Made by a program: the position numbers and the translations under genes. Under the pieces are notes generated by a model. It was given only the letters and a program-made list of their open reading frames with translations, ran no database searches and was not told where the DNA came from. This document shows, in pieces, positions 1 through 64,000 of a DNA stretch of 64,000 nt; the first letter of the stretch is position 1; the number at the start of each line of letters is the position of its first letter. Source of the DNA: Myrmaecium sp. VS I D KN 1. Lineage: Eukaryota > Ascomycota > Dothideomycetes > Valsariales > Valsariaceae. Where the stretch lies: positions 1 through 64,000 of the forward strand of contig JADQAV010000028.1 of the NCBI GenBank assembly GCA_019775845.1, read 5' to 3'.

Positions 1-28
1 AACCCTAACCCTAACCCTAACCCTAACC
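1..28. repeat. Telomere repeat (CCCTAA)n
   Basis: The first 28 bases are four and a half uninterrupted copies of AACCCT. Read on the top strand at the left edge this is the C-rich strand of a TTAGGG telomere, the usual type in filamentous ascomycetes, so position 1 is at or very near a true chromosome end. The array is short, probably because the assembly stops inside it. Confidence 0.95.
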
Positions 29-1015
29 AAAATTGGGACCTAACTCTATAATCTAGGACTAATAAGCAGCAGCAGCTACCGTATCTTAATACTATTCCCG
101 CAACGCTACTATTACTACGCGGACCTTTATAATTTATAACGGCAGGTGATTTCACATATCCGAGCGGACATGATCACACAGGGCACCTGATACTTAAGTT
201 ACGTTAGTAGCTGAGAACTTGCTCGGCAGGCTAGGAGGAGGGGAGGTTCAGGGATGTTATACAACGGGTGCTACCTTTGCATACTTGCGCACCCAGGGCA
301 AAGGGAAATTTTATCCTGAATCGAGAGAAAGACTCTGATCAGGAATATAATTCCCTTACCGGTAAAGATTCGCGTTAAGAGTAACTCCGCCATCTCCATC
401 GGACGCTGGAGAGTACTGATCGGGAGCAGAAAGAGCACTTGAGCGCCATCCGAATATACTGATCCAGCGGGGTGCGCGTTGTGATTTGGATTCCTCGTTC
501 CGTCACACCAGTGACAGTGCCTGATCGGCCGCTTGACGCAAGGCTCGCTACACAACATTGCGGGGTGCAGCGGAATATGCATACCAAATATGCATAAGAT
601 TGCTATACGAATCTGCGGGGAAACGCTTCGGACCATGAGGAACGAGTTACGAAGATGGATCTGCTCAGCTCAACCTGATCGGGTTGCGGCCGCGTATCTG
701 AAGTTCGCCTTTCCAACAATATCCTGCATCGGACTTCGACAAACCAATAACAACCGGTATTGGGGTGTGTCGAAAGCTCAGGTGCATCTTGCGCAAAGCT
801 ACTGTCTCGTCCAGAAAGAGTCATGGCAAGACAGGACGTGGAAGGGGCTGAAGCCTTGTGTTTTGCGCCTGACTTGCAACACCTCAGCTGGAGCTTCATC
901 GATGAATATAAAGAGCCACGAGTGCTTCCTCCTTCTCAAGTTTCCATAACCAGACGACCTTCCCCAACGTACCATCTTGAAAACTCATTATCAAGTCCTG
1001 AATCACGCAATCGAA
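29..1015. other. Subtelomeric gene-free region
   Basis: No gene is supported here. Positions about 29-200 are rich in TA steps (for example ctataatctagg and tataatttataac), unlike the GC-rich genes further in; this is the look of old, mutated repeat DNA, perhaps RIP-affected, but no element can be identified. The rest should carry the promoter of the gene starting at 1016. Confidence 0.5.
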
Positions 1016-3571
1016 ATGGAGCAAACTCGTCCTATTGCCGAACGTCCCATGCCAAAGGCCTCCGAGAGGAAGAACATCCTATGCGATGTTACTGTCAGCG
1101 ATGGCGCAACCCAGTACTATGGCACGTTGGACGTTACTAACATCCGTTATGAAGACGGTAGCGCGGTGGAGATTCAGCAGTATCTCGGTTTTGTCTTCGA
1201 AATTCCGCCGGTTACATCGGACGTCTCAGTCAGAACCGAACCGTGGCATGCCGTGACCTTGGAGGACCTCACGACCGTGCAAATCAACGCTACCACCTTC
1301 GGTGTTACAGCTGCAGTGAAGTACCCTGTTGGAGATCTTCCTTACACGTTTCGATCGAGCGATGTCATCAGGTGGGACATCAACGGCAATCTGCTGCAGG
1401 ACCCGGACACCTACACGCAATCTTTCCAGCTCTATTCAGATTATCTCCCGAGCGGCACGGTGGCAGTTGAAGTGCCTGCAGCACCCGATAAAACTCTCGA
1501 GGGTGTTCTTCAGACGGTCCGACTGACCACAGGCGGCAACGAGACAGTGCTCAGCGCTCCGCTCGGCGACACCACCGAGTTCACAGTCAGATTTGGCACC
1601 TACACCGTCCAGGCGGACGAGCTGGCAACTCCCAAAGACACCATCGTTGCGGACACGGAGGTCTCACCGGGCATGCTGGTGGTGGAGACTGATGAGACCG
1701 TCGCGATCACAGTGACGTACGGCTCCGTAAGCAAGTACACTGCGCTTGCTGTAACCATTGAAGACGTCATACCGAACTTTGACAGAGGGTTGATCCATGT
1801 TGTCCTCACCGACGAAGGGAGTGGAGATGTGCTAGCCGATTTTTTTACTTCCGAACAACGGACCACTCAGCTAACGCGCCTCTGTCCTCGAGTGTCCGCC
1901 TCTATCAATGCGAGTATCACTGTGAACAATAAGAAGTACACGGCCGTCAAATACCAAGATCTTCTGGAAGGGCAAGCTGAAGAGGTCACCTTCCAGGAGG
2001 GCGACTTCAAGGAGAAGGATGTAGACACGTCAGGTTTTGCTAAACTGCTTCTTGAGGTCGATAGTGAGAACGACTCCGAACGGACCATCAACCTACGCCT
2101 GAACTCTGGCGATGAAATCTTTTACACACAGGATATTGTTGCTACCGCTGGAACCACGCAGTTCGAGTTTCCAGTGGCTCCAGGCGACTACACGGTCACG
2201 ACCAGAGGCTTCATCGAAGATCTGAACGTCTACGCCGCCCAAACAGATCCAACAGTCACCCTGGAACAAGACGGCAGCACCAGCCTCCAGCTGAAGGTGC
2301 GGCGTGGCGCTAATCTCGCCGTCCATGGATTCGCTGAACAGCTGAGCTTCGGCGGCATCTCGAACCTGGCCGACCTCACCGGCAAGGACTTCATTGCCGC
2401 CCATGCTACGTCGGTCTTCAAGTATGCCGGGAATGACGGTGCCGGGGATCCAGACACTTACTTGGACAAAGATACTGCGACCTCCACCACGATTGCGCTG
2501 GCGCAGACGATCGAAGACGGAATCGGTGATGGCACCTCGGTGCTTCCCGTCCTCGTTTCCTACACGTGCAACCTCTCGCTCGGGGACGTTCCCACGCAAC
2601 TCCAGAACGCCGAGCGCCATGCGCACAGCTACGCAAATTATATCTTGTCGCTCCAGACAGCGAACGAGAACGGCAAGGAATCCGTCCCGGCAGGCTTTGT
2701 GGTCAACCCCGACTTCCTCGGCGAGACCCAGAAAAGCGCGTTCGGGATCGACTACAAGATGCCGGTGGTGGAGCCGCTCAAGACCGCCTTGAGTCACCAC
2801 GACCTCGACCTGACCGTCCCGGACAGCATCACCGACACGCTGGGCGGCTACGTCCTCTCGGTCAACTGGCTCACCCGGACCATCGCGCCCAATGTGACCT
2901 TTGGGTGGCAGGTGAACCTCTGGGGCGTCGGAATGAGTGAGTGGATCTACCCGGGGAATGACAGCTTCACACCGGTCGAGGCCGCCCAGAAGACGGCCCA
3001 GTACATCCAATCGCTGCAGGTGTACGAGGGCGACTACGCGCCCGACTTCCTCGCCATCGACCGGTACGAGGCGGACGACTTTACCAAGCGTGCGTACACC
3101 AACGGGTACTGCTACGGCCCGGCGGAGTGGGCGCGCTTCTTCGACTTCGTCGCCGAGCTCAGCCTCCAGCTCCGCGTGCCCGTCATGCCGTGGCAGATCC
3201 CCGCCAGCCGGATCCCGTCCGCCGGCGAGACGGTGCAGGACCTCGAGGCCGAGCAGTGGGGGAGTGGGGGCACCTACATCTTCGGGGACCCAGCCATCGG
3301 CACCGAGGTGTCCAACATCCATCCTAAGATCCTGGCGATTAAACCGTCCTCCTTGACCGGGGCCGCTACCGTGCGAGAGATCTTCGAGCGCGCCGAGCCG
3401 TTTGATTTGACGCTGCCAACGTTTGGGGACTTTCCCCTGCGCGGCATCTTCGCCGTGCTGTTGGGCGGAGGCGCGACGACGGGGATCATCCAGACGATTG
3501 GGACGACCGGGCCATGGACGCAGGAGAAGTTATCAGCGTATGCGGACGATCCAATTCCTTTCGAGGAGTGA
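1016..3571 (+). CDS. Large beta-rich protein with C-terminal TIM-barrel-like, possibly glycoside-hydrolase-type domain
   Basis: An uninterrupted 851-codon reading frame; the start is the first in-frame ATG (1016-1018), because the codon at the upstream edge of the open frame is TTG. Residues about 40-460 look like several beta-sandwich modules with alternating hydrophobic strands and Thr/Val/Asp-rich segments. Residues about 470-851 look like an alpha/beta barrel: a strand FVVNPDFLG near 561, FGWQVNLWG near 628, DFLAIDRYEADDF near 676 and MPWQIPASRIP near 724. Conserved Asp/Glu at strand ends is typical of carbohydrate-active barrels, and I recall similar bacterial proteins, but the family is not certain and no catalytic pair is assigned. 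There is no signal peptide or membrane segment. The lack of introns, where most neighbours have them, and the bacterial look suggest horizontal transfer; this is inference. It is the gene nearest the telomere. Confidence 0.8.
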   Translation: MEQTRPIAERPMPKASERKNILCDVTVSDGATQYYGTLDVTNIRYEDGSAVEIQQYLGFVFEIPPVTSDVSVRTEPWHAVTLEDLTTVQINATTFGVTAAVKYPVGDLPYTFRSSDVIRWDINGNLLQDPDTYTQSFQLYSDYLPSGTVAVEVPAAPDKTLEGVLQTVRLTTGGNETVLSAPLGDTTEFTVRFGTYTVQADELATPKDTIVADTEVSPGMLVVETDETVAITVTYGSVSKYTALAVTIEDVIPNFDRGLIHVVLTDEGSGDVLADFFTSEQRTTQLTRLCPRVSASINASITVNNKKYTAVKYQDLLEGQAEEVTFQEGDFKEKDVDTSGFAKLLLEVDSENDSERTINLRLNSGDEIFYTQDIVATAGTTQFEFPVAPGDYTVTTRGFIEDLNVYAAQTDPTVTLEQDGSTSLQLKVRRGANLAVHGFAEQLSFGGISNLADLTGKDFIAAHATSVFKYAGNDGAGDPDTYLDKDTATSTTIALAQTIEDGIGDGTSVLPVLVSYTCNLSLGDVPTQLQNAERHAHSYANYILSLQTANENGKESVPAGFVVNPDFLGETQKSAFGIDYKMPVVEPLKTALSHHDLDLTVPDSITDTLGGYVLSVNWLTRTIAPNVTFGWQVNLWGVGMSEWIYPGNDSFTPVEAAQKTAQYIQSLQVYEGDYAPDFLAIDRYEADDFTKRAYTNGYCYGPAEWARFFDFVAELSLQLRVPVMPWQIPASRIPSAGETVQDLEAEQWGSGGTYIFGDPAIGTEVSNIHPKILAIKPSSLTGAATVREIFERAEPFDLTLPTFGDFPLRGIFAVLLGGGATTGIIQTIGTTGPWTQEKLSAYADDPIPFEE

Positions 3572-3969
3572 TGGTCTAGCGTCCCAGCCATAGTTCCGTG
3601 ATGGATTGCGAGATTGTTTCGGGATTTGTTCATGTGTCGCAACATTCATCTTGCTCAAAATAGTCAAATTGAACTCTCATATGTGACGCCTGGGCCTGTT
3701 CCTTTGAAACAACTCTTCCGAAGTGAATGTAAAAGTGAACATTGCAAGGGGATCACTCCTCCTGCTGTTTATTCCCCAGATTTCTTTCTCATTCTAGGGT
3801 AAGGTCCACGGAATTTGAGAAGTATTCTAGGGTGTGAAGTGGATCACGCCAGCTTTCTTACTACATGCTTTGTATTTACAAGCCACCCTCAGGTCATCCT
3901 TCTCATATAATTTCTCCTCGATAACAACTTACGCTTTCACCTGACCTCTGCCTCATCCCTTCAATTCCA
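3572..3969. other. Convergent intergenic region
   Basis: Lies between the 3' ends of the gene at 1016-3571 and the carboxypeptidase on the other strand. It should hold both 3' untranslated regions; no reading frame or repeat is convincing. Confidence 0.6.
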
Positions 3970-6155
3970 TCAATAAATCGTCGAGGTCCCGGTGTAATCG
4001 CCGGACTGGGTGGTAAAGTCGCCCGTCTGCGACAGGTTGCCGATGCGGCCGAGCAGCAGCTCGAGCTGGCGATATCCAGCGCCGGGGTGGTATCCAGACA
4101 ATTCTGTTATGAAGATATATATTAGCATTTTTCTCGCTCACGCTCCTCCATCTTTGCCAGGGGTGTCTTCTTCTTCACACTCACCATGTCCAGCAAGCTG
4201 CACCCAGTAAAACGTCAAGCCTCTCTCAGCAGTCCATCCGCCGACGTTGCCAGCCCCGGTGACGGCGCCCGGGTTGTACTCCGGGTGGTAGGGGACATAG
4301 AAGGGCTTGCCGGGCCACTCGCTCAAGCCCTGGCCGCCATTCCAGGTGAGATTCTGCAGGACCAGCAGAGTCCCGTTGATGGGCAAGATACCATCAAGGC
4401 CACCAGCGCCGAAGATGACGTTATTCGTCCGCTCGATAACCCGCTGGAGTGTGCCATCCAGCGCCGGGCCCGGGGACGTATCCGCGAGGGTCTCATCATC
4501 GGTGCCCAGGCCGAAAACATTCGTATCGGTGCACTGCTGCCAGTTTGTCGTCTCAGGCGCATGGAGGGCCTTCTGAACATCGCTGCGGTTGAAGTAGACG
4601 GGCGGTCCGGGGGGGCTGTAGCTCTCGAGCACGCCGAGGATGGAGTAGGGGTGCGGGCAGTAGTCGGAGATGTGGTACTCGTTGAAGCACGGGTTGGTGA
4701 GCAGGGCGGCGTAGTAGATGTCGTACCAGATGTCGCACGCGTATCCGTTGTCTTCGGACGGCTCGGGTAGGGTAGGGAAGGGGGCTGCGGGTGGAGGGAA
4801 GGTGAGGTAGGTGGCGTAGTAGTCGGTGTATCCGCATTCATCGGCGCGCTCTTTGAGTGCAGCAAGGAAGGTGTCGTTGAGAGCACTGTCGCATGGTCAG
4901 TATATTGATAAACGATATGCCTGTTGGGGGAAAGTTAGGGTGTAGGACGAACTAGAGATTCTGGTTAGCCTCCACGAAAGGTACCATCGGAACTGGAAAC
5001 AATGTACGTCAGTGACATTCTCATCAAGACATGCTTAAGAAGGGATGGTGAGAAGGCACAGCATCGATACATACCCTCCTCGTGCAGAATCCAGTTTCCG
5101 ATGATGGGATCGTTAACCGCAACTATGGTTGGAAAGCTATCGTTAGCTTTTTGATATTCTCGCAATCGAGGTTATCAGAGGGTGACTGACTCCCAGAGAC
5201 GTTGAAGTATGTTGTATCGTTCTCGCTCAAAAACGAATCCGCAATGTACGGAACGTAGTAGCTATACACGGGTCAGTAACAAGTTGCCGGCCCTTTGAAA
5301 GAAAAACAGGTGAGAACTTACCCAGCGTACGACTCCCCAGCCAAATACACCTTCCAGCCCTGGACATCGAAGGTATCGACAAAATTCTTATAGAAGCCCT
5401 TAAACTCTTCCGCCAGCTCGATCTCATTAGTAATATTCGGCACGCCCTCGGAGTAGCCGACGCCAACGGGCTGGTCAACCCAGAGCATATTGGTTAGATT
5501 CGTCCAGCTGTAGGGGTTCGGCGTCGGCAGCACCGTCCCCGCGTCCCAGCCGATGGGCCCGTTCTCCGAGACGACGGCGACGGTGGATGCGCACCCCGGT
5601 CCGCCGTTAAGCCAGATGGTGATCTCCTCGAAGGAATCTGGGTTGGTAGTGGGGATGAACCTGTATAACAGCGTCAAACCTCACCGGTGGACGAACGGCA
5701 TCGGGGATCCTTACCAGAAGAAGAGCTTGCGTGTTTCGTTGGCGGCATCGGAGATAGGTAGCAGGCCCGCGTAGGAGTCGCCGATGTCCCAGGGGATGTC
5801 CGGCAGGGAGGCGCCGTCAACGGCAAATTCTAAAGGCGGGGAGGAGCAAGTGTCAGCAAAATGACGCACATCAAGTCCGCTCGGAGAACTGATTGGATGG
5901 AAATGTATGCGTGTGCAAACGATGTAGGTACCCACCCTTGGTCTTATTAGTGAGGAACGACGATGCGCGCTTTTGCAGCTCCGGGTTCCGGAAGGGCTCG
6001 TGTAGGCTGTTCCGTTTTTCAATGATGGGGGCTGAGCGCCTGGACGGATGTTTATGGTGGCGAATCGCGTCCACAAGGCGAGGGGTGTGAGCGGCTGTTG
6101 CTGGAGCGGGTGCAGCCAGCAGCAGCAGCGGGGCGAGCCAGGCTAAGGCACGCAT
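3970..6155 (-). CDS. Secreted serine carboxypeptidase, peptidase family S10
   Basis: Hydrolyses C-terminal residues of peptides in the secretory pathway, vacuole or outside the cell. Eight exons on the minus strand: 6155-5936, 5829-5715, 5660-5322, 5261-5191, 5122-5075, 4992-4953, 4885-4185 and 4103-3970; total 556 codons, phases agree throughout. One donor is the less usual GTCAGT (after 5191). The start MRALAWLAPLLLLAAP is a clear signal peptide. The S10 motifs are in order: WLNGGPGCAS (oxyanion region), WVDQPVGVGYSEG, the nucleophile GESYAG (Ser near residue 222), an Asp in GGLDGILPINGT, and the His in AGHELSGYHPG (near 511), where intron 7 falls just after the His. Length (555 aa) fits secreted fungal S10 enzymes. 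Several NxT/NxS sites suggest glycosylation. A TATA-like cttttatatcaag lies about 95 bp upstream of the ATG. Confidence 0.93.
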
Positions 6156-8135
6156 GGTGAGCGGGATGAGAGATGAACAGGATCGGGTCTGTTAAGTGTA
6201 GAGGGAGACAAGAAGAGGAGTCAAGGCTCCCAGGACCGGAGAGAAGCTGCTTTTATATCAAGTCTCCCAACCCCTGCCCTGATTAATGGTTCGCAGAGCC
6301 TCGTGCCCATCTTGTCACCGGAAAAGAACCGCAGCCGCAGCAGGGAAATTGGTCGAGACCAGGATCTCAAGCCTCCTCATCGGCAGAGACGCAAGGCACC
6401 AGCCAACCATGAGCTGCAGGCGGGGGAGGGGAGAGGTTCCTGCAGGTACGTCCGTAACCGTACCTCCCGTTCGTGCATTTGGTGGTCAGCATTCCTCGCC
6501 TAGGTAGTTTTCGGTTGGTCTGTATAAGCAGGGATTTCAAGCCTCCCGTCAGCAAGTTCTATGGAGTGAGCACATGCCCACTTACTCTCGGCTGATGTGC
6601 AACGCTCTAGCCCAGCCGGCAGGTACATGTACATCATGTTGCTCTCGTGCGTAGCGTAATCCGAGAAAGATCCGTAGTCAACACTCTGTGACTGATATCA
6701 GATGAGGGGGAATCGGAAGCCTCCTGTCCGTTAGAGCATAGCGTATATTACTTACCCGGCGACAGCGGGGTAGAGTGGATGTTGCGGATATAATTGTTAT
6801 AAGTAACATCGTACCGTCTGTTGGTGGCGTATTGGTTCCATTAGTTTTACTGGGGCCGTCCCGTCCGGACCGGACCGGAGATCCACGGAGGCGGAAGGGA
6901 AGCGGGCCAGGGGGAGCGGTCCGCATCTCCGCAACCCCACATCGTCCTGGAGTGGCAGGTGTGATGCGAACAGGATCTGATCAGATAATTACCTCCACTC
7001 GCTAGCGTGCTCCTCACCTGTTCCTCTTTAATATCAGGCTGTTTGTTCCCTGTTCAGCCTATTCACTCATTCGCGATAACCGGGATGTCTGTCAGCTGTC
7101 TCAACCGGGCGCGCTAATGCTGATCAAGATCGTGAGTGATACGGCTACCTGCATCTCTGGGAGAGAGGGCACGAGGGAAAGGACCGCCACCGTTTCTAGA
7201 CGGTCGATAGCAAGACACATGACTATATACGAGTATGTGAATGAGACCGGTGTTCCACGTTCGAATCCTTACACACCAGCCTCCGAAGCGACAAAAGCCC
7301 GAGCAAAAATCCATCGCGCTCTTCGCCTCGGGAACGGCCCCGCACGCACGCACCGGCTACCATCCTAGCGCCTGGGACCGTCTCGGATGCCTCTCAGTCA
7401 GACCAGATTCTGCTCCGCTATCCCAGGGGCGCTTAGAACATCGGCGAGTCCGTTATGAGGATGTGACTGATTATATGATACGAAATAATCTGGTAAAGAT
7501 ATGTACGCTGAGAATATGCGGAGTAAAGCCGGGTATATCGGTTTGGAATATCGGACTCTCTAGAAAGGTTTTAGCACTGGAAAGTACGGCAGGTAGAATA
7601 GTTTTATAGCTCCCTAGAGGAACCGCCCTTGAAGTCTACGCGTTTGACAGACTTACTTGCTGCGAGGGCCCTCAAGGAGTCCGTGGGCAGAGAAAGCGTA
7701 CGGTGAACGGGAATTCGAGCCCTGGCTGGGAGTCGAGCGAGTCATGCTGATATATTAGTCTTTGCTACATGACCCGACATCAAGCATAAGGCTTGTAAGG
7801 CATCATCTGCGTCACCGCCCAATTCGAATCGCTACCTTCTATCCTCTGGCCAATGATAGATACTATGCATACGAAGAGCACCGAGAAACCATACAGGGTC
7901 AAACATGCAATCCGACAGCGATATCGTCTCGACTCTAATTCATTTTCGCTCTTTTGACTCGTACAGAACGTGCCACGTAGACTGAGATAAATACGTAGCT
8001 GCATGCCATATGCCAGCTCGCTGTGCCACCCGCCAAACAGAGAGGTGGAAAGTACGTATATGAAGGAACCTCTCCTCCTCTTCCCGCACCACACCCATAA
8101 TATAGGCACCGCATCCCGAGTCCTGCGTACGAATC
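6156..8135. other. Gene-free region upstream of the carboxypeptidase
   Basis: Contains the carboxypeptidase promoter at its left edge. I see no convincing gene: frames are short and lack splice-linked partners. Around 7440-7610 the sequence becomes rich in TA steps, again suggesting old mutated DNA. A GTTCGAATCC-like word at 7259 has no tRNA fold around it. Confidence 0.5.
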
Positions 8136-9437
8136 ATGCTTAAGAATAAAAAGAATAAGAAGTGCAAGGAAACAACTGCGTCTCCGACATCCGTAGACGC
8201 AATACTGGCGAAGAAGGATCATGATATCGACCCGGCTGGAGATGTGTTCATCTATCTCCTCCGAGACGAACCTCCGCGGAGAGCACGTGGAGTACGAGGA
8301 GATCGTAATAGCACTTACTCGCGGTGTATCCCCCATGCCGAAGTCACCAGAATCTGCAGATCCCGCAAATGAAGAGGCCGTCCCAGAGGGAGAACGGCAC
8401 CTGCTGGTGAATATAATACCGATTCAGCGCCTGAAGACACCCAGCTCAATAAGGACAGCACCGATTCACCGGACAGCAAGCCCGCGCTCTCCAACGAAAC
8501 TGACGGTGAGCAAAGGACTTATATCAAGAAGCTTCGCGTCTCTTCCAAGCACCTCATCCTTCCAAGCATTTCCAGAGGATGTTCCGGCGAATTCGCTGAG
8601 GCCAAGGCACTACAAGGAGGAGAGACGGTCGAGCTCTTCTTAGACGACAACGCGACCGCCTTCCTCATCCTGGCCAATATCATCCACTGCCGCACCTCGT
8701 CAATCCCGCGGCAGGTGAGCCTTGAAATGCTCACCGAGCTCGCCGTGTTAGTCGACTACTACGGCTGCCACGAGGCGGTGGCCTTCTTCGCGGACCTCTG
8801 GATCGATCAGGCCATTGAGGAGCGAGCTATCCCGACGGAGCTGGGCAAGGATCTGATCCGGTGGATCTGTATCGCGCAAGTCTTCCAGAAGAAGGCGATA
8901 TTTCGAGAGGCAACGCAGGTCGCTCAGCGAAGGAGCAAAGGCGCCATACAGACCTTTGAGTTGCCCATCCCTGCAAGTGTGATTAGTAAGTCTTCCTTCA
9001 CCCAAGAAAAGGAGGAGAATGGCAGCCACATCCAACAGCTGCATGCGACGAACAACCGCTCACCTCCTCACTCAGAACAGATAGACGAAGACCGACAAAC
9101 TGCAGTAGGGGCCATCATCGCCCACCTTCGCAACCTCCTCCAGGACTTGCTCAATGAGGAGTGTTCTTCCACCTGCAGGGATGCTTTCAGCAACAGGCTC
9201 CGCCTAGGCACTCTGGTGAGCGCCATGCACCAGCTGGGCTGCCTCGATCCCCGTCCCACGTTTCCTTTCCTTGGCCTGAGCTTTACTGAGCTTGCAAATT
9301 CCGTGCGGCGGATTCGAACGCCTTCGCGCAGTGGATATTACTCGGATCAAGTATGTGAGGTAAATCCCTCGCTTCTTCCCAAGCTGGAAATATTTGATAG
9401 CAAACTGGGCGGGTTGGATCCTCCGAGCGTATCCTAG
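8136..9437 (+). CDS. BTB/POZ-type domain protein, reading frame uncertain or damaged
   Basis: Resembles the large fungal family of BTB-fold proteins of unknown role. The frame starting at 8136 opens with a Lys-rich stretch and KDHDIDPAGDVFIYLLRD, the usual beginning of the fold. The same frame, after one stop at 8370-8372, continues without interruption to 9437: an acidic Ser/Asp linker, KKLRVSSKHLIL, then GETVELFLDDNATAFLILAN, and LTELAVLVDYYGCHEAV, and ends with a GLDPPS-like tail usual for the family. Where relatives have a segment like SPVFQRMFSGEF, this gene reads PSISRGCSGEF; the neighbouring frame gives FQRMF, so two nearby compensating indels are likely. The stop could lie in a small intron (a donor GTAATA sits at 8305), but no good acceptor is visible. 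Either a mis-splice-called gene or a decaying one. Confidence 0.5.
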
Positions 9438-10418
9438 AGGAGGGTGGAGGAGGACGGCATGGGTGTCTTCTACGTCTTGCAACGTATCTAAAGAGAGTAT
9501 CATGAGAATAGAAACCCTCTTTGGCCCAATTCTTACAACGACCTCATGTATTATTCATTATATATACTGTGCTTCACTCGGGCCCCCGACGCCTACCTAT
9601 TGTCCCACTATAGAAGACCGACAATCCCAGCCCTGCTGAATACGACGCCTGCCTCCCGCCACCGGATCCGTTATGTTGCAGACCTTCTATGCCACCAGCT
9701 ACGATACACAGTAGAGCGAAATCGGGAATTATAATATCCACCTAGACTACCCGGCCGAAGATTAATTTGCTTTCATAACCAGCGGCAGGCCGTGAACCGC
9801 GAAACATAAAATTAAGGCAATCGAGCAGTCCTGCCTTGCGCCACAGTGCCACGTGGGGAAACGTCCACTTGTCCCTGGTGGCGGCTCCGCCACACTTCCG
9901 CTCCACTTCCCCAACGACGTCCAACCACCCCAAGAGCTTGTCCTCCATTTACGCCCGTCTATCTGTCTATCTGTCTGTCCGTCTTATAGGCCAGCAAAGC
10001 TTCAAACGCCGGGGCTTCTGGAAGCTCTACATACCTATGCAGTACACGCTTGTGAAACCCACTACGACAGCGACGACGATGACGACGACGCTGGCTTCGT
10101 CAGATACTTACTACCGTTTCGCAAGCCATCTACCAACAGGCTGACCTAAACAAGTTTAACAGCCGCGCATGACTTCCGGACAACGGAGTGAATGTAATCG
10201 CATAGCAGGCTGTGGAGGCCGGACGACGCCGGAGAAGCAGGCGGTTCAGCTGGGACTTCACTGATCTGGCGACGATGAAGGTTTCGGGCACATGGCTATC
10301 GTGAGGTATATGTGTATCAAATTCTTGTCTTCTCTTTCAGATGAGGTGTGAACTTCATGCTAATGCAACTTGCGTCAGGTGCGGTATCGATGGACAGAAG
10401 TCATGGTGAGCCAATTGC
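9438..10418. other. Intergenic region
   Basis: Between the BTB-type gene and the 3' end of the minus-strand gene at 10419. Contains a small (GAC)n-type run near 10067-10092. No gene or RNA supported. Confidence 0.5.
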
Positions 10419-11991
10419 TCAAAACACTGCACTGCATCGCCCGCAGTACCCGCACCTCTCCGCCGAGCAAGCGGTATAATCCGGAATCTTATCCTCTTCA
10501 TCGATCTCCCACCCAAGCCGCACTCCTTCGCCAACATCATCAGACTCCTCCAGACTCTCACCAGCTTCGGATCCGCTCTCCGCCTTGTCGGCTTGAGAAC
10601 TCTTCTCCACTCTCCGAACCCACCTCTCCCTCCAGCTCTCGGACAAAGCACTGCCCACCTCGGGTCCAGACTCTCTAACCTCCAGCACGTCCGCCCGCTT
10701 ACACCTGAGCTCGAACAAGCCCTTATCCCCCCTCGCCCGGGCAAACGCCACGATCTTGCGCACCAGCACCGTCAACCTCTTGATCTGCGCCTTGTTCTCT
10801 CTCTCCCACTTTTGTACCCGCTCCCGCACGTCCTCATGCCGAATATCCTCGAACCGCCCCCAGTCGTGGTATCCAAGGACGAAGTGTGGGATCTGCCGAA
10901 CCCACAGCCGGGGCAGCTCTTCGGTCAGCGTGTCCTCTCCCGCGTCCCGCTTGCGGACCGAGCGAGTTTTGAGGTCGAAGACCGAGGTGCGTGGGACGGT
11001 GTGACCGCCGTGCACGATGCGGAGGGGCTGGTACGGGATCGGAGTGTCTTCTGCGGCAGCAGCTGCAGCAGAGTTGACGGAGCTCGCGCCTAGCAGGTCC
11101 GACAGCTCATCGACGGTCAGCTGCGCAGAAGACGGCGAAGTAGAGGGCTTCTCCTTCTCTGCAGCTGACGTCGCTGCAGCGCTTCCGCTGGCGTAGTACC
11201 CGTCCGCCTCGAAACGGACGACACACTGCAGGCCGCCAAGGGTATACTGGATGACGCGCTGGTGGGAGGTAGAGCCGCGGACAGCGGGCTCCCACATCGT
11301 GTAGGCCTCGGGGAAGGTATGGCCGAAGCCATACACGCCCTGCATCCGCTCGTCTGGTGTGTTTTCCCGCCGGATAAGGAAGACGGTGTCCCCGACCACG
11401 TCGACGAGCATGCGGAAGGGCTTGTCGACATGGCCGACAAAGCGGAGGAGATTGCCGAGGGTACTGCCGCAGCCGCACAGGTCGACGGTGGCGCTGGGAA
11501 AGCTGGGCTGCTGGGCGAAGATGGCTTGCACCGTCGGCTGCATCGGGTGCGCAGGGAAGCGTGCCGCGTTCAGGTCGCGGAAGTACTCCCCGCTGTCTTC
11601 GGAGAGCTGGCGGACATCGCGTGGAGGCGTCCAGACAGGCGGTGCACCTGTTGGTTGCGAGCGTAAGTAATGGATGTCGGGACGCAGCTCCTGAGTTCGA
11701 ATGAAGGGAGTGTCACATACCTGGCACGATGATCGTGGGCTCGCTTTTGTCAAGCCAGTTGAACGAGGCGACACCGGAGCAGGAGGAGATGGCCGCTGCT
11801 TCGTCTTCAACCGTGGACAAGTCTGTCAAGTCTTCATCTTTGATGGTGGTTAGGAGTTCACCGAGCGGAGGTGAGGGCGGGCGGTCGATCGATGGCTTTC
11901 GATCGGAGCCCCATGCAGTCCTACCGCGAAAGCCATACGCTCGTCCGCGGGCTCTTCCTCTCGTCGTGCGGGTACGTGAAGGCTGATACAT
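10419..11991 (-). CDS. 499-aa fungal protein with Cys-rich C-terminus, function unknown
   Basis: Two exons, 11991-11721 and 11647-10419, joined across a 73-bp GTATGT...CAG intron in phase 1; the splice makes VPGAPPVWTPP. Start is the ATG at 11991. The N-terminus is Arg-rich and disordered (residues 1-75), followed by SFNWLDKSEPTIIVPG and PVWTPP, a globular middle with LCGCGSTLGNLLRFV and VFLIRREN, a helical segment rich in Arg/Lys near 390-430, an acidic stretch, and the end PDYTACSAERCGYCGRCS. The combination of the NWL...PTI.VPG...WTP entry and the four-Cys tail marks a conserved ascomycete family that I recall being labelled geranylgeranyl pyrophosphate synthetase in some genomes; no DDxxD-type prenyl-synthase motif is seen here, so I do not accept that function. 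The Cys tail could bind a metal. It is divergent from the giant helicase/AAA gene. Confidence 0.85.
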
Positions 11992-12638
11992 GTGTGAAAA
12001 TGCGAAGGGCTTCGTGATTATGGGGTTTTCAGGTTTCGTGAGTAGGGAATGGGCGGGTAGTCATATCTCCATGCGCTCGCTGAGCTGGTGCGCTCGCTGG
12101 GCTGTGCCGCTGCGGTCGTACTCCATAGCCCAATTGGGTGATTGCTGCAGGCTGGCCCTGCAAACACCATTCGCGGCCGTTCCGTCGGGACGGTTTGCGT
12201 GTTGGAGCGACACAGGTTCTCGTGGAGAGGTACGACAAACGTAGATAACCGCAGACACACGCAGCATGTGAGTGAGAGATCGCTTCATTGGTCGCTACTC
12301 GCTCACACCCGCCGCCAGGTTGCCTACTGTCGTCCGGCCAACACATCGTACCGACTTCTCCCATCTGGGCCGGCCACTTGTCTTACACTCATCCAACAGT
12401 ATCAACGACGTTTCGTGGATGGATCCGCCAGCTCCTCTCTGAACGTGGCTGTAGGCCCTCTTAAGGTGAACTGCATTCATCCCATTCGGCATATCACGCG
12501 AACATCAACATCGACCGTTGCGCTATCCACAGTGGATCCGCAACTCGTCTCATTATTCTGCATTCCCGTGCAGTTCCTCGCAATCACTCCACAGAGCTTC
12601 TAGCCTGTCTGAAACATACTTCTGCAACTCCCGCAATC
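11992..12638. promoter_or_regulatory. Shared divergent promoter
   Basis: This 647-bp segment separates two gene starts pointing away from each other (ATG at 11991 minus, ATG at 12639 plus). At 12129-12138 it holds the palindrome CCCAATTGGG, which places a CCAAT pentamer on both strands; CCAAT is the known site of the Hap/NF-Y complex. That it works here in both directions is inference. Confidence 0.45.
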
Positions 12639-15600
12639 ATGTCCACGCCGGACTCTGGTCGCACGGCACGCCTGAACAAGCTCTTCGCAACCTTTCTATA
12701 TGGTAAGCGTTCGATGAGGTCTCCCGCGGACGCCAAGCTGTACTTGGAGGCGATCTGTTCTCAAGCGAACGCCGTGAGCTGTGTCGAACGGCTGGTGGCC
12801 AGTCCTCCCGGGCTGTCCGCTCTGGAGCAGGGTTTGAGGTTCGATGTCTCCGCGGGCTTCATCAATCAACACACCACTCCCTTTCTCCGCTATCTGTCCG
12901 ATCCGGGGGTGAAGCAGGTATGTGGAGGCCAACATCTGCAACAGATCCTGCAGTCCGTCGCGAAGCCGCCGTCTCTTTGGAATGCTCTCCTGAGCGCCTT
13001 CAGGCAATACTCTCTCAACCAAGAATCTCTCAAGGCGTTCGCCTGGCTGGTCCTGGAACTACTTTCTCTCCCTCCAACGTGCGAGATCGACATCTCGGAC
13101 GACGCGCAAGCCATCCTGAGCCAGGGCACCTTGCAAAACGACTCTGACGAAACGACGAGGAACCGGGCTCGGAAGATCGAGCAGGTCGTCAACACAAAGG
13201 CCTTGATCATCCCACCGGACACAGAATTCTCTCCTGGCGGCCGGCACGACAATGACTTCGCCGACTTCCGCAAGATTTCCATCTATCCCACGGCCGCAGA
13301 GCTCCTCGCATCCGAGCGACCGTTCTACCGCCGCGCTATGGAGATCGGGGAGGCGCCGCTAGAGCAACGGGCGGCCATACACCTGGACAACCAGTACCGC
13401 TTACTGCGCGAAGACATGCTCGCCGAGATGCGCAACGACCTGCAGGTCGCCCAGGGGAGGAGGAAAGGACGTCGGTCCGCGGTCCTGCTGCACGGATTGC
13501 GCTTGCAGTCGATTGAATGCGGCGATAGCGACACGCAACGGTGGAAAACCTGTTCCTTGGGCGTGACCTGCGCCTATGGTCTTGCCCATTTCGCCGCGCT
13601 AGAACCAAAAGGCCGCAAGGACTTTCTGGCTAAGAACCGCTACTTCCTCAAACATGAGTCGTTCGGTTGCCTCCTGCACGACAGCGAGATCATCGCCTTC
13701 GCCTCCGTTGATCGCGACGAGGAGGCCTTGTGCCGGAAAGTTCCCGTGGTGATGTTGACGATCTGCGGGTCGGAGGCGCTGAAGAAGGCCTTATTGGCGT
13801 TGAAGCTATACAGCAATGTCCAATTTCTAGTGGTTGATACACCAGTCTTCGCCTACGAGCCGGTACTGCGCTGTCTCCAAGAGAAGGTGGATCTGCCTCT
13901 GGCCACGCAAATTCTAGACCCCAAATCTCCCTCCGCCCTGGAGAACGTTTCGCATCTCCCAGCAAGTTTCCTCCGTCGGTTGAAAAAAGCCACTAAAGAT
14001 AATATCAGCGCTGTGCTTGCAACGAAGAAGAAAATCATACTCGACGATTCCCAACTGGAATCCTTAATCGCTGGTCTGATGCAGAAGTTCAGCTTGATTC
14101 AAGGTCCACCAGGTAAGGCCGCGAAGCCTGTCGTTTTCCCTGGTCTTCAGGTCATCCCACTCATCTCTTTTAGGTACCGGAAAGTCCTTTCTCGGGGCGC
14201 TAATCGCTAAGGCTCTTTACGATGAGACATCCCTGAAGATCTTGGTCGTTTGTTACACCAATCATGCCCTTGACCAGTTCCTAGAGGACCTCTTGGACAT
14301 CGGTATACCGGCTGAAGCCATCGGGCGTCTTGGATCGAAAGCGAAGTGTACCCCGCGGACCGCACCGCTCTGTGTATCAGCACAGTCAGGGACCTATCGC
14401 CCTAACCGGTCCTCTTACGACGTAATCAATCACCTGAAATTCAGGGCGGCCTCAACCCAAAGTCAAATGGCACGGCATCTCAACTGGTATCATCGATTCC
14501 AGATCAGATGGCACGATATCATGGAACTTCTAGAGTTCTCGGATGAGGAGTCCGACTTCTATGAAGCCTTCACTGTCCCCGATGACGCCGATGGCATGGT
14601 GAGAGTGGGGAAGGACGGGCGGCCTGTGCATCCCGATTATCTGTTCAAAGCGTGGCAGCACAACATGGATGCAGGCATCTTCGAATGGGCAGTCCGTGAC
14701 GAGCACAGGTATATCTGGAATATGGCACCCGCGGCCAGACAGGCACTGATACAGAAGTGGGAAAAGCTGATTTTGGAGGACCGGATTGCGCAGTTGCATG
14801 GCTCAATCACGGAGATGGATGATCTGAGTGCGCGGCTAGTCAATATGTTCGGGGAGAAAAGCAGGCACATACTCCGAGAAAAGCGGATCATCGGCTGCAC
14901 TACCACTGGGGCTGCCAAATACGCTTCGGATTTGCAGGCTGCTTCACCGGAGGTTTTGCTGGTCGAGGAGGCTGGAGAAATCCTCGAGTCGCACATCCTG
15001 ACCGCCTTGTCGTCGAACACCCAGCAAATCATCCTTATCGGCGATCACAAGCAACTACGGCCCAAAGTGAACTCGTACGAACTCACGGTTGAAAAGGGCG
15101 AAGGGTTTGATTTAAATCGATCCCTTTTCGAGCGGCTGGTGTTAGCGGGCTATCCGCATACAATCTTGACAAAGCAACACCGGATGTGTCCGGAGATCTC
15201 GACATTGGTACGCAAGCTTACCTATCCGGAGCTTCTCGACGACGATAAGACAAAGCAGCGGCCTCCGATCCGCGGCCTGCAGGACCGTGTCATCTTTTTC
15301 AACCACGACAATCCCGAGCACGAGGTCAACGAAGTTGGCGATGCCCGAGATGGCGGCTCCAAATCCAGCAAGAAGAACGTCTTCGAGGCGGAGCTCGTCC
15401 TGAAAATTGTCAAATACCTTGCGCAGCAGGGATATGGAACGGACAGGTTGGTTGTGCTGACCCCGTATATCGGTCAGCTGTTTCTACTGAAGGAGAAGCT
15501 GAGCGAAGAGAACGATCCTGTACTGAATGACCTCGACTCGTACGATCTGATCCGGGCAGGGTTGGTGTCTCACGCCAGCGCACAGCTGACGAAACGCCCG

Positions 15601-18600
15601 ATCAGGCTCTCAACCATCGGTAGGTTTGGTCCTCTTTCTCAGCTCCACGGAATACGCTGACTCTCTAGACAATTACCAGGGCGAAGAGGCAGACATCGTG
15701 GTCGCCTCCTTGACGAGAAGCAATGAGCGCGGCGACATCGGATTCCTGGCGGCCCCTGAGCGGCTCAATGTGCTACTCTCACGAGCACGCGATGCACTCA
15801 TCATGATTGGCAATGCAGCGACATTCAGAGAGAGCAGGAAGGGTCAAAGCTCTTGGGTATCGTTGTTCGACCATCTTGTCGAGCACGGGCATCTCTACGA
15901 TGGACTTCCGGTCAAATGCGAACGGCATCATGAATGGAAGCGTGTTCTTCGGACTGCAAAAGATTTCGATACGGAGTGCCCTGATGGGGGATGCCCGCAG
16001 CCATGGTAAGTGTCCTGCCTTTTTGTTGGAGTTGAAACCGCTGACCCAGCCCTCTTCAGTGACACCCTTCTGAGCTGCAAGCTTCACAAGTGTCCTCAAC
16101 AATGTCACCAGCTGTTTGACCACTCCAAGATGCAGTGTAACAAGATCGTCGACACAACCTGCAGCCGTGGGCATCATCAGTTCCAGCCTTGCTGGAAGCT
16201 CAGCAAGGGTTGCAGGAAGTGTGCCGACGAGGATCGCGAACAGGAAAGGAAGCGCGAGCGGGATGCTAAATTGGAAGAGGAACGTGAACGGAAGCGCAAG
16301 GAATACGTCAGAGAGCTTGCCGAAATCCAAGCGGAGATGGACCATGAGCGCAGGATCGCCAAGGACCTCGCCGATGACCAACAAAGACTTACGACGATCA
16401 AGCAGAGCCGGATCGATCTCGAGAACATGCGGAGCGGGAGGCTACAACGGACTGCCGCGCAAACGAAGACCGCGGATGATTCTGCCACCGTGGATCAAAC
16501 CTCCGAAAGCGATCCGGTCTCTCCAGAGAAAACGGAAGCGTCGCAGAATGCCGCGACTGAAACCTGGACTTCCAGCGCAAATTCGGATTGGGAATACCAG
16601 AAGGAATTCGAGGGGGCCAAGAACGCGGCCTTGGACTCGTTGATGAAGATGATCGGTCTCGAAGAAGTCAAAGAGAAGTTTCTCAGCATCAAAGGCAAAG
16701 TCGACACGGCCATTCGGCAGAAGATCGACTGCCAGGACGAACGATTCGGTGCGGCGCTGCTTGGGAACCCAGGCACTGGAAAGACCACAGTCGCACGGCT
16801 GTACGCGCAGTTTCTGACATCCATCGGTGCGCTCCCCGGAAGCAAGTTCGTCGAAACCACTGGCTCTCGCCTCGCGAATGATGGCGTGTCCGGATGCAAG
16901 AAGATCATCGAAGGCCTTCTCAATGACGGCGGTGGAGCCCTCTTCATCGACGAGGCCTATCAACTAACCGGCACGAGCTATGGTGGAGGTGCAGTCCTCG
17001 ATTTCCTACTCGCCGAGATCGAGAACCTGAAAGGGAAAATCGTCTTCATTTTGGCGGGATACAACAAGCAGATGGAGAGCTTCTTTGCACATAATCCGGG
17101 TATCCCCAGCCGGTTCCCCATTGAGATGCAGTTCAAAGACTACACCGACGACGAGCTGCTGCGCATCTTCGTTCACACTCTGGAGAAAAAGTACAGAGGG
17201 CAGATGAAGGTGGAAGGAGGTCTGACCGGTTTGTACTCCCGTATCGTTGCCCGAAGGATCGGCCATGGCAGGGGCCGAGAAGGCTTTGGCAATGCTCGCG
17301 CTGTGGAAAACCGACGTGCAATGATTACAGAGCGCCAGGCGAGCCGGCTCTCGCAGGAGAGAAGGGTCGGTCAAAAGCCCGACGATTTCCTCCTTACGAA
17401 AGAGGATCTTCTCGGACCGGAACCGTCAAAGGCGCTCAAGGAGAGCGAGGAATGGAAGAAGCTTCAGGGCTTGATCGGCCTCAAAGCCGTGAAGGACTCC
17501 GTCAAAGCGCTGTTTGAGACGCTTCAGAGCAACTACCAGCGAGAGCTGGCGGAGAAACCAATCATTGAGTTCTCCCTCAACCGTGTCTTCCTTGGCCCAC
17601 CGGGAACGGGAAAGACGTCGGTGGCGAAGCTCTATGGTGCGATTCTGGCTTCTATGGGGCTTTTGTCGAATGGAGAAGGTAAGACAAATCTTCCATGCCC
17701 GCTGCACTTGCTGACGTGAATACTCCGCAGTTGTCGTCAAGAATCCTTCGGATTTCGTGGGCAGTGTCATGGGAGAATCCGAAAAGAACACAAAAGGGAT
17801 CCTGGCCGCAAGTGAGGGCAAAGTGCTCGTAATAGACGAGGCGTACGGACTGTCTGGCAACATCGCCGGCTCTGACTCCGGGGGAAGCTTCTCAGACCCC
17901 TACCGGACAGCAGTTGTGGACACCATTGTCGCCGAGGTCCAAAGCACGCCTGGGGAGAATCGCTGCGTGCTGCTTCTCGGCTACAAGGACGAGATGGAGA
18001 AGATGTTTCAACATGTCAATCCAGGCCTGAGCCGGCGATTTCCGCTTGACTCTGCCTTCGTGTTCGAGGACTTCACGGATGAGGAGCTGAGCGCCATCTT
18101 CGACCTCAAAGTTAAGCAGCAAGGACTGGAGGTGACGCACGAAGGCAAGAAAACGGCGATGGAGGTGCTGAGGCGTGCCCGCAACCGTCCAAATTTTGGC
18201 AATGCCGGCGAGATCGATATCCTGCTGGACAAGGCCAAAGCGAGCCAGCAAGCACGGTTCTCGTCAGGTGATCCCGCCAAACGATCTGATCAGCTGGAAC
18301 CGTGGGACTTTGACAAGGATTACGATCGTGGGAAACGGGCGGAGACCAATATTCGGATGCTGTTCGGCGATACCATCGGATGCGAGGGAATCGTTGAGCA
18401 ACTGGAGGGCTACCAAAGGACAGCTCGGAATGTGAAGGTGCTGGACATGGACCCACGAGATCACATCCCGTTCAACTTCCTCTTCCGAGGTCCCCCTGGT
18501 ATGTATAACCGAAGAACAGTTTAACGGTCTTTCTCACCCACTAACGCTTGACAGGAACGGGCAAGACAACTACGGCGAGAAAGACGGGCAAGGTGTACTA

Positions 18601-19840
18601 CGACATGGGCTTCCTGTCTACCGCCGAAGTGGTCGAGTGCTCTGCAACCAACCTCGTCGGACAGTATATCGGCCAGACGGGTCCAAAAACGCAGGCGCAG
18701 CTGGAAAAGGCGCTCGGGCGCGTCTTGTTCGTGGACGAAGCGTACCGCCTCGCCGACAGCGTGTTTGCAAAGGAAGCGATGGACGAGATCGTGGACTGCA
18801 TCACGAAGCCCAAGTTCGCCAAGAAACTCATCATCATCCTCGCCGGGTACGAAGGTGAGATCGACAAGTTGATGCAGACGAACCCCGGGCTGGCCAGTCG
18901 GTTCTCCGACTCCGTGAACTTCACCTCGCTCGCCCCGAAGGACTGTGTGAAACTGCTGACCACCCTGCTCCGGAAGCAGAAGCACAAATTGGCGCAGAAG
19001 TCGAAGACTCTCGACATCACCGACTTGGAAGCTCCATCCCCTGCCTTTGCCGCCGAGCTGGATCGAAGCTTCGGCACGCTCGCGCAGCTGCCGAACTGGG
19101 GAAACGCGCGGGACGTGGAAACGATTGGGCGGAATATCTTCGCGAAAGCGATCAGCTCTCAGCATCTGGAGATCGACGAGGAGATGATTCGCGCGGTCAT
19201 CGATCACACGATTGAAGAGCGGACCGAGAGAGCCAACGTCGAGAATCGTGCTCCTAACAACCTCTGGAATCCACTCCTACCTTCCGCACCGCCGCGCGGT
19301 CAGAACCCTTTCCAAGCCACTCATAATACAAAGCAAGGAAAAGGCGAAAAGAAGCAAGGAGCAACACCTGGAAAGCCGGACGCCCATTCCCATCCCCGCG
19401 ACGCGGGAGTCTCCGACGCCGACTGGCAGCATCTCCAGAAATGCGCCGCCGATGCCGCAGCACGCGAGGAAGCATACGCGAAGCTCGTCGCGAAAGAAAA
19501 GGCCCTGGAGCGCGCTCGCTTGGAAGCGCAGAAGCAGGAGGAAAAAGCGAAAGAGGAGGAACGCCAGAGACTTAAGGCGGCCGCCGATGACGAGGAGAGG
19601 CGAAGGGTGGAGGCGGAGCGGATCGCGCGCGAGCTCAAGCGCCGCGCCATCGAGGCGGAGCTCGAGCGGCTGCGGAAGGAGAGGGAGAAGGAGGAGGCGA
19701 GGAAGCGTGAGGAGGCGAAGGCGCAGCGGAAGTTGCAGGAGATGGGGGTGTGCTGTGCGGGATTCCGTTGGATCAAGGTGATTGGGGGATACAGGTGTGC
19801 TGGCGGGGCTCATTTTGTTCCGAACGAGCAGTTGAAGTAG
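12639..19840 (+). CDS. Giant SF1 helicase - NFX1 zinc region - triple CbxX-type AAA ATPase
   Basis: Six exons (12639-14112, 14174-15619, 15669-16005, 16060-17678, 17731-18498, 18555-19840) give 2309 aa with all phases consistent. Residues 1-480 are a helical N-terminal region. The SF1 helicase of UPF1/ZNFX1/Hrr1 type has Walker A GPPGTGKS near 492, Walker B VEEAGE near 755, KQHRMCPE near 824 and NVLLSRARD near 1005. A Cys/His-rich NFX1-type stretch follows (about 1080-1135, with LSCKLHKCPQQCH), then a charged coiled coil (about 1135-1215). Three CbxX/SpoVK-like AAA modules have Walker A at about 1322, 1598 and 1881, each with an IDEAY or VDEAY Walker B. A Glu/Arg/Lys coiled coil (about 2190-2280) and a short Cys-containing tail end the protein. 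Family knowledge points to RNA-related helicase work linked to ATP-driven remodelling; the actual substrate is unknown. Relatives with this order occur in other ascomycetes. All nucleotide-binding motifs look intact. Confidence 0.93.
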
Positions 19841-20491
19841 TTGGGGTGATGAGGCTTGTGTCTATGATGGTGATGCGTGAGCTTCGCGCTGGATAAAAGA
19901 CATTGAGTCTCCAATTAGATCAAAATCAATCTTGATTGAAGCTACTTTTGTATGTGCATCTGTTCATCACACCAAAGGCGCCCTTCCCCCCATGATGATG
20001 TTCGAATAGCATCTGGATAAGCCAAAGTAAACAATTCGCTTCTGTCGCTCCGTGTCCCCAGAAGAAAAGTGACTCGAGCTCGCTACCACCACGCCAGCAG
20101 AGAAATAAAGAGAGAAAGCAAGAGAGAAAGAACAAAAAGAATGCAAACCATGAGACGCCGGGGGTATCTTCTGAGATCCACCACCACAACAACAAAGGAA
20201 AAAAAAAGAAGAAAAGAATATCGTGCCCAGTATGATATGAGCAGCAGGACAAATCGCCGAAGCAATCGTTCCAACACGCTGTGCGGTTAGGTAGGTAGCA
20301 AAGCGCCTCCGCGAAGCCGTAACATTCGCGCCTGGCAGCCACACCATCAACCCTCGTACCAGCACAAGCAACTCCCAAAAGCCAACCCAACCCATCCCCT
20401 TCACAACAACATCGCAGCATCGCAAAGCAAGCAAGCAAAGCAAAGCAAGAAGTGGTCCGAAAATCCTACCTCCCCACTCCACTCCACTCGC
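19841..20491. other. Convergent intergenic region
   Basis: Between the 3' ends of the helicase/AAA gene and the membrane-protein gene. A-rich and purine-rich segments (about 20100-20220) look like 3' untranslated sequence. No gene seen. Confidence 0.55.
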
Positions 20492-21571
20492 CTACAAAAA
20501 CCTCCTCCCCCCCTTCTCCCACTCAATCTGCTCCTTCCAACCCGGCGGGAACCTCTTTTCCCGCCTCTCCAAGCACAAACGCTGCATCTCAACCCTATAC
20601 TTCTCCTCCCTCACCTCACGCTCCACATCCTCCATCGTCAGGACACGTCCCCAATTGAAAACCCCCGCGCCGACACTCTCCCGATACAAGCAGCCGCGCA
20701 TCTCCACGCCGCTCGCGCCGCGGCGGCGCCAGTGCTCGGCCTCGGCCTGCGCGCGCACCCACTCCTCGTACCGCGCCTCGATGAACAGGGCGATCTGCTC
20801 GCCGTAGGTGAGGCCGATGGGCTCGCCGCGGACCTCGTCCCAGCGTTCCGGCGTGAGGGAGCGCGGGTCCATTCCCCGGGGCAAGGGGTGGGTGGCGCCG
20901 GTGACGGGGTCGTGGAGCTTGGTGAGCCCGGTGGTGGGGTCGGTGGTGAAGACGGGTTTGGCGGGGGCGCGGAATAGGGGCGCGGTAGCGGCTGCTGCGG
21001 TGGTGGCCCGAAGGTTCGGGGCAGCAGTGGGTGGAGGGTGTGGAGGTGCGGCTGATAGTTGGGTTACAGGGCTTTTGTTTTTTGGACCGGGTGTTGGCGG
21101 AGGTGGAGCGTGGAAGGTCGGCGGGGACTCGTTGAGACTGCCCGGGATCGTTCTCGCGACGGTTTTCTTGCTGCTGCCCGCTGCGGACCGCGGTCTGGCG
21201 TCGTTATTAGTCAAGAGGTCTTTTCCGGTCAGGAGGTCCTTGCTGGCAGTGAGGCTGCCGAGAATGACGGCGGTCGGAAGCCAGAGGAGCGCGCTGATGA
21301 ACTCGACGGAGACGAAGTAGACGCGGACGGTGAACATAAGCACCGGATGGAGGGTATGGCGGTACAGCCAGCGGATGAAGTCACGCAGGATGAGCGGGAG
21401 GAAAGGAATGAGAGCGCGTATGGCGGCGAACATGGGACCGATGTGGTTGGGCATGTCGACCATCGCGTCGTACTGGATGCGGTACTGCGCGATGCACAAC
21501 CGCAGGAGTTCGTGGGGGCCGATCCAAAGGACCAATATGAGGGCCCAGCTCATGAGCATCGGCAATATCAT
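20492..21571 (-). CDS. Fungal membrane-anchored protein of unknown function
   Basis: Single reading frame of 359 aa; the start is the ATG at 21571, because the codon at the upstream edge of the open frame is TTG. Residues 1-18 are hydrophobic (MILPMLMSWALILVLW), and two more hydrophobic stretches follow near 45-70 and 78-112 (FISALLWLPTAVILGSLTA), so the N-terminal third probably spans or lies along a membrane. Residues about 125-220 are a Pro/Ala/Thr-rich linker. The C-terminal third is charged and looks folded, with a GLTKLHDPVTG segment, Trp-rich helices and many Arg/Glu. I do not recognise a named family. No introns are apparent. It is transcribed in the same direction as the b5 reductase 1.9 kb upstream. 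Confidence 0.75.
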   Translation of the reverse strand: MILPMLMSWALILVLWIGPHELLRLCIAQYRIQYDAMVDMPNHIGPMFAAIRALIPFLPLILRDFIRWLYRHTLHPVLMFTVRVYFVSVEFISALLWLPTAVILGSLTASKDLLTGKDLLTNNDARPRSAAGSSKKTVARTIPGSLNESPPTFHAPPPPTPGPKNKSPVTQLSAAPPHPPPTAAPNLRATTAAAATAPLFRAPAKPVFTTDPTTGLTKLHDPVTGATHPLPRGMDPRSLTPERWDEVRGEPIGLTYGEQIALFIEARYEEWVRAQAEAEHWRRRGASGVEMRGCLYRESVGAGVFNWGRVLTMEDVEREVREEKYRVEMQRLCLERREKRFPPGWKEQIEWEKGGRRFL

Positions 21572-23423
21572 CTTGCTCGTCTGTCGGTTGAGTGTAATTG
21601 GGTGAAAGAGTTCCGTGTGATGTCGACGCGAACGAAGAGTCAACGGCTGTATAAGTGGTCGTGGAAGCGAAGGAAGTGTGTTCTGTATGTGTGCGTATGT
21701 CGAGAGTGTGTGGTTGTCGAGTCAATCCCGGGTTGCACTGTATCGACCGAAAGTCGCGAGAATCGTGCTTCTCAGTCGTGGGTGGTGAGGTGCGTGGAGA
21801 ATGTCGCGATACCAGAGGTGATGTGAAGTTGTTTGGAGTCAAACAAGCGAAGGACGGCGACGTTTTGTGGAGGCAGCGCGTCGAGGCTGATTACATAAAC
21901 TTCACGTATTGAGCGGTGTGCCAGTAGATATTGTCGTTGTTGTGTGTGTGTGCAGGGCTTTCGCATGTGAAGGTGTAGGTACTATGTTGGTTGTGACCGT
22001 CAGCCCGTTCTTTCGTTTGTGCCTGCGCAGGCAGATCGAGTGCTTCACCGCTTTCTACCCAAGCAAACGGAGCGCTGAGAACACTCGAGTCAGAGCTTTC
22101 CCTCGTCAAAAGCTGTGACGGCGAAGAGCTCCCTTGGTCCTCAGCCTGTTTAGGTTCTTTTTGTGATCAGCTTCCTTCAGTCCGTCCATGAAGCGCGACG
22201 AAGGACGACAAATTGAGACAAAACCAACGCAAAATCCGTCGTCGTCCTCCCTACCTGAGCTACCTTTCCGCAAAGCCGTTCCCACGGTTCGAACCGTGGC
22301 TTCTTTCGAGCCTCGACACGACAGAGGAGACAGAGGCAGGTTAGTATCAGTATGGACCTCAAACATCCAACACCAATAAAGCAACATGCCAGCATCACCA
22401 CACCGCGCGCCATCAGTCACCGCATCGCGTCCCCGCTCTTCCCTACGCATCAACAAACCCGTCCAGACCACATGACCAGAGAAGAAAGGCTCTGTTTACA
22501 GTCACTTACCCGGCCACAGCGATCACACGCGCGCTCACAATCGGCTTTGTCTTCAACCGCCGGTAGCCAGGCACCCACATGCCCATCTTAGTCGCGTTCG
22601 CGACACGTTGGCCTAGGCGCTCGCCCTGCACAGGGTAGAAAGCGCTTCGGCTCCGTAATATTAACCTCCTCGTTAAGAGACATATTTAGAGAAGGAGAAG
22701 AAGGAAGCAGAAGGAAAGAGAGGAGAAGACCAAAAACAAAAGCAAGCCACTCAACATCATCCATATTCATCTGCTTGACGACGAAGTAAAGCAAGGCATG
22801 CGTACGTGACGGAACCGTAACAATGTGGAGTCTGCACATCTTTCTCTCATCCGCTGAAACGGAAAAGCGACGAGACAACTTGGAGATAAAGAAGGAGGAG
22901 TTGAAGGAGGAGGGTAGGAAAAAGGACGGAAAGAATAGCGACGTGTTAAGAATCGATTGAAATCAGAGGATGAATGGTATAGTTATATCAGACAATACAG
23001 GGGGAGGAGGATGAGAAGTGGAGGAAAGCACTATACATATGCACATGAATAGGAAAAAGGGAAAAGGAGACATGGGACCTCGATAACTTACACAGCTTCA
23101 AATCATGCATCTTCAGCTTCAGTGGTTGACGGGAATCTGTTTGATCCCTTCCAGTCGTGAGAAAACGAATGGGAAAAGAAAGAATGAGGGGAAAGGAAAG
23201 GAAAAACTTGGCGATCTCGTGAACCTAATCCCGACACCTTTCCTACCTGACCATAAAGAGCCCGATCTGTCTGTCTATTCTACATTCTCCATCATCCGAT
23301 GACGAATCTCTCAACTCTAAGCATACTACAACTCTCTTTCTATCACAACAAGCATCAATCAAGTAAACAAGCAAGCGAGAAAACCCCCAAATCCAATCCC
23401 ATCCAACACACCGTCATACCCAC
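21572..23423. other. Intergenic region with one possible orphan exon
   Basis: No complete gene is supported. Minus-strand 22625-22510 has a coding-like segment (GERLGQRVANATKMGMWVPG) followed exactly by a GTAAGT donor and preceded by a CAG acceptor; I could not join it to a convincing next exon. A perfect 18-bp palindrome lies at 22282-22299. Purine-rich low-complexity DNA covers about 22680-22740 and 22860-22930. Confidence 0.35.
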
Positions 23424-24459
23424 CTAAAACCTCACCACCTCCCCCTTCCCCCACCCCATCTGCGCTAACACACCCCCCTTGCCAGCCAGCATGTCCTCCA
23501 TCCCCGGCGGTCCACACACAAAAACCTTCTCCACCCTCTCCCCACCCCGCAAACGCAGCACCTCCTCCAACAACCCGCGATCCACATAGCCCCTGCGTCC
23601 CCTCCACGTCTCCCCCGGCCGACTCAACGTCACCACCACGCGAAACCGATCCGGAAAGCGTCGTTCCAACTCCTCCAACTCACTTTTCAAAAACACATCC
23701 TCCTCCGCATTCGCGCCCCACACCAACGTCACCTTAGGCGGCGCCTCGCCGGCATCAAGCAGGACGTGGCGGAGGAGCTGGTAGCAAGGGGTGATGCCCG
23801 CGCCGCCGGCGAGGAGGAGGATGTTTTGGGGTGCGGGGGAGGGCGGGGAGGGCCAGCGGTAGCCTGGCAAGGGCCCGACGATCAGGACGTGTTGGCCGGG
23901 TGCCAGGGATTGGAGGGTGGTGCTGCTGGCGCCGTGGGGGTAGCGTTTGATGGCGAAGTCGAGGTGGCCTTGCGTGCTGGTGGCGGAGGAGATGGGGGTG
24001 TAGGGCCGGATGGTGGGGAGCCAGGCGTTGGGTTGGCGGGTGATGAGGAGGACGGCGGCTGCAATTGGGAGGATACAGTTAGCTTTCTTTCTTCTCTTTC
24101 CCTTTTTTTTATGTCTTTTGTTTCTTTTTCTTTTATTTTCTTTTATTCTCTGCCAGGTGAAGGAGGGTAAAAGAGAGGAACTGCAACATACAGGTCGGCT
24201 TCAACCCGCTCACGGCGGTCGGATCCGGAAAGGCGAAGCGCAGACGCTTGGTATCATGGGAGAGGGACTCGCTGGATTCGAGAGGGAGGGAGAGGAAGTT
24301 GACGGGCCATGAGAAGGCCTTGGGCGGGCTTGGGGTAGGCGTTTCGGCCGTGAGGAGCGGGCAGGTGCGGGTCTGATACAGAGTGTAGAGGGTGAGGCTG
24401 AGGGCGGCGGAGGCGGAGGTGAACACCGCGACACGATGGCGTTGTAGGAGCGTGGACAT
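23424..24459 (-). CDS. NADH-cytochrome b5 reductase-like FAD/NAD oxidoreductase
   Basis: Transfers electrons from NADH through FAD to a b5-type haem protein or similar acceptor. Two exons, 24459-24192 and 24058-23424, with a 133-bp GTATGT...CAG intron in phase 1; 300 aa. Residues about 8-27 form a hydrophobic anchor (VAVFTSASAALSLTLYTLY), as in the mitochondrial outer-membrane/intermembrane form (Mcr1 type) or an ER form. The FAD-binding RPYTPISS follows shortly after the splice, then the NAD-binding GGAGITPCYQLLRHVL, the GANAEEDVFLKSELEEL segment and the C-terminal CGPPGMEDMLAGKGG and F at the end, all in family order. The FAD lid between RPYTP and GGAGITP has the GQHVLIVGPLPG loop. Length matches the family (about 300). 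Whether it is Mcr1 or Cbr1 cannot be told from the sequence alone. Confidence 0.9.
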
Positions 24460-25170
24460 GGTGGTGTTGTTACGTCGTGGTGAGGAATGTTGGAGGAGAG
24501 AAGAAGAAGAGGAGAGGAGGTGGGAGGTTGGAACAAGCAAGGGAGGACAAAAGTGTCAGTCAATAAGTATATATTTAGGTATTCGGCCAGCCATTCAGCC
24601 ATTCAGCCATTCAGCCCATCTGCAGGTCAGCCATCCATCCTTGCCATCCTGCAGGAGGGAGGTCAGGCAGCCAGTCAGGCCAGTCAGGCCAGCCCAGGGC
24701 GGACCCCAAGGGACCGAGAGGGATGGATAAGGCGCCGAATTGGTGGCCTGAGGCGGTCGTGTCGGAGGTTTGGCGGGCGACAAAGTTCCGAGGCGGAAGC
24801 CGACCGTCGGACTTTCGGGCCGCTAGCTCCCCGACTTCCGCAAGGATCGGTTGGATTGGCACGTTTTGGCCTGATACCTACCTCGGCGTGTCAGGCTGAC
24901 ATTCATTTGTTCGTCTGCGTTTCGCGTTCACAACGGCAGTGTGAGATGTCCGGCTTATGTCAGCATATCTGAAGGAACGAATACGCATGACTCGTGTCAA
25001 TCAATCATCCTTTACCTCGATCCCCAATCCTCTTAAGACAATGGATGGACGGACAGGCGGACGCAACAAAGAAATCAAAAGCCCTCTTCAATCTATCTGC
25101 CTCAGTACGTTCCGTGATCCTCCTCAATCCAACGAAGAAATAATAATAAAAGAAACCGCACCCTCCTCAG
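24460..25170. other. Intergenic region upstream of the b5 reductase
   Basis: Holds the promoter of the b5 reductase and the 3' region of the DUF1996 gene. A short tandem repeat of CATTCAGC units lies at 24588-24615. No gene seen. Confidence 0.5.
24588..24615. repeat. Short tandem repeat, CATTCAGC-type unit
   Basis: Three copies of an AGCCATTC unit in a row in the b5 reductase 5' region, followed by imperfect CAGTCAGGC copies to about 24690. Simple slippage repeat. Confidence 0.7.
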
Positions 25171-26418
25171 TCACTCACACACCCACCGACACGTACTCTG
25201 CGTCAACGAGCTCGCCGTCGACGCAGCCGCCGTCGTCGTCGTGGGAGCAGCAGTCGTGCTCGCGCTCTCAGCAGAAGAAGAAGAAACAGAAGCAGAAGCA
25301 GAAGACGCCGCCGTCGCACTCGACGTCGCCGACACCGTCCTCTTCCCAAACACCGTATTGCCCCCAGGCAACTCATCCAACGGACCACTCAACCCGACCT
25401 GCTCACTCGGCGCCGCCACCTCCAGGGCGCGTGCATACGCACCCTGACTCACCCCGCCCGTGATCGAGCAATTCGGATCATTCAACCCCTGCTCCCCATC
25501 ACACGTCGCGAACGCCTCCGCCAAAAGTGTCAAATTCGTCCATCCATTCACAAAATCCGCATGCAACCCATAGCCCAACGCATCGCCCTGGGCATACACC
25601 AAATTCTGCCAATCCGGGTAGGGCGAGGTATCATAAAACCACTCCGTAAAAATCGAGATGATGGCGACAGGATGGGATTCCGGGCAGACACCCGTGTTGT
25701 AGTCCCCGACGGCCGGGTAGGCCATGTGGCTGCGATGGTCGTCGGAGTCGAGGTTCACGCCGTCCCAGCAGGAGGGGAAGAAGACCTCGGAGCGGAGGCG
25801 GGCGCAGCTCTGCGTCGGCAGGGCGGGGGTCTCGCCGCCCAGGTCGTCGTCCCGGAGACACACGTGGCTTGTGGCTTTGTCGGCGAAGGAGCTGCTGTTG
25901 TAGGTGGTGCGGAAGGGGTCGCCGGCGAGCATGCGCAAGCCAGCGGGCGGAGGCAGCGGGTAGCTGGAGTCTGAGCAGCTGGTTGCGGTGGCGGAGTAGT
26001 TGCAGGCGCGGTTGAGGTAGTAGACGGCCTTGGGAATGTCAGATCTAGCGGCTCAATCGGGAAGGGGAATATATCCCAAACTCACCGACCCCTGAAAATC
26101 CAACAGCGAAAACGTGCCATTCTCATTCTGATGATACAGCGCGGGCTGCCAATAATTCGAATTGTCCAGGACCTGCGAGCACGTGGTGGCGTTCGCGTTC
26201 GTGGCCGTGTCCAGGCCCATGGTTTGCTGGAAGGCCGTCCCGCCCACGACCGCGTGCACGTGGCCCGACATCTCCCCCGGCGACACGATCGGGTCGGATC
26301 GCTGGATCGTCAGGCTGACGCAGGAGAGGGTGAAGATGCCTTCGGCGTTGGCCAGGCCGGGGAGGAGCAGCAGCAGCCCTGCGGCCGCGGTTGCGGCGAA
26401 GGACCCCGCGGGGGCCAT
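25171..26418 (-). CDS. DUF1996 secreted protein with Ser/Thr-rich C-terminal tail
   Basis: Two exons, 26418-26086 and 26028-25171, total 396 aa. The donor GTGAGT is clear; the acceptor chosen (CCCAAG before GCC GTC TAC) keeps phase 0 and gives DFQGSAVYYLNRACNY. A nearby alternative (GTCGGT donor with a CTAG acceptor) would add three residues. The N-terminus MAPAGSFAATAAAGLLLLLP is a signal peptide. The DUF1996 hallmarks follow: MSGHVHAVVGG, YWQPALYHQNENGTF, AVYYL, SEVFFPSCWDGVNLDSDDH, HMAYPAVG, GVCPESHPVAIISIFTEWFY and GLHADFVNGW. Cys are plentiful. Residues about 340-390 are a Ser/Ala/Thr-rich tail, likely glycosylated. The family is secreted and widespread in fungi; its reaction is not known with confidence. 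Confidence 0.9.
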
Positions 26419-28278
26419 TGGTATGGTGGTGGTGGGGAGGGGATGGAGAGGGTGTAGGGAAGGGGAAAGAGAGGCGCGGATGTCACTGTTCGAGATGGGA
26501 GTCCACTCCGTTCTTATACCCGCTTTACCTCCCCCCGGGGGGGTGGTGGTGGAAGGCGCAGTGGGGGGGGGGCGGGCGCGGGCGGGAGCGGACAGTCCAT
26601 CCATCACTCACTCAGTTTCCACTAATCTATCTTCCCGCGAGAGGGACGGGAGCAGGTGGAGGCGGAGCGCGAGTCATACATGGTAGTACCCATTCCCTTC
26701 TAGCCACCTCGTAGAGAGGTATCGATGGAATGGAACCACCACGCACCGCCGGGCCTAGACGTTCACCAACGGTCTCCCTATGTCCCAGCAGCACGGAACC
26801 GGAGCTATCGAAAATGTGAAAACGGACGGTAGGTCGCTACTGTACTCTATGGCCAGACTGCTTTCGCCGGGAGACAGCAAGATAAATCCCTAATCAACAT
26901 GAAGCGCGTTATGGTGGATGTATGTATGTGGGGGATTGGAGACGAAACCCTCTTGCGTTAGACCGAACCCAAAAAAGGCGTTTGGGGCCCGGGCGGTCCG
27001 TCGCCCGTCCGTGTTTCGCGGCGTTGTTCGGTTCGGGGAGTGGAAAAAGGGGGTGGGGGGGAGAGGAAGAATGGAGACGAAGAAGAAGAAGAAGTGAAAA
27101 GGTGGAAGGAAGGGATGCCGGTGGCGCATATCGATCAGCCCAGCTCACCTCCCCCCTGCGTGTTCTACCAGAGTGTTGTATCGTCGCGTGTGATCGGTTC
27201 GAGGGGTGGTGATCCGGTAGTGATCCGATACTGATCTGCACCCCCTGGCAGCGGCGGCGGTGGTTTGGCATCCGCAATCCTTGGTACCGTTCATCATTTC
27301 ACTTTTTAGGGGGTTCTTGGATTCTTCCTTTTTCTTCATCTTCAGCCTTGTTGTTGCTCGCTTGTCAGTTGCCTTGGCCGGGTGATGCCGGGACCACGTA
27401 ACGCCTCAGGCAACACTATCTCTCATTTTCTCCCCGAGGCGGCCACCCAGACCAGGTCAACACCTCGTCATACATGTCTCTTGAAGCGGATCCATTGCTT
27501 AGCCTGACACTGGAGAACCTCTCGTTTCGTAACCGATCATGCTGTGGAGCAGCCGACGGACTTCGATCCGAGACGGTGGGTGATACGCTTAAGGTTGTCG
27601 CCCACTGTGGCGCACGCGCTATTGGCAATTCGTTAGACCCGCTCGATCCAACGTTCATTCTTTGCTCCCCGAGGTGCTCTGTCTCCCTGACGCACTATCG
27701 TCTTTGGCTTGGATCTTTGTATAGGACCAGAAGAGACGTTGCGATGTTGGGAGGCAGGTGCAGGCTCAGTAGGGTTCAAGGGGCCCGAGACGGTTGGTTC
27801 GCGGCAGCTGGATGGATGGGAACGAGAGGACAGGTAGGTCATGGACTTTACTGTGTTTTCAATTCTGTCGTTGTGCATTACTGCGCGTGTCTACCGGGTT
27901 GCAAATTCCATCCGAACTGATTATGAGGAAGAGGAGAACGAAGAGTTCACTGCGTGGCGGGAGAACAAGGTATCCTGTTCACTCCATTGTCTCGAACGAA
28001 ATGAAGGAGCAAAAGGACGGGAAAAATGATGAAGAATGTGTAGAAAATAAAACCAGCGTGCAGCTAGGATGATTTTGTCGAAGGGGAGACGAGAAAGAAG
28101 AGAAGAGAAAGTGGAGACAAAAAAGGGAAGAAAAAAGCACGCCGTCACCGACACCACTCCATCACTCCTCGGCGAAAGGTAACAATCAAGATTCACTTCC
28201 CACCGACCAAAGAAAACCCCCCATAACACCGATCATCGAGACCATATAGATGGACTCGACCATATCCAATCACCCCGC
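26419..28278. other. Intergenic region
   Basis: Promoter side of the DUF1996 gene and 3' side of the small secreted protein gene. Contains runs of G (about 26520-26580) and A/G-rich stretches. Reading frames here are short and lack family motifs; I support no gene. Confidence 0.45.
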
Positions 28279-28902
28279 TCATCCAGAAACAATCCTCTTC
28301 CCCCAAGGCGCCGCCTTAGCCAAAGACTTATCACTATTATCAGTACCAGGAAAGCACTTAAACGTCGCAACCTTCCAATCATCCCCCCACATATTCGTCG
28401 TATCCAAAATACGGTACGTCTTCTTATCCGCGCTCGGCTGATCAATCGCCAGGATACGCTCGCTATTGCAATGGCCATTCCTAAACCCACCCTCACACAC
28501 ATCAGCACATCATTCATAGGGAAAAGGAAAAGCAAAGCAAAGCAAAGCAAAAAACGACTCACGGGGGCAAACCTACGTGAAAAAATAACACCGCGCCGGC
28601 GCCACCACGGCGATCGACTTGACCCGGCCGCCTTTCCACGTCCCCCCGATATCCACGGACCAGCAGTCGCCCCAGGTGCCCTTCCCCGTCAGGCTCTCCG
28701 TGCCCTTGAGGTTCTTCTGGTCGTACCAGTGCACGGGCAGGCTGACGCGGGCGGTGTCGCGGGTGGCGAGGGCGGCGTAGGTTTCGTTGGCTGGGGCCAA
28801 GGCTGGGCTCTCGGAGAGGACGGGGGAGCCGGCCGTTGGGCGAGAGAGTAGGGTCAGGGCGAGGGCGATGCTGCCTAGGAGGGTGGAGGTAGAGAGATGC
28901 AT
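28279..28902 (-). CDS. Small secreted cysteine-containing protein A
   Basis: Two exons, 28902-28577 and 28480-28279, joined across a 96-bp GTAGGT...TTTAG intron in phase 2; 175 aa. MHLSTSTLLGSIALALTLL is a signal peptide. The mature part has Cys in GDCWSVD, RCYFFT, GHCNSER and FKCFPG. The intron interrupts the codon right after CYFF, and the second exon starts NGHCNSERILAIDQ. The small secreted protein at 30237-30732 has the same arrangement: SI-hydrophobic-CxFF, then the intron, then a Cys within four residues. The two are therefore likely members of one family. Function unknown; secreted small Cys proteins in fungi are often effector or antimicrobial candidates, but nothing here proves that. 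Confidence 0.8.
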
Positions 28903-30236
28903 GGTTTTTGAGGGGGTTTGTTGCCGTTGGGGATCTTTCTTGATGGGTGGTTTGACCTGTATCTGATGGCTTGGCTGTGGATGGTTGAGGAGCAGATGGG
29001 CAGGAGGAATTTATAGAGAACCTCCTCCTTCTCAAATTCATTCTCCACGTGGTTGGCGTGAAGGACCCTTGGTCTTGTCCATCTCTGATCGGAGTAGTCA
29101 AGTCATCTCGACGGAGGTGCTTGATATTGTTGCTGAAACCTCTCTCCAGACGCCATGTGTGGACCCTTGATATTGTTGTCCATCACGGGATAAAGGGGCG
29201 GGTTATAAGTGATTGGCGGGACTGCATCATACCAGCAAGAAGCGACAAAGGAGATAAAGGGGGATTGAACTTTTTTTCCTTCTACAAAGGTTTAACTTGA
29301 GATGATGGGATTGACCGTGCAAGCGGACAAGCTATGACACTCACTTCCATGTTAATCGGGAAGTGGTGACTTGACGCCCTTTCACTATGATCTCTCAGGG
29401 AAAGAAACGTATTGGCGTTATCACCCAACTCGCCCATCGAGAGACAAAGACCCCTTCAGAAAGAAACTCAGAAAAAGGAAGAGGAAGAAGGAATGAAGAT
29501 AAAGACCATCAAATCCCCCTCAACTACCCGCCGACGTGTAACCGACCTCTATCAGTAACCAGTTGGTCCGAACCGTCAAGCCATGCAGCCGGTATAGCAA
29601 CCTCCCTGACGAGCGGAGATCCAAGCTGCAACCTGCTCTGCACCTCAAACACCATGCAAGCCGCGTTCGTCAGTAAAATATGCCGTCGTAGGGGAGGGAG
29701 GGAACGTGATATCCTTGTTTTTTGGCATTTCCCATCACTGCGCTAGGCGAAGGTGAAGAGCTGTATGTAGGGAAGGGGGCATGGAAAGTCCCTCTCACAG
29801 GGCTGGTATGAGAAGGTCTGCAGAGATTCAGTCGACTATATATCGATTTATAGGCATAACCCACGCAGCTCTCAAGACTCGCGCCTTCAATAGTGGTTGG
29901 CAAGGGGATCTGCGATGGGGGCATCAAAGAACACACAAAGAGGCTATCAATGGTCTGGGAGGGAAGGTAATTCCCGTTGTTCCTTTTGATCGCCACAAGT
30001 AACAAAGGCCAGGGATGTAAGTCATATAATATTTTTGGAGGTCAGAGATATGAAGGGTGTATATCTTAGAGAGTAGACATGTCACAGCCGAGGCCTCTCC
30101 GCCCACTTTTCCGCAATAGTTTTCAGGAAGAAAAGGGAAAGAAAAGGATCAGGATAATCCATAAGTACCCATCCATTCCTCATCACACCTCCCTCAACCA
30201 AATCCTCCCTTCAGGTAGCCACCTTCATCATTATTC
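28903..30236. other. Intergenic region between the two small secreted protein genes
   Basis: Holds the promoter of protein A (28903 onward) and the 3' region of protein B. No third family copy was found on the minus strand here. Nothing else is supported. Confidence 0.5.
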
Positions 30237-30732
30237 TCACTCCGTCATACACCCACAAATAAAACTCTTAACCGCATCATTCAAATCCGTAAACTTCTGA
30301 CCCTCCCCATTCGTCAAATGCTTCAATTTCTCCACCTGATCCTGGAGGATAAAATCCGTTCCCGCACACGTCGGATCCCTAAAATCAAATCAACATCAGC
30401 AAGGCCGCACACACCCCTTCCCCTTCCGAGCCAAGGTCTCCAACTTACGTAAAAAATCGACAAACCGTGCCGCCAGCGAGTTTAATCGAGGAGATGAGGA
30501 ACTGATTCTCATCCGGCAGGACGGTGATGCATTTCAGGGGCTCGATGGTTTCGGAGTGGGTGAGCAGGGTGGTGAAATTGGCGTCGTTGTAGAGGGCGAC
30601 GTCGGCTTGGAAGGTGGCGTAGTTGGCGCAGGGGCCTGCACCACCGGCGGCCGTGGCGGTTGCGATGCCGAGGAGGCTGGTGATGGTGAGGAGGAGGAGG
30701 GTGGAGAGGTGGGTGGGGGGTGTAGGTGTCAT
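30237..30732 (-). CDS. Small secreted cysteine-containing protein B
   Basis: Two exons, 30732-30449 and 30378-30237, with a 70-bp GTAAGT...TTTTAG intron in phase 2; 141 aa. MTPTPPTHLSTLLLLTITSLLG starts a signal peptide (given as first residues only). Mature Cys occur in GPCANYATF, KCITVLP, VCRFFT, PTCAGTD and ICGCMTE at the C-terminus, giving six to seven, an even set for disulphides. The intron falls inside the Thr codon after CRFF, as in protein A (28279-28902). The second exon reads DPTCAGTDFILQDQVEKL and then a helix-like region. Same strand as protein A, 1.3 kb upstream. Role unknown; see protein A. Confidence 0.8.
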
Positions 30733-31930
30733 GTTGGATTGGTTTTGGTGAGTTTTTTGGGGGGGAGGAGGGTTAGACTTGTGGATTGAGGAGGAGTGGT
30801 TTTTTGGGAATACAAAGGGAGGGCGTCGTACTTATTGCTGTACATATATATGCCATTCATACGCGAAAAGATGACGAGCACGGAGGCCATCATCATGTGC
30901 CTCCCCCAATTTCCTCCACATCATACGGTACAGAGAGATAAGTAACTAGCAGGAACCCGACACCCTCATCTCCCCATCACCGTCAGAATTCACATACATC
31001 ATGTGCTACCGCCGGCACTGCGTATCACGAGTGTAGTGACCAGCAAACGAAAGACGGCATCAATTTCCCCAGTTGTTCCAAGAGATAAACTGGTTACTTT
31101 AAGGACCGCAGCGAGTCACGAGGTGAACCCATCCAGTCAGTCTAGCATCCAACAACAAAGCCCAACCCCAAGACGTCTGACCCAAAGAGAATTCCTCAAA
31201 CGTGATCAGCAAAGCGAGATGGGCGGTGGAACGGAGATGACGGCTTATTTCTTCCTAGGAGGAAAAACGGAGAAGGAAAGAAAAAAGAAAAAGAAAAAAA
31301 GACGCCACTATTACCATGCTCTGAGAAGAATCCACGTTCGCACACGACCACCATATGCGGACTGGACGATCAAAGGGAGAAGGAAGAAGGATGGCGATAA
31401 ATCTGATACAGTACAGTCCAACATAAGCGACTGATTTCACTCACTCACTCTCTCACTGACTTGCTCGCCAACTCGCTCCGAGCAATCCCCAAGCTCAAAC
31501 AGAGAGAAAGAAGGAAACCCACAAAAGAAGGACGGTTCTCCATGGGCAATCCATATGAGAAGGAAAGTACAGAGACAAAGACGGCGATGAGTTCCGTTAG
31601 TAATTCGATACTCGTTCCTCATCCACCCTCTCACTCTTTGAGTCACACCGAGTCTCTCGACCACATACAGATAAGCAATCAGGGGGAAAAAAGGAGAAAA
31701 GAATGGAAAATGTTTCTCTGTACATCGGTACAAACACCTCCGACCACGTCATCGGTCGAGAAGCAGGGTTATGGTTCGACGGTTCCTCCAAAGGATCAGA
31801 AAGAAGGAAAAGGTGAAGAAAAAACACCAAGCCCACAAGCAACACAACAACTCAAACGCCAACCCAATGCCCAATGCAAGCCCTCCCCTTTTCCCCCTAC
31901 CTTCCCCTTCCCCCATTCCCCCATTCCCCC
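30733..31930. other. Intergenic region
   Basis: Promoter of small secreted protein B and 3' region of the M28-like gene. A/G-rich and AG-repeat-like DNA around 31260-31310 and 31490-31520; no gene supported. Confidence 0.5.
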
Positions 31931-34921
31931 CTACCTCCCCCGACCCTTCCCATCCCCCTCCCCATCACCCCCCTCACTCTCCAAAACCAACCCCTCCACA
32001 AGCCAACCCCCCGCCTCCTCAAGCCTCTCCGCCACCCGCTCAACCCAGCGCTGCGCCCTCCTCCACTCCCTCGCGACCACCGCATCGCGCACGGCGGGGA
32101 ACACCGCGCCTGCGCCATCGGCGGTCTGCAGCGCATCGGGCGCCCAGAGGACGTGTTTGTACTGTTCGCGGCCGGGGATCTAGAAGTCAGGACGTTAGAC
32201 GCAGGATGCTCCACAACAAGAAAAGGGGAAGGGAAAAGAAATACATACACCAAACACCTCCCCCTTCTGCTCCCCCTCCTTCGCATCCGCAGGAGGGAGG
32301 TCCAAAAGCCGGCTTTCAAACCCAGCCATGCGGTCGTTGTGCGCCATGCGGCCGACGGCCATGGCGTTGCTTTCGAAGCCGCCGGAGCCATACACCTGCG
32401 CGTACCAGCCGTCCTCCCACTGCTCGAAGCGGCGGGCGTGATCGGTGAGGGCGGTCGCGGCGCGGTGGAGGGGCGTGAGGTCAAGTTCCCCCTGCCCTTG
32501 TCCCTGCCCCTTCGCTTCGTCCATCTCCGCCGCCACCCAGGTGTCCAACCGCTGCACCGCCGCCGTCGTCTCGGCGGCGAAGCCGGCCATGTCGAAGGGC
32601 AGGATGGGTTCCTGTGCCAGCTCGAGGATGAGCAGGACCCAGAGTTGGACGAGCATGGCGTGGCGGGAGCCGGTCCGGTCGAGCTGATCCCGGACAAGGG
32701 TGAGGGTCTCGTAGCAGCTGCCGCGTAAGGGGAAGGTCTCGCCGTCGGAGGGACCAAATCCAAAGTCCACGCTGGACGTGCCGGCGATCGCCTGAAAGGG
32801 GATGTGATCGCCATGCGAATCCAACGTGCCGAAGCCACTCCCCGCCTCATCCCACAGCGCCCGCAACGTGCGGTTCCGTTCCGGGTCGGCGATGCGGTCG
32901 AGCACGCGGACGAAGGCGTCCCGCAGGACGGGCGAGCCGGCCGCGCGGAGGGTGTCGCCCGTCACGCCCGCGCCGACGTTGAGGTAGGCCAGGGCGTGGC
33001 GGCGCAGGTTGTCGGCGTGCTCCTCGACGAACTCGGTGCTGCCGATGTGGTTGTACGTGCCGCCGTCCCAGGAGGCGAAGACGATGGTGCGGAGGGGCCG
33101 CCAGTCCTGCGCGCGCAGCTCGCCGAAGATGCGCGCCACCTCGAGCAGGACGGCGGTGCCGCTGCCCGGGTCGGCGGGGCCGAGACACCAGGCGTCGCGC
33201 GGGTTGCCGACGATGATCTGCTTCGCGCCGCCCTCGAGGCCCTCGATCGCCCCGATCACGTTGTACACCGCCGTCTTCTCCCGCTCCTCCTGCTCGTTTG
33301 TCAGCCGCACCACCGTCGCGTCCGCCCCGTCGCCGCCCGTCCACCACTCCGGCACGTCGGGCACGCCACCCACCCAGTCCGCCGGCACCCGCTGGCCCGT
33401 CCCCGTCAGCGTCCGCAGCAGCGCCTTCGCGTCCCGCCAGGCCAGTGGCAACGCCAGAATATCCGGCATCCCGGGGTTCGGATCGTCCTTCTTCAGCCGC
33501 TTCGCCTTCGCCGTGCTCGCCCAGCCGGGCGTCAGCACGTCCCCGATCACCCACGGCGTCAGCGCCACGCTGCCCCGGTGCACCCCGTCCTCCGGCATCC
33601 ACAGCCCATCGGGAGCCACCTTGCCCTTCAGAAATCCCTCATCCGCCGGATCCGAATAGATCAGGCAGCCCGCCGCCCCCGCATCCTGCGCATTCTTCAC
33701 CTTCAGCCCAGGCAATCCCAGCCCTTCCCCTCCCTCCCGGACCAACACCACCGACCCCTCCAGCGGCACGCCCATCTCCTTCAACTGCGCAAAATCCTGC
33801 CGACGACCGTAGTTCGCGTACACCAACCTGCCCGTCACGTTCCCCGCCCGACTCATCCCAAAGAAGACAGGCGTCTCCCCAATCTTATCCTCCTCGATCC
33901 GCGCCTCCCAGCGCAGCGCAGGCGGGTCCACGATGGCGACGCGCCGGCCGCCACTGACGGGGAAGTTAAGCAGGGCCTCGTAGCGCACCAGCTCCACGTC
34001 GTCCATCCGACCCTCCTCCCGCCAGAGGCCCTCGATCCACTTAGCCAGGAACCAGCCGCCCTCGGCGCCGGCGGCGTGCGGAAAACTCGCCAAGTGGTCC
34101 AGCCGGGCCCGCACCCGGTCCGGGTCGACGGAGGCCTGGGCGAACTGGCGGACCCACTCCGGGTTGAAGGGCTGGCCGAACGCGGCCCCGCCCCGGCCCA
34201 GCGGCACCATCTCCGTCACCACGAGCGCGTACACGAGCGAGATGATGAGGAAGAGGCCGGCCAGCCGGGCGATGATCGCGTAGCTGGGCCGGTAGTGCTC
34301 CGGGATGTGCGGCATGCGGAGGCAGGTGGGAAGGCGCGATGATGTCGAGGTCGAGGTCAAGGTCGGGAGGCGCTGGCGCAGCCACGTCCAGCCACCGCGC
34401 AGACCCGGCACGCGCAGCGAGGGGAGGTGCAGACTGGAGAGGGTGGTGGTGAGGCTGGAGAGGCGCTTTTGTAGACGGGCGCGCATGCGGGCGCGGCGGA
34501 GGGCGGCAGGAGAGGAGCCAGCTTCGGCGTCGGCGCCGCCTTCCTCGATCTCGAGCGTCTCCATCTCCCGGCGGAGGTAGGTGTGCGGTTCTTCGTCTTC
34601 GTCGTCGTCGTCGGATGAAGGCGTCATCTCGTCAAGGTCGAGGTCGGAGTCGCTTTCCGAGTGGACGGACTGTACGGTCGGGGGCCGGTATCCGTCTGCG
34701 CGCCGGCGCCGGTCGGCGCTGCTGGAGGCGTCTCCGGGTGCGGGTGTACCTGTATGTCCGCCATCTTCGCCGAAGGTGCGGCCGAGCAGCCGCTGCTGTT
34801 CCGCGTCGGAGGAGTTGTCGAGAGGCCCGACGGAGGATGGCGGCCGCGACGAGGTGGCTTCTTCGTAGGTCGGGATAGGGAGGCTTTCGTGCGGGTCGTA
34901 GAGATGCTTTTCGTCGACCAT
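31931..34921 (-). CDS. Transferrin-receptor-like M28 protein with PA domain, probable pseudo-peptidase
   Basis: Two exons, 34921-32249 and 32179-31931, with a 69-bp GTATGT...CTAG intron in phase 0; 973 aa. The cytoplasmic N-terminus (1-220) is acidic and Ser-rich and has LPIPTYEEATSS, a PY-like motif; a single membrane anchor lies at about 222-245. A PA insert and M28 fold follow, then the helical dimerisation domain ending in IPGREQYKHVLWAP. Against glutamate carboxypeptidase II the metal site is largely gone: GGHRDSW reads GNPRDAW, SWDAEEF reads SWDGGTY, NADSS reads NVGAG, and PLYHSVYET reads PLRGSCYET; only the Asp in PADPGSG remains. The protein is therefore probably not a peptidase. Yeast Tre1/Tre2, which resemble transferrin receptors and act in sorting membrane proteins for ubiquitination, are the closest functional model; that role here is inference. 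Confidence 0.9.
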
Positions 34922-35747
34922 GGCTGGTCAGGGGTGTGGGGACACCGAGTCCCGGGTGGGGTATTATGTATGTATGTCTATCGAGCGCGCGAGAAGAGAG
35001 GTAGCCGTGGTTGAAAGAGTAGCGTCAGGGGGAGAATCTGGTGGTGGTGGAAAGGGAGCGGCGATGAGGCGGATTCGGGGGGATTCGTAATGGTCCGCGT
35101 GGAGGCGTCAGAGTCGTTGTGGCGTAGGTAGAGCGGAGCGGTACGGTCAGGGGATCCCCATAGCGGAGGAGTGTAGTGTGTGATGCGATTGATGCGCAAG
35201 CAAAGGAGAGAGCAAAACGAAGGTGAACGAAAAGGTGAGGAAGTAGAACTGAACTGTAAAAGGAGAGAGAGAGGAGAAGTTGAAGTTGGAGATGGTGGTT
35301 AGGAGGACAAGACGGGGTCCAGGGCGAGATTGGCTGCACCGGCTGGTTCGTCATCCGCTTGGCCCGGCCGCCTTCACTCCGGCCCGGCTCCACATGGATT
35401 CGCACTGCCACTGCGGCTCCAGATCCCACGGAGAAGAATTGCGGAGTAGACAGCAACAGACGTCAATATATAGCACAATTTACTAACAAGGTCACAATGC
35501 TATGGGATTCCCTATTCAATATAGTGATTATCTCTGTATTCACAGCTGCTTTATATTAAACCATTCCATTCACTACGATATGTATCCCCCATCACCTACA
35601 CCATCTTTTCCTCGTCCCTTCCTCTATTCCCAGCCTTACATACTCATCCAGATACCTCAAGGCTATATGCCAACCCCCATACGTCAATATGCCCCAGAAA
35701 CGCCCAATCTACCGAAAAGAATAAAGTAAGAAAAGAAAATATCAAAG
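34922..35747. other. Intergenic region
   Basis: Upstream of the M28-like gene and downstream of the Gfo/Idh gene, both on the minus strand. The right part (35470-35740) is AT-richer, in keeping with a 3' untranslated end. No gene seen. Confidence 0.5.
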
Positions 35748-37397
35748 CTACTCACCACTCACCTCTCCACCCTCCCCCCCCCCCCTCACACCCTCCCACC
35801 ACTCCCTCCACCTCACCACCTTCCCCATCACCCTCGCCTCCTCCGCCGCCCACACAACCGCATGACTCCTTAGCACCTCCTCAACCTCACACCCCAAGAC
35901 CTCCCTCTCCGCCCTCAGCACCCCCAAGCCCTCCCACCTCACACACCCCAGCGCCTGCAAAAACGCCCTCACCAACCCCTCATCCCCACCTCCATGACCC
36001 CCCGTCGCCGGTTCCGGGACGAACACCTCCCGTTTCCCCGTCGCGAACCGCACGACCTCGATGCGCGCCGAATCGTACGCGACCTCGCCGTCGACGCCGT
36101 GGACGCGGCCGCGGCGCGCGCACACCGCCTCCGTGAAGGCCGTCATGTGGAAGGTGGCGATCTTCGCTCCACGACGCGCTCCTCCATCCCCTTCCCCTTT
36201 CCCTTCCTCCTCCTCCTCATCAAACCCAATCGTCACAACCTGATCATCCACAACCCCATTCCCCGCCTCAAACACACATCGTCCATACCAATTGCGGCTC
36301 TCCACACCCTCCTCATCATCGGCATCCCCATAGTCCTCCGCCAACGCGGCCAGCAGGCGGGATTCCGCGGCCGCGGGGCCCCGACGACGGTACACGTCCT
36401 CGATGTCCGGGGCGACTTTGGTGGGCCATTCGAAGGCGCCGGCGCGCAGGAAGCGGGTGAGGTAGAGGGCTTTGGCGGAGTATTTGCAGGAGGGCTCGGC
36501 GGGGCAGCGGAGGCAGTTCGTGGTGGAGGCGCCGCCGGCGGTGGGGGGTTTGCGGGAGGGTTTGAAGAAGAGGAGGGCGCCGGTGGAGGAGATGGTTGCG
36601 GGGAGGTGGGGCGACCGGGTGGAGGAGGAGGAGGAAGGGGAAGAGAGGAGCCACAGGAGGAAGTCGATGTCGTGGCAGGACTTGGTGAGCAGCGAGGGCG
36701 CGGCGGTCCGGGGCGAGCGCCAGTTGCCGCGCACGTACGAGTGGGCGAAGTGCCACCAGCCGATGGGCTCGGTGTGTTCGATGGAGAGGATGTCGCCGAT
36801 GAGCCGGTCGCGGATGAGGAGCTGGTGGAGCAGCTTGTTGTGGGGGGAGTAGCGGAGGACGTGGCAGATGGCGAAGAGGCCCCGGGCCGGCGGTGGGTGC
36901 TGCCGCAGCAGGCGCTCGATCGCGAGGAGATCCGCGAGTGAGGTCGTCAGCGGCTTCTCGCAGAGTATGTGCACTTTCAACGGGAGCAGGCCTTCCACCG
37001 CGGCGCGGTGCTGGTGGTCGAGCACGGCGATGATGGCCCCGTCGATGGGACAGGTCTCATGCTTTTCGTCTTCACCCTCCCCCTTCTCCGCCCGCCGCAC
37101 CCGCTCCTGCTCTACCCACTCCTCCCACCCCGTGAACCACCGCCCCGCCTCCCGATCCTGGGCCTCCTCGCCCGTCCACCCGTCGACGAACCTGGCCCCG
37201 AACTGGCCCCGACGGAAGCCGTCCGGCTCGGCGATGGCGGCGACGACGGCGTGCGCCTGGCCCTTGGCGCGCAGGTGGAGGATGGCGCTGGCGTAGGCGT
37301 GGCCGCGGGCGCCTGCGCCGATGACAAGAATGCGGAGAGGCGGTCGTGTTGCGTTGTCGGAGTGGTGGTTGACGGTGGGGATGGAGGTGGTCGACAT
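35748..37397 (-). CDS. Gfo/Idh/MocA-family NAD(P)-dependent oxidoreductase
   Basis: Uninterrupted 549-aa frame from the ATG at 37397. The Rossmann motif is ILVIGAGARGHAYA (glycines near 27-32), followed by an acidic residue after the second strand (AIAEPD), the dinucleotide-site DGAIIAVLDHQH and the family signature HILCEKPLTTS near 144-154, where the Lys is expected in catalysis. The C-terminal alpha/beta substrate domain contains LLTKSCHDIDFLLWLL, whose His and Asp are the usual substrate-site residues. In the middle there is a Cys cluster, NCLRCPAEPSCKYSAK, that recurs in one subgroup of these enzymes. A loop near 105-115 and an acidic insert (DEEEEEGKGEGDGG) are longer than usual. The substrate is unknown, probably a sugar or sugar derivative. 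No signal for export. Confidence 0.9.
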   Translation of the reverse strand: MSTTSIPTVNHHSDNATRPPLRILVIGAGARGHAYASAILHLRAKGQAHAVVAAIAEPDGFRRGQFGARFVDGWTGEEAQDREAGRWFTGWEEWVEQERVRRAEKGEGEDEKHETCPIDGAIIAVLDHQHRAAVEGLLPLKVHILCEKPLTTSLADLLAIERLLRQHPPPARGLFAICHVLRYSPHNKLLHQLLIRDRLIGDILSIEHTEPIGWWHFAHSYVRGNWRSPRTAAPSLLTKSCHDIDFLLWLLSSPSSSSSTRSPHLPATISSTGALLFFKPSRKPPTAGGASTTNCLRCPAEPSCKYSAKALYLTRFLRAGAFEWPTKVAPDIEDVYRRRGPAAAESRLLAALAEDYGDADDEEGVESRNWYGRCVFEAGNGVVDDQVVTIGFDEEEEEGKGEGDGGARRGAKIATFHMTAFTEAVCARRGRVHGVDGEVAYDSARIEVVRFATGKREVFVPEPATGGHGGGDEGLVRAFLQALGCVRWEGLGVLRAEREVLGCEVEEVLRSHAVVWAAEEARVMGKVVRWREWWEGVRGGGEGGEVSGE

Positions 37398-38073
37398 GGC
37401 GTTTTTGGGTATTCTTTCTCCTTCTCTTTCTCTCTCTCTCTCGTTTCCTTATGAATGATACTTCTTTTCCGTGAATCACTTCCCGAACTCGAATGTAGAT
37501 CTAGTTTTAACCCGCGACGTCGTGCTATGCAGAGCCGTGATGACGTTTCCACGCGTCCTGATTGGCAGAACCGGGGGAGGCGAGATTCACCGTGGGGAGA
37601 ATGGAAGCTCAGCGCCGACAACGAATCTGAGAGAGAGGGAGAGAACGAATGAAGTATCAAAGAGGCAAAAGCAGAGACAATACTTGATATATAGTCCCCC
37701 CGCCGCCGAGTCGACGAGGAAGAGAGAGAAGAGAGTGGGAAGGGAGAAACGTGGGGGAACGTGGAGCGAGGTAGTGGATGAGAGTGGGGAAGGGAACATC
37801 CATCCCGCTCCCGCTTTCCCCCCGCCCCTACCAACACCATCCACATCCATGATATCCGCATATCACTTCTTGACTGCCAGCCAGCAAGCAACCGTTGCAG
37901 CGCATTCACTTTGACTATGTACTGTACTACGACTTCACACCACGACCCTGGCTGCAATGCACGGGCATTACATTGCAGGAGTAGCCGTATATCACATTCC
38001 CAGGCTTCCATTCGACAATCCGCATGCTGCGTCTGATGGTATTGCCACGATACATACCATTGGACAAATGCAG

Positions 38074-38112
38074 ACATACATACATACATACGAACGTACA
38101 TACGTACGTATA
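38074..38112. repeat. Microsatellite (ACAT)n / (ACGT)n
   Basis: Four ACAT units followed by degenerate ACGT units in the intergenic region between the Gfo/Idh and ETF-QO genes. Simple slippage repeat. Confidence 0.85.
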
Positions 38113-38614
38113 TCGGTACAGAGGCATAATCCGATGCGATGCAACACTCACTTCCACTTCCGCTTCCACTTCCCCATCTGCTCTCTATCCAATCCAATCC
38201 AATCCAATCTGCATAAACACAACTCAGGCAAAAAAGAAGAAAGAAGAGCCCACGAAAAGAAAACCACCAGGTCTAATCAGCAGGTAATGTTCAATTTCCC
38301 TTTTCATGGCATATCAGAACACAAAGGACATATTCCCTTCCTTCCCCGTGTTCTTCCTTTCAATCTCAGGGAATCCGCCCCGACAAGAGCAATATGAGCA
38401 TGTTTTGTTTTTCCCGTCCTTTCCAATGGAGAAAAGAAAGAAAGAAAGAAGATCAAACGAATACATATCCCGCGATGCGATGCAATGCAACGAAGATAAG
38501 AAGAAACCAGAGAGAAAGGAAGAAGTCCAGTAGCAGCACACAATCCTCCTCCAATAGATAAATAAAATGAAGGAAAGATAAATCCGTGGTCAACCAACAC
38601 GACCGAGAGACAGG

Positions 38615-38640
38615 AAAAAAAAAAAAAAAAAAAAAAAAAA
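38615..38640. repeat. Poly-A homopolymer, 26 bases
   Basis: An unbroken run of A, set between the near-identical words gagagacagg and gagagacggg. On the minus strand it is poly-T in the 3' region of the ETF-QO gene. No target-site duplication long enough to argue for a retroposed tail. Confidence 0.9.
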
Positions 38641-38870
38641 GAGAGACGGGAAAAGAAGAAAAAGCTAAGAGATACATACCAAACCCCCTCATGCAAGAGA
38701 AAAAGCGAAAGAAAGAGAGAGAGAACAAAACACAAGCAATATGATACAAACAGCGAATACGAAAAAAAGCGGCATCATCATCACACATCTCATCGTACCT
38801 GGCTGCCAATCCAACACCCACCCATACTCACCCAGTCACTCACCCACATCCAGCCAACCTCCACCCAAGC

Positions 38871-40897
38871 TCAAGTAAGCGTGTACTTCGGCCCCTCCCC
38901 ACCCTGGGGCGTCTGCCAATTAATATCCTGACACGGATCCTTAATATCACACGTCTTACAATGAATACAACTATACCAACGGTCAGTCATGCCATCCAAA
39001 AGCCCAAAGGGGAGCAAAAAAAAAGAAGGAAAAAGGAAAAGGGGAGAAAGAACGCAACCACTCACTTCTGCGCATTAATCTGAAACCGCACCCCGACCTC
39101 CTTGCCCGGATCCTCCACATACTCATACACACCCGCCGGGCAGAACCGATTCTCCACGCCCTTCCACACCGGCCATTCGCGGGCGGCGTGGGCCTCCCAA
39201 TCCCGGACCTGCAAATGCACCGGCTGATCCTCCTCGTGGTTCGTGCCCGTGCGGGCCACGCTGGTCATGATATCAAAGCTAATCACGCCATCCGGTTTCG
39301 GGTATTCAATCCGCGGGTACGCATCCGCCGGCTTGGTGGCGGCGTGGTCCGGCGCGCCGTGGGACAGCGTCCAGGGGACGCGGCCCTTGAGCACGTACGC
39401 TTCGAGGCCGGAGTACACGACCCCGCCCAGCAGGCCGAGCGGCGTGTGGAAGGCGGGGCGCATGTTGCGGACTTCTTTCAGTTCCCGCCAGATGCTGCTG
39501 TTGCGGAGCTTGTCCTCGTACGCGTAGAGGAAGACGGCGCCGGCGTCGGCGGCAGCGTCGGTGGGTCCGCCGTCCGGGGTCGTCAGCGCGGCGTAAGCGG
39601 CTTCCGCGGCTAGCATGCCGGAGCGCATGGCCGAGTGCGTGCCTTTGATCTTGGGCACGTTGAGGAAGCCGGCGCTGTCGCCAATGAGGGCGCCGCCGGG
39701 GAAGGCGCATTTGGGGATCGACTGGAAGCCGCCTTCGTTGAGGGTGCGGGCGCCGTAGGAGATGCATCGGCCGCCCTCGAGGTACTGGCGGTAGAGCGGG
39801 TGGTGCTTCATCTTTTGGAACTCGCCGTACGGCGACAGCCACGGGTTCGGGTAGTCGAGCCCGACGACGAGGCCGATGCTGACCAGGTTCTCGCCGAAGT
39901 GGTACATCCAGCCGCCGCCGTAGGTGTCGTACGGCAGCGGGTAGCCCAAGCTGTGCACCACCAGACCCTTCTGGAACTTCTCCGGCGCCACCTCCCACAC
40001 CTCCTTGATGCCGAGGCCGTACGTCTGGTGCTGGCTGTCCCGCCGCAGGTTGAACTTCTTGATGACCTGCTTGGTCAGGGAGCCGTGCGCGCCCTCGCCC
40101 AGCAGCGTCACCCGCGCGTGGAACTCCATCCCCCGCTCGAAGCTGTCCTTGGGCGTGCCGTCGCGGGCGAGGCCGAGGTCGTTGGTGGCGACGCCCCGGA
40201 CCGCGCCGGCGCTGTCGTACAGCACCTCGGACGCGGCGAAGCCCGGGTAGATCTCCACGCCGACCTCCTCGGCCCGCTCGCCGAGCCACTTGGTGAACTG
40301 GTTGAGAGAGATGATGTAGTTGCCGTCGTTGTGCATCTGCGGCGGGACGGGGATCCAGAGCGCGCGGTTCTTGGTCAGGAAGCGCATGCGCTCCTCCGTC
40401 GCCGGGGTGAGGTGCTCGTACCGGTTCGGGTTGTCTGGGCTGCGCCAGTCCGGCAGCAGCTCGTCGATCGCCGACGGCTCCATCACGTTGCCGGACACGA
40501 TGTGGTCGCCGAGCTCGCCGGCCTTCTCCAGCACCAGCACCCGGAAGTCCTCGTTGCCGGCTTCGTTGGCGAGCTGCTTGAGGCGGATGGCGGCGCTGAG
40601 GCCGGCGGGGCCACCGCCGACGATGCACACGTCCACCTCATCGACTTCGCGGTCGATGGTGCTAGGGTCGAAGGCGTCGTCGGCGGAGGCGAGGCGGAGG
40701 CGGGGGGTGGTGGAGAGAGCGCGTCGTTGGCCGGCGATGCGGGCGGCGGGGAGGTAGCGGCGGGAGGGGGTGGTGAGGAAGGTTCGTGTGAATGCGGTCG
40801 CGGAGGAGGGACGGAGGAAGGCGGTTCGGGCGGCGATTCGTGAAGCTGGGTGGAGTGTCCGCGGTAGCCACGGGCTAGAGAGGGCTTTGGAAGCCAT
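38871..40897 (-). CDS. Electron transfer flavoprotein-ubiquinone oxidoreductase (ETF-QO), mitochondrial
   Basis: Passes electrons from electron-transfer flavoprotein to ubiquinone in the inner mitochondrial membrane, linking acyl-CoA and amino-acid dehydrogenases to respiration. Two exons, 40897-39066 and 38970-38871, split by a 95-bp GTGAGT...TATAG intron in phase 2; 643 aa, the usual size. Residues 1-68 are Arg/Ser/Ala-rich without acidic residues, a mitochondrial presequence. The FAD dinucleotide motif [16 protein letters not shown] lies near 91-106, then [15 protein letters not shown] and the quinone-domain motifs [20 protein letters not shown] and [15 protein letters not shown]. The [4Fe-4S] ligands are CPAGVYEY and, across the intron, [13 protein letters not shown], so the intron splits the cluster site. 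Ends GPKYTLT. The orthologue in other fungi is Cir2-like. Confidence 0.96.
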
Positions 40898-42537
40898 TGG
40901 TGGGTGATTGAAGGAGCTCCTGCGTGGTGCAAGAGCGGTAAGGAGGGGACGTAGGAGAGGGAGGAGAGGATGGGGAGTGAATTGAGGGGGAAAATCACCC
41001 GTCAGTAGGAGGGGATATGGGTATCAAAAGCGATCTGTCTCGGTGTGAGTCGAGTCGCGATGCCGCAAAAGTTGGTGGTGAGGTGCCCCGAGCTTCTCGC
41101 CGAGGTCCAGGTGGGAATTCCGCCGAGGGAGGGGCTGGCCAGTCAGCGCGCCTGAATTGTCAGCCGGTGAGCCAATCGATCGGATGGACTGAGATGGCCT
41201 GATGATTCATCTTCCTCCATCTTCACCATTCACATTCACATTCGCATCACCACCTTCCATCTTTCCTTTGTCACTCTCCGTCTCCATTCATTTTTCTTTG
41301 CATTTATATTCCCACTCATTCTGTCTTATTTACCAGAGTTCTCTCGTCTAAACTTACACTTACATTGAATTAAGAGGTCTTCTCATCTTTCCGCTGTCCT
41401 CTGTCAGGTTTTTTAAACTTAGTCACTTTGTCAATGTTTTCAGTCAGCTGTGAACTACCTATTCAGGCCGTTTGTTTGTCCATCTATCTCTGGCGGGAAT
41501 ATTCGTCAAGGTCAAAGTCCGTCAGCAGCTCTGTCGTTCTCACTATCTTAAAGTTATTTGCTAGATTCCAGCATCGAGCGTTCACAACTCACCTCAACCC
41601 CTTCTCCAGTGGTCGTCACTACACGTGCATATAACTGCCTCCAGGTCTGAATCTATCACTGGGGGTTGCAATTCGCTTGCTGGATGATTCTCGATGAAAA
41701 GTCCGGCGGACTCATCGGCTACCATGCCTCCCTTCCAACTCATCCGGCGCAGCCTCTCCCATTCACATTCACCTCACTACGCCACTGTGAAAATGGGGAA
41801 AGACACTGTATACGTCTTATAGTAAGCCAATCGAGCTTCTTATCTATCCCATCAACCTCACGACCCTGTCTTCCGGAATATCTCCCCCTTCAACAACCCT
41901 CAAACAGCTGAAACCATGCTCGCCTCAGGTTCCCCCAACCTCCGACGGATCGACGTCACAGTTAACTCTCACCATCCTCATGTCTTCTTCCACGCACACG
42001 CATCACGGCGATCGTTCAAACGCCTCTCTCCTTGCTATCAACGTTCCATCACCGTTTCATGTGCCCTGATTTATTCTCCCTCACCAGCAAGGCACCGCTC
42101 AACCTCAGCTCTCACCCTTCCTGCTTCAGCCTGTCACTCTCGATTTCTCGAGCCCTCTATACTTCACTTACTTCCTCAGATCACGCATTCCACAACCTCC
42201 ATGCCGACGAACCCCCTTCGAACTCCGCAGAAACCCCCTCAAGCATCCAAGTCCCCCTCCCAAACCTTCTCAGTAAGAAAAAGCCCCAACAAGGAAACGA
42301 CTCTCTCACTCAAACCGCACATCAAACCCCTCCCTCTCCCCATCCGCCTTCTCTCCCAAATATATAGATAGTCCAACTCTCATCCTCCAACACTCAACCA
42401 TCATCCCTCACCCTTCATTCATTCTCTTGTGCTGTGCTGGACACACTCACCCACCCACTCCCTTTAATCCCACCTTCATACACATTCCATCAACCAGAGC
42501 AGCGCTCCCCATCCCCCCTACCAAAAAACAACACACA
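40898..42537. promoter_or_regulatory. Long divergent intergenic region with CT-rich leader
   Basis: Separates the starts of ETF-QO (minus) and the small secreted low-complexity gene (plus). From about 41210 to 42537 the top strand is strongly pyrimidine-rich (TTCACATTCACATTCG-like words), typical of fungal promoters and 5' leaders. Short reading frames inside are not convincing. Confidence 0.45.
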
Positions 42538-43381
42538 ATGAAGCCCACAACCCCCCTCCCCCTCCCCCTCCTCGCCCTCCTCCTCACCGCCGTCGCCGCC
42601 ACCCCAGTACCAGGCATCAGCAGCAGCAAACACGGGCCCGTCGCCGTCGGCGCCGCCGCCAACGTTAACATTCCCAGCATCAGCAGCAGCAGCAGCAGCA
42701 GCAGTGGCAGCTCCTCCCTCCGAACCCGTGACACCCGCGCCGACGCTGCTGCCGTCGATGCTGCTGCTATCGATGGATCACACACCACCAGCTTGAGCGA
42801 TAAGAAGACGAAGAACAAGAAGAAGAACAAAGCCCGTCACCCAGCTCGCCGTCATCGGCGTCGGAGCACGCAAGCCAACGGCGAAGCGGAAAAAATCAAT
42901 CGTACGCATCCCCTTCCCTTCCCCACTACTCCCCTTGCCTCCCCCAGGGAAAGCAAAGAAAACACCCACTAACCCATCCGTAGCCGTAGCAAACAACGAA
43001 GCATCCGACCAAGCCCTTCACCTCCACCGCCGTGCCGCCGCCACGGGGACCGCCACTGCAACCGCCGCCAGCCCTACTACTTCCACCATCACCTCCACCG
43101 CATCCACCGCATCCAACTCCAACCCCCTCGCCGCCCTCCTCTCCGCCCTCACCGGCGGCAGCGGCAGCGGCAACACGCTCACGCTGCCCAGCGGTCTGGC
43201 CGCCGAAGCATCGAGCCTCATCGGGGGGTTGCTGGGTAAGTTGGACGGCGCTGCGGGAACTGGAGCTGCGGGGGCGACGGGGGCCGCGGGGGCTGCAGGA
43301 GCAGCAGGGGACGTCGCGGGCGCGGTGGAGACGGCTGCGTCGGGGTTGTTGGGGGGGTTGCTTGGGGATTTGGGGTTGTAA
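42538..43381 (+). CDS. Secreted low-complexity Ala/Gly/Ser-rich protein
   Basis: Two exons, 42538-42901 and 42984-43381, joined across an 82-bp GTACGC...CGTAG intron with a perfect CACTAAC branch site; 253 aa, phase 1. A second in-frame acceptor six bases on is possible. MKPTTPLPLPLLALLLTAVA is a signal peptide. The mature part has a Ser run, a Lys/Arg-rich basic patch (KKTKNKKKNKARHPARRHRR) that could be a processing site, a Thr/Ser/Ala region and a C-terminal half made of short Gly-Ala units and the repeated SLIGGLLGKL / GLLGGLLGDL. It has almost no Cys. This looks like a cell-wall or secreted structural protein; no named family is recognised. It is convergent with the next gene, 148 bp apart. 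Confidence 0.7.
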
Positions 43382-43529
43382 GACGGGGGTTGAAGGGAGA
43401 GAGGGGGATGGGTATATAGATCTTCATCGTATATGGACTATCAAGCACAAATCTAAGCACTCTCTCCATGCCATACCATGCATCCGATCCGATACCGCAC
43501 AGCAGCACCAGAGCCCCAAAACAACCCCC

Positions 43530-45698
43530 CTACTTCCCCCCACAAACACCAACACCTCTCCTCCTCCTCCCAACCTCCCTGCGACACAGTCCCTCCTCGG
43601 GCCAAACCCACCCCCTGACCCGTCTCGCCTCACGCTTCTCCACCGTGCCCAACATCCTCGGCACCCAGTCATCACGGGGGAGGACCAGCTGCCGCGTCAG
43701 CGCGGCCGGCGGTCCCGTTTCCAGCTTCCAACTGCCGAATCCGCCTTTCCCTCCGCCTACCCCTCCGCCAACCCCTCCGCCAACCCCTGCCCCTCCAGCA
43801 AACCCATCCGGCAGCGGCAACGGCGACTCTTTCGCCAGCATATGCAAAAACCACAACGCCAGATCGGCCGGGAGCGGGGGTTCCCCATCCCCCTGTCCCC
43901 CTTCCCCCTCCCCCCGCTCCCCCCCTTCTTCCGAAGGCACGCCACAAACCGTCCACGCCACCGGTCCCGCGACCTCCAAAAACCCAAACACGCCCTCATC
44001 CTCCCTTCCCACATCCCCCACATCCACATCCACGACCGCGCCATCAGCTCTGGCTTCCCGCGCCGCGCGCGCCTGCGCCAGCTCTGCCTCCCCACCCCCG
44101 ACCCTGACGCAGACGACCTCGATCTCATTGGCCAGCCAGCCGTAGCGGGTGCGGGCGGCGCGGCAGGCGGCGTGCAGGTGGGCGAGGCCGGCGAGGTAGC
44201 GGACGCGGTCGGCGGGCGAGGCCGAGGGCGCCCGCATGCCCGCGTGCCACTGGGCGTAGGGGCGGACGAGGCCGATGACGCGGGGACGCGGGTGGGAGGG
44301 GGAACTGCCCCCGCTGCTGCCCCCGGGGGCGCAGTCGGAAGGGTAGTAGGATACGAAGTCCGGGTGCACGATGCCGGGAGGGGAGGTGGCGGGGGCGTGG
44401 TAAGGGCGACACACCATGTGTCCGGCCCCCTGGGCGACGCGGAGGGCGGCGGTGAGCTTGGTGGCGTGGTGGGCGGCGAGGGCTTCTTTGAGTTGAGTTT
44501 CGGTGGCCGGGGCGAGGGTGCCGGGCCGGGGGGGTGGCGGGGCGGGCAGGCTGGTGGCGTCGACGGGGATGCGGAGGAGGGGGAGGAGACCCGGGATCGC
44601 GGCGATGGTGGACATGCGGAGGGTCGGCCAGGAGCGCAGGTTGCGGACGTCCCACCAGAAGTGGGGGCTGCTGCCGCGGGCGGGCGCGGTGGGCCGGGCG
44701 ACGAGGGAGGGGGCTGGGTTGGGCCCGGTGAGGTAGGCGAGCAAGGTTGTCGTTGGCGTGCTGGGGAGGAGGGTTGAGGCTGGGGTTGGGATGGAGGGCT
44801 GGATGGTCATCGGAACGGGGGTCGGGGTGGGGTTGGGATTGGGGATGTAGGCGTCGGACGGGTAACAGGTAGTGGTGGCGGCGAAAGCCTCATCGCTGAC
44901 ATCCAAGTCAAGATCCACGGGCCATTGCACGGCGGGAGCGGGGCCGAGAGCGAGGTAGTCGGTGGTGGTGGTGACGGAAGGCATGTGAGCCAGGGGTTGG
45001 AGGTGATTGTACGCCGAGGGCAGCGGGGTCGCCAAGTTGACCGGGGCGGAGGCGGCGACGCTGGTCGGGTTCGCCGCGGTCACATAGTGCGGGATCTGGC
45101 GGTAGGTCGGGTAGCCGTACCGGCCGATGACAGACTCGTCGATGCTCGAGCCGGACCCGGAGCGGGAGTGACCGCGGGAGTGAAACTGGGCGGAGTTGGA
45201 GCGGGAGTGGGCGACGGAAGGCCGGCGGATCGGCCCATGGCCGGAGGATCCCGTAACGGTGATGGGGGAGTTCAGGCCGGAGCCGAAGGCGGGATCGTAG
45301 GGCGAAGAGGCCGAGGCGGGTGAGAGGAGGCTGGCGGAGTTGGGCGGACTGGTGCTGCGGCGAGGCCGGGTGAGCGCGTACGGACTGTACGGGGCGTAGC
45401 CGGCGCTGGTGCTGGTGCTCGAGGCGTTGCGACGGTAACGGATAGGTCCGGCGGAGGACGGCTCGGTGACCTGGTCCTGGGCGCGGTGCTTGGGCAGCAG
45501 GATGGGACCCAGTTGGCGGACGGGCGATCGGGGCGGAGGGGTGGAGTTGGCGGTGACGGCGGAGTTGGGGGAGGAGGAGGAGTCCTGGGAGAAGTAGGAC
45601 CCAGAGGCGTCGGAGGCAGTCCTGCTGTGCGCACTCTCCGGGAGATACGCGTATGATGATGCCATTGGAGGCGTGGTGTGTCTATAGTACAACGACAT
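43530..45698 (-). CDS. 722-aa fungal protein with disordered N-terminus and conserved C-terminal domain
   Basis: Single frame from the ATG at 45698. Residues 1-190 are Ser/Pro/Arg-rich and disordered with many possible phosphorylation sites (RSPVRQLGP, RRSTSPPNSA). The middle is Pro/Thr-rich. From about 345 the chain looks folded: SSPHFWWDVRNLRSWPTL, then helices rich in Ala and Leu, HMVCRPYHAP, VIGLVRPYAQWHAGMRAP, and near the end DLALWFLHMLAKESPLP. The HFWWDVRNLRSW block is one I recall from ascomycete proteins that some databases label sialidase; no Asp-box repeats (SxDxGxTW) are present here, so that name is not supported. A Gly-rich loop precedes the last 70 residues. No signal peptide or membrane segment. 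Role unknown. Confidence 0.8.
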   Translation of the reverse strand: MSLYYRHTTPPMASSYAYLPESAHSRTASDASGSYFSQDSSSSPNSAVTANSTPPPRSPVRQLGPILLPKHRAQDQVTEPSSAGPIRYRRNASSTSTSAGYAPYSPYALTRPRRSTSPPNSASLLSPASASSPYDPAFGSGLNSPITVTGSSGHGPIRRPSVAHSRSNSAQFHSRGHSRSGSGSSIDESVIGRYGYPTYRQIPHYVTAANPTSVAASAPVNLATPLPSAYNHLQPLAHMPSVTTTTDYLALGPAPAVQWPVDLDLDVSDEAFAATTTCYPSDAYIPNPNPTPTPVPMTIQPSIPTPASTLLPSTPTTTLLAYLTGPNPAPSLVARPTAPARGSSPHFWWDVRNLRSWPTLRMSTIAAIPGLLPLLRIPVDATSLPAPPPPRPGTLAPATETQLKEALAAHHATKLTAALRVAQGAGHMVCRPYHAPATSPPGIVHPDFVSYYPSDCAPGGSSGGSSPSHPRPRVIGLVRPYAQWHAGMRAPSASPADRVRYLAGLAHLHAACRAARTRYGWLANEIEVVCVRVGGGEAELAQARAAREARADGAVVDVDVGDVGREDEGVFGFLEVAGPVAWTVCGVPSEEGGERGEGEGGQGDGEPPLPADLALWFLHMLAKESPLPLPDGFAGGAGVGGGVGGGVGGGKGGFGSWKLETGPPAALTRQLVLPRDDWVPRMLGTVEKREARRVRGWVWPEEGLCRREVGRRRRGVGVCGGK

Positions 45699-47907
45699 GC
45701 TTTTGGATGATGGTGGTGGTGATGATGATGATGTGAATTACGGACAAGGACTAGACAGAGGAGGCCAGCTCCAGTGGTGGTGTGGACTGGTCGTCGGTCG
45801 AGTCTTTCTATGCAGACAAAGGAAAGACAAAAGAGAAAAGTCGGTCTCGACGAAAGACCGGCGAGAGAGAGGACTCGGGGTATGAAAGTGTGGAGGCGGT
45901 CGTGAACCTGTTCTGATACTGGGGGAGAAAGGAAAGAGAAGAGAGAGACGACTGGGATTGCGGCGAAGCAGGCCGTCCTTATGAAGTTCCGTGAACGAAC
46001 CGCTCTCAGCCAAAGAAGTCCCGGACGAGGCAGCGGTTGTGGTAGCGCGAGAGTGGATGGGATCTGAAACGCCAGAGCGGATGGGGCCGTGAGGCTGTTT
46101 AAGTGTTTGGTGGGTATCACGACAGCTTCCAGATGGGTTGGGTTGGGATGGCCTTCCACCCCATCCCGTCCACGCCGGCCGCCCTCGTCACCATTCTCAG
46201 CATATTGTATGTAGAGAGAGTGGGAGATGGAAAGATGGTGTCCGGGGGGTGAAACGTTCAGCCGGATGGACCCGCTGGCATCGCATCGCTTAACCCCAGG
46301 TTGAGCGTTTCAACAAGGGCGTGAACCTGTGCTATATTGGGGGAATTAGCAGCCATTCCGGTTGGTTTGGGAGAGGGAAGGGGGGAATGTGAGCTGGCGG
46401 GCAGCTGGGCGGCTGGCGGAGATGAAACGGGCTGTGAATGGATGATGCGGATATATTTGGGGTCATTTGGGGTCATTTGGGCGTCAATTAAGAGACGATA
46501 TGGCCAAATGAGGATGATTTGTGAGTGTGTGAGGGTCACGACGTGGTCTGTCTGGGGTAGGAGAAGCAACACAGCGATTGCCGCCGGGGTGGGATGGATG
46601 GAAGTGAACGAGAGAGGTCCGGTTGTGGCGGGCGCTTATTCGTCCCCATCACCTGGTCGGCAACACAGCCAGCAACACCACCTCCTTCTCCCATCATGTA
46701 CGAGGACGGATGTATTTACCGTACATATGGATGTACCACAGATCCGAAGAAATCATCCACCCTACGATATCTCATTGGTCTCTCCGCATCTCCCCTGCAG
46801 ATGTTTCAGGAAAGTCTGAAACACAACACACACCACGAGGCTGAGGTGGTGAGTCACTCACTGACGTACTCACTTCACTCTCACATCTACACGTATATCA
46901 AAGCACTAATGTATGTATATACATACTTACACACACGTACATACCAGCACAGCGTAGCATCACACAAGATATCCCATCGTGCCAAAAACAACGGAAAGGG
47001 AAGTGAAAGGAAAGACAGCATCATCATTGGCCACAGCGGAGAAAAGAAAGAGCAAAAGAAAAGCAATAAGGCTGGCGGCTAATGATTAAAAAGAACACCC
47101 ACGCGCCGTTCAGCGCGCACACGACTGACCAAACGAAGCGCCCTGCTCTACCCTGCCCCCAAGTACCTACTAAATATCACATGAACAATGCGTGTGAAAC
47201 GAAACAAAACTCTCGACCGAGCGAGCGATCGATCAACTCCCTCCCAACCCGAAAAATCAGAAAAAGAAAAGAAAGAAACTAGAAAGGAAAAAGAGGGAAA
47301 CAAAAAAGCAGCCCAAACCTCCCTTACCCGCGCGCGCCCTCCCCCATCACCCGTTCCCGTGCCTGTTTCCGCGCCCGCGCGCTTACACCCAAGCTATTCC
47401 CACGGTTCCCGAAACAAAAAAAAAACCCCCCGGAGAAGCGTCATCGTCGCGGCACGCCAGCGGGAGATCCCGCGCTGTGCTGTGCTGCGCTGCAGTGGTG
47501 ATCATCCGGGACGAGGGAGGGGGGGGGTTTACTAGGGGCATAGCAGGTTACACATTTCACGGCGCGTAGACAGCGCGAAGACAGCGCGAAGGGACAAGCA
47601 AACACAGCGGACGTCATCATTTTTTCCCTCATGTTACGAAGGGATACATACACACATACTGAGGTGAGAGAGCAAGGGCAGAAGCATGACGACAACGACA
47701 ACGATAGCTTTCATTGAACTGATATGCGCAAATCATCCCCCTTGGTCCTCCAAGAAGGGAGGAAAAAGGGGGAAAGAGAGAGGACAGAAAAGAGTACCAA
47801 GGGACTAACCACCGAGCCCATCAATCGATCGATCGAACCATCCATCCATCCGCCAGCACACAACAATAGCGGCGGCGGGGCCACACACATGTAAGGAAAC
47901 AACAACG

Positions 47908-47938
<31 letters not shown>

Positions 47939-48182
47939 NNNNNNNNNNNNNNNNNNNNNNNNNNNNNNNNNNNNNNNNNNNNNNNNNNNNNNNNNNNNNN
48001 NNNNNNNNNNNNNNNNNNNNNNNNNNNNNNNNNNNNNNNAAAAAAAAAAAAAAAAAAGAAGTGAGCATTGATTAGGCAGATGGTGGGAGGGGGCTGCGTG
48101 AGGAAGAACGGGAGGGCTGGAGGTATATATAGGGAGGGAAGGGGTGTGATGATGACGAGGCGAGTGGGTAGATGAGGGGGGC
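45699..48182. other. Gene-free region with simple repeats and an assembly gap
   Basis: Upstream of the 722-aa gene and downstream of the succinyl-CoA ligase gene. Holds a GATGGTGGTGGTGATGATG run near 45709-45733, two copies of GGGGTCATTT near 46467-46486, A/G-rich sequence about 46980-47330, and the poly-A-flanked N gap. No gene is supported, but anything inside the gap is invisible. Confidence 0.5.
47908..48057. other. Assembly gap inside a poly-A tract
   Basis: Positions 47939-48039 are N (101 bases). On the left the sequence is A from 47908 apart from one G, and on the right A to 48057. The true length of the A tract and whatever may lie inside it are unknown; the round size suggests a placeholder. 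Confidence 0.95.
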
Positions 48183-49821
48183 TTAGATACCGAGCGTGAA
48201 CTCGACGCCAACGTCAATGTCACGGGCCTGCTTCACCAACTTCGAGAACTGCACCGACTTCTCCGCCGCCGACTGGAGGTCGTCGATCGAGAAGATCTTG
48301 AGTCCGGAGTCGTTGATCTGGGGGGGGTGTTAGCAATCTGAGAGAAAGATAGGTTTTTAGCCATGAAATCGGAAATACGTACCAGCTTCTGAGCAGCTTC
48401 CATGTTGGTACCCTGCAATCTAGCAATGATGGGGACGCGGATGTTCATGCTCTCGACGACAGCGATGAGACCCTTGGCAATGGCGTCACAGCGGACGATA
48501 CCACCGAAGATGTTGACGAAGATGGCGGTCACCTTGGGGTCGTTGGTGATGAGCTCGAAGGCAGTCTTGATGGCCTCGGGGGTAGCACCACCACCGACAT
48601 CCAAGAAGTTGGCGGGCTGGCCGCCGTTCAGCTTGATGATGTCCATGGTAGCCATGGCAAGACCGGCACCGTTGACCAAGCAGCCAATGTCGCCGTCAAG
48701 CTTGATGAAGTTGAGGTTGGACTCGGCAGCCTTGACCTCATCGGGGTCCTCCTGGGTGGTGTCCCTCCAGGAGAAGATCTCCTTCTGGCGGAACTCGGCG
48801 TTGTCGTCGAAGTTGAGCTTGGCATCCATGGCCAGGACCTGGTGGTCGGTGGTCTCAGAGAGAGGGTTGATCTCGATCTGGGTGGCATCCTTCTCCATGA
48901 AGACCTTGTAGAGGTTCTGGATGGTGGTCTTGGCATCCTCGATGCACTGCTCGGAGAAGCCGAGCTCGGTGGCGATGTTGCGGGCGATCTCGTCGGTCAC
49001 ACCCTCGTGGATGTTAATGGGGGTGGTGATGATGGCCTCGGGGTGCTCCTTGGCGACGGCCTCGATGTCCATACCACCCTGAGAAGAGGCCACGATGACG
49101 GGGCCCTGGCTAGCACGGTCCATGAGGACGGCAAGGTAGAACTCACGACGGGCGAACTTGCGCTCAACGATGTAGACGGCGTTGCAGAGACGGCCGCCGG
49201 CGCCCGTCTGCTTGGTGATAAGCTTGTGGCCGATCATCTGGTCGGCAAGAATGCGGGCCTCGGTAGGGCTGTATGGTGGTCAGCTCCGATCCAGTCGCGA
49301 ATGATTGCGTGAAGAAGGATCCTTACGAGTAGATGACGCGAACACCGCCCTTGAAGCCATTGTCAAAGGTACCCTTTCCACGACCGCCAGCGAGGACCTG
49401 GGCCTTGATCACCATGTCATCACCGCCTGCTCTCCGTCAGCGCATGCACAAACCACGATCTCAGGACGGTTCGTACCAAGCTCCTTCGCAATCTTCTCGG
49501 CCTCCTCGGGGGTCCTGGCGACATCGCCGTTGGGAACACCGACGCCATACTACATGGTGAGCTTATCGTCAGCGCTTCAATTCTTTGCTCGCTCGGTCGC
49601 GACGACGCCAAGGCATGCATACCGACTTGAGCAGGTTCGCCGACCTGTACTCGTGTATGGAGAGCGCGCGGCTCTGCTGGATGACGGACCTCTTGATCGG
49701 AGTGCCCTGCGATCTGCTATCAGTGAAAAAGTTCTCCAGCCTGTCAATGGGAACCAGAACGCACTGCGGCGGCGTTGAGCGCCGAGGACAAGGGACGGCT
49801 GCAGCGAGCGAGCTTGAACAT
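48183..49821 (-). CDS. LSC2: Succinyl-CoA ligase (ADP-forming) beta subunit, mitochondrial
   Basis: TCA-cycle enzyme subunit: with the alpha subunit it converts succinyl-CoA to succinate while making ATP in the mitochondrial matrix. Six exons: 49821-49765, 49706-49623, 49549-49477, 49426-49327, 49268-48383 and 48317-48183, total 444 aa with consistent phases. The first two exons encode a basic presequence ending near [15 protein letters not shown], where the mature ATP-grasp fold begins. Then [43 protein letters not shown]-type ligands in [35 protein letters not shown] (Mg/ATP site), [31 protein letters not shown] and [16 protein letters not shown]. The end [14 protein letters not shown]...VKQARDI is typical. 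Small exons at the 5' side and one long exon are a common fungal layout. Divergent from the gene at 50139. Confidence 0.97.
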
Positions 49822-50138
49822 GGTGGCGGCAGGGAATGAAGACCGAGGAAGAGGAGGAAGGAGAAGAGAAGGGCGATGGGAGGGGAGTTGGGTATCAGTG
49901 AGTGGGGGATGAAAGGCAGGATGCGAAGTTGGTCGCCAGGAGCTGTCGTTCAAACGTAGGGATCTGCCAAGAAAAAGTCGCGGCCTTCAATTTTTGGCCG
50001 ACGGAAACCGCGAACCGGGGCGCTGAGTGGAGTGGGACCGAGCGTCGGCGCAACTTTGGATTCTCTGCCCGGTCATCTCCTCTGTATCATCACCACCAAG
50101 TCGTCAGTGATCGATCACCAGCGCAACCCCAGCTCACC
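49822..50138. promoter_or_regulatory. Short divergent promoter
   Basis: Only 317 bp between the ATG of the succinyl-CoA ligase gene (minus) and the ATG of the DUF3245 gene (plus), so both promoters must share or abut in this segment. No TATA box is plain. Confidence 0.5.
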
Positions 50139-51129
50139 ATGGCGCCAACCACGCCCTCCGAAGCCGACGTGATCTTCAACCGCGCCAACGTCGCCCTCGC
50201 CAAGTCACAACGCCTGATCGCCTCATGGCTACCGCCCCGCGCTCCCGGCGAAGTCACCAAAACCGAAGAGGAACTGGAGAAGGAGGACATGGAGGCGTCC
50301 GTCTCCGATCCGGCAGTGTGAGACTCTCGATAGCAGCCAGCATGCTGAGCAGCGAACCCTCCCAACTGACACCGACAGGCTAGGACTCGGTGCGCCCCTG
50401 CCCAAGGACTACACCGACGGACCGCTGCCGCGCCGGAAGCTGGCCTCGGACGATAAGCTGCTGAAGCAACTGCTCGGGAAGAAAGCCACGAAGGCGGGCA
50501 CGGCGCAACCTCCTCCGATGCATAACCTGGGGCCTAAAAACACCGAGCGGAAGCAGTTTCGAGCGCCGGCCCGGCAGGAGGAGAGCGACGAGGAGGAGGG
50601 TGGACGAGCGTCGTCCTTTCAGTCGCGCAAGGCTAAGCTGCTGCAGAAGACCGCCCCGATCACGGCGACGGACGCGGGATCAGAGCAATCTGACGAGGAC
50701 GAGCGACCGGCCAAGGTGGCTAGGACGCAGAGCCGCCCGACGACGTCCAAGCGACCCGCCAACTTCCTCGACGAGATGCTTGCGAAGCGATCCAAGAAGC
50801 AGAAGAAGCAACAGCAGCAGCCAGAGTCAGACAAGGCCAGCGAGCATCAGCCAACAACCTCTCCCCAAACCGAAGAAGCCCAGCCAAGCGAGGCGAAGGA
50901 TCAAACCCCCAAGGCTGACCCATCCAAAACGGAGGAGGAAGAGCATCAGCCGCAGCAGCAGCAGCAGAAAGAAAGCGAGCCGACGGACTCACACATCGCG
51001 CAGCCCGATCGAAACGACGGTGACTCCGGCGCCGCGAAGAAGAAGAAAAAGAAGAACAAGAACAAGAAGAAAAAGAAAAAGAGGAAGAACCAAGAAGACG
51101 GACAGGCAAACGGTCTTCCGATCGAATAA
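50139..51129 (+). CDS. DUF3245 protein with Lys-rich C-terminus, probably nuclear
   Basis: Two exons, 50139-50317 and 50379-51129, with a 61-bp GTGAGA...ACAG intron in phase 2; 309 aa. The N-terminus carries the family block EADVIFNRANVALAKSQRLI followed by ASWLPPR, then a short conserved segment after the splice (LGLGAPLPKDYTDGPLPRRK, LLKQLLGKK, and later RKAKLLQK and FLDEMLAKRSKKQKK). The rest is charged and disordered, with Gln runs and a C-terminal Lys/Asn stretch that would act as a nuclear or nucleolar signal. The family is small, fungal-centred and uncharacterised as far as I know; a ribosome-biogenesis or nuclear role is suggested only by composition. Convergent with the thiolase gene, 363 bp away. 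Confidence 0.88.
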
Positions 51130-51492
51130 AGTGAATGGAAAACGGAGAGTGGGAAACGGAGGGGGAAAGGCAAAGGGGAGCAAAGACGTGCTCTGCTGTC
51201 TTTCCCGCCGATCAAATCCCGAGGTCACGCCATGGGGAGAGAAGAGGGTCGGTCGCGGTGTGTGTGGATATATATGCCAGGAAAGGTGGGAAGGGATGTG
51301 CATGAGTTGAGAAACAAAAAGAAGAGGAAGATGGCCTTCTCTTCATGTCGGTACTATATAAGAAACGTATATCTACTTCTATCCCATCCATCCACTCCCA
51401 CCCCACCCCCCACCCCACAAAACCCCCCCAAGCATCATCACCACCACCAAATCTTCCTCCCTCCCTCCCTCCCTCCCTCCCACCCACTCACC
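51130..51492. other. Convergent intergenic region
   Basis: The 3' regions of the DUF3245 and thiolase genes meet here. A CCCT/CTCC repeat lies at 51454-51481. Nothing else is seen. Confidence 0.6.
51454..51481. repeat. (CTCC)n microsatellite
   Basis: Seven tetranucleotide units in a row just downstream of the thiolase stop codon. Simple repeat. Confidence 0.9.
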
Positions 51493-52801
51493 CTACTCCC
51501 TAACAAACAACCCCGCCATCCCCATCCCGGTCCCCACACACATCGACACCACCCCGACCTCACCCCCCCTCCTCCCCAACTCCGACATCAACGACGCCAG
51601 CAACCGGACCCCCGTCGCGCCCAGCGGATGTCCCAACGCGATCGCGCCGCCCTTCGGATTCACCCGTTCCACATCCAAGCCCAACGCCCGCACGCAATAG
51701 AGCGCCTGACTCGCAAACGCCTCGTTGATCTCCCACACGCCCACATCCGCGGGGGCAATGCCCGCGCGCGCCAGCAAGACGGGGATCGCGCGGACGGGGC
51801 CGACGCCCATCTCGTCCGGCCGGCATCCCACGACCGCGGCGCCGGCCCATTTGCCGATGATGCTTCCGCCGAGCCCGAGGCGCTCCGCGACCCGCCGCCG
51901 CATGAGCAGCGTCGCGGCCGCGCCGTCGGAGATCTGGCTGCTGTTGCCGGCGGTGGCGGTGCCGCCGTCGGCCTCAGGAAGGAAGGCGGGTTTCATCGCC
52001 GCGAGCTTCTCGACGGTCGTATCCGGGCGGACGCCGTCGTCGCGGTCGACGAGGACCTCCTCGAAGTCCTCCTCCCCTCCATCCTCCCTTCGCCGCCTGG
52101 TCCACACCGGGACAACCTCCTCCTCAAACCATCCCTCCCGCCACGCCCGCGCCGCACGCGCCTGGCTCAGCGCCGCGAACGCATCCTGATCCGCGCGAGT
52201 CACGCCATACCTGCGCGCGACGTTCTCCGCCGTCAGACCCATGGGCATGACGCAATCCGTCACGCCCGCGACCTCACTGCTCCTCAACGCCGGCCACACC
52301 GCCGTCGGCACGGCGCGGGTGCCGTAGTTCCGGCTCATGCTCTCCATGCCGCCCGCGACGCCGACGTCCAGGGCGCCGGCGGCGATCGCGTGGGCGACGT
52401 GGGCGACGGCCGCCAGGCCGCTGGCGCAGGCGCGGTTGAGGGTCGCGAAGGCGGTGGTGTAGGGGAAGCCGGCGTGCAGCGCGGCCATGCGCCCGGCTTT
52501 GCTGCCGCCGAGCTCGGCGAGCACGGTGCCGATGGTGATGTCTTCGATGGCGGCCGGGTCGAGGGTCGGGTGGTGGGCGAGGGTGGCGCGGAGGACCTGT
52601 TGGGGTGAGCGAAGGGAGGGAGAGGGATGGGGAGGGGGGGTGTCATACGGCGGCGAGAAGCTCGTGGTCGTATGCGTCTTTGAAACCGCCTTTGCGGGCG
52701 CGGGTGACGGGCGTGCGGAGCGCGGACAGGATGACCACGTCGTCCGAGTGGCGGCGGAGGAGCTGGCGGAGCCCCCCGCCGCGGTAGAGAGAGCTTGCCA
52801 T
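51493..52801 (-). CDS. 3-ketoacyl-CoA thiolase (acetyl-CoA C-acyltransferase)
   Basis: Last step of fatty-acid beta-oxidation: cleaves 3-ketoacyl-CoA with CoA to acetyl-CoA and a shortened acyl-CoA. Two exons, 52801-52649 and 52596-51493, with a 52-bp GTATGA...CAG intron in phase 0; 418 aa. The N-terminal part has DVVILSALRTPVTRARKGGF. The active-site nucleophile Cys is in NRACASGL (Cys108), followed by GGMESMSRNYG. The C-terminal thiolase half has WEINEAFASQALYCV, the catalytic His in NPKGGAIALGHPLGATG and the second Cys in SMCVGTGMG. Order and size match the peroxisomal/cytosolic degradative thiolases. The C-terminus VRE is not a PTS1, and no good PTS2 is seen in the first 25 residues, so its location is open. 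A charged insert (RRRREDGGEEDFEE) interrupts the loop domain. Confidence 0.93.
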
Positions 52802-53927
52802 CGTGGTTCTGGAAGAGGAGGAGGAGGGAATGGAAGGAATAGCAGAAGTAAATAGCAGAGACAAGCAATAAAAAAGGACGAAGGAGCAGAGAGCTAAAAT
52901 GGAGAAAAAAGAAAGGAGGAAAAAAGAAGTCTAACTAAGTAACAGCTGCAGACAAGACGGGACGTCGATCCCCCATCCCGTAGGTAAGTACCAGCATGCA
53001 TCAGCGGGAAGTGCACTCTTCTCCCGGCAGATGCATCTCCCCGCGCCGGCTATCCGCGTCGGCAAAGGGGGCGAAGGGGGCGAGGAGTGAGGCGTGAGGC
53101 GTTGAGCGCCTCGCCCCCGCATCACCCGCCCGGGGAAACCATTAGCGAATTCCGGGGTAACACTCACAAGCACAACAGCAACAACTGCAGTCACCATATC
53201 ACGTTCAAAATCGATGACCACTTACAAAAGAGAGGGAAGAAGTCCCGAATTTTCATGATAGAGCATTTTACTATTCGGCCCCCTCCTTCATTAAGGTAAT
53301 AAAGCGCACCGAATCCTCCTTCATCCATATTCTCATCGATTGAACCCATAACAAATCATCCATCCAAAAACAAAAATCAGAAAGAAGAAGAAAACAGGAA
53401 AGCCCCCATCACCCCCAGTTCATGTAATCGGCATGGGTCACAAGACTGCTCCTGGCTTTCATTTTTCCGTCTGTTTTGTTTTCTTTTTCGTTCGTCTTGT
53501 CACGTATGGTTTGGGAATCTCAGATAGTAAACGAAAGGAAAATTGGAAAGAGAGTAAAAAAAAGAAAGAAGAGAGAGAGAAGACTTGTTATGTCTTCTCA
53601 GTGCCGCACTTTACACAAATCAAACATCCTTGCGTCATCAAAGTTCCCTTGTCGTTTGCTACATTCTCTGGATGAGTAAGCTCGGGAGGCGTTGCGGATG
53701 TACTTCCCAAGTTGTGTCATCTACTCCATCCTTTGATTGAGCCACAAGCCAGTGGTGGATTCGACCTGAATCCGGAGGGAGAATATGCGCTATCGAGCGA
53801 GAGGACCGAGCGATGATGTTCTATTAAGATGAGTCCATGTCCAAAGTAAAGGAGCATACACCCAAGTGACTTCCACCATCACCAAACCCCAAAAACAAGC
53901 AGACGCAAGGGTATGGAAGGGAGGTAT
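52802..53927. other. Intergenic region
   Basis: Upstream of the thiolase gene and downstream of the RNA-binding protein gene. The left part is A/G-rich; 53500-53590 is low complexity. No gene supported. Confidence 0.5.
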
Positions 53928-55641
53928 TCACCAGTAAGCGCGACGGCTGTAGCCCTCATCGTACGGAGGACGGCTCACGGGGCTCCTGGGGCGACCGCGA
54001 GGGGAAACCGGGGGGCGATCGTAGGGGGGTCTGCCATGCCCGTTCACGTAAGGATCAGGCTCATAACCGCGACGAGGCGGAGGACCACGAGCATCGTACC
54101 CATCTTCGGGATAGCGCGGGCGCGGCGGAGGCCCGTACGCATCATCCAAGGGAGGGCGAGCGCCACGAGGAGGGGGAGGGGAACGAGCGTAACGGTCGCG
54201 CACGTCGTAGTAATCGCGCGGAGGGGAGCGACGACGGTAATCGTCACGACGAGGACTGTAGCCGCGAGGACCACGGCGGTCGTAGTAGTCATCCACAGGA
54301 GGCATACGGCCCCTAATGGGGGGAGAACGCGATCGGAAACGATCCCGCGGGCCGCGGTCGTCGTATGGAGGAGGTCCGTACGGACCACGCCCTCTGTAAA
54401 CTGGGGGAGGCTGAGGAGGAGGGCTGCTGATGTCCATGACACAGCGGACCGTGCTGCCCTTGAACTCCATGTTGTCAAGCTTTTCGACAGCGTTCCTCAA
54501 GTCCGCCTGGGTCTCATATTCGACGAAACTGCAGCGGTGTTAGCATGCGAGTGTCTCGGTCGCTTACTATGGATCGTTACCCTTTGCCGTCGCGGTCGCG
54601 GCCGACTTCGCTATACACCACATCGAGTCCGGATTGGCGAGCAAAATCTTTCAGGTCCTAAAGAGTCCATGTAAGTCCAGTTGTCCAGGGCCGGCGTGGA
54701 TGTGCAATGCAAGGTGAGAGGGAGCAAAGGAATCCTCGGGGCTATCCTAACACACAGTTTGTCCTTTCGCGCAAAGCCCATACAGGAAAAGGGTAACATC
54801 AAATGCACAGCCAGTCTAGTAAGCAGCACGGATGCCAGGTCCTGCGCGCCCGATCATGCCAAGCCCTGGTGAAGACGGCAGTCCCGTACATGAGCAAGGC
54901 GTCAGGCGCGGGTGCCAGTGACGAAAGGATACAAAGGATGACAATGAAGTGACTCCACGAGGATCCCAAGGGTGTTCCGCAACCAAGTGAGGGGGGTGTA
55001 GCTAACCTGCCAGCTGGTCTCCACGGGAAGTCCAGTGATCTGCATCCGGTATGGGGTGCGCCTGGGGCGGGGAGCGGCACGCGGCTCGTGTGCAAAGTTT
55101 TCATTGCGACGAGAGCCGCGAGCGAACTGAACGATCAGCCGTTCGCCCATGAACTCCGATCCATCTGATGTGTACGTTAGGTTATCACGCGCTTGAAACG
55201 GCGGAAAACAGGCAGGACGACGTACGGAAAGCTGCACGGGACATCAAGCGTCAGTAATAGTTCTTAAAACAATAGATAGAGATGGTGAAGACAAACCTGG
55301 AACGACGTCGCGCGCGTCCATGGCGTCCTTGTACTCAATGAAGCCGAAACCGTTCATCAGCTTGATCTCGGTGATTTCGCCGGTGCCATGGGTTGCAAAG
55401 TGCCTCTCAACATCAGCTTTGGTGGCTATATCCGGGGGTTACAGTCAGCGACGCGAAGTTCGATGGTTTTTCAACGAGAATCCATGGCCTTCGAAGGTGT
55501 GCACGTCCATCCAAGTCGAGCGGTCTCAGTGGTGGTGATGGAGGATGAGGAGGAAAGACGTCCATCCGGGACAGGAAGCAAGAGCATACCGTTGCGAGGA
55601 AGGTTCCCCAGGTAAAGCCGGGTTGAGGAGACCTCGGTCAT
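53928..55641 (-). CDS. SR-like RNA-binding protein with two RRMs and RS/RGG-type tail (Npl3/Srp2 type)
   Basis: Binds pre-mRNA and mRNA and helps splicing and export; nuclear, shuttling. Six exons: 55641-55590, 55425-55297, a 6-base exon 55231-55226, 55164-55007, 54657-54581 and 54528-53928, total 340 aa. RRM1 begins with RNP2 TRLYLGNLP (residues 8-16), RNP1 is NGFGFIEYKD, and the microexon completes DVVPAFHGSEFMGERL, the form found in relatives. RRM2 begins YRMQITGLPVETSWQDLKDF, with GKGFVEYETQADLRNAVEKL. The tail is rich in Arg, Tyr, Pro, Asp and Gly, with RSRSPPIRGRMPP, RRRSPPRDYYDVRDRYARSP and RGRPRSPVSRPPYD, which are sites for SR kinases and arginine methylation. The six-exon pattern with short introns is usual for this gene. 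Divergent from the zinc-finger gene at 57697. Confidence 0.95.
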
Positions 55642-57696
55642 CTTGGGTGGTGGGCCCTCCAGTTTGGCGGTTGTCCCTACGGGGGAGGCTGTCCGTGTCT
55701 TGGATGGAAATATAGGCCCGGACGGGGTGGCGACCAAAGAAATGAGCTCTTCGACCGGAGAGGGAGGCGATGGCGCGGGTTAAACGATGGCCGCGATGGA
55801 AAGGATGAGGACGGAGATGAAGATATAGAGCAGGCGGCGAGACCGTTTGTTGCAGCCCGATCCAGGTGGTTGGGCGGACGTCAAGCAGGTGAGATGTGTC
55901 GCGGTGGTGGTGGTGGTGGTAAGTCGTGGGAACGGTGGAGAGGACGGGTGGATGAGGTGAAGCCAAGACTGGAACCTCCCGAGTCAGGTCCTCTTAATAA
56001 TGGAAAGTCTGGGCATTCCGGCCCCCAGCCGCTGATTGGCCTGAGGCCACGGGACACATCACAACCACACATACAACACGCTCATCTCCATCCCAGCCCA
56101 TTCTGAAGCAGACATGGGATCGAGCTAGGCGCGGTTGTCTTGCTCTCCCTGTCGGTACCCATCAGCGGCGGCGGCGCAGGCTGCCCAGGTTTCACAAGCT
56201 TCCCCTGAACGACCGGCGACCACAACGGTTTTCTGGTGTTTCGTCGGCTTTTTTGCCCATCCTCACACAGCGTATGCCACCGCCCGCTTCTCCTTTCCCA
56301 CGTGCGTGGGACCACTCATCCGCGATGTGCGAGTGTAGTAGTGGCTGCTCCGTGTTTCTTTTTTGCTTGTTTTCTTTTCTACTGTCATCGCTCTTGGTTG
56401 TCAGGCTCATCAACAAACATTTGATTGCTACCCCATGCCATCTCTATCTTCCTTCTCCAGTCAGATCAGATCCGGCATGGCTACTGGTATATGATGTACA
56501 GGAGGTGCCAGATAACCCGCTTTTGTGCCGTTGGGTTGTCTCGTCTCACAAATCCCTCCGGCGCGCCGAGCTCGCGTCGATTTGTATGGAATCGCTGACC
56601 TCTTCGACTGGCTTGACACCATGTATGGTATCGACGCCGTAGCAAGCCCTGCTGTAGGCAAGCGAGACAATGGTCCCGTCAAACCGCTGGAGCGGCCAGT
56701 AGCGGGCTATGACCGAAAGACGGGATGGGGTCAAGGTCCCAAATATACATGCATGGACATACGGAGTAAAGTAGTTCGCATGGCATAACAACGCAAGACG
56801 TTGGTCAGCCCACCTTACCTTTTTCTATACTGCTTCGTTATCATGGTTACTTTACTGAATGCTACGAGCCTCTTCCTCTCCTCATTTCACTGTCTTATCC
56901 TGTTAGTCTGTTCTATAATTGTCCCTGCCTGTTTCTTTCCTTGAGCAGCCGTCGATCTTGGGAGAAACGTAGCCCAGCGAAATCAAAACGATGGATCCCC
57001 AAAGAAAGGCGGCTCGAAGTTCTATATGACACTCTTACTCCCAAAGACGCTATATACTGCTCTTTACTGTCTTGCCTCAGGCTTAAAATCGTTTCCTTCC
57101 AATTCCTACCTACTGTACCCTTGTGTATGCCTCAGGATCCTTCCCATGACGGAACGAAAACCTATGTTCTCATCTACAACCTAGGTTCCCAACGTCATAG
57201 AGACGACCGATACCACTTTCCCTTTGGCTTAACCTCCATCATAGGATGAAGTTTTCAGCACGACGTTTGCCGTGCAGCAATCACTTCACTTTGATCAAGC
57301 GTACGTTGCTATCTTCCCTTCCACCTGCTGTCACATGGAAACACGTCTGTTAGAACAACTTAAGAACCTGGTTGCTATAGCAGTCATGATGGACCACGTG
57401 CTGTTCCGGCCGGCACAAGCCGGTGTATCAATGTTCCGTTTATTATTCTTCTGACGCTTCCTTTCACCGCTTCGCTTCCGTCTTCCTTCACTCTCTCACT
57501 TCTCTCTTCAATCTTCACCTCTTCTACACTGACAGACCACCGCTTCGAACTACAAGCTAAGGTAGCCCAAAGAAGAGCTGAAGGCGCAAGCACAAGAGAA
57601 AGCGATAGCATCCCAAGCTGACGCGAAAGCGAGTGAGGAAGTTCAAAGCTCACGCACAAAGGCTCATCAGTCAGACTGCATCAGAGACCTGCAGGA
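55642..57696. other. Long divergent intergenic region
   Basis: About 2 kb between the starts of the RNA-binding protein gene and the zinc-finger gene. It should hold both promoters and leaders; a (GGT)n run lies near 55902-55920. Reading frames of 60-130 codons have no family motifs and no splice partners. Nothing more is supported. Confidence 0.45.
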
Positions 57697-59099
57697 ATGG
57701 CTTTCTCGACGGCATTTCCAGCAACGCACTACGCGTATCCCGACAACAGCGCTCCCGACAACAGCGCTCATGAGAGACCGACCGAAAACGAGCTAATACC
57801 TGGCTTACCACTAAGCCGTGACTTTACTACTCTCGTCCGGGAGAGGAACATCTTGTGCCCACAGTAAGCCTTCATCCTCGAGAGAAGTGCAACGACATGT
57901 GTTTCTAACCCTCATCTAGGAAAGACGTCGATGAAGCCGAATGCGAGCGGTGCGACAGAAACCTGCCTTTTGCACACATGGAAGCCAAATGGTCCCACCT
58001 CTGGTTTTCGCGCGCGCACCATAAATGCAACCGGTGCGGCTATATCGCCGCCGACCGACCGGGCATCTTGCACCACTGGGAACGTACAGGACATGCATCC
58101 GTCTGCCGCGGATGCAACGGCGGCGGCGGTGCCGCCTGGTCGTCGAAACAGGCCTACCACGACCATGTGACGGAAGCCGTGCCGTGCGCGAAATGCAAGT
58201 TGCACACCGTCAGCGTCCCTTCTCAAGACCAGGGAAACCTCTTCCCGTTCGTATGTAAGTGTCGCGGACAGGTCTCCGCCAGCAGGGAGGTATCGATGCC
58301 CCCACCGCGCACCGCCCCCCAGCCGCGCAACACCGTCAAGACGGCAGCATCTCCCAAGCCGTCCGTCCCCATCAAGAAGGAGTCGGCCTACGAGAAAGAA
58401 GAGGGCGAGCTCACACCCGAACCCTTGCCGCCCTCCCGCTCCCACTCCCGCTTTTTCTCCCACCACAACACACCCCTCGTCAGCTCCAGCGCCAAAAAGG
58501 CCCGGATCACCCTCGACCATCCCAACTCCACAACGGCAGCGGTGGCGGCGGTGGCGGCGGCGAAGACCACCCCACCATCCGTCCTCCAATGCTGGGGCTG
58601 CGACCAAACCTTCCCCGCCAACCCCGCCGGCATGCTCAACCACCTCGAAAGCGGGAACTGCCCCTCCCGCATCGACGCCGCCGACCTCGGCGTCACCGCC
58701 GCCCAATGCACCAGCTGGGCCAGCTTCACCGCGCCCGGGCACCGCGCCATGCTGCTCGAGGGGGAGCTCCCGCCGCCGGGGTCCCGCGCCGCCGCCACCG
58801 CCATCCACCCCTACCGCTGCCCCAGCCCCCACTGCCCGGCGACGTTCAAGTGTCTCTCGGCGCTGTTCCAGCATGCGGCGAGCAAGCCGTGTTACCCGGA
58901 TAGCGTGGGCAACAGCGAGTATAGCGGTAGAAGCGCGCCGACGGACCAACGTGCTGGCGTCTGCGATCTCAGTCGACATGACGAGGGTTTGCAGCGGCTG
59001 TGGTTTTGGTTGGAGCTGCGCCATCGGTATGGCATGAAGGTGTCCCGGCGCATGATTGACGAGGCGACCGGTACTGAGGTGTATATCGAATTTGATTGA
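57697..59099 (+). CDS. Zinc-finger protein with multiple Cys/His pairs, function unknown
   Basis: Two exons, 57697-57863 and 57920-59099, with a 56-bp GTAAGC...CTAG intron in phase 2 (branch-like TTCTAAC before it); 448 aa. The N-terminus is disordered. Across the splice it reads ECERCDRNLPF and then HHKCNRCGYIAADRPGILHH, SVCRGCNGGGG and PCAKCKLH, a set of CxxC pairs with spaced His that look like zinc ribbons. A disordered Pro/Ser/Lys linker follows (about 150-240). The second half has C2H2-like units: QCWGCDQTFPANPAGMLNHL...GNC and YRCPSPHCPATFKCLSALFQH. The C-terminus (RLWFWLELRHRYGMKVSRRM) is folded-looking. This arrangement recurs in ascomycete zinc-finger proteins of unknown role; DNA or RNA binding is possible. 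Confidence 0.88.
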
Positions 59100-59448
59100 G
59101 CGATGACTCTGAGAAGGAAACCGACATCCCCACCGCCTAACCTTTTCTTTCTTATTTCCTCCTCATACCCCTTATACATCGCCTTGCATTGTGCTGCGTT
59201 GTGCTGCGTGGACAGGTAGAAGGAACTTAATACACGAAACCCGAAACGGACGAAAAAAGGTACCAGGGGAGAAAATATGTATAATATAGAAAGAAGATCC
59301 CCAAATCCCCCAAACACACCGTCCATCCCTTCCCCATTCCCACCTGCCTTTGGAAACCCTGGCCCCTTCCCTTCACTTCACACTCCCCTTTGCTCTCCAC
59401 CTTCACTGCGTAGAATACACGGCATACACATCTACATCAACACCACCC

Positions 59449-59500
59449 TCAGACACAGGCTCAGACACAGACTCAGACACAGACACAGACACAAACACAC
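59449..59500. repeat. (CAGACA)n-type microsatellite
   Basis: Degenerate TCAGACACAG and CAGACA units in a row downstream of the zinc-finger gene. Slippage repeat. Confidence 0.85.
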
Positions 59501-60027
59501 GCTCGAACGTCCAAAGCAGAAGACGAACATGTAAAACCACAGACAACACACACACATACACACAACACATCGAGAGCAAGGGAGAGACGAGAGATGAGAG
59601 ATACTGTATCATAAAGTCATAGTATAAGAAGAACTACTAGTAACTACACCCCGTAAATATTTCTCTCACGTTGATCCCAAAAAAATCCCCAGTCCCCTGT
59701 TCCACTAAATAACCCTTCTTCGCGTCGTCACCCAAGAAGGGGAAAGGGGAAAACGAATAAGAGAAAAGGCCGAGATGTAGAAAGGAAAGAAGAAGAAGAA
59801 GACGGATAAGAAGAAGCAAAGACTGCATTCTTTCTTTCTCCCATAACGTGAAGTAATCCCAACCCCAACCCCACCAAATCGCTCGTTCGTCTCTGAAGCA
59901 TCTCCCCTAAGCTACTATCTACCTCCACCTTCACGGATCAGATTCGATCTACCTACGGCCCCGGTCCTAATAACGGGAGGGGGAGGAAAGCCAAAACAAG
60001 CATCAAATCCAACCCCCATTCCCACGC

Positions 60028-60055
60028 AAAAAAAAAAAAAAAAAAAAAAAAAAAA
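60028..60055. repeat. Poly-A homopolymer, 28 bases
   Basis: Unbroken run of A between two convergent genes. It resembles the tracts at 38615 and at the assembly gap. Confidence 0.9.
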
Positions 60056-60627
60056 CAGTAAACAACAGACAACAAAAACCAAAAGGCGACGATGTATCAC
60101 GCACGCGCGCGCGCATGCCTGGTGTTGATCTGAAAAAAAAAGGAACATAATAGTAGTAACGTGTGGGTTGCAAACAAACAGCGCGAAGCGGATATTTCGG
60201 GTGGCCTGGAAAAGAAAGAAAAAAGAAAAAAGGAAAGGAATAGGAAAAGAAAACCACGGGCCGAAGAAAACACCGTGTGAGGAAAGAATAAACCAGCAGC
60301 TGGAACCGAAGTGCCCAAAAACGCCATCGACTCCTGAACCCATCCCACCAGTAATTTCCCTACCTTTTGTCCCAAAGAAAAATTGAATGAAAAAAAGATG
60401 CTGTACGTGCGTGCGTGCGTGCGCTGCTGAGTTGCTCGAAGCCATGCCGTGCCGTGCCTCAAAAGCCCGTCGAACCCACGATGGAGAGAGAGTGGGAAAA
60501 AGAAAGAAAGATATAGCGCCCATAAAATGCTCGTGTCCATGCTCATAGCGGATGTGCGTTTGATTTTTCGCTGTGCTCCAATCGACGAAGAAAGAGGAAG
60601 AAGGGAAAAGGAAGGCAACGCGCTCTC

Positions 60628-62939
60628 TCAAGACCATGTCCATTGACAATGGCACGCGTTGGACGGATCGCTTCGTTTCTTCCTCCGGGAGCTGCTGGAC
60701 GAAGCATACGAGGACTCCATGCTGTAGTACTCGCTCATCGTGGGATCTTCCTCGGCCAGGTCGACGGTGACGATACCGGTTCCATCGGAAGCCATGATCG
60801 GTGCCATTTCACCGTCATCCAGCAACTGCATCTGCTGGCAGTATGGCTGGGGCGAGCCGGATAAACGGCGCTCTTCGATCTTAAAGACCCGAGGGAAAAG
60901 CGGAAGTTCGTAGTCGGCGCTATAGCTCCGCCGTCGCACGGCCGGTGAGGAGGTTTGGGCACTTGCGTAGGCCTGATAGACAGTGGTCGTGGTTATCGCA
61001 CCAGTGGCCTGGGGAGTCGAGGGCGTAGCGGTGCTGGTCGGGCTAGCGATGAAAGAAGTAGAGGAGTAATAGGAGGCGGTTAAGCTTGCCGAAGCGGCGG
61101 ATGCCGACGCATCAGCCATGGTGGTGTTCTCGTCGACGAAGATGAAACCCTCGATGAAGGTGGAGTTCCAGAAGCAATACCAGACCTTGTTTCCAGGTTG
61201 TACCTCGACGCTCGCGTGCCCCGACGTGACTTGAGAGGCCGTAGATACTATGGCAGCGGACCGCTTCCGCAATTTTGCTGAGCTGCTGCTGTCATCGGTG
61301 GATAACTGCTCATCCTGGAGCACCACGAGCTTGTCGTAACTGCCTTGGAAATGCCAGGCCGGCCCTCTGGACGGCTCATCCTCGTCGGTCACCAAGCCCA
61401 GCGGAAGCAAGCTGACCTCGGGCGCTTGGACGCCGTACATGATGGTATTGTTGGGGTTGCTGATAGGATCCATTTCGGCAGCCATGGTGGTTGACGATTT
61501 GCTACTGGATATATTGTCAATGCTGAGTCTGACGTGAGGTCCATTAGCATCGCAAGACCACGCATTGATCTGCGCAGATTCGGTGAGACATCCATGGTTC
61601 GCTTCCTGTGGCACTCCCATAACGATAAGATAGGCACCGGTGGGCAGAGGAGCGATGCTCGTTGGCACCGGTATCTCTGTAGCATCAAACATGGAACGTG
61701 ATGGAGCTACGGTTGTTGTTGCGGTAGTCACGCTTTCCCTGTTCCTAGTGTCAGCCTGCAACTACCGGCCATTCCATCAGTCGGGAATACTTACGGCGGG
61801 GGATGATCATGCTTAGACAAGCGTTCCTTGCTCATGAGGGAGCCGATCGCGGCACCCATAACCACAGCAAAGATGAAGACCAGACCAAGGACAAGGAGCA
61901 ACACCCAAAGCGGGACAGTACCCCAGAGGACCTTAGTTCGTCTTCTCTCCTTCCACGACTTCTCTTTCCATGACTTCTCCGATTCGGTACTACCGGATCC
62001 CCCGCTTTCACTCGGCGGTCCACCGGCCTCCCGCATTTCGGCATTGACAGAGTTCTGCGTTGGTGCGGTCATCAAAGCATCATGGGAAGTGGTTCCGCCT
62101 ATACTTGGCGGCGGTTCAATTGGTGTCAAGATGGGCGTCGGTTCCACGAGAGGTCCTTTAACCGCGCCTTCTTCCGGGAATCTGGTGTACGGCGGCAGCT
62201 GTTCGGTATGTCCATCCGGGCCGATAATGTCGAGTTCCTCACCATCCGGACCGGTTTGTCGATGATAACCCGTATCATGTCCAAGAAAGCCTACAGGGAT
62301 GGCGGCAGGAATTTGCGGGGGCTGGTGTTCCTCCGGATCTTCAATCACGTTTTGAGGGTACATTCCGTACGGATGAGTCGGCCTCTGAAGGGATGCCCGT
62401 TGCGAAGGACGGACGGTTGATGACGTTGTCACGCTCGAAGACCGTGCAACACCGGTACCTTGCGGATACATGGCGTACGGATGGCTCGGGCCCGTCGCAC
62501 CTTGGAAGGGACTGGACGACCGTCCCATCGTCGTAAACGAAGAGATCGAACTCACGGAGACGTGGCGGGCGAGGCCGGATCCTTGGGAGTTCGTGTTCGA
62601 GTGGCTCGGTCGGCGTGGAGGCAGGGGGGTGTCCGCGTCGTTAAGCATGGCGAAGGAATCGCGGTTCCCCCGGCTTTTCGACGTGCTGTTTCGCGATGCA
62701 CGATAGCTCAGGGTGTTGGTGTCGGCTTGCTGCACGATCGATGGTGACCGAGGGGTCGCAGGCTCTGCGTCGCTCTCGTTGGGTATTCGTCCGGACGCTG
62801 CTCCTCCTGGCCTGAACCCGTCTGCCACCCCAATGTTTGCCCAGTCGTCGTCTTCTTCTATCGCGTACTCGTCGTCGAATACATTCGGATTCCTGTGATC
62901 TGGGGTCGAGGGTTCATTGGAGTATCGGTGTCTCTCCAT
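60628..62939 (-). CDS. Single-pass membrane protein with long disordered cytoplasmic part
   Basis: Two exons, 62939-61795 and 61744-60628, with a 50-bp GTAAGT...CTAG intron in phase 2 (a second in-frame AG lies six bases further); 753 aa. Residues 1-340 are disordered and Ser/Pro-rich, with two copies of HPYxMYPQ and a Lys/Glu-rich SEKSWKEKSWKERRRTK just before the membrane segment VPLWVLLLVLGLVFIFAVVM (about 342-369, ending GAAIGSLM). After the splice comes a probably extracellular or lumenal domain with Cys in HGCLTESAQINAWSC, ASVEVQPGNKVWYCFWNSTF and EGFIFVDENTT, then a Ser/Thr/Ala-rich stretch and a C-terminus rich in Ser and Arg. The layout fits a fungal family of surface or Golgi proteins that I recall as DUF7820; no reaction is known. 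No signal peptide, so type II or III topology is likely. Confidence 0.85.
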
Positions 62940-64000
62940 CGCAGTCAGGAGCCCGCGACGGGGCGTGTCGGTCGACTCCTCTCAGTCTCCTTCGCTTGAG
63001 TGAGTGGGCGCAGTGGGAACCGCCTTGGTCGAACGGCAAGCCGTGCGATCGAGAGGGCGTCGGGTCGCTAAGTGATCGCTGGGGGTTTAGATCGTCGGCG
63101 TATGGTAGATTGGGGGTTGGATGGGGATCGGTGGGCGAGGATAGGATACCTAGTGGTGATGTGGTGATGTTACGCTGTAGTACGGTAGGTAGAACTGAGA
63201 AGCGGAGTTGGCCAAGGACGGGTGTCGGGTGTCTCTGCTTGGTTCTGGTCGGCGGTCTTCGCCCGGGGCGTCTGCTCTAGCCCGTTTCAGGCCCCGAGGC
63301 AACCTACCTAAACCGTCCCCGGTCTGACCTCCTCCCACCGCCACGACAAACAAACATGCCGGCCTGCACCGTACAAGACAGTTTTTCCCCCTAACATCAT
63401 CGTTCGTGATGGACGGGGCGGACGTCTCCATCCCGACTCCTTCTCGAATCCATCTCGACTCCATCCCGACGCCTCCGATGCGACTCTAGATACCACTACA
63501 CCACCGCGGACGGTGATTCGGTTAACCGCTGGGGAGAGTGGATGGGCCCCCCCCCAATCCCCTCGCGCCAGGACCGCCTCACGCTCGCATCAACTCGGAT
63601 AACCTTGATTCAGCCCGCGCAGTCTAGCCCATATCCAGCCTAACTTTTTTTTTCTCACTCGCTCGGCGACACCATTGCGGTAATAACGCCGTGAATAGAT
63701 CGAATCCCCCCTCCTCCCTCCCTCTCCGCCCCCCCTCAGCACCCGGCTCACGTTCTCTTCTCACAGCGGGCGGACGTTGATGCAGAGCGGTTGGAGTTTG
63801 TCTGCCCCCCGGTCACCCACCTCCTCTAACGACGACGTTCGGGTCGGGTAGTGACAGATAGACAGACAGACAGAGACACGACGGCCGAGGGAGACGAACG
63901 GGGTCTTTATATTTGCAATCCGTCAGACAACGTCCATCTCAGCCACCGACCCAGCAGACCGTGACCTGTTATCCCATTCTATCCCGACCACGCGAGGGCA
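62940..64000. other. Upstream region, window end
   Basis: Promoter and leader of the membrane-protein gene, then sequence with C-rich and CT-rich runs (about 63548-63560 and 63705-63740) and an AGACAGACAG repeat near 63855-63875. A further gene probably starts beyond 64000. No gene is supported inside. Confidence 0.5.

Follow-up and report, generated by a model that had tools for sequence, protein, structure and literature searches.

A predicted ascomycete protein combining a ZNFX1-class RNA helicase with three AAA modules of the SpoVK/CbbX/EccA clade

The window analysed here is the first 64,000 nucleotides of contig JADQAV010000028.1 of Myrmaecium sp. VS I D KN 1. The gene studied in it has the following features, listed together with the telomere repeat of the contig (residue numbers refer to the predicted protein).

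3..26, + strand: four CCCTAA telomere repeats, where the contig begins
12639..19840, + strand: complete gene from its ATG to its TAG, 2309 aa encoded in six exons
12639-14112, 14174-15619, 15669-16005, 16060-17678, 17731-18498 and 18555-19840, + strand: the six exons, read from the sequence
13230..13799, + strand: ZNFX1-class block ahead of the helicase, residues 198-387 (RHDND..PT..E / YRLLRED)
14040..15838, + strand: SF1 helicase core, residues 468-1030, exons 1-3 (Pfam AAA_11 and AAA_12; phmmer)
14113..14173, + strand: intron 1, within the Walker A of the helicase
15620..15668, + strand: intron 2
15839..16237, + strand: Cys/His-rich, ZNFX1-like region, residues 1031-1145
16006..16059, + strand: intron 3, splitting the Cys/His-rich region
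16229..16597, + strand: charged linker, residues 1143-1265, rich in E, R and K in 1143-1225 (composition)
16640..17383, + strand: CbxX/SpoVK-clade AAA module 1, residues 1280-1527 (Pfam, NCBIfam, structure model)
17462..18284, + strand: CbxX/SpoVK-clade AAA module 2, residues 1554-1810, sensor-2 Arg replaced by Gly
17679..17730, + strand: intron 4, interrupting AAA module 2
18363..19195, + strand: CbxX/SpoVK-clade AAA module 3, residues 1837-2095, aromatic pore loop YIGQT kept
18499..18554, + strand: intron 5, within the Walker A of AAA3
19418..19750, + strand: second charged stretch, residues 2170-2280, rich in E, A, R and K (composition)
19751..19837, + strand: Cys/Gly/His tail, residues 2281-2309 (CCAGFRWIKVIGGYRCAGGAHF...)

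The sequence-only reading had proposed a single gene of six exons and 2309 amino acids between 12639 and 19840, and this model was found to be exact to the base. The ATG lies at 12639 and the TAG at 19838-19840, and the joined exons, with splicing inferred from the genomic sequence alone, form a single frame of 2309 codons plus the stop. All five introns (61, 49, 54, 52 and 56 nt) have GT...AG ends, and introns 1 and 5 split a Walker A motif at the same point, between GPPG and TGK. The stop-to-stop frame 16010-17719 encodes the second half of the zinc region, the charged linker (possibly a coiled coil, from its composition), AAA1 and the start of AAA2. Since exon 4 is one open frame from the zinc region through AAA1, the fusion of helicase and CbxX parts is shown by the DNA alone.

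The chain carries four Walker A motifs (residues 489, 1321, 1598 and 1879) and, searched as a whole against Pfam, matched AAA_11 (5e-31), AAA_12 (7e-41) and AAA (4.8e-41). An SF1 helicase and three CbxX-type AAA modules were found by Pfam, PDB phmmer and NCBIfam profiles, each fold in the part of the chain to which the earlier reading had assigned it, and in Pfam and PDB phmmer both homologies were far above chance.

The helicase core contains GPPGTGKS (489-496), VEEAGE, GDHKQLRP, DNYQGEE and NVLLSRAR, which we take to be helicase motifs I, II, III, V and VI, respectively. In PDB phmmer searches it matched human ZNFX1 (9q9z) with E 8.1e-87 and 295.5 bits, compared to E 5.4e-31 and 110.8 bits for UPF1 and 62.1 bits for SEN1 (5mzn). 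By sequence, the helicase half is nearer ZNFX1 than UPF1 or SEN1, and identity with UPF1 was ruled out by the difference between 110.8 and 295.5 bits. Residues from about 150 to 1145 aligned along a complete ZNFX1-class SF1 helicase, and the SF1 core, the preceding block and the Cys/His-rich region each align to human ZNFX1, whereas residues 1-150 had no ZNFX1 match. The block at 198-387 alone matched 9q9z by phmmer with E 1.6e-5, and with E 2.5e-18 when two paralogues were included in the profile. The Pfam ZNFX1 domain (PF25396) did not match residues 150-470 at E<=5, and in the genome it was found only in L021 (contig C38), one of the paralogues described below. Residues 1-150, examined for an N-terminal ARM-type region as in the ZNFX1 class, gave no Pfam match, residues 31-269 matched the paralogue L020 weakly (E 1.2e-9), and a single-sequence structure model of residues 1-490 had a mean pLDDT of 38.

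The Cys/His-rich region had been read as an NFX1 zinc region. The curated zf-NF-X1 profile (PF01422) did not match this segment at E<=5, a search in which HMMER's filters remove most hits weaker than an E of about 0.1, but the segment alone showed a distant alignment with the zinc region in human ZNFX1 (9q9z 1330-1431, E 0.0027). In the genome, PF01422 at E<=10 gave six matches, all in one other frame on contig C5, and matched neither this gene nor the ZNFX1-class paralogues L020 and L021. The RZ-type zinc finger (PF20173) had no match in the genome at E<=10, and the RZ-finger reading was dropped for the C-terminal Cys/Gly/His tail, of which one copy was detected in the genome.

Scored apart, the three modules matched Pfam AAA with E values of 1.6e-11 (AAA1), 1.3e-10 (AAA2) and 1.7e-13 (AAA3). 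The AAA part matched CbbX (3zuh) with E 2.2e-31 in PDB phmmer, and the top three NCBIfam profiles for each module were SpoVK, CbbX and EccA. The highest module score was 137 bits (modules 2 and 3 being scored as single-exon pieces), under the NCBIfam equivalog cut-offs of 423-467, by which SpoVK, CbbX or EccA proper were ruled out. The four best PDB matches to the structure model of AAA1, whose bounds came from an alignment profile that included the window's own modules, were all CbbX (E 1.4e-15 to 1.6e-14), and the next was at 4.6e-7. The module fold, Walker motifs, sensor-1 GY and NPG...R are as in CbbX, SpoVK and EccA. Sensor-1 GY, described as a signature of the SpoVK/CbbX/EccA clade of AAA+ proteins (PMC10659427), was present in all three modules and unchanged relative to the one CbbX and the one SpoVK aligned with them. 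The NPG...R arginine motif was likewise present in all three, although the four-residue spacing given in PMC10659427 was not reproduced by count. The claim that all four engines are intact held for Walker A and Walker B (DEAY), present in every module, but not for the remaining motifs. Sensor-2, the second arginine finger, was found in two of the three (GNAR in AAA1 and AAA3, GNAG in AAA2), and the aromatic pore loop was lacking in AAA1 and AAA2. AAA3 was complete at every motif examined. In the AAA tree the window modules were long branches that formed one clade in the best tree, with support of 41/65, and the tree decides neither for triplication within the protein nor for separate origins. 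Taken together, the sequence comparisons identify the predicted protein as a ZNFX1-class RNA helicase with a C-terminal three-module motor that belongs to the SpoVK/CbbX/EccA clade.

In the comparison, CbbX and SpoVK proteins have one module each, in contrast to the three unequal modules that follow the helicase here. Bacterial tandem CbxX proteins (from two Streptomyces and from Calothrix, Pontibacillus and Ligilactobacillus plasmids) also carry their modules behind another N-terminal part, but have two modules each; where annotated, they are called beta-helix protein or AAA ATPase. A prokaryote scan for the triple cassette, a weak test because of its short patterns, gave 27 pattern-matching stretches, among them one relative, a one-module Clostridia protein. 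In viral contigs the module alignment found at least three loci among the matches listed (600 stretches), and the helicase exon found none among 14 stretches. Among plasmids, 268 records matched the cassette and eight the helicase exon; these counts do not show a bacterial fusion to be absent.

The helicase-AAA architecture is already in print, and this gene adds another member. Delerue et al. 2023 (PMC10659427) describe an SF1 RNA helicase N-terminal to SpoVK/CbbX/EccA-clade AAA+ domains in eukaryotes, the order found here, and their architecture figure legend includes 'ZnBd: zinc-binding'. The available text of that paper on eukaryotic members includes neither the three-module number nor the motif losses seen here, and assigns these members no function established by experiment. 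One paper annotates Neurospora crassa NCU09357 as stage V sporulation protein K, another as an ATPase/DNA-RNA helicase, and a third as a possible SAD-3 paralogue (PMC5384783). It is likely the orthologue of the fused protein, as judged, like its domain order, from annotation, and the double annotation lends support to the proposal that this order is common to other ascomycetes. NCU09357 reportedly belongs to the late conidiation genes under ADA-6, with lower expression in the ada-6 mutant, and is listed among rapidly evolving sex-associated genes, with dN/dS raised on one branch. CbxX modules are not mentioned in the published text available for human ZNFX1, Caenorhabditis elegans ZNFX-1, Schizosaccharomyces pombe Hrr1 or N. 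crassa SAD-3. The literature, searched with narrow terms, yielded no worked-out function for any fungal protein that joins SpoVK/CbxX modules to a helicase.

Two other ZNFX1-class helicases, L020 and L021, were found in the same genome, both without CbxX modules; a second CbxX set was not detected there. Residues 151-1142 aligned along L020 with E 6e-108. L021 was the closest ZNFX1 relative found in the genome (443 bits to ZNFX1 and 6e-31 to the Pfam ZNFX1 domain), so it may be L021 that has the classical silencing role, with other work left to the fused protein. In a seven-row helicase tree the gene grouped with L003 and L004 (the same genes as L020 and L021), apart from L005, L009 and L012, at 100/100; the very long row L006 was also placed in this group. 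L005 and L009 are presumably UPF1- and SEN1-like. Piwi and RdRP matches were each found at four places in the genome, which permits, but does not prove, a silencing role.

The proposed coupling of RNA recognition to protein remodelling fits the published biology of the relatives of both halves. SAD-3, Hrr1 and ZNFX-1 act in silencing (PMC5384783, PMC9276528); Hrr1 works with RdRP, and ZNFX1 and ZNFX-1 are reported on double-stranded or small-RNA-targeted RNA. Characterised members of the SpoVK/CbbX/EccA clade are described as dedicated chaperones; no protease partner was found for them, and substrate recruitment is believed to fall to their N-terminal domains (PMC10659427), a part that the helicase would play here. 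By analogy, the likeliest reading, to which we give about even chances, is a dedicated chaperone that is recruited by RNA and acts on a ribonucleoprotein. The helicase half would hold a target RNA, either double-stranded or small-RNA-targeted, and the CbxX cassette, working mostly through the AAA3 pore, would use ATP hydrolysis to remodel or activate one dedicated protein of the ribonucleoprotein; the natural candidate would be an RdRP or an Argonaute complex. AAA1 and AAA2 would serve mainly for ring building and regulation. Three observations run against the chaperone reading: the genome has a closer ZNFX1 relative in L021, the reports on NCU09357 do not single out silencing, and two of the three AAA modules have lost motifs.

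A developmental role, independent of small RNAs, is the strongest competitor, although we consider it rather improbable. The helicase would then act on mRNPs during conidiation or early sexual growth, and the CbxX cassette would disassemble stored or condensed mRNPs. The expression and sex-associated listing of NCU09357 point in this direction, as does the proposal that ZNFX1 influences host mRNA stability (PMC11959080). However, the orthology comes from annotation, the timing of expression says little about mechanism, and the nearest characterised relatives, SAD-3, Hrr1 and ZNFX-1, act in silencing.

A sensor of viruses or non-self, in which recognition of dsRNA triggers the CbxX cassette as effector, is a good deal less probable. 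In mammals, ZNFX1 has been described as sensing dsRNA viruses (PMC11574294, PMC11959080). The gene was confirmed to lie near a telomere, a position from which a defence role had been suggested, and the helicase exon matched the anti-phage MkoA model at 8.9e-32. The effector part of MkoA (Mokosh) is a PLD. Despite the helicase match, no PLD was found among the best 25 of 30 Pfam families (the other five ranking lower, beyond E 0.07) or in segment scans, and MkoA was rejected. A STAND/NLR sensor was also rejected, the best nSTAND3 (482-514) and NPHP3_N (467-525) stretches being the helicase P-loop. Moreover, no effector or death domain was found in the protein, and a literature search linking mycovirus, NFX1 and upregulated genes found none. 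The neighbours gave the suggested defence role no support: when 20 of 31 selected ORFs were scanned with Pfam, none matched a defence family, and the nine with matches were six enzymes or peptidases and three domains of unknown function. The other 11, among them the four long ORFs closest to it, matched nothing, so defence neighbours may yet be among them.

Slightly less probable still is a special form of the chaperone, in which two chains would build a six-module ring (2 x 3) with pore loops only in the two AAA3 modules, an RNA-gated threader that would strip RdRP or Argonaute from helicase-held RNA. If true, such a ring would be a way to end or reset silencing complexes that we have not seen described.

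We doubt even more that the CbxX modules are worn-down scaffolding and that the helicase alone works. The motif losses in AAA1 and AAA2 and the long branches of all three modules favour such wear, but Walker A, DEAY, sensor-1 GY and NPG...R are kept throughout, and AAA3 lacks none of the motifs examined. That two adjoining genes were joined in error, a doubt raised by introns known only from reading the sequence, is very improbable given the uninterrupted frame from the zinc region into AAA2, the published eukaryotic helicase-AAA architecture (PMC10659427) and the double annotation of NCU09357.

Little is known of the biochemistry of ZNFX1, an immune gene in humans. The natural fusion of a ZNFX1-class helicase with CbxX modules suggests cooperation between ZNFX1-type helicases and protein remodelling, and from the unequal wear of the three modules it is predicted that AAA3 would be the working pore.

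The window gene was found to run from an ATG at 12639 to a TAG at 19838-19840 on the forward strand, and its six exons and five short GT-AG introns give a protein of 2309 aa, as the sequence-only reading had proposed. The exon joins were all in frame. Introns 1 and 5 split two different Walker A motifs, each of which is whole only after splicing. Moreover, the stop-to-stop frame 16010-17719 takes in the second half of the zinc region together with the linker, AAA1 and the start of AAA2 (the first and second of three CbxX-type AAA modules), so that helicase and AAA modules are parts of a single protein irrespective of splicing. The genome searched comprised 25.7 Mb in 66 contigs, one of which, C19, begins with the window. 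Four copies of the telomere repeat CCCTAA at 3-26 place the gene approximately 12.6 kb from the chromosome end, bearing out the suggestion that it is near a telomere. The window gene is real, and the earlier observation was correct.

Intron 1 (14113-14173), in the helicase Walker A motif, and intron 5 (18499-18554), in that of AAA3, lie at the same codon position, GPPG|TGK, and both are in phase 1; perhaps a splice-prone sequence common to the two motifs, and not common descent, accounts for this. A short Cys/Gly/His tail (19751-19837; CCAGF...GGYRCAGGAH), which Pfam did not match and for which the genome search gave one copy, is possibly a small zinc-binding end.

Pfam AAA_11 and AAA_12 were found in the window protein, and its best match among solved structures was human ZNFX1 (9q9z; E 8.1e-87, 295 bits) compared to 111 bits for UPF1 and 62 bits for SEN1, in agreement with the claim of a ZNFX1/UPF1-like helicase. 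The block preceding the helicase also matched ZNFX1, with E 1.6e-5 for the window sequence alone and 2.5e-18 for a profile including two paralogues. Residues 1-150 gave no ZNFX1 match in any search and a weak match to L020, a second ZNFX1-class helicase gene of this genome. The curated Pfam ZNFX1 domain did not reach the window gene, which by sequence comparison indicates a diverged member of the ZNFX1 class. The proposed NFX1 zinc region was upheld in part: a Cys/His region aligned to ZNFX1 residues 1330-1431 (E 0.0027), whereas the curated zf-NF-X1 profile, whose sole matching gene in the genome is on contig C5, did not match. This miss says little, because the same profile also misses L020 and a third such helicase, L021.

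Both of these further ZNFX1-class helicases were without a CbxX match in their frames by Pfam or cassette search. L020 (1438-aa stop-to-stop frame, contig C22) and L021 (1179-aa frame; Pfam ZNFX1 domain, 6e-31) scored 382 and 443 bits to ZNFX1, respectively, whole frames being the queries here and 871 aa of the window protein for its 295 bits, so that query lengths were unlike. L021 is the best candidate for the SAD-3/Hrr1/ZNFX1 orthologue. Among the helicase paralogues found in this genome, L020, which has an N-terminal CCCH zinc finger, was the closest to the window gene. Residues 151-1142 of the window protein aligned along L020 308-1312 (29.5% identity, E 6e-108), so that nearly an entire L020-like protein precedes the AAA cassette. 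All three genome matches to the cassette lay inside the window gene (six candidates scored, E ≤ 0.01). A genome search with Pfam AAA is no measure of copy number, because 19 of 79 candidates were scored and the window gene was not listed. A role in silencing is favoured by paralogy. RNA silencing machinery is probably present, as judged from Piwi and RdRP matches at four genome places each (one and two with in-frame stops, respectively, which need not mean broken genes since the search crosses introns).

When the modules were scanned separately, Pfam AAA matched each of the three, and AAA_lid_6 was over its cut-off in AAA1 and AAA2 and under it in AAA3 (15.5 vs 24.3 bits). SpoVK, CbbX and EccA were the top three NCBIfam matches of every module, all far under equivalog cut-offs and with AAA2 and AAA3 entered as single-exon pieces. 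With PADLOC, only AAA1 had a match, a weak one to TRIP13 (2.5e-4), and AAA2 and AAA3 had none. AAA1 was also modelled with AlphaFold (mean pLDDT 68.8; alignment with five further rows, one bacterial), and the model's four best matches in the PDB were CbbX chains, at E 1.4e-15 to 1.6e-14, the next being 4.6e-7. The stretch reading YIGHT in CbbX and SpoVK, which we take to be the pore loop, is YIGQT in AAA3 and VMGES in AAA2, and has been lost from AAA1. By the clade criteria described in excerpts of Delerue et al. (PMC10659427), sensor-1 GY and NPG...R were found in all three modules and the sensor-2 arginine in two, AAA2 having glycine. Of the P-loop engines that had looked intact, the three AAA modules all keep sensor-1 GY and NPG...R, but AAA2 lacks the sensor-2 arginine, and AAA1 and AAA2 lack the aromatic pore loop. 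The modules probably parted long ago, because AAA1 shares 31% identity with AAA2 and 25% with AAA3, against 33% with CbbX and 27% with SpoVK; the tree does not settle their history.

Clade relatives seem to occur in giant viruses, because the best viral matches of the CbxX fold to the AAA1 model in BFVD were giant-virus proteins, some of which are called stage V sporulation protein K. The Streptomyces plasmid protein L023, which carries a beta-helix annotation, has two CbxX modules and adjoins an S8 peptidase and eccCa, neighbours that would be consistent with a role like that of EccA in type VII secretion.

The helicase-CbxX architecture is an already described eukaryotic type, functionally uncharacterised; new here are another member and, as added detail, the motif losses in AAA1 and AAA2. 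For eukaryotes, Delerue et al. (PMC10659427) describe an SF1 RNA helicase domain placed N-terminal to AAA+ domains of the SpoVK/CbbX/EccA clade. From its annotations, we infer that N. crassa NCU09357 is the counterpart of the window gene. According to partial texts, NCU09357 goes by the name stage V sporulation protein K and belongs to the late conidiation genes under ADA-6 (PMC6468284; repeated in PMC11708020). It is the first N. crassa BLAST hit for RnhA, a SAD-3-like helicase of Mucor, and, with NCU05861, a possible SAD-3 paralogue (PMC5384783). A further listing gives it as ATPase/DNA-RNA helicase, with dN/dS exceeding the mean on the N. intermedia branch only (PMC3571971). SAD-3, NCU05861 and NCU09357 make three helicases, the same number as the ZNFX1-class helicases found in the Myrmaecium genome. 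Developmental mRNA control is favoured by NCU09357 expression. In Exophiala dermatitidis, the SpoVK-family AAA ATPase gene HMPREF1120_08154 was among those most strongly induced after particle irradiation, with an average log2 change of apparently 6.20 in a table row common to two genes (PMC7835796, in part).

A defence role is favoured weakly. Among 20 stop-to-stop ORFs scanned outside the window gene (20 of 31 selected), no defence family was found, 11 having no Pfam match at E ≤ 0.01, including the nearest four long ORFs (950-3568, 8373-9434, 10422-11825 and 20495-21721). Nine had matches, three to domains of unknown function and the others as follows.

Neighbouring ORFs with a named Pfam match (E ≤ 0.01)
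serine carboxypeptidase
NAD/FAD oxidoreductase
M28 peptidase
GFO/IDH oxidoreductase
ETF-ubiquinone oxidoreductase
ATP-grasp/CoA-ligase protein

The ORF at 950-3568 (+) is an open frame of 873 aa approximately 0.9 kb from the telomere, and a genome search at E ≤ 0.001 gave no second copy of it.

Excerpts of PMC10659427 describe characterised members of the AAA clade as dedicated chaperones for which no protease partner was found, with N-terminal domains thought to recruit substrate. Small-RNA-targeted transcripts interact with ZNFX-1, and a dsRNA-sensing role is described for mammalian ZNFX1 (PMC9276528, PMC11574294 and PMC11959080, each in part). Because clade chaperone biology and ZNFX1 RNA biology are joined in one protein, the window protein may be an RNA-recruited chaperone in which AAA3 would be the working pore; a ring of 2 x 3 modules or stacked hexamers is speculation.
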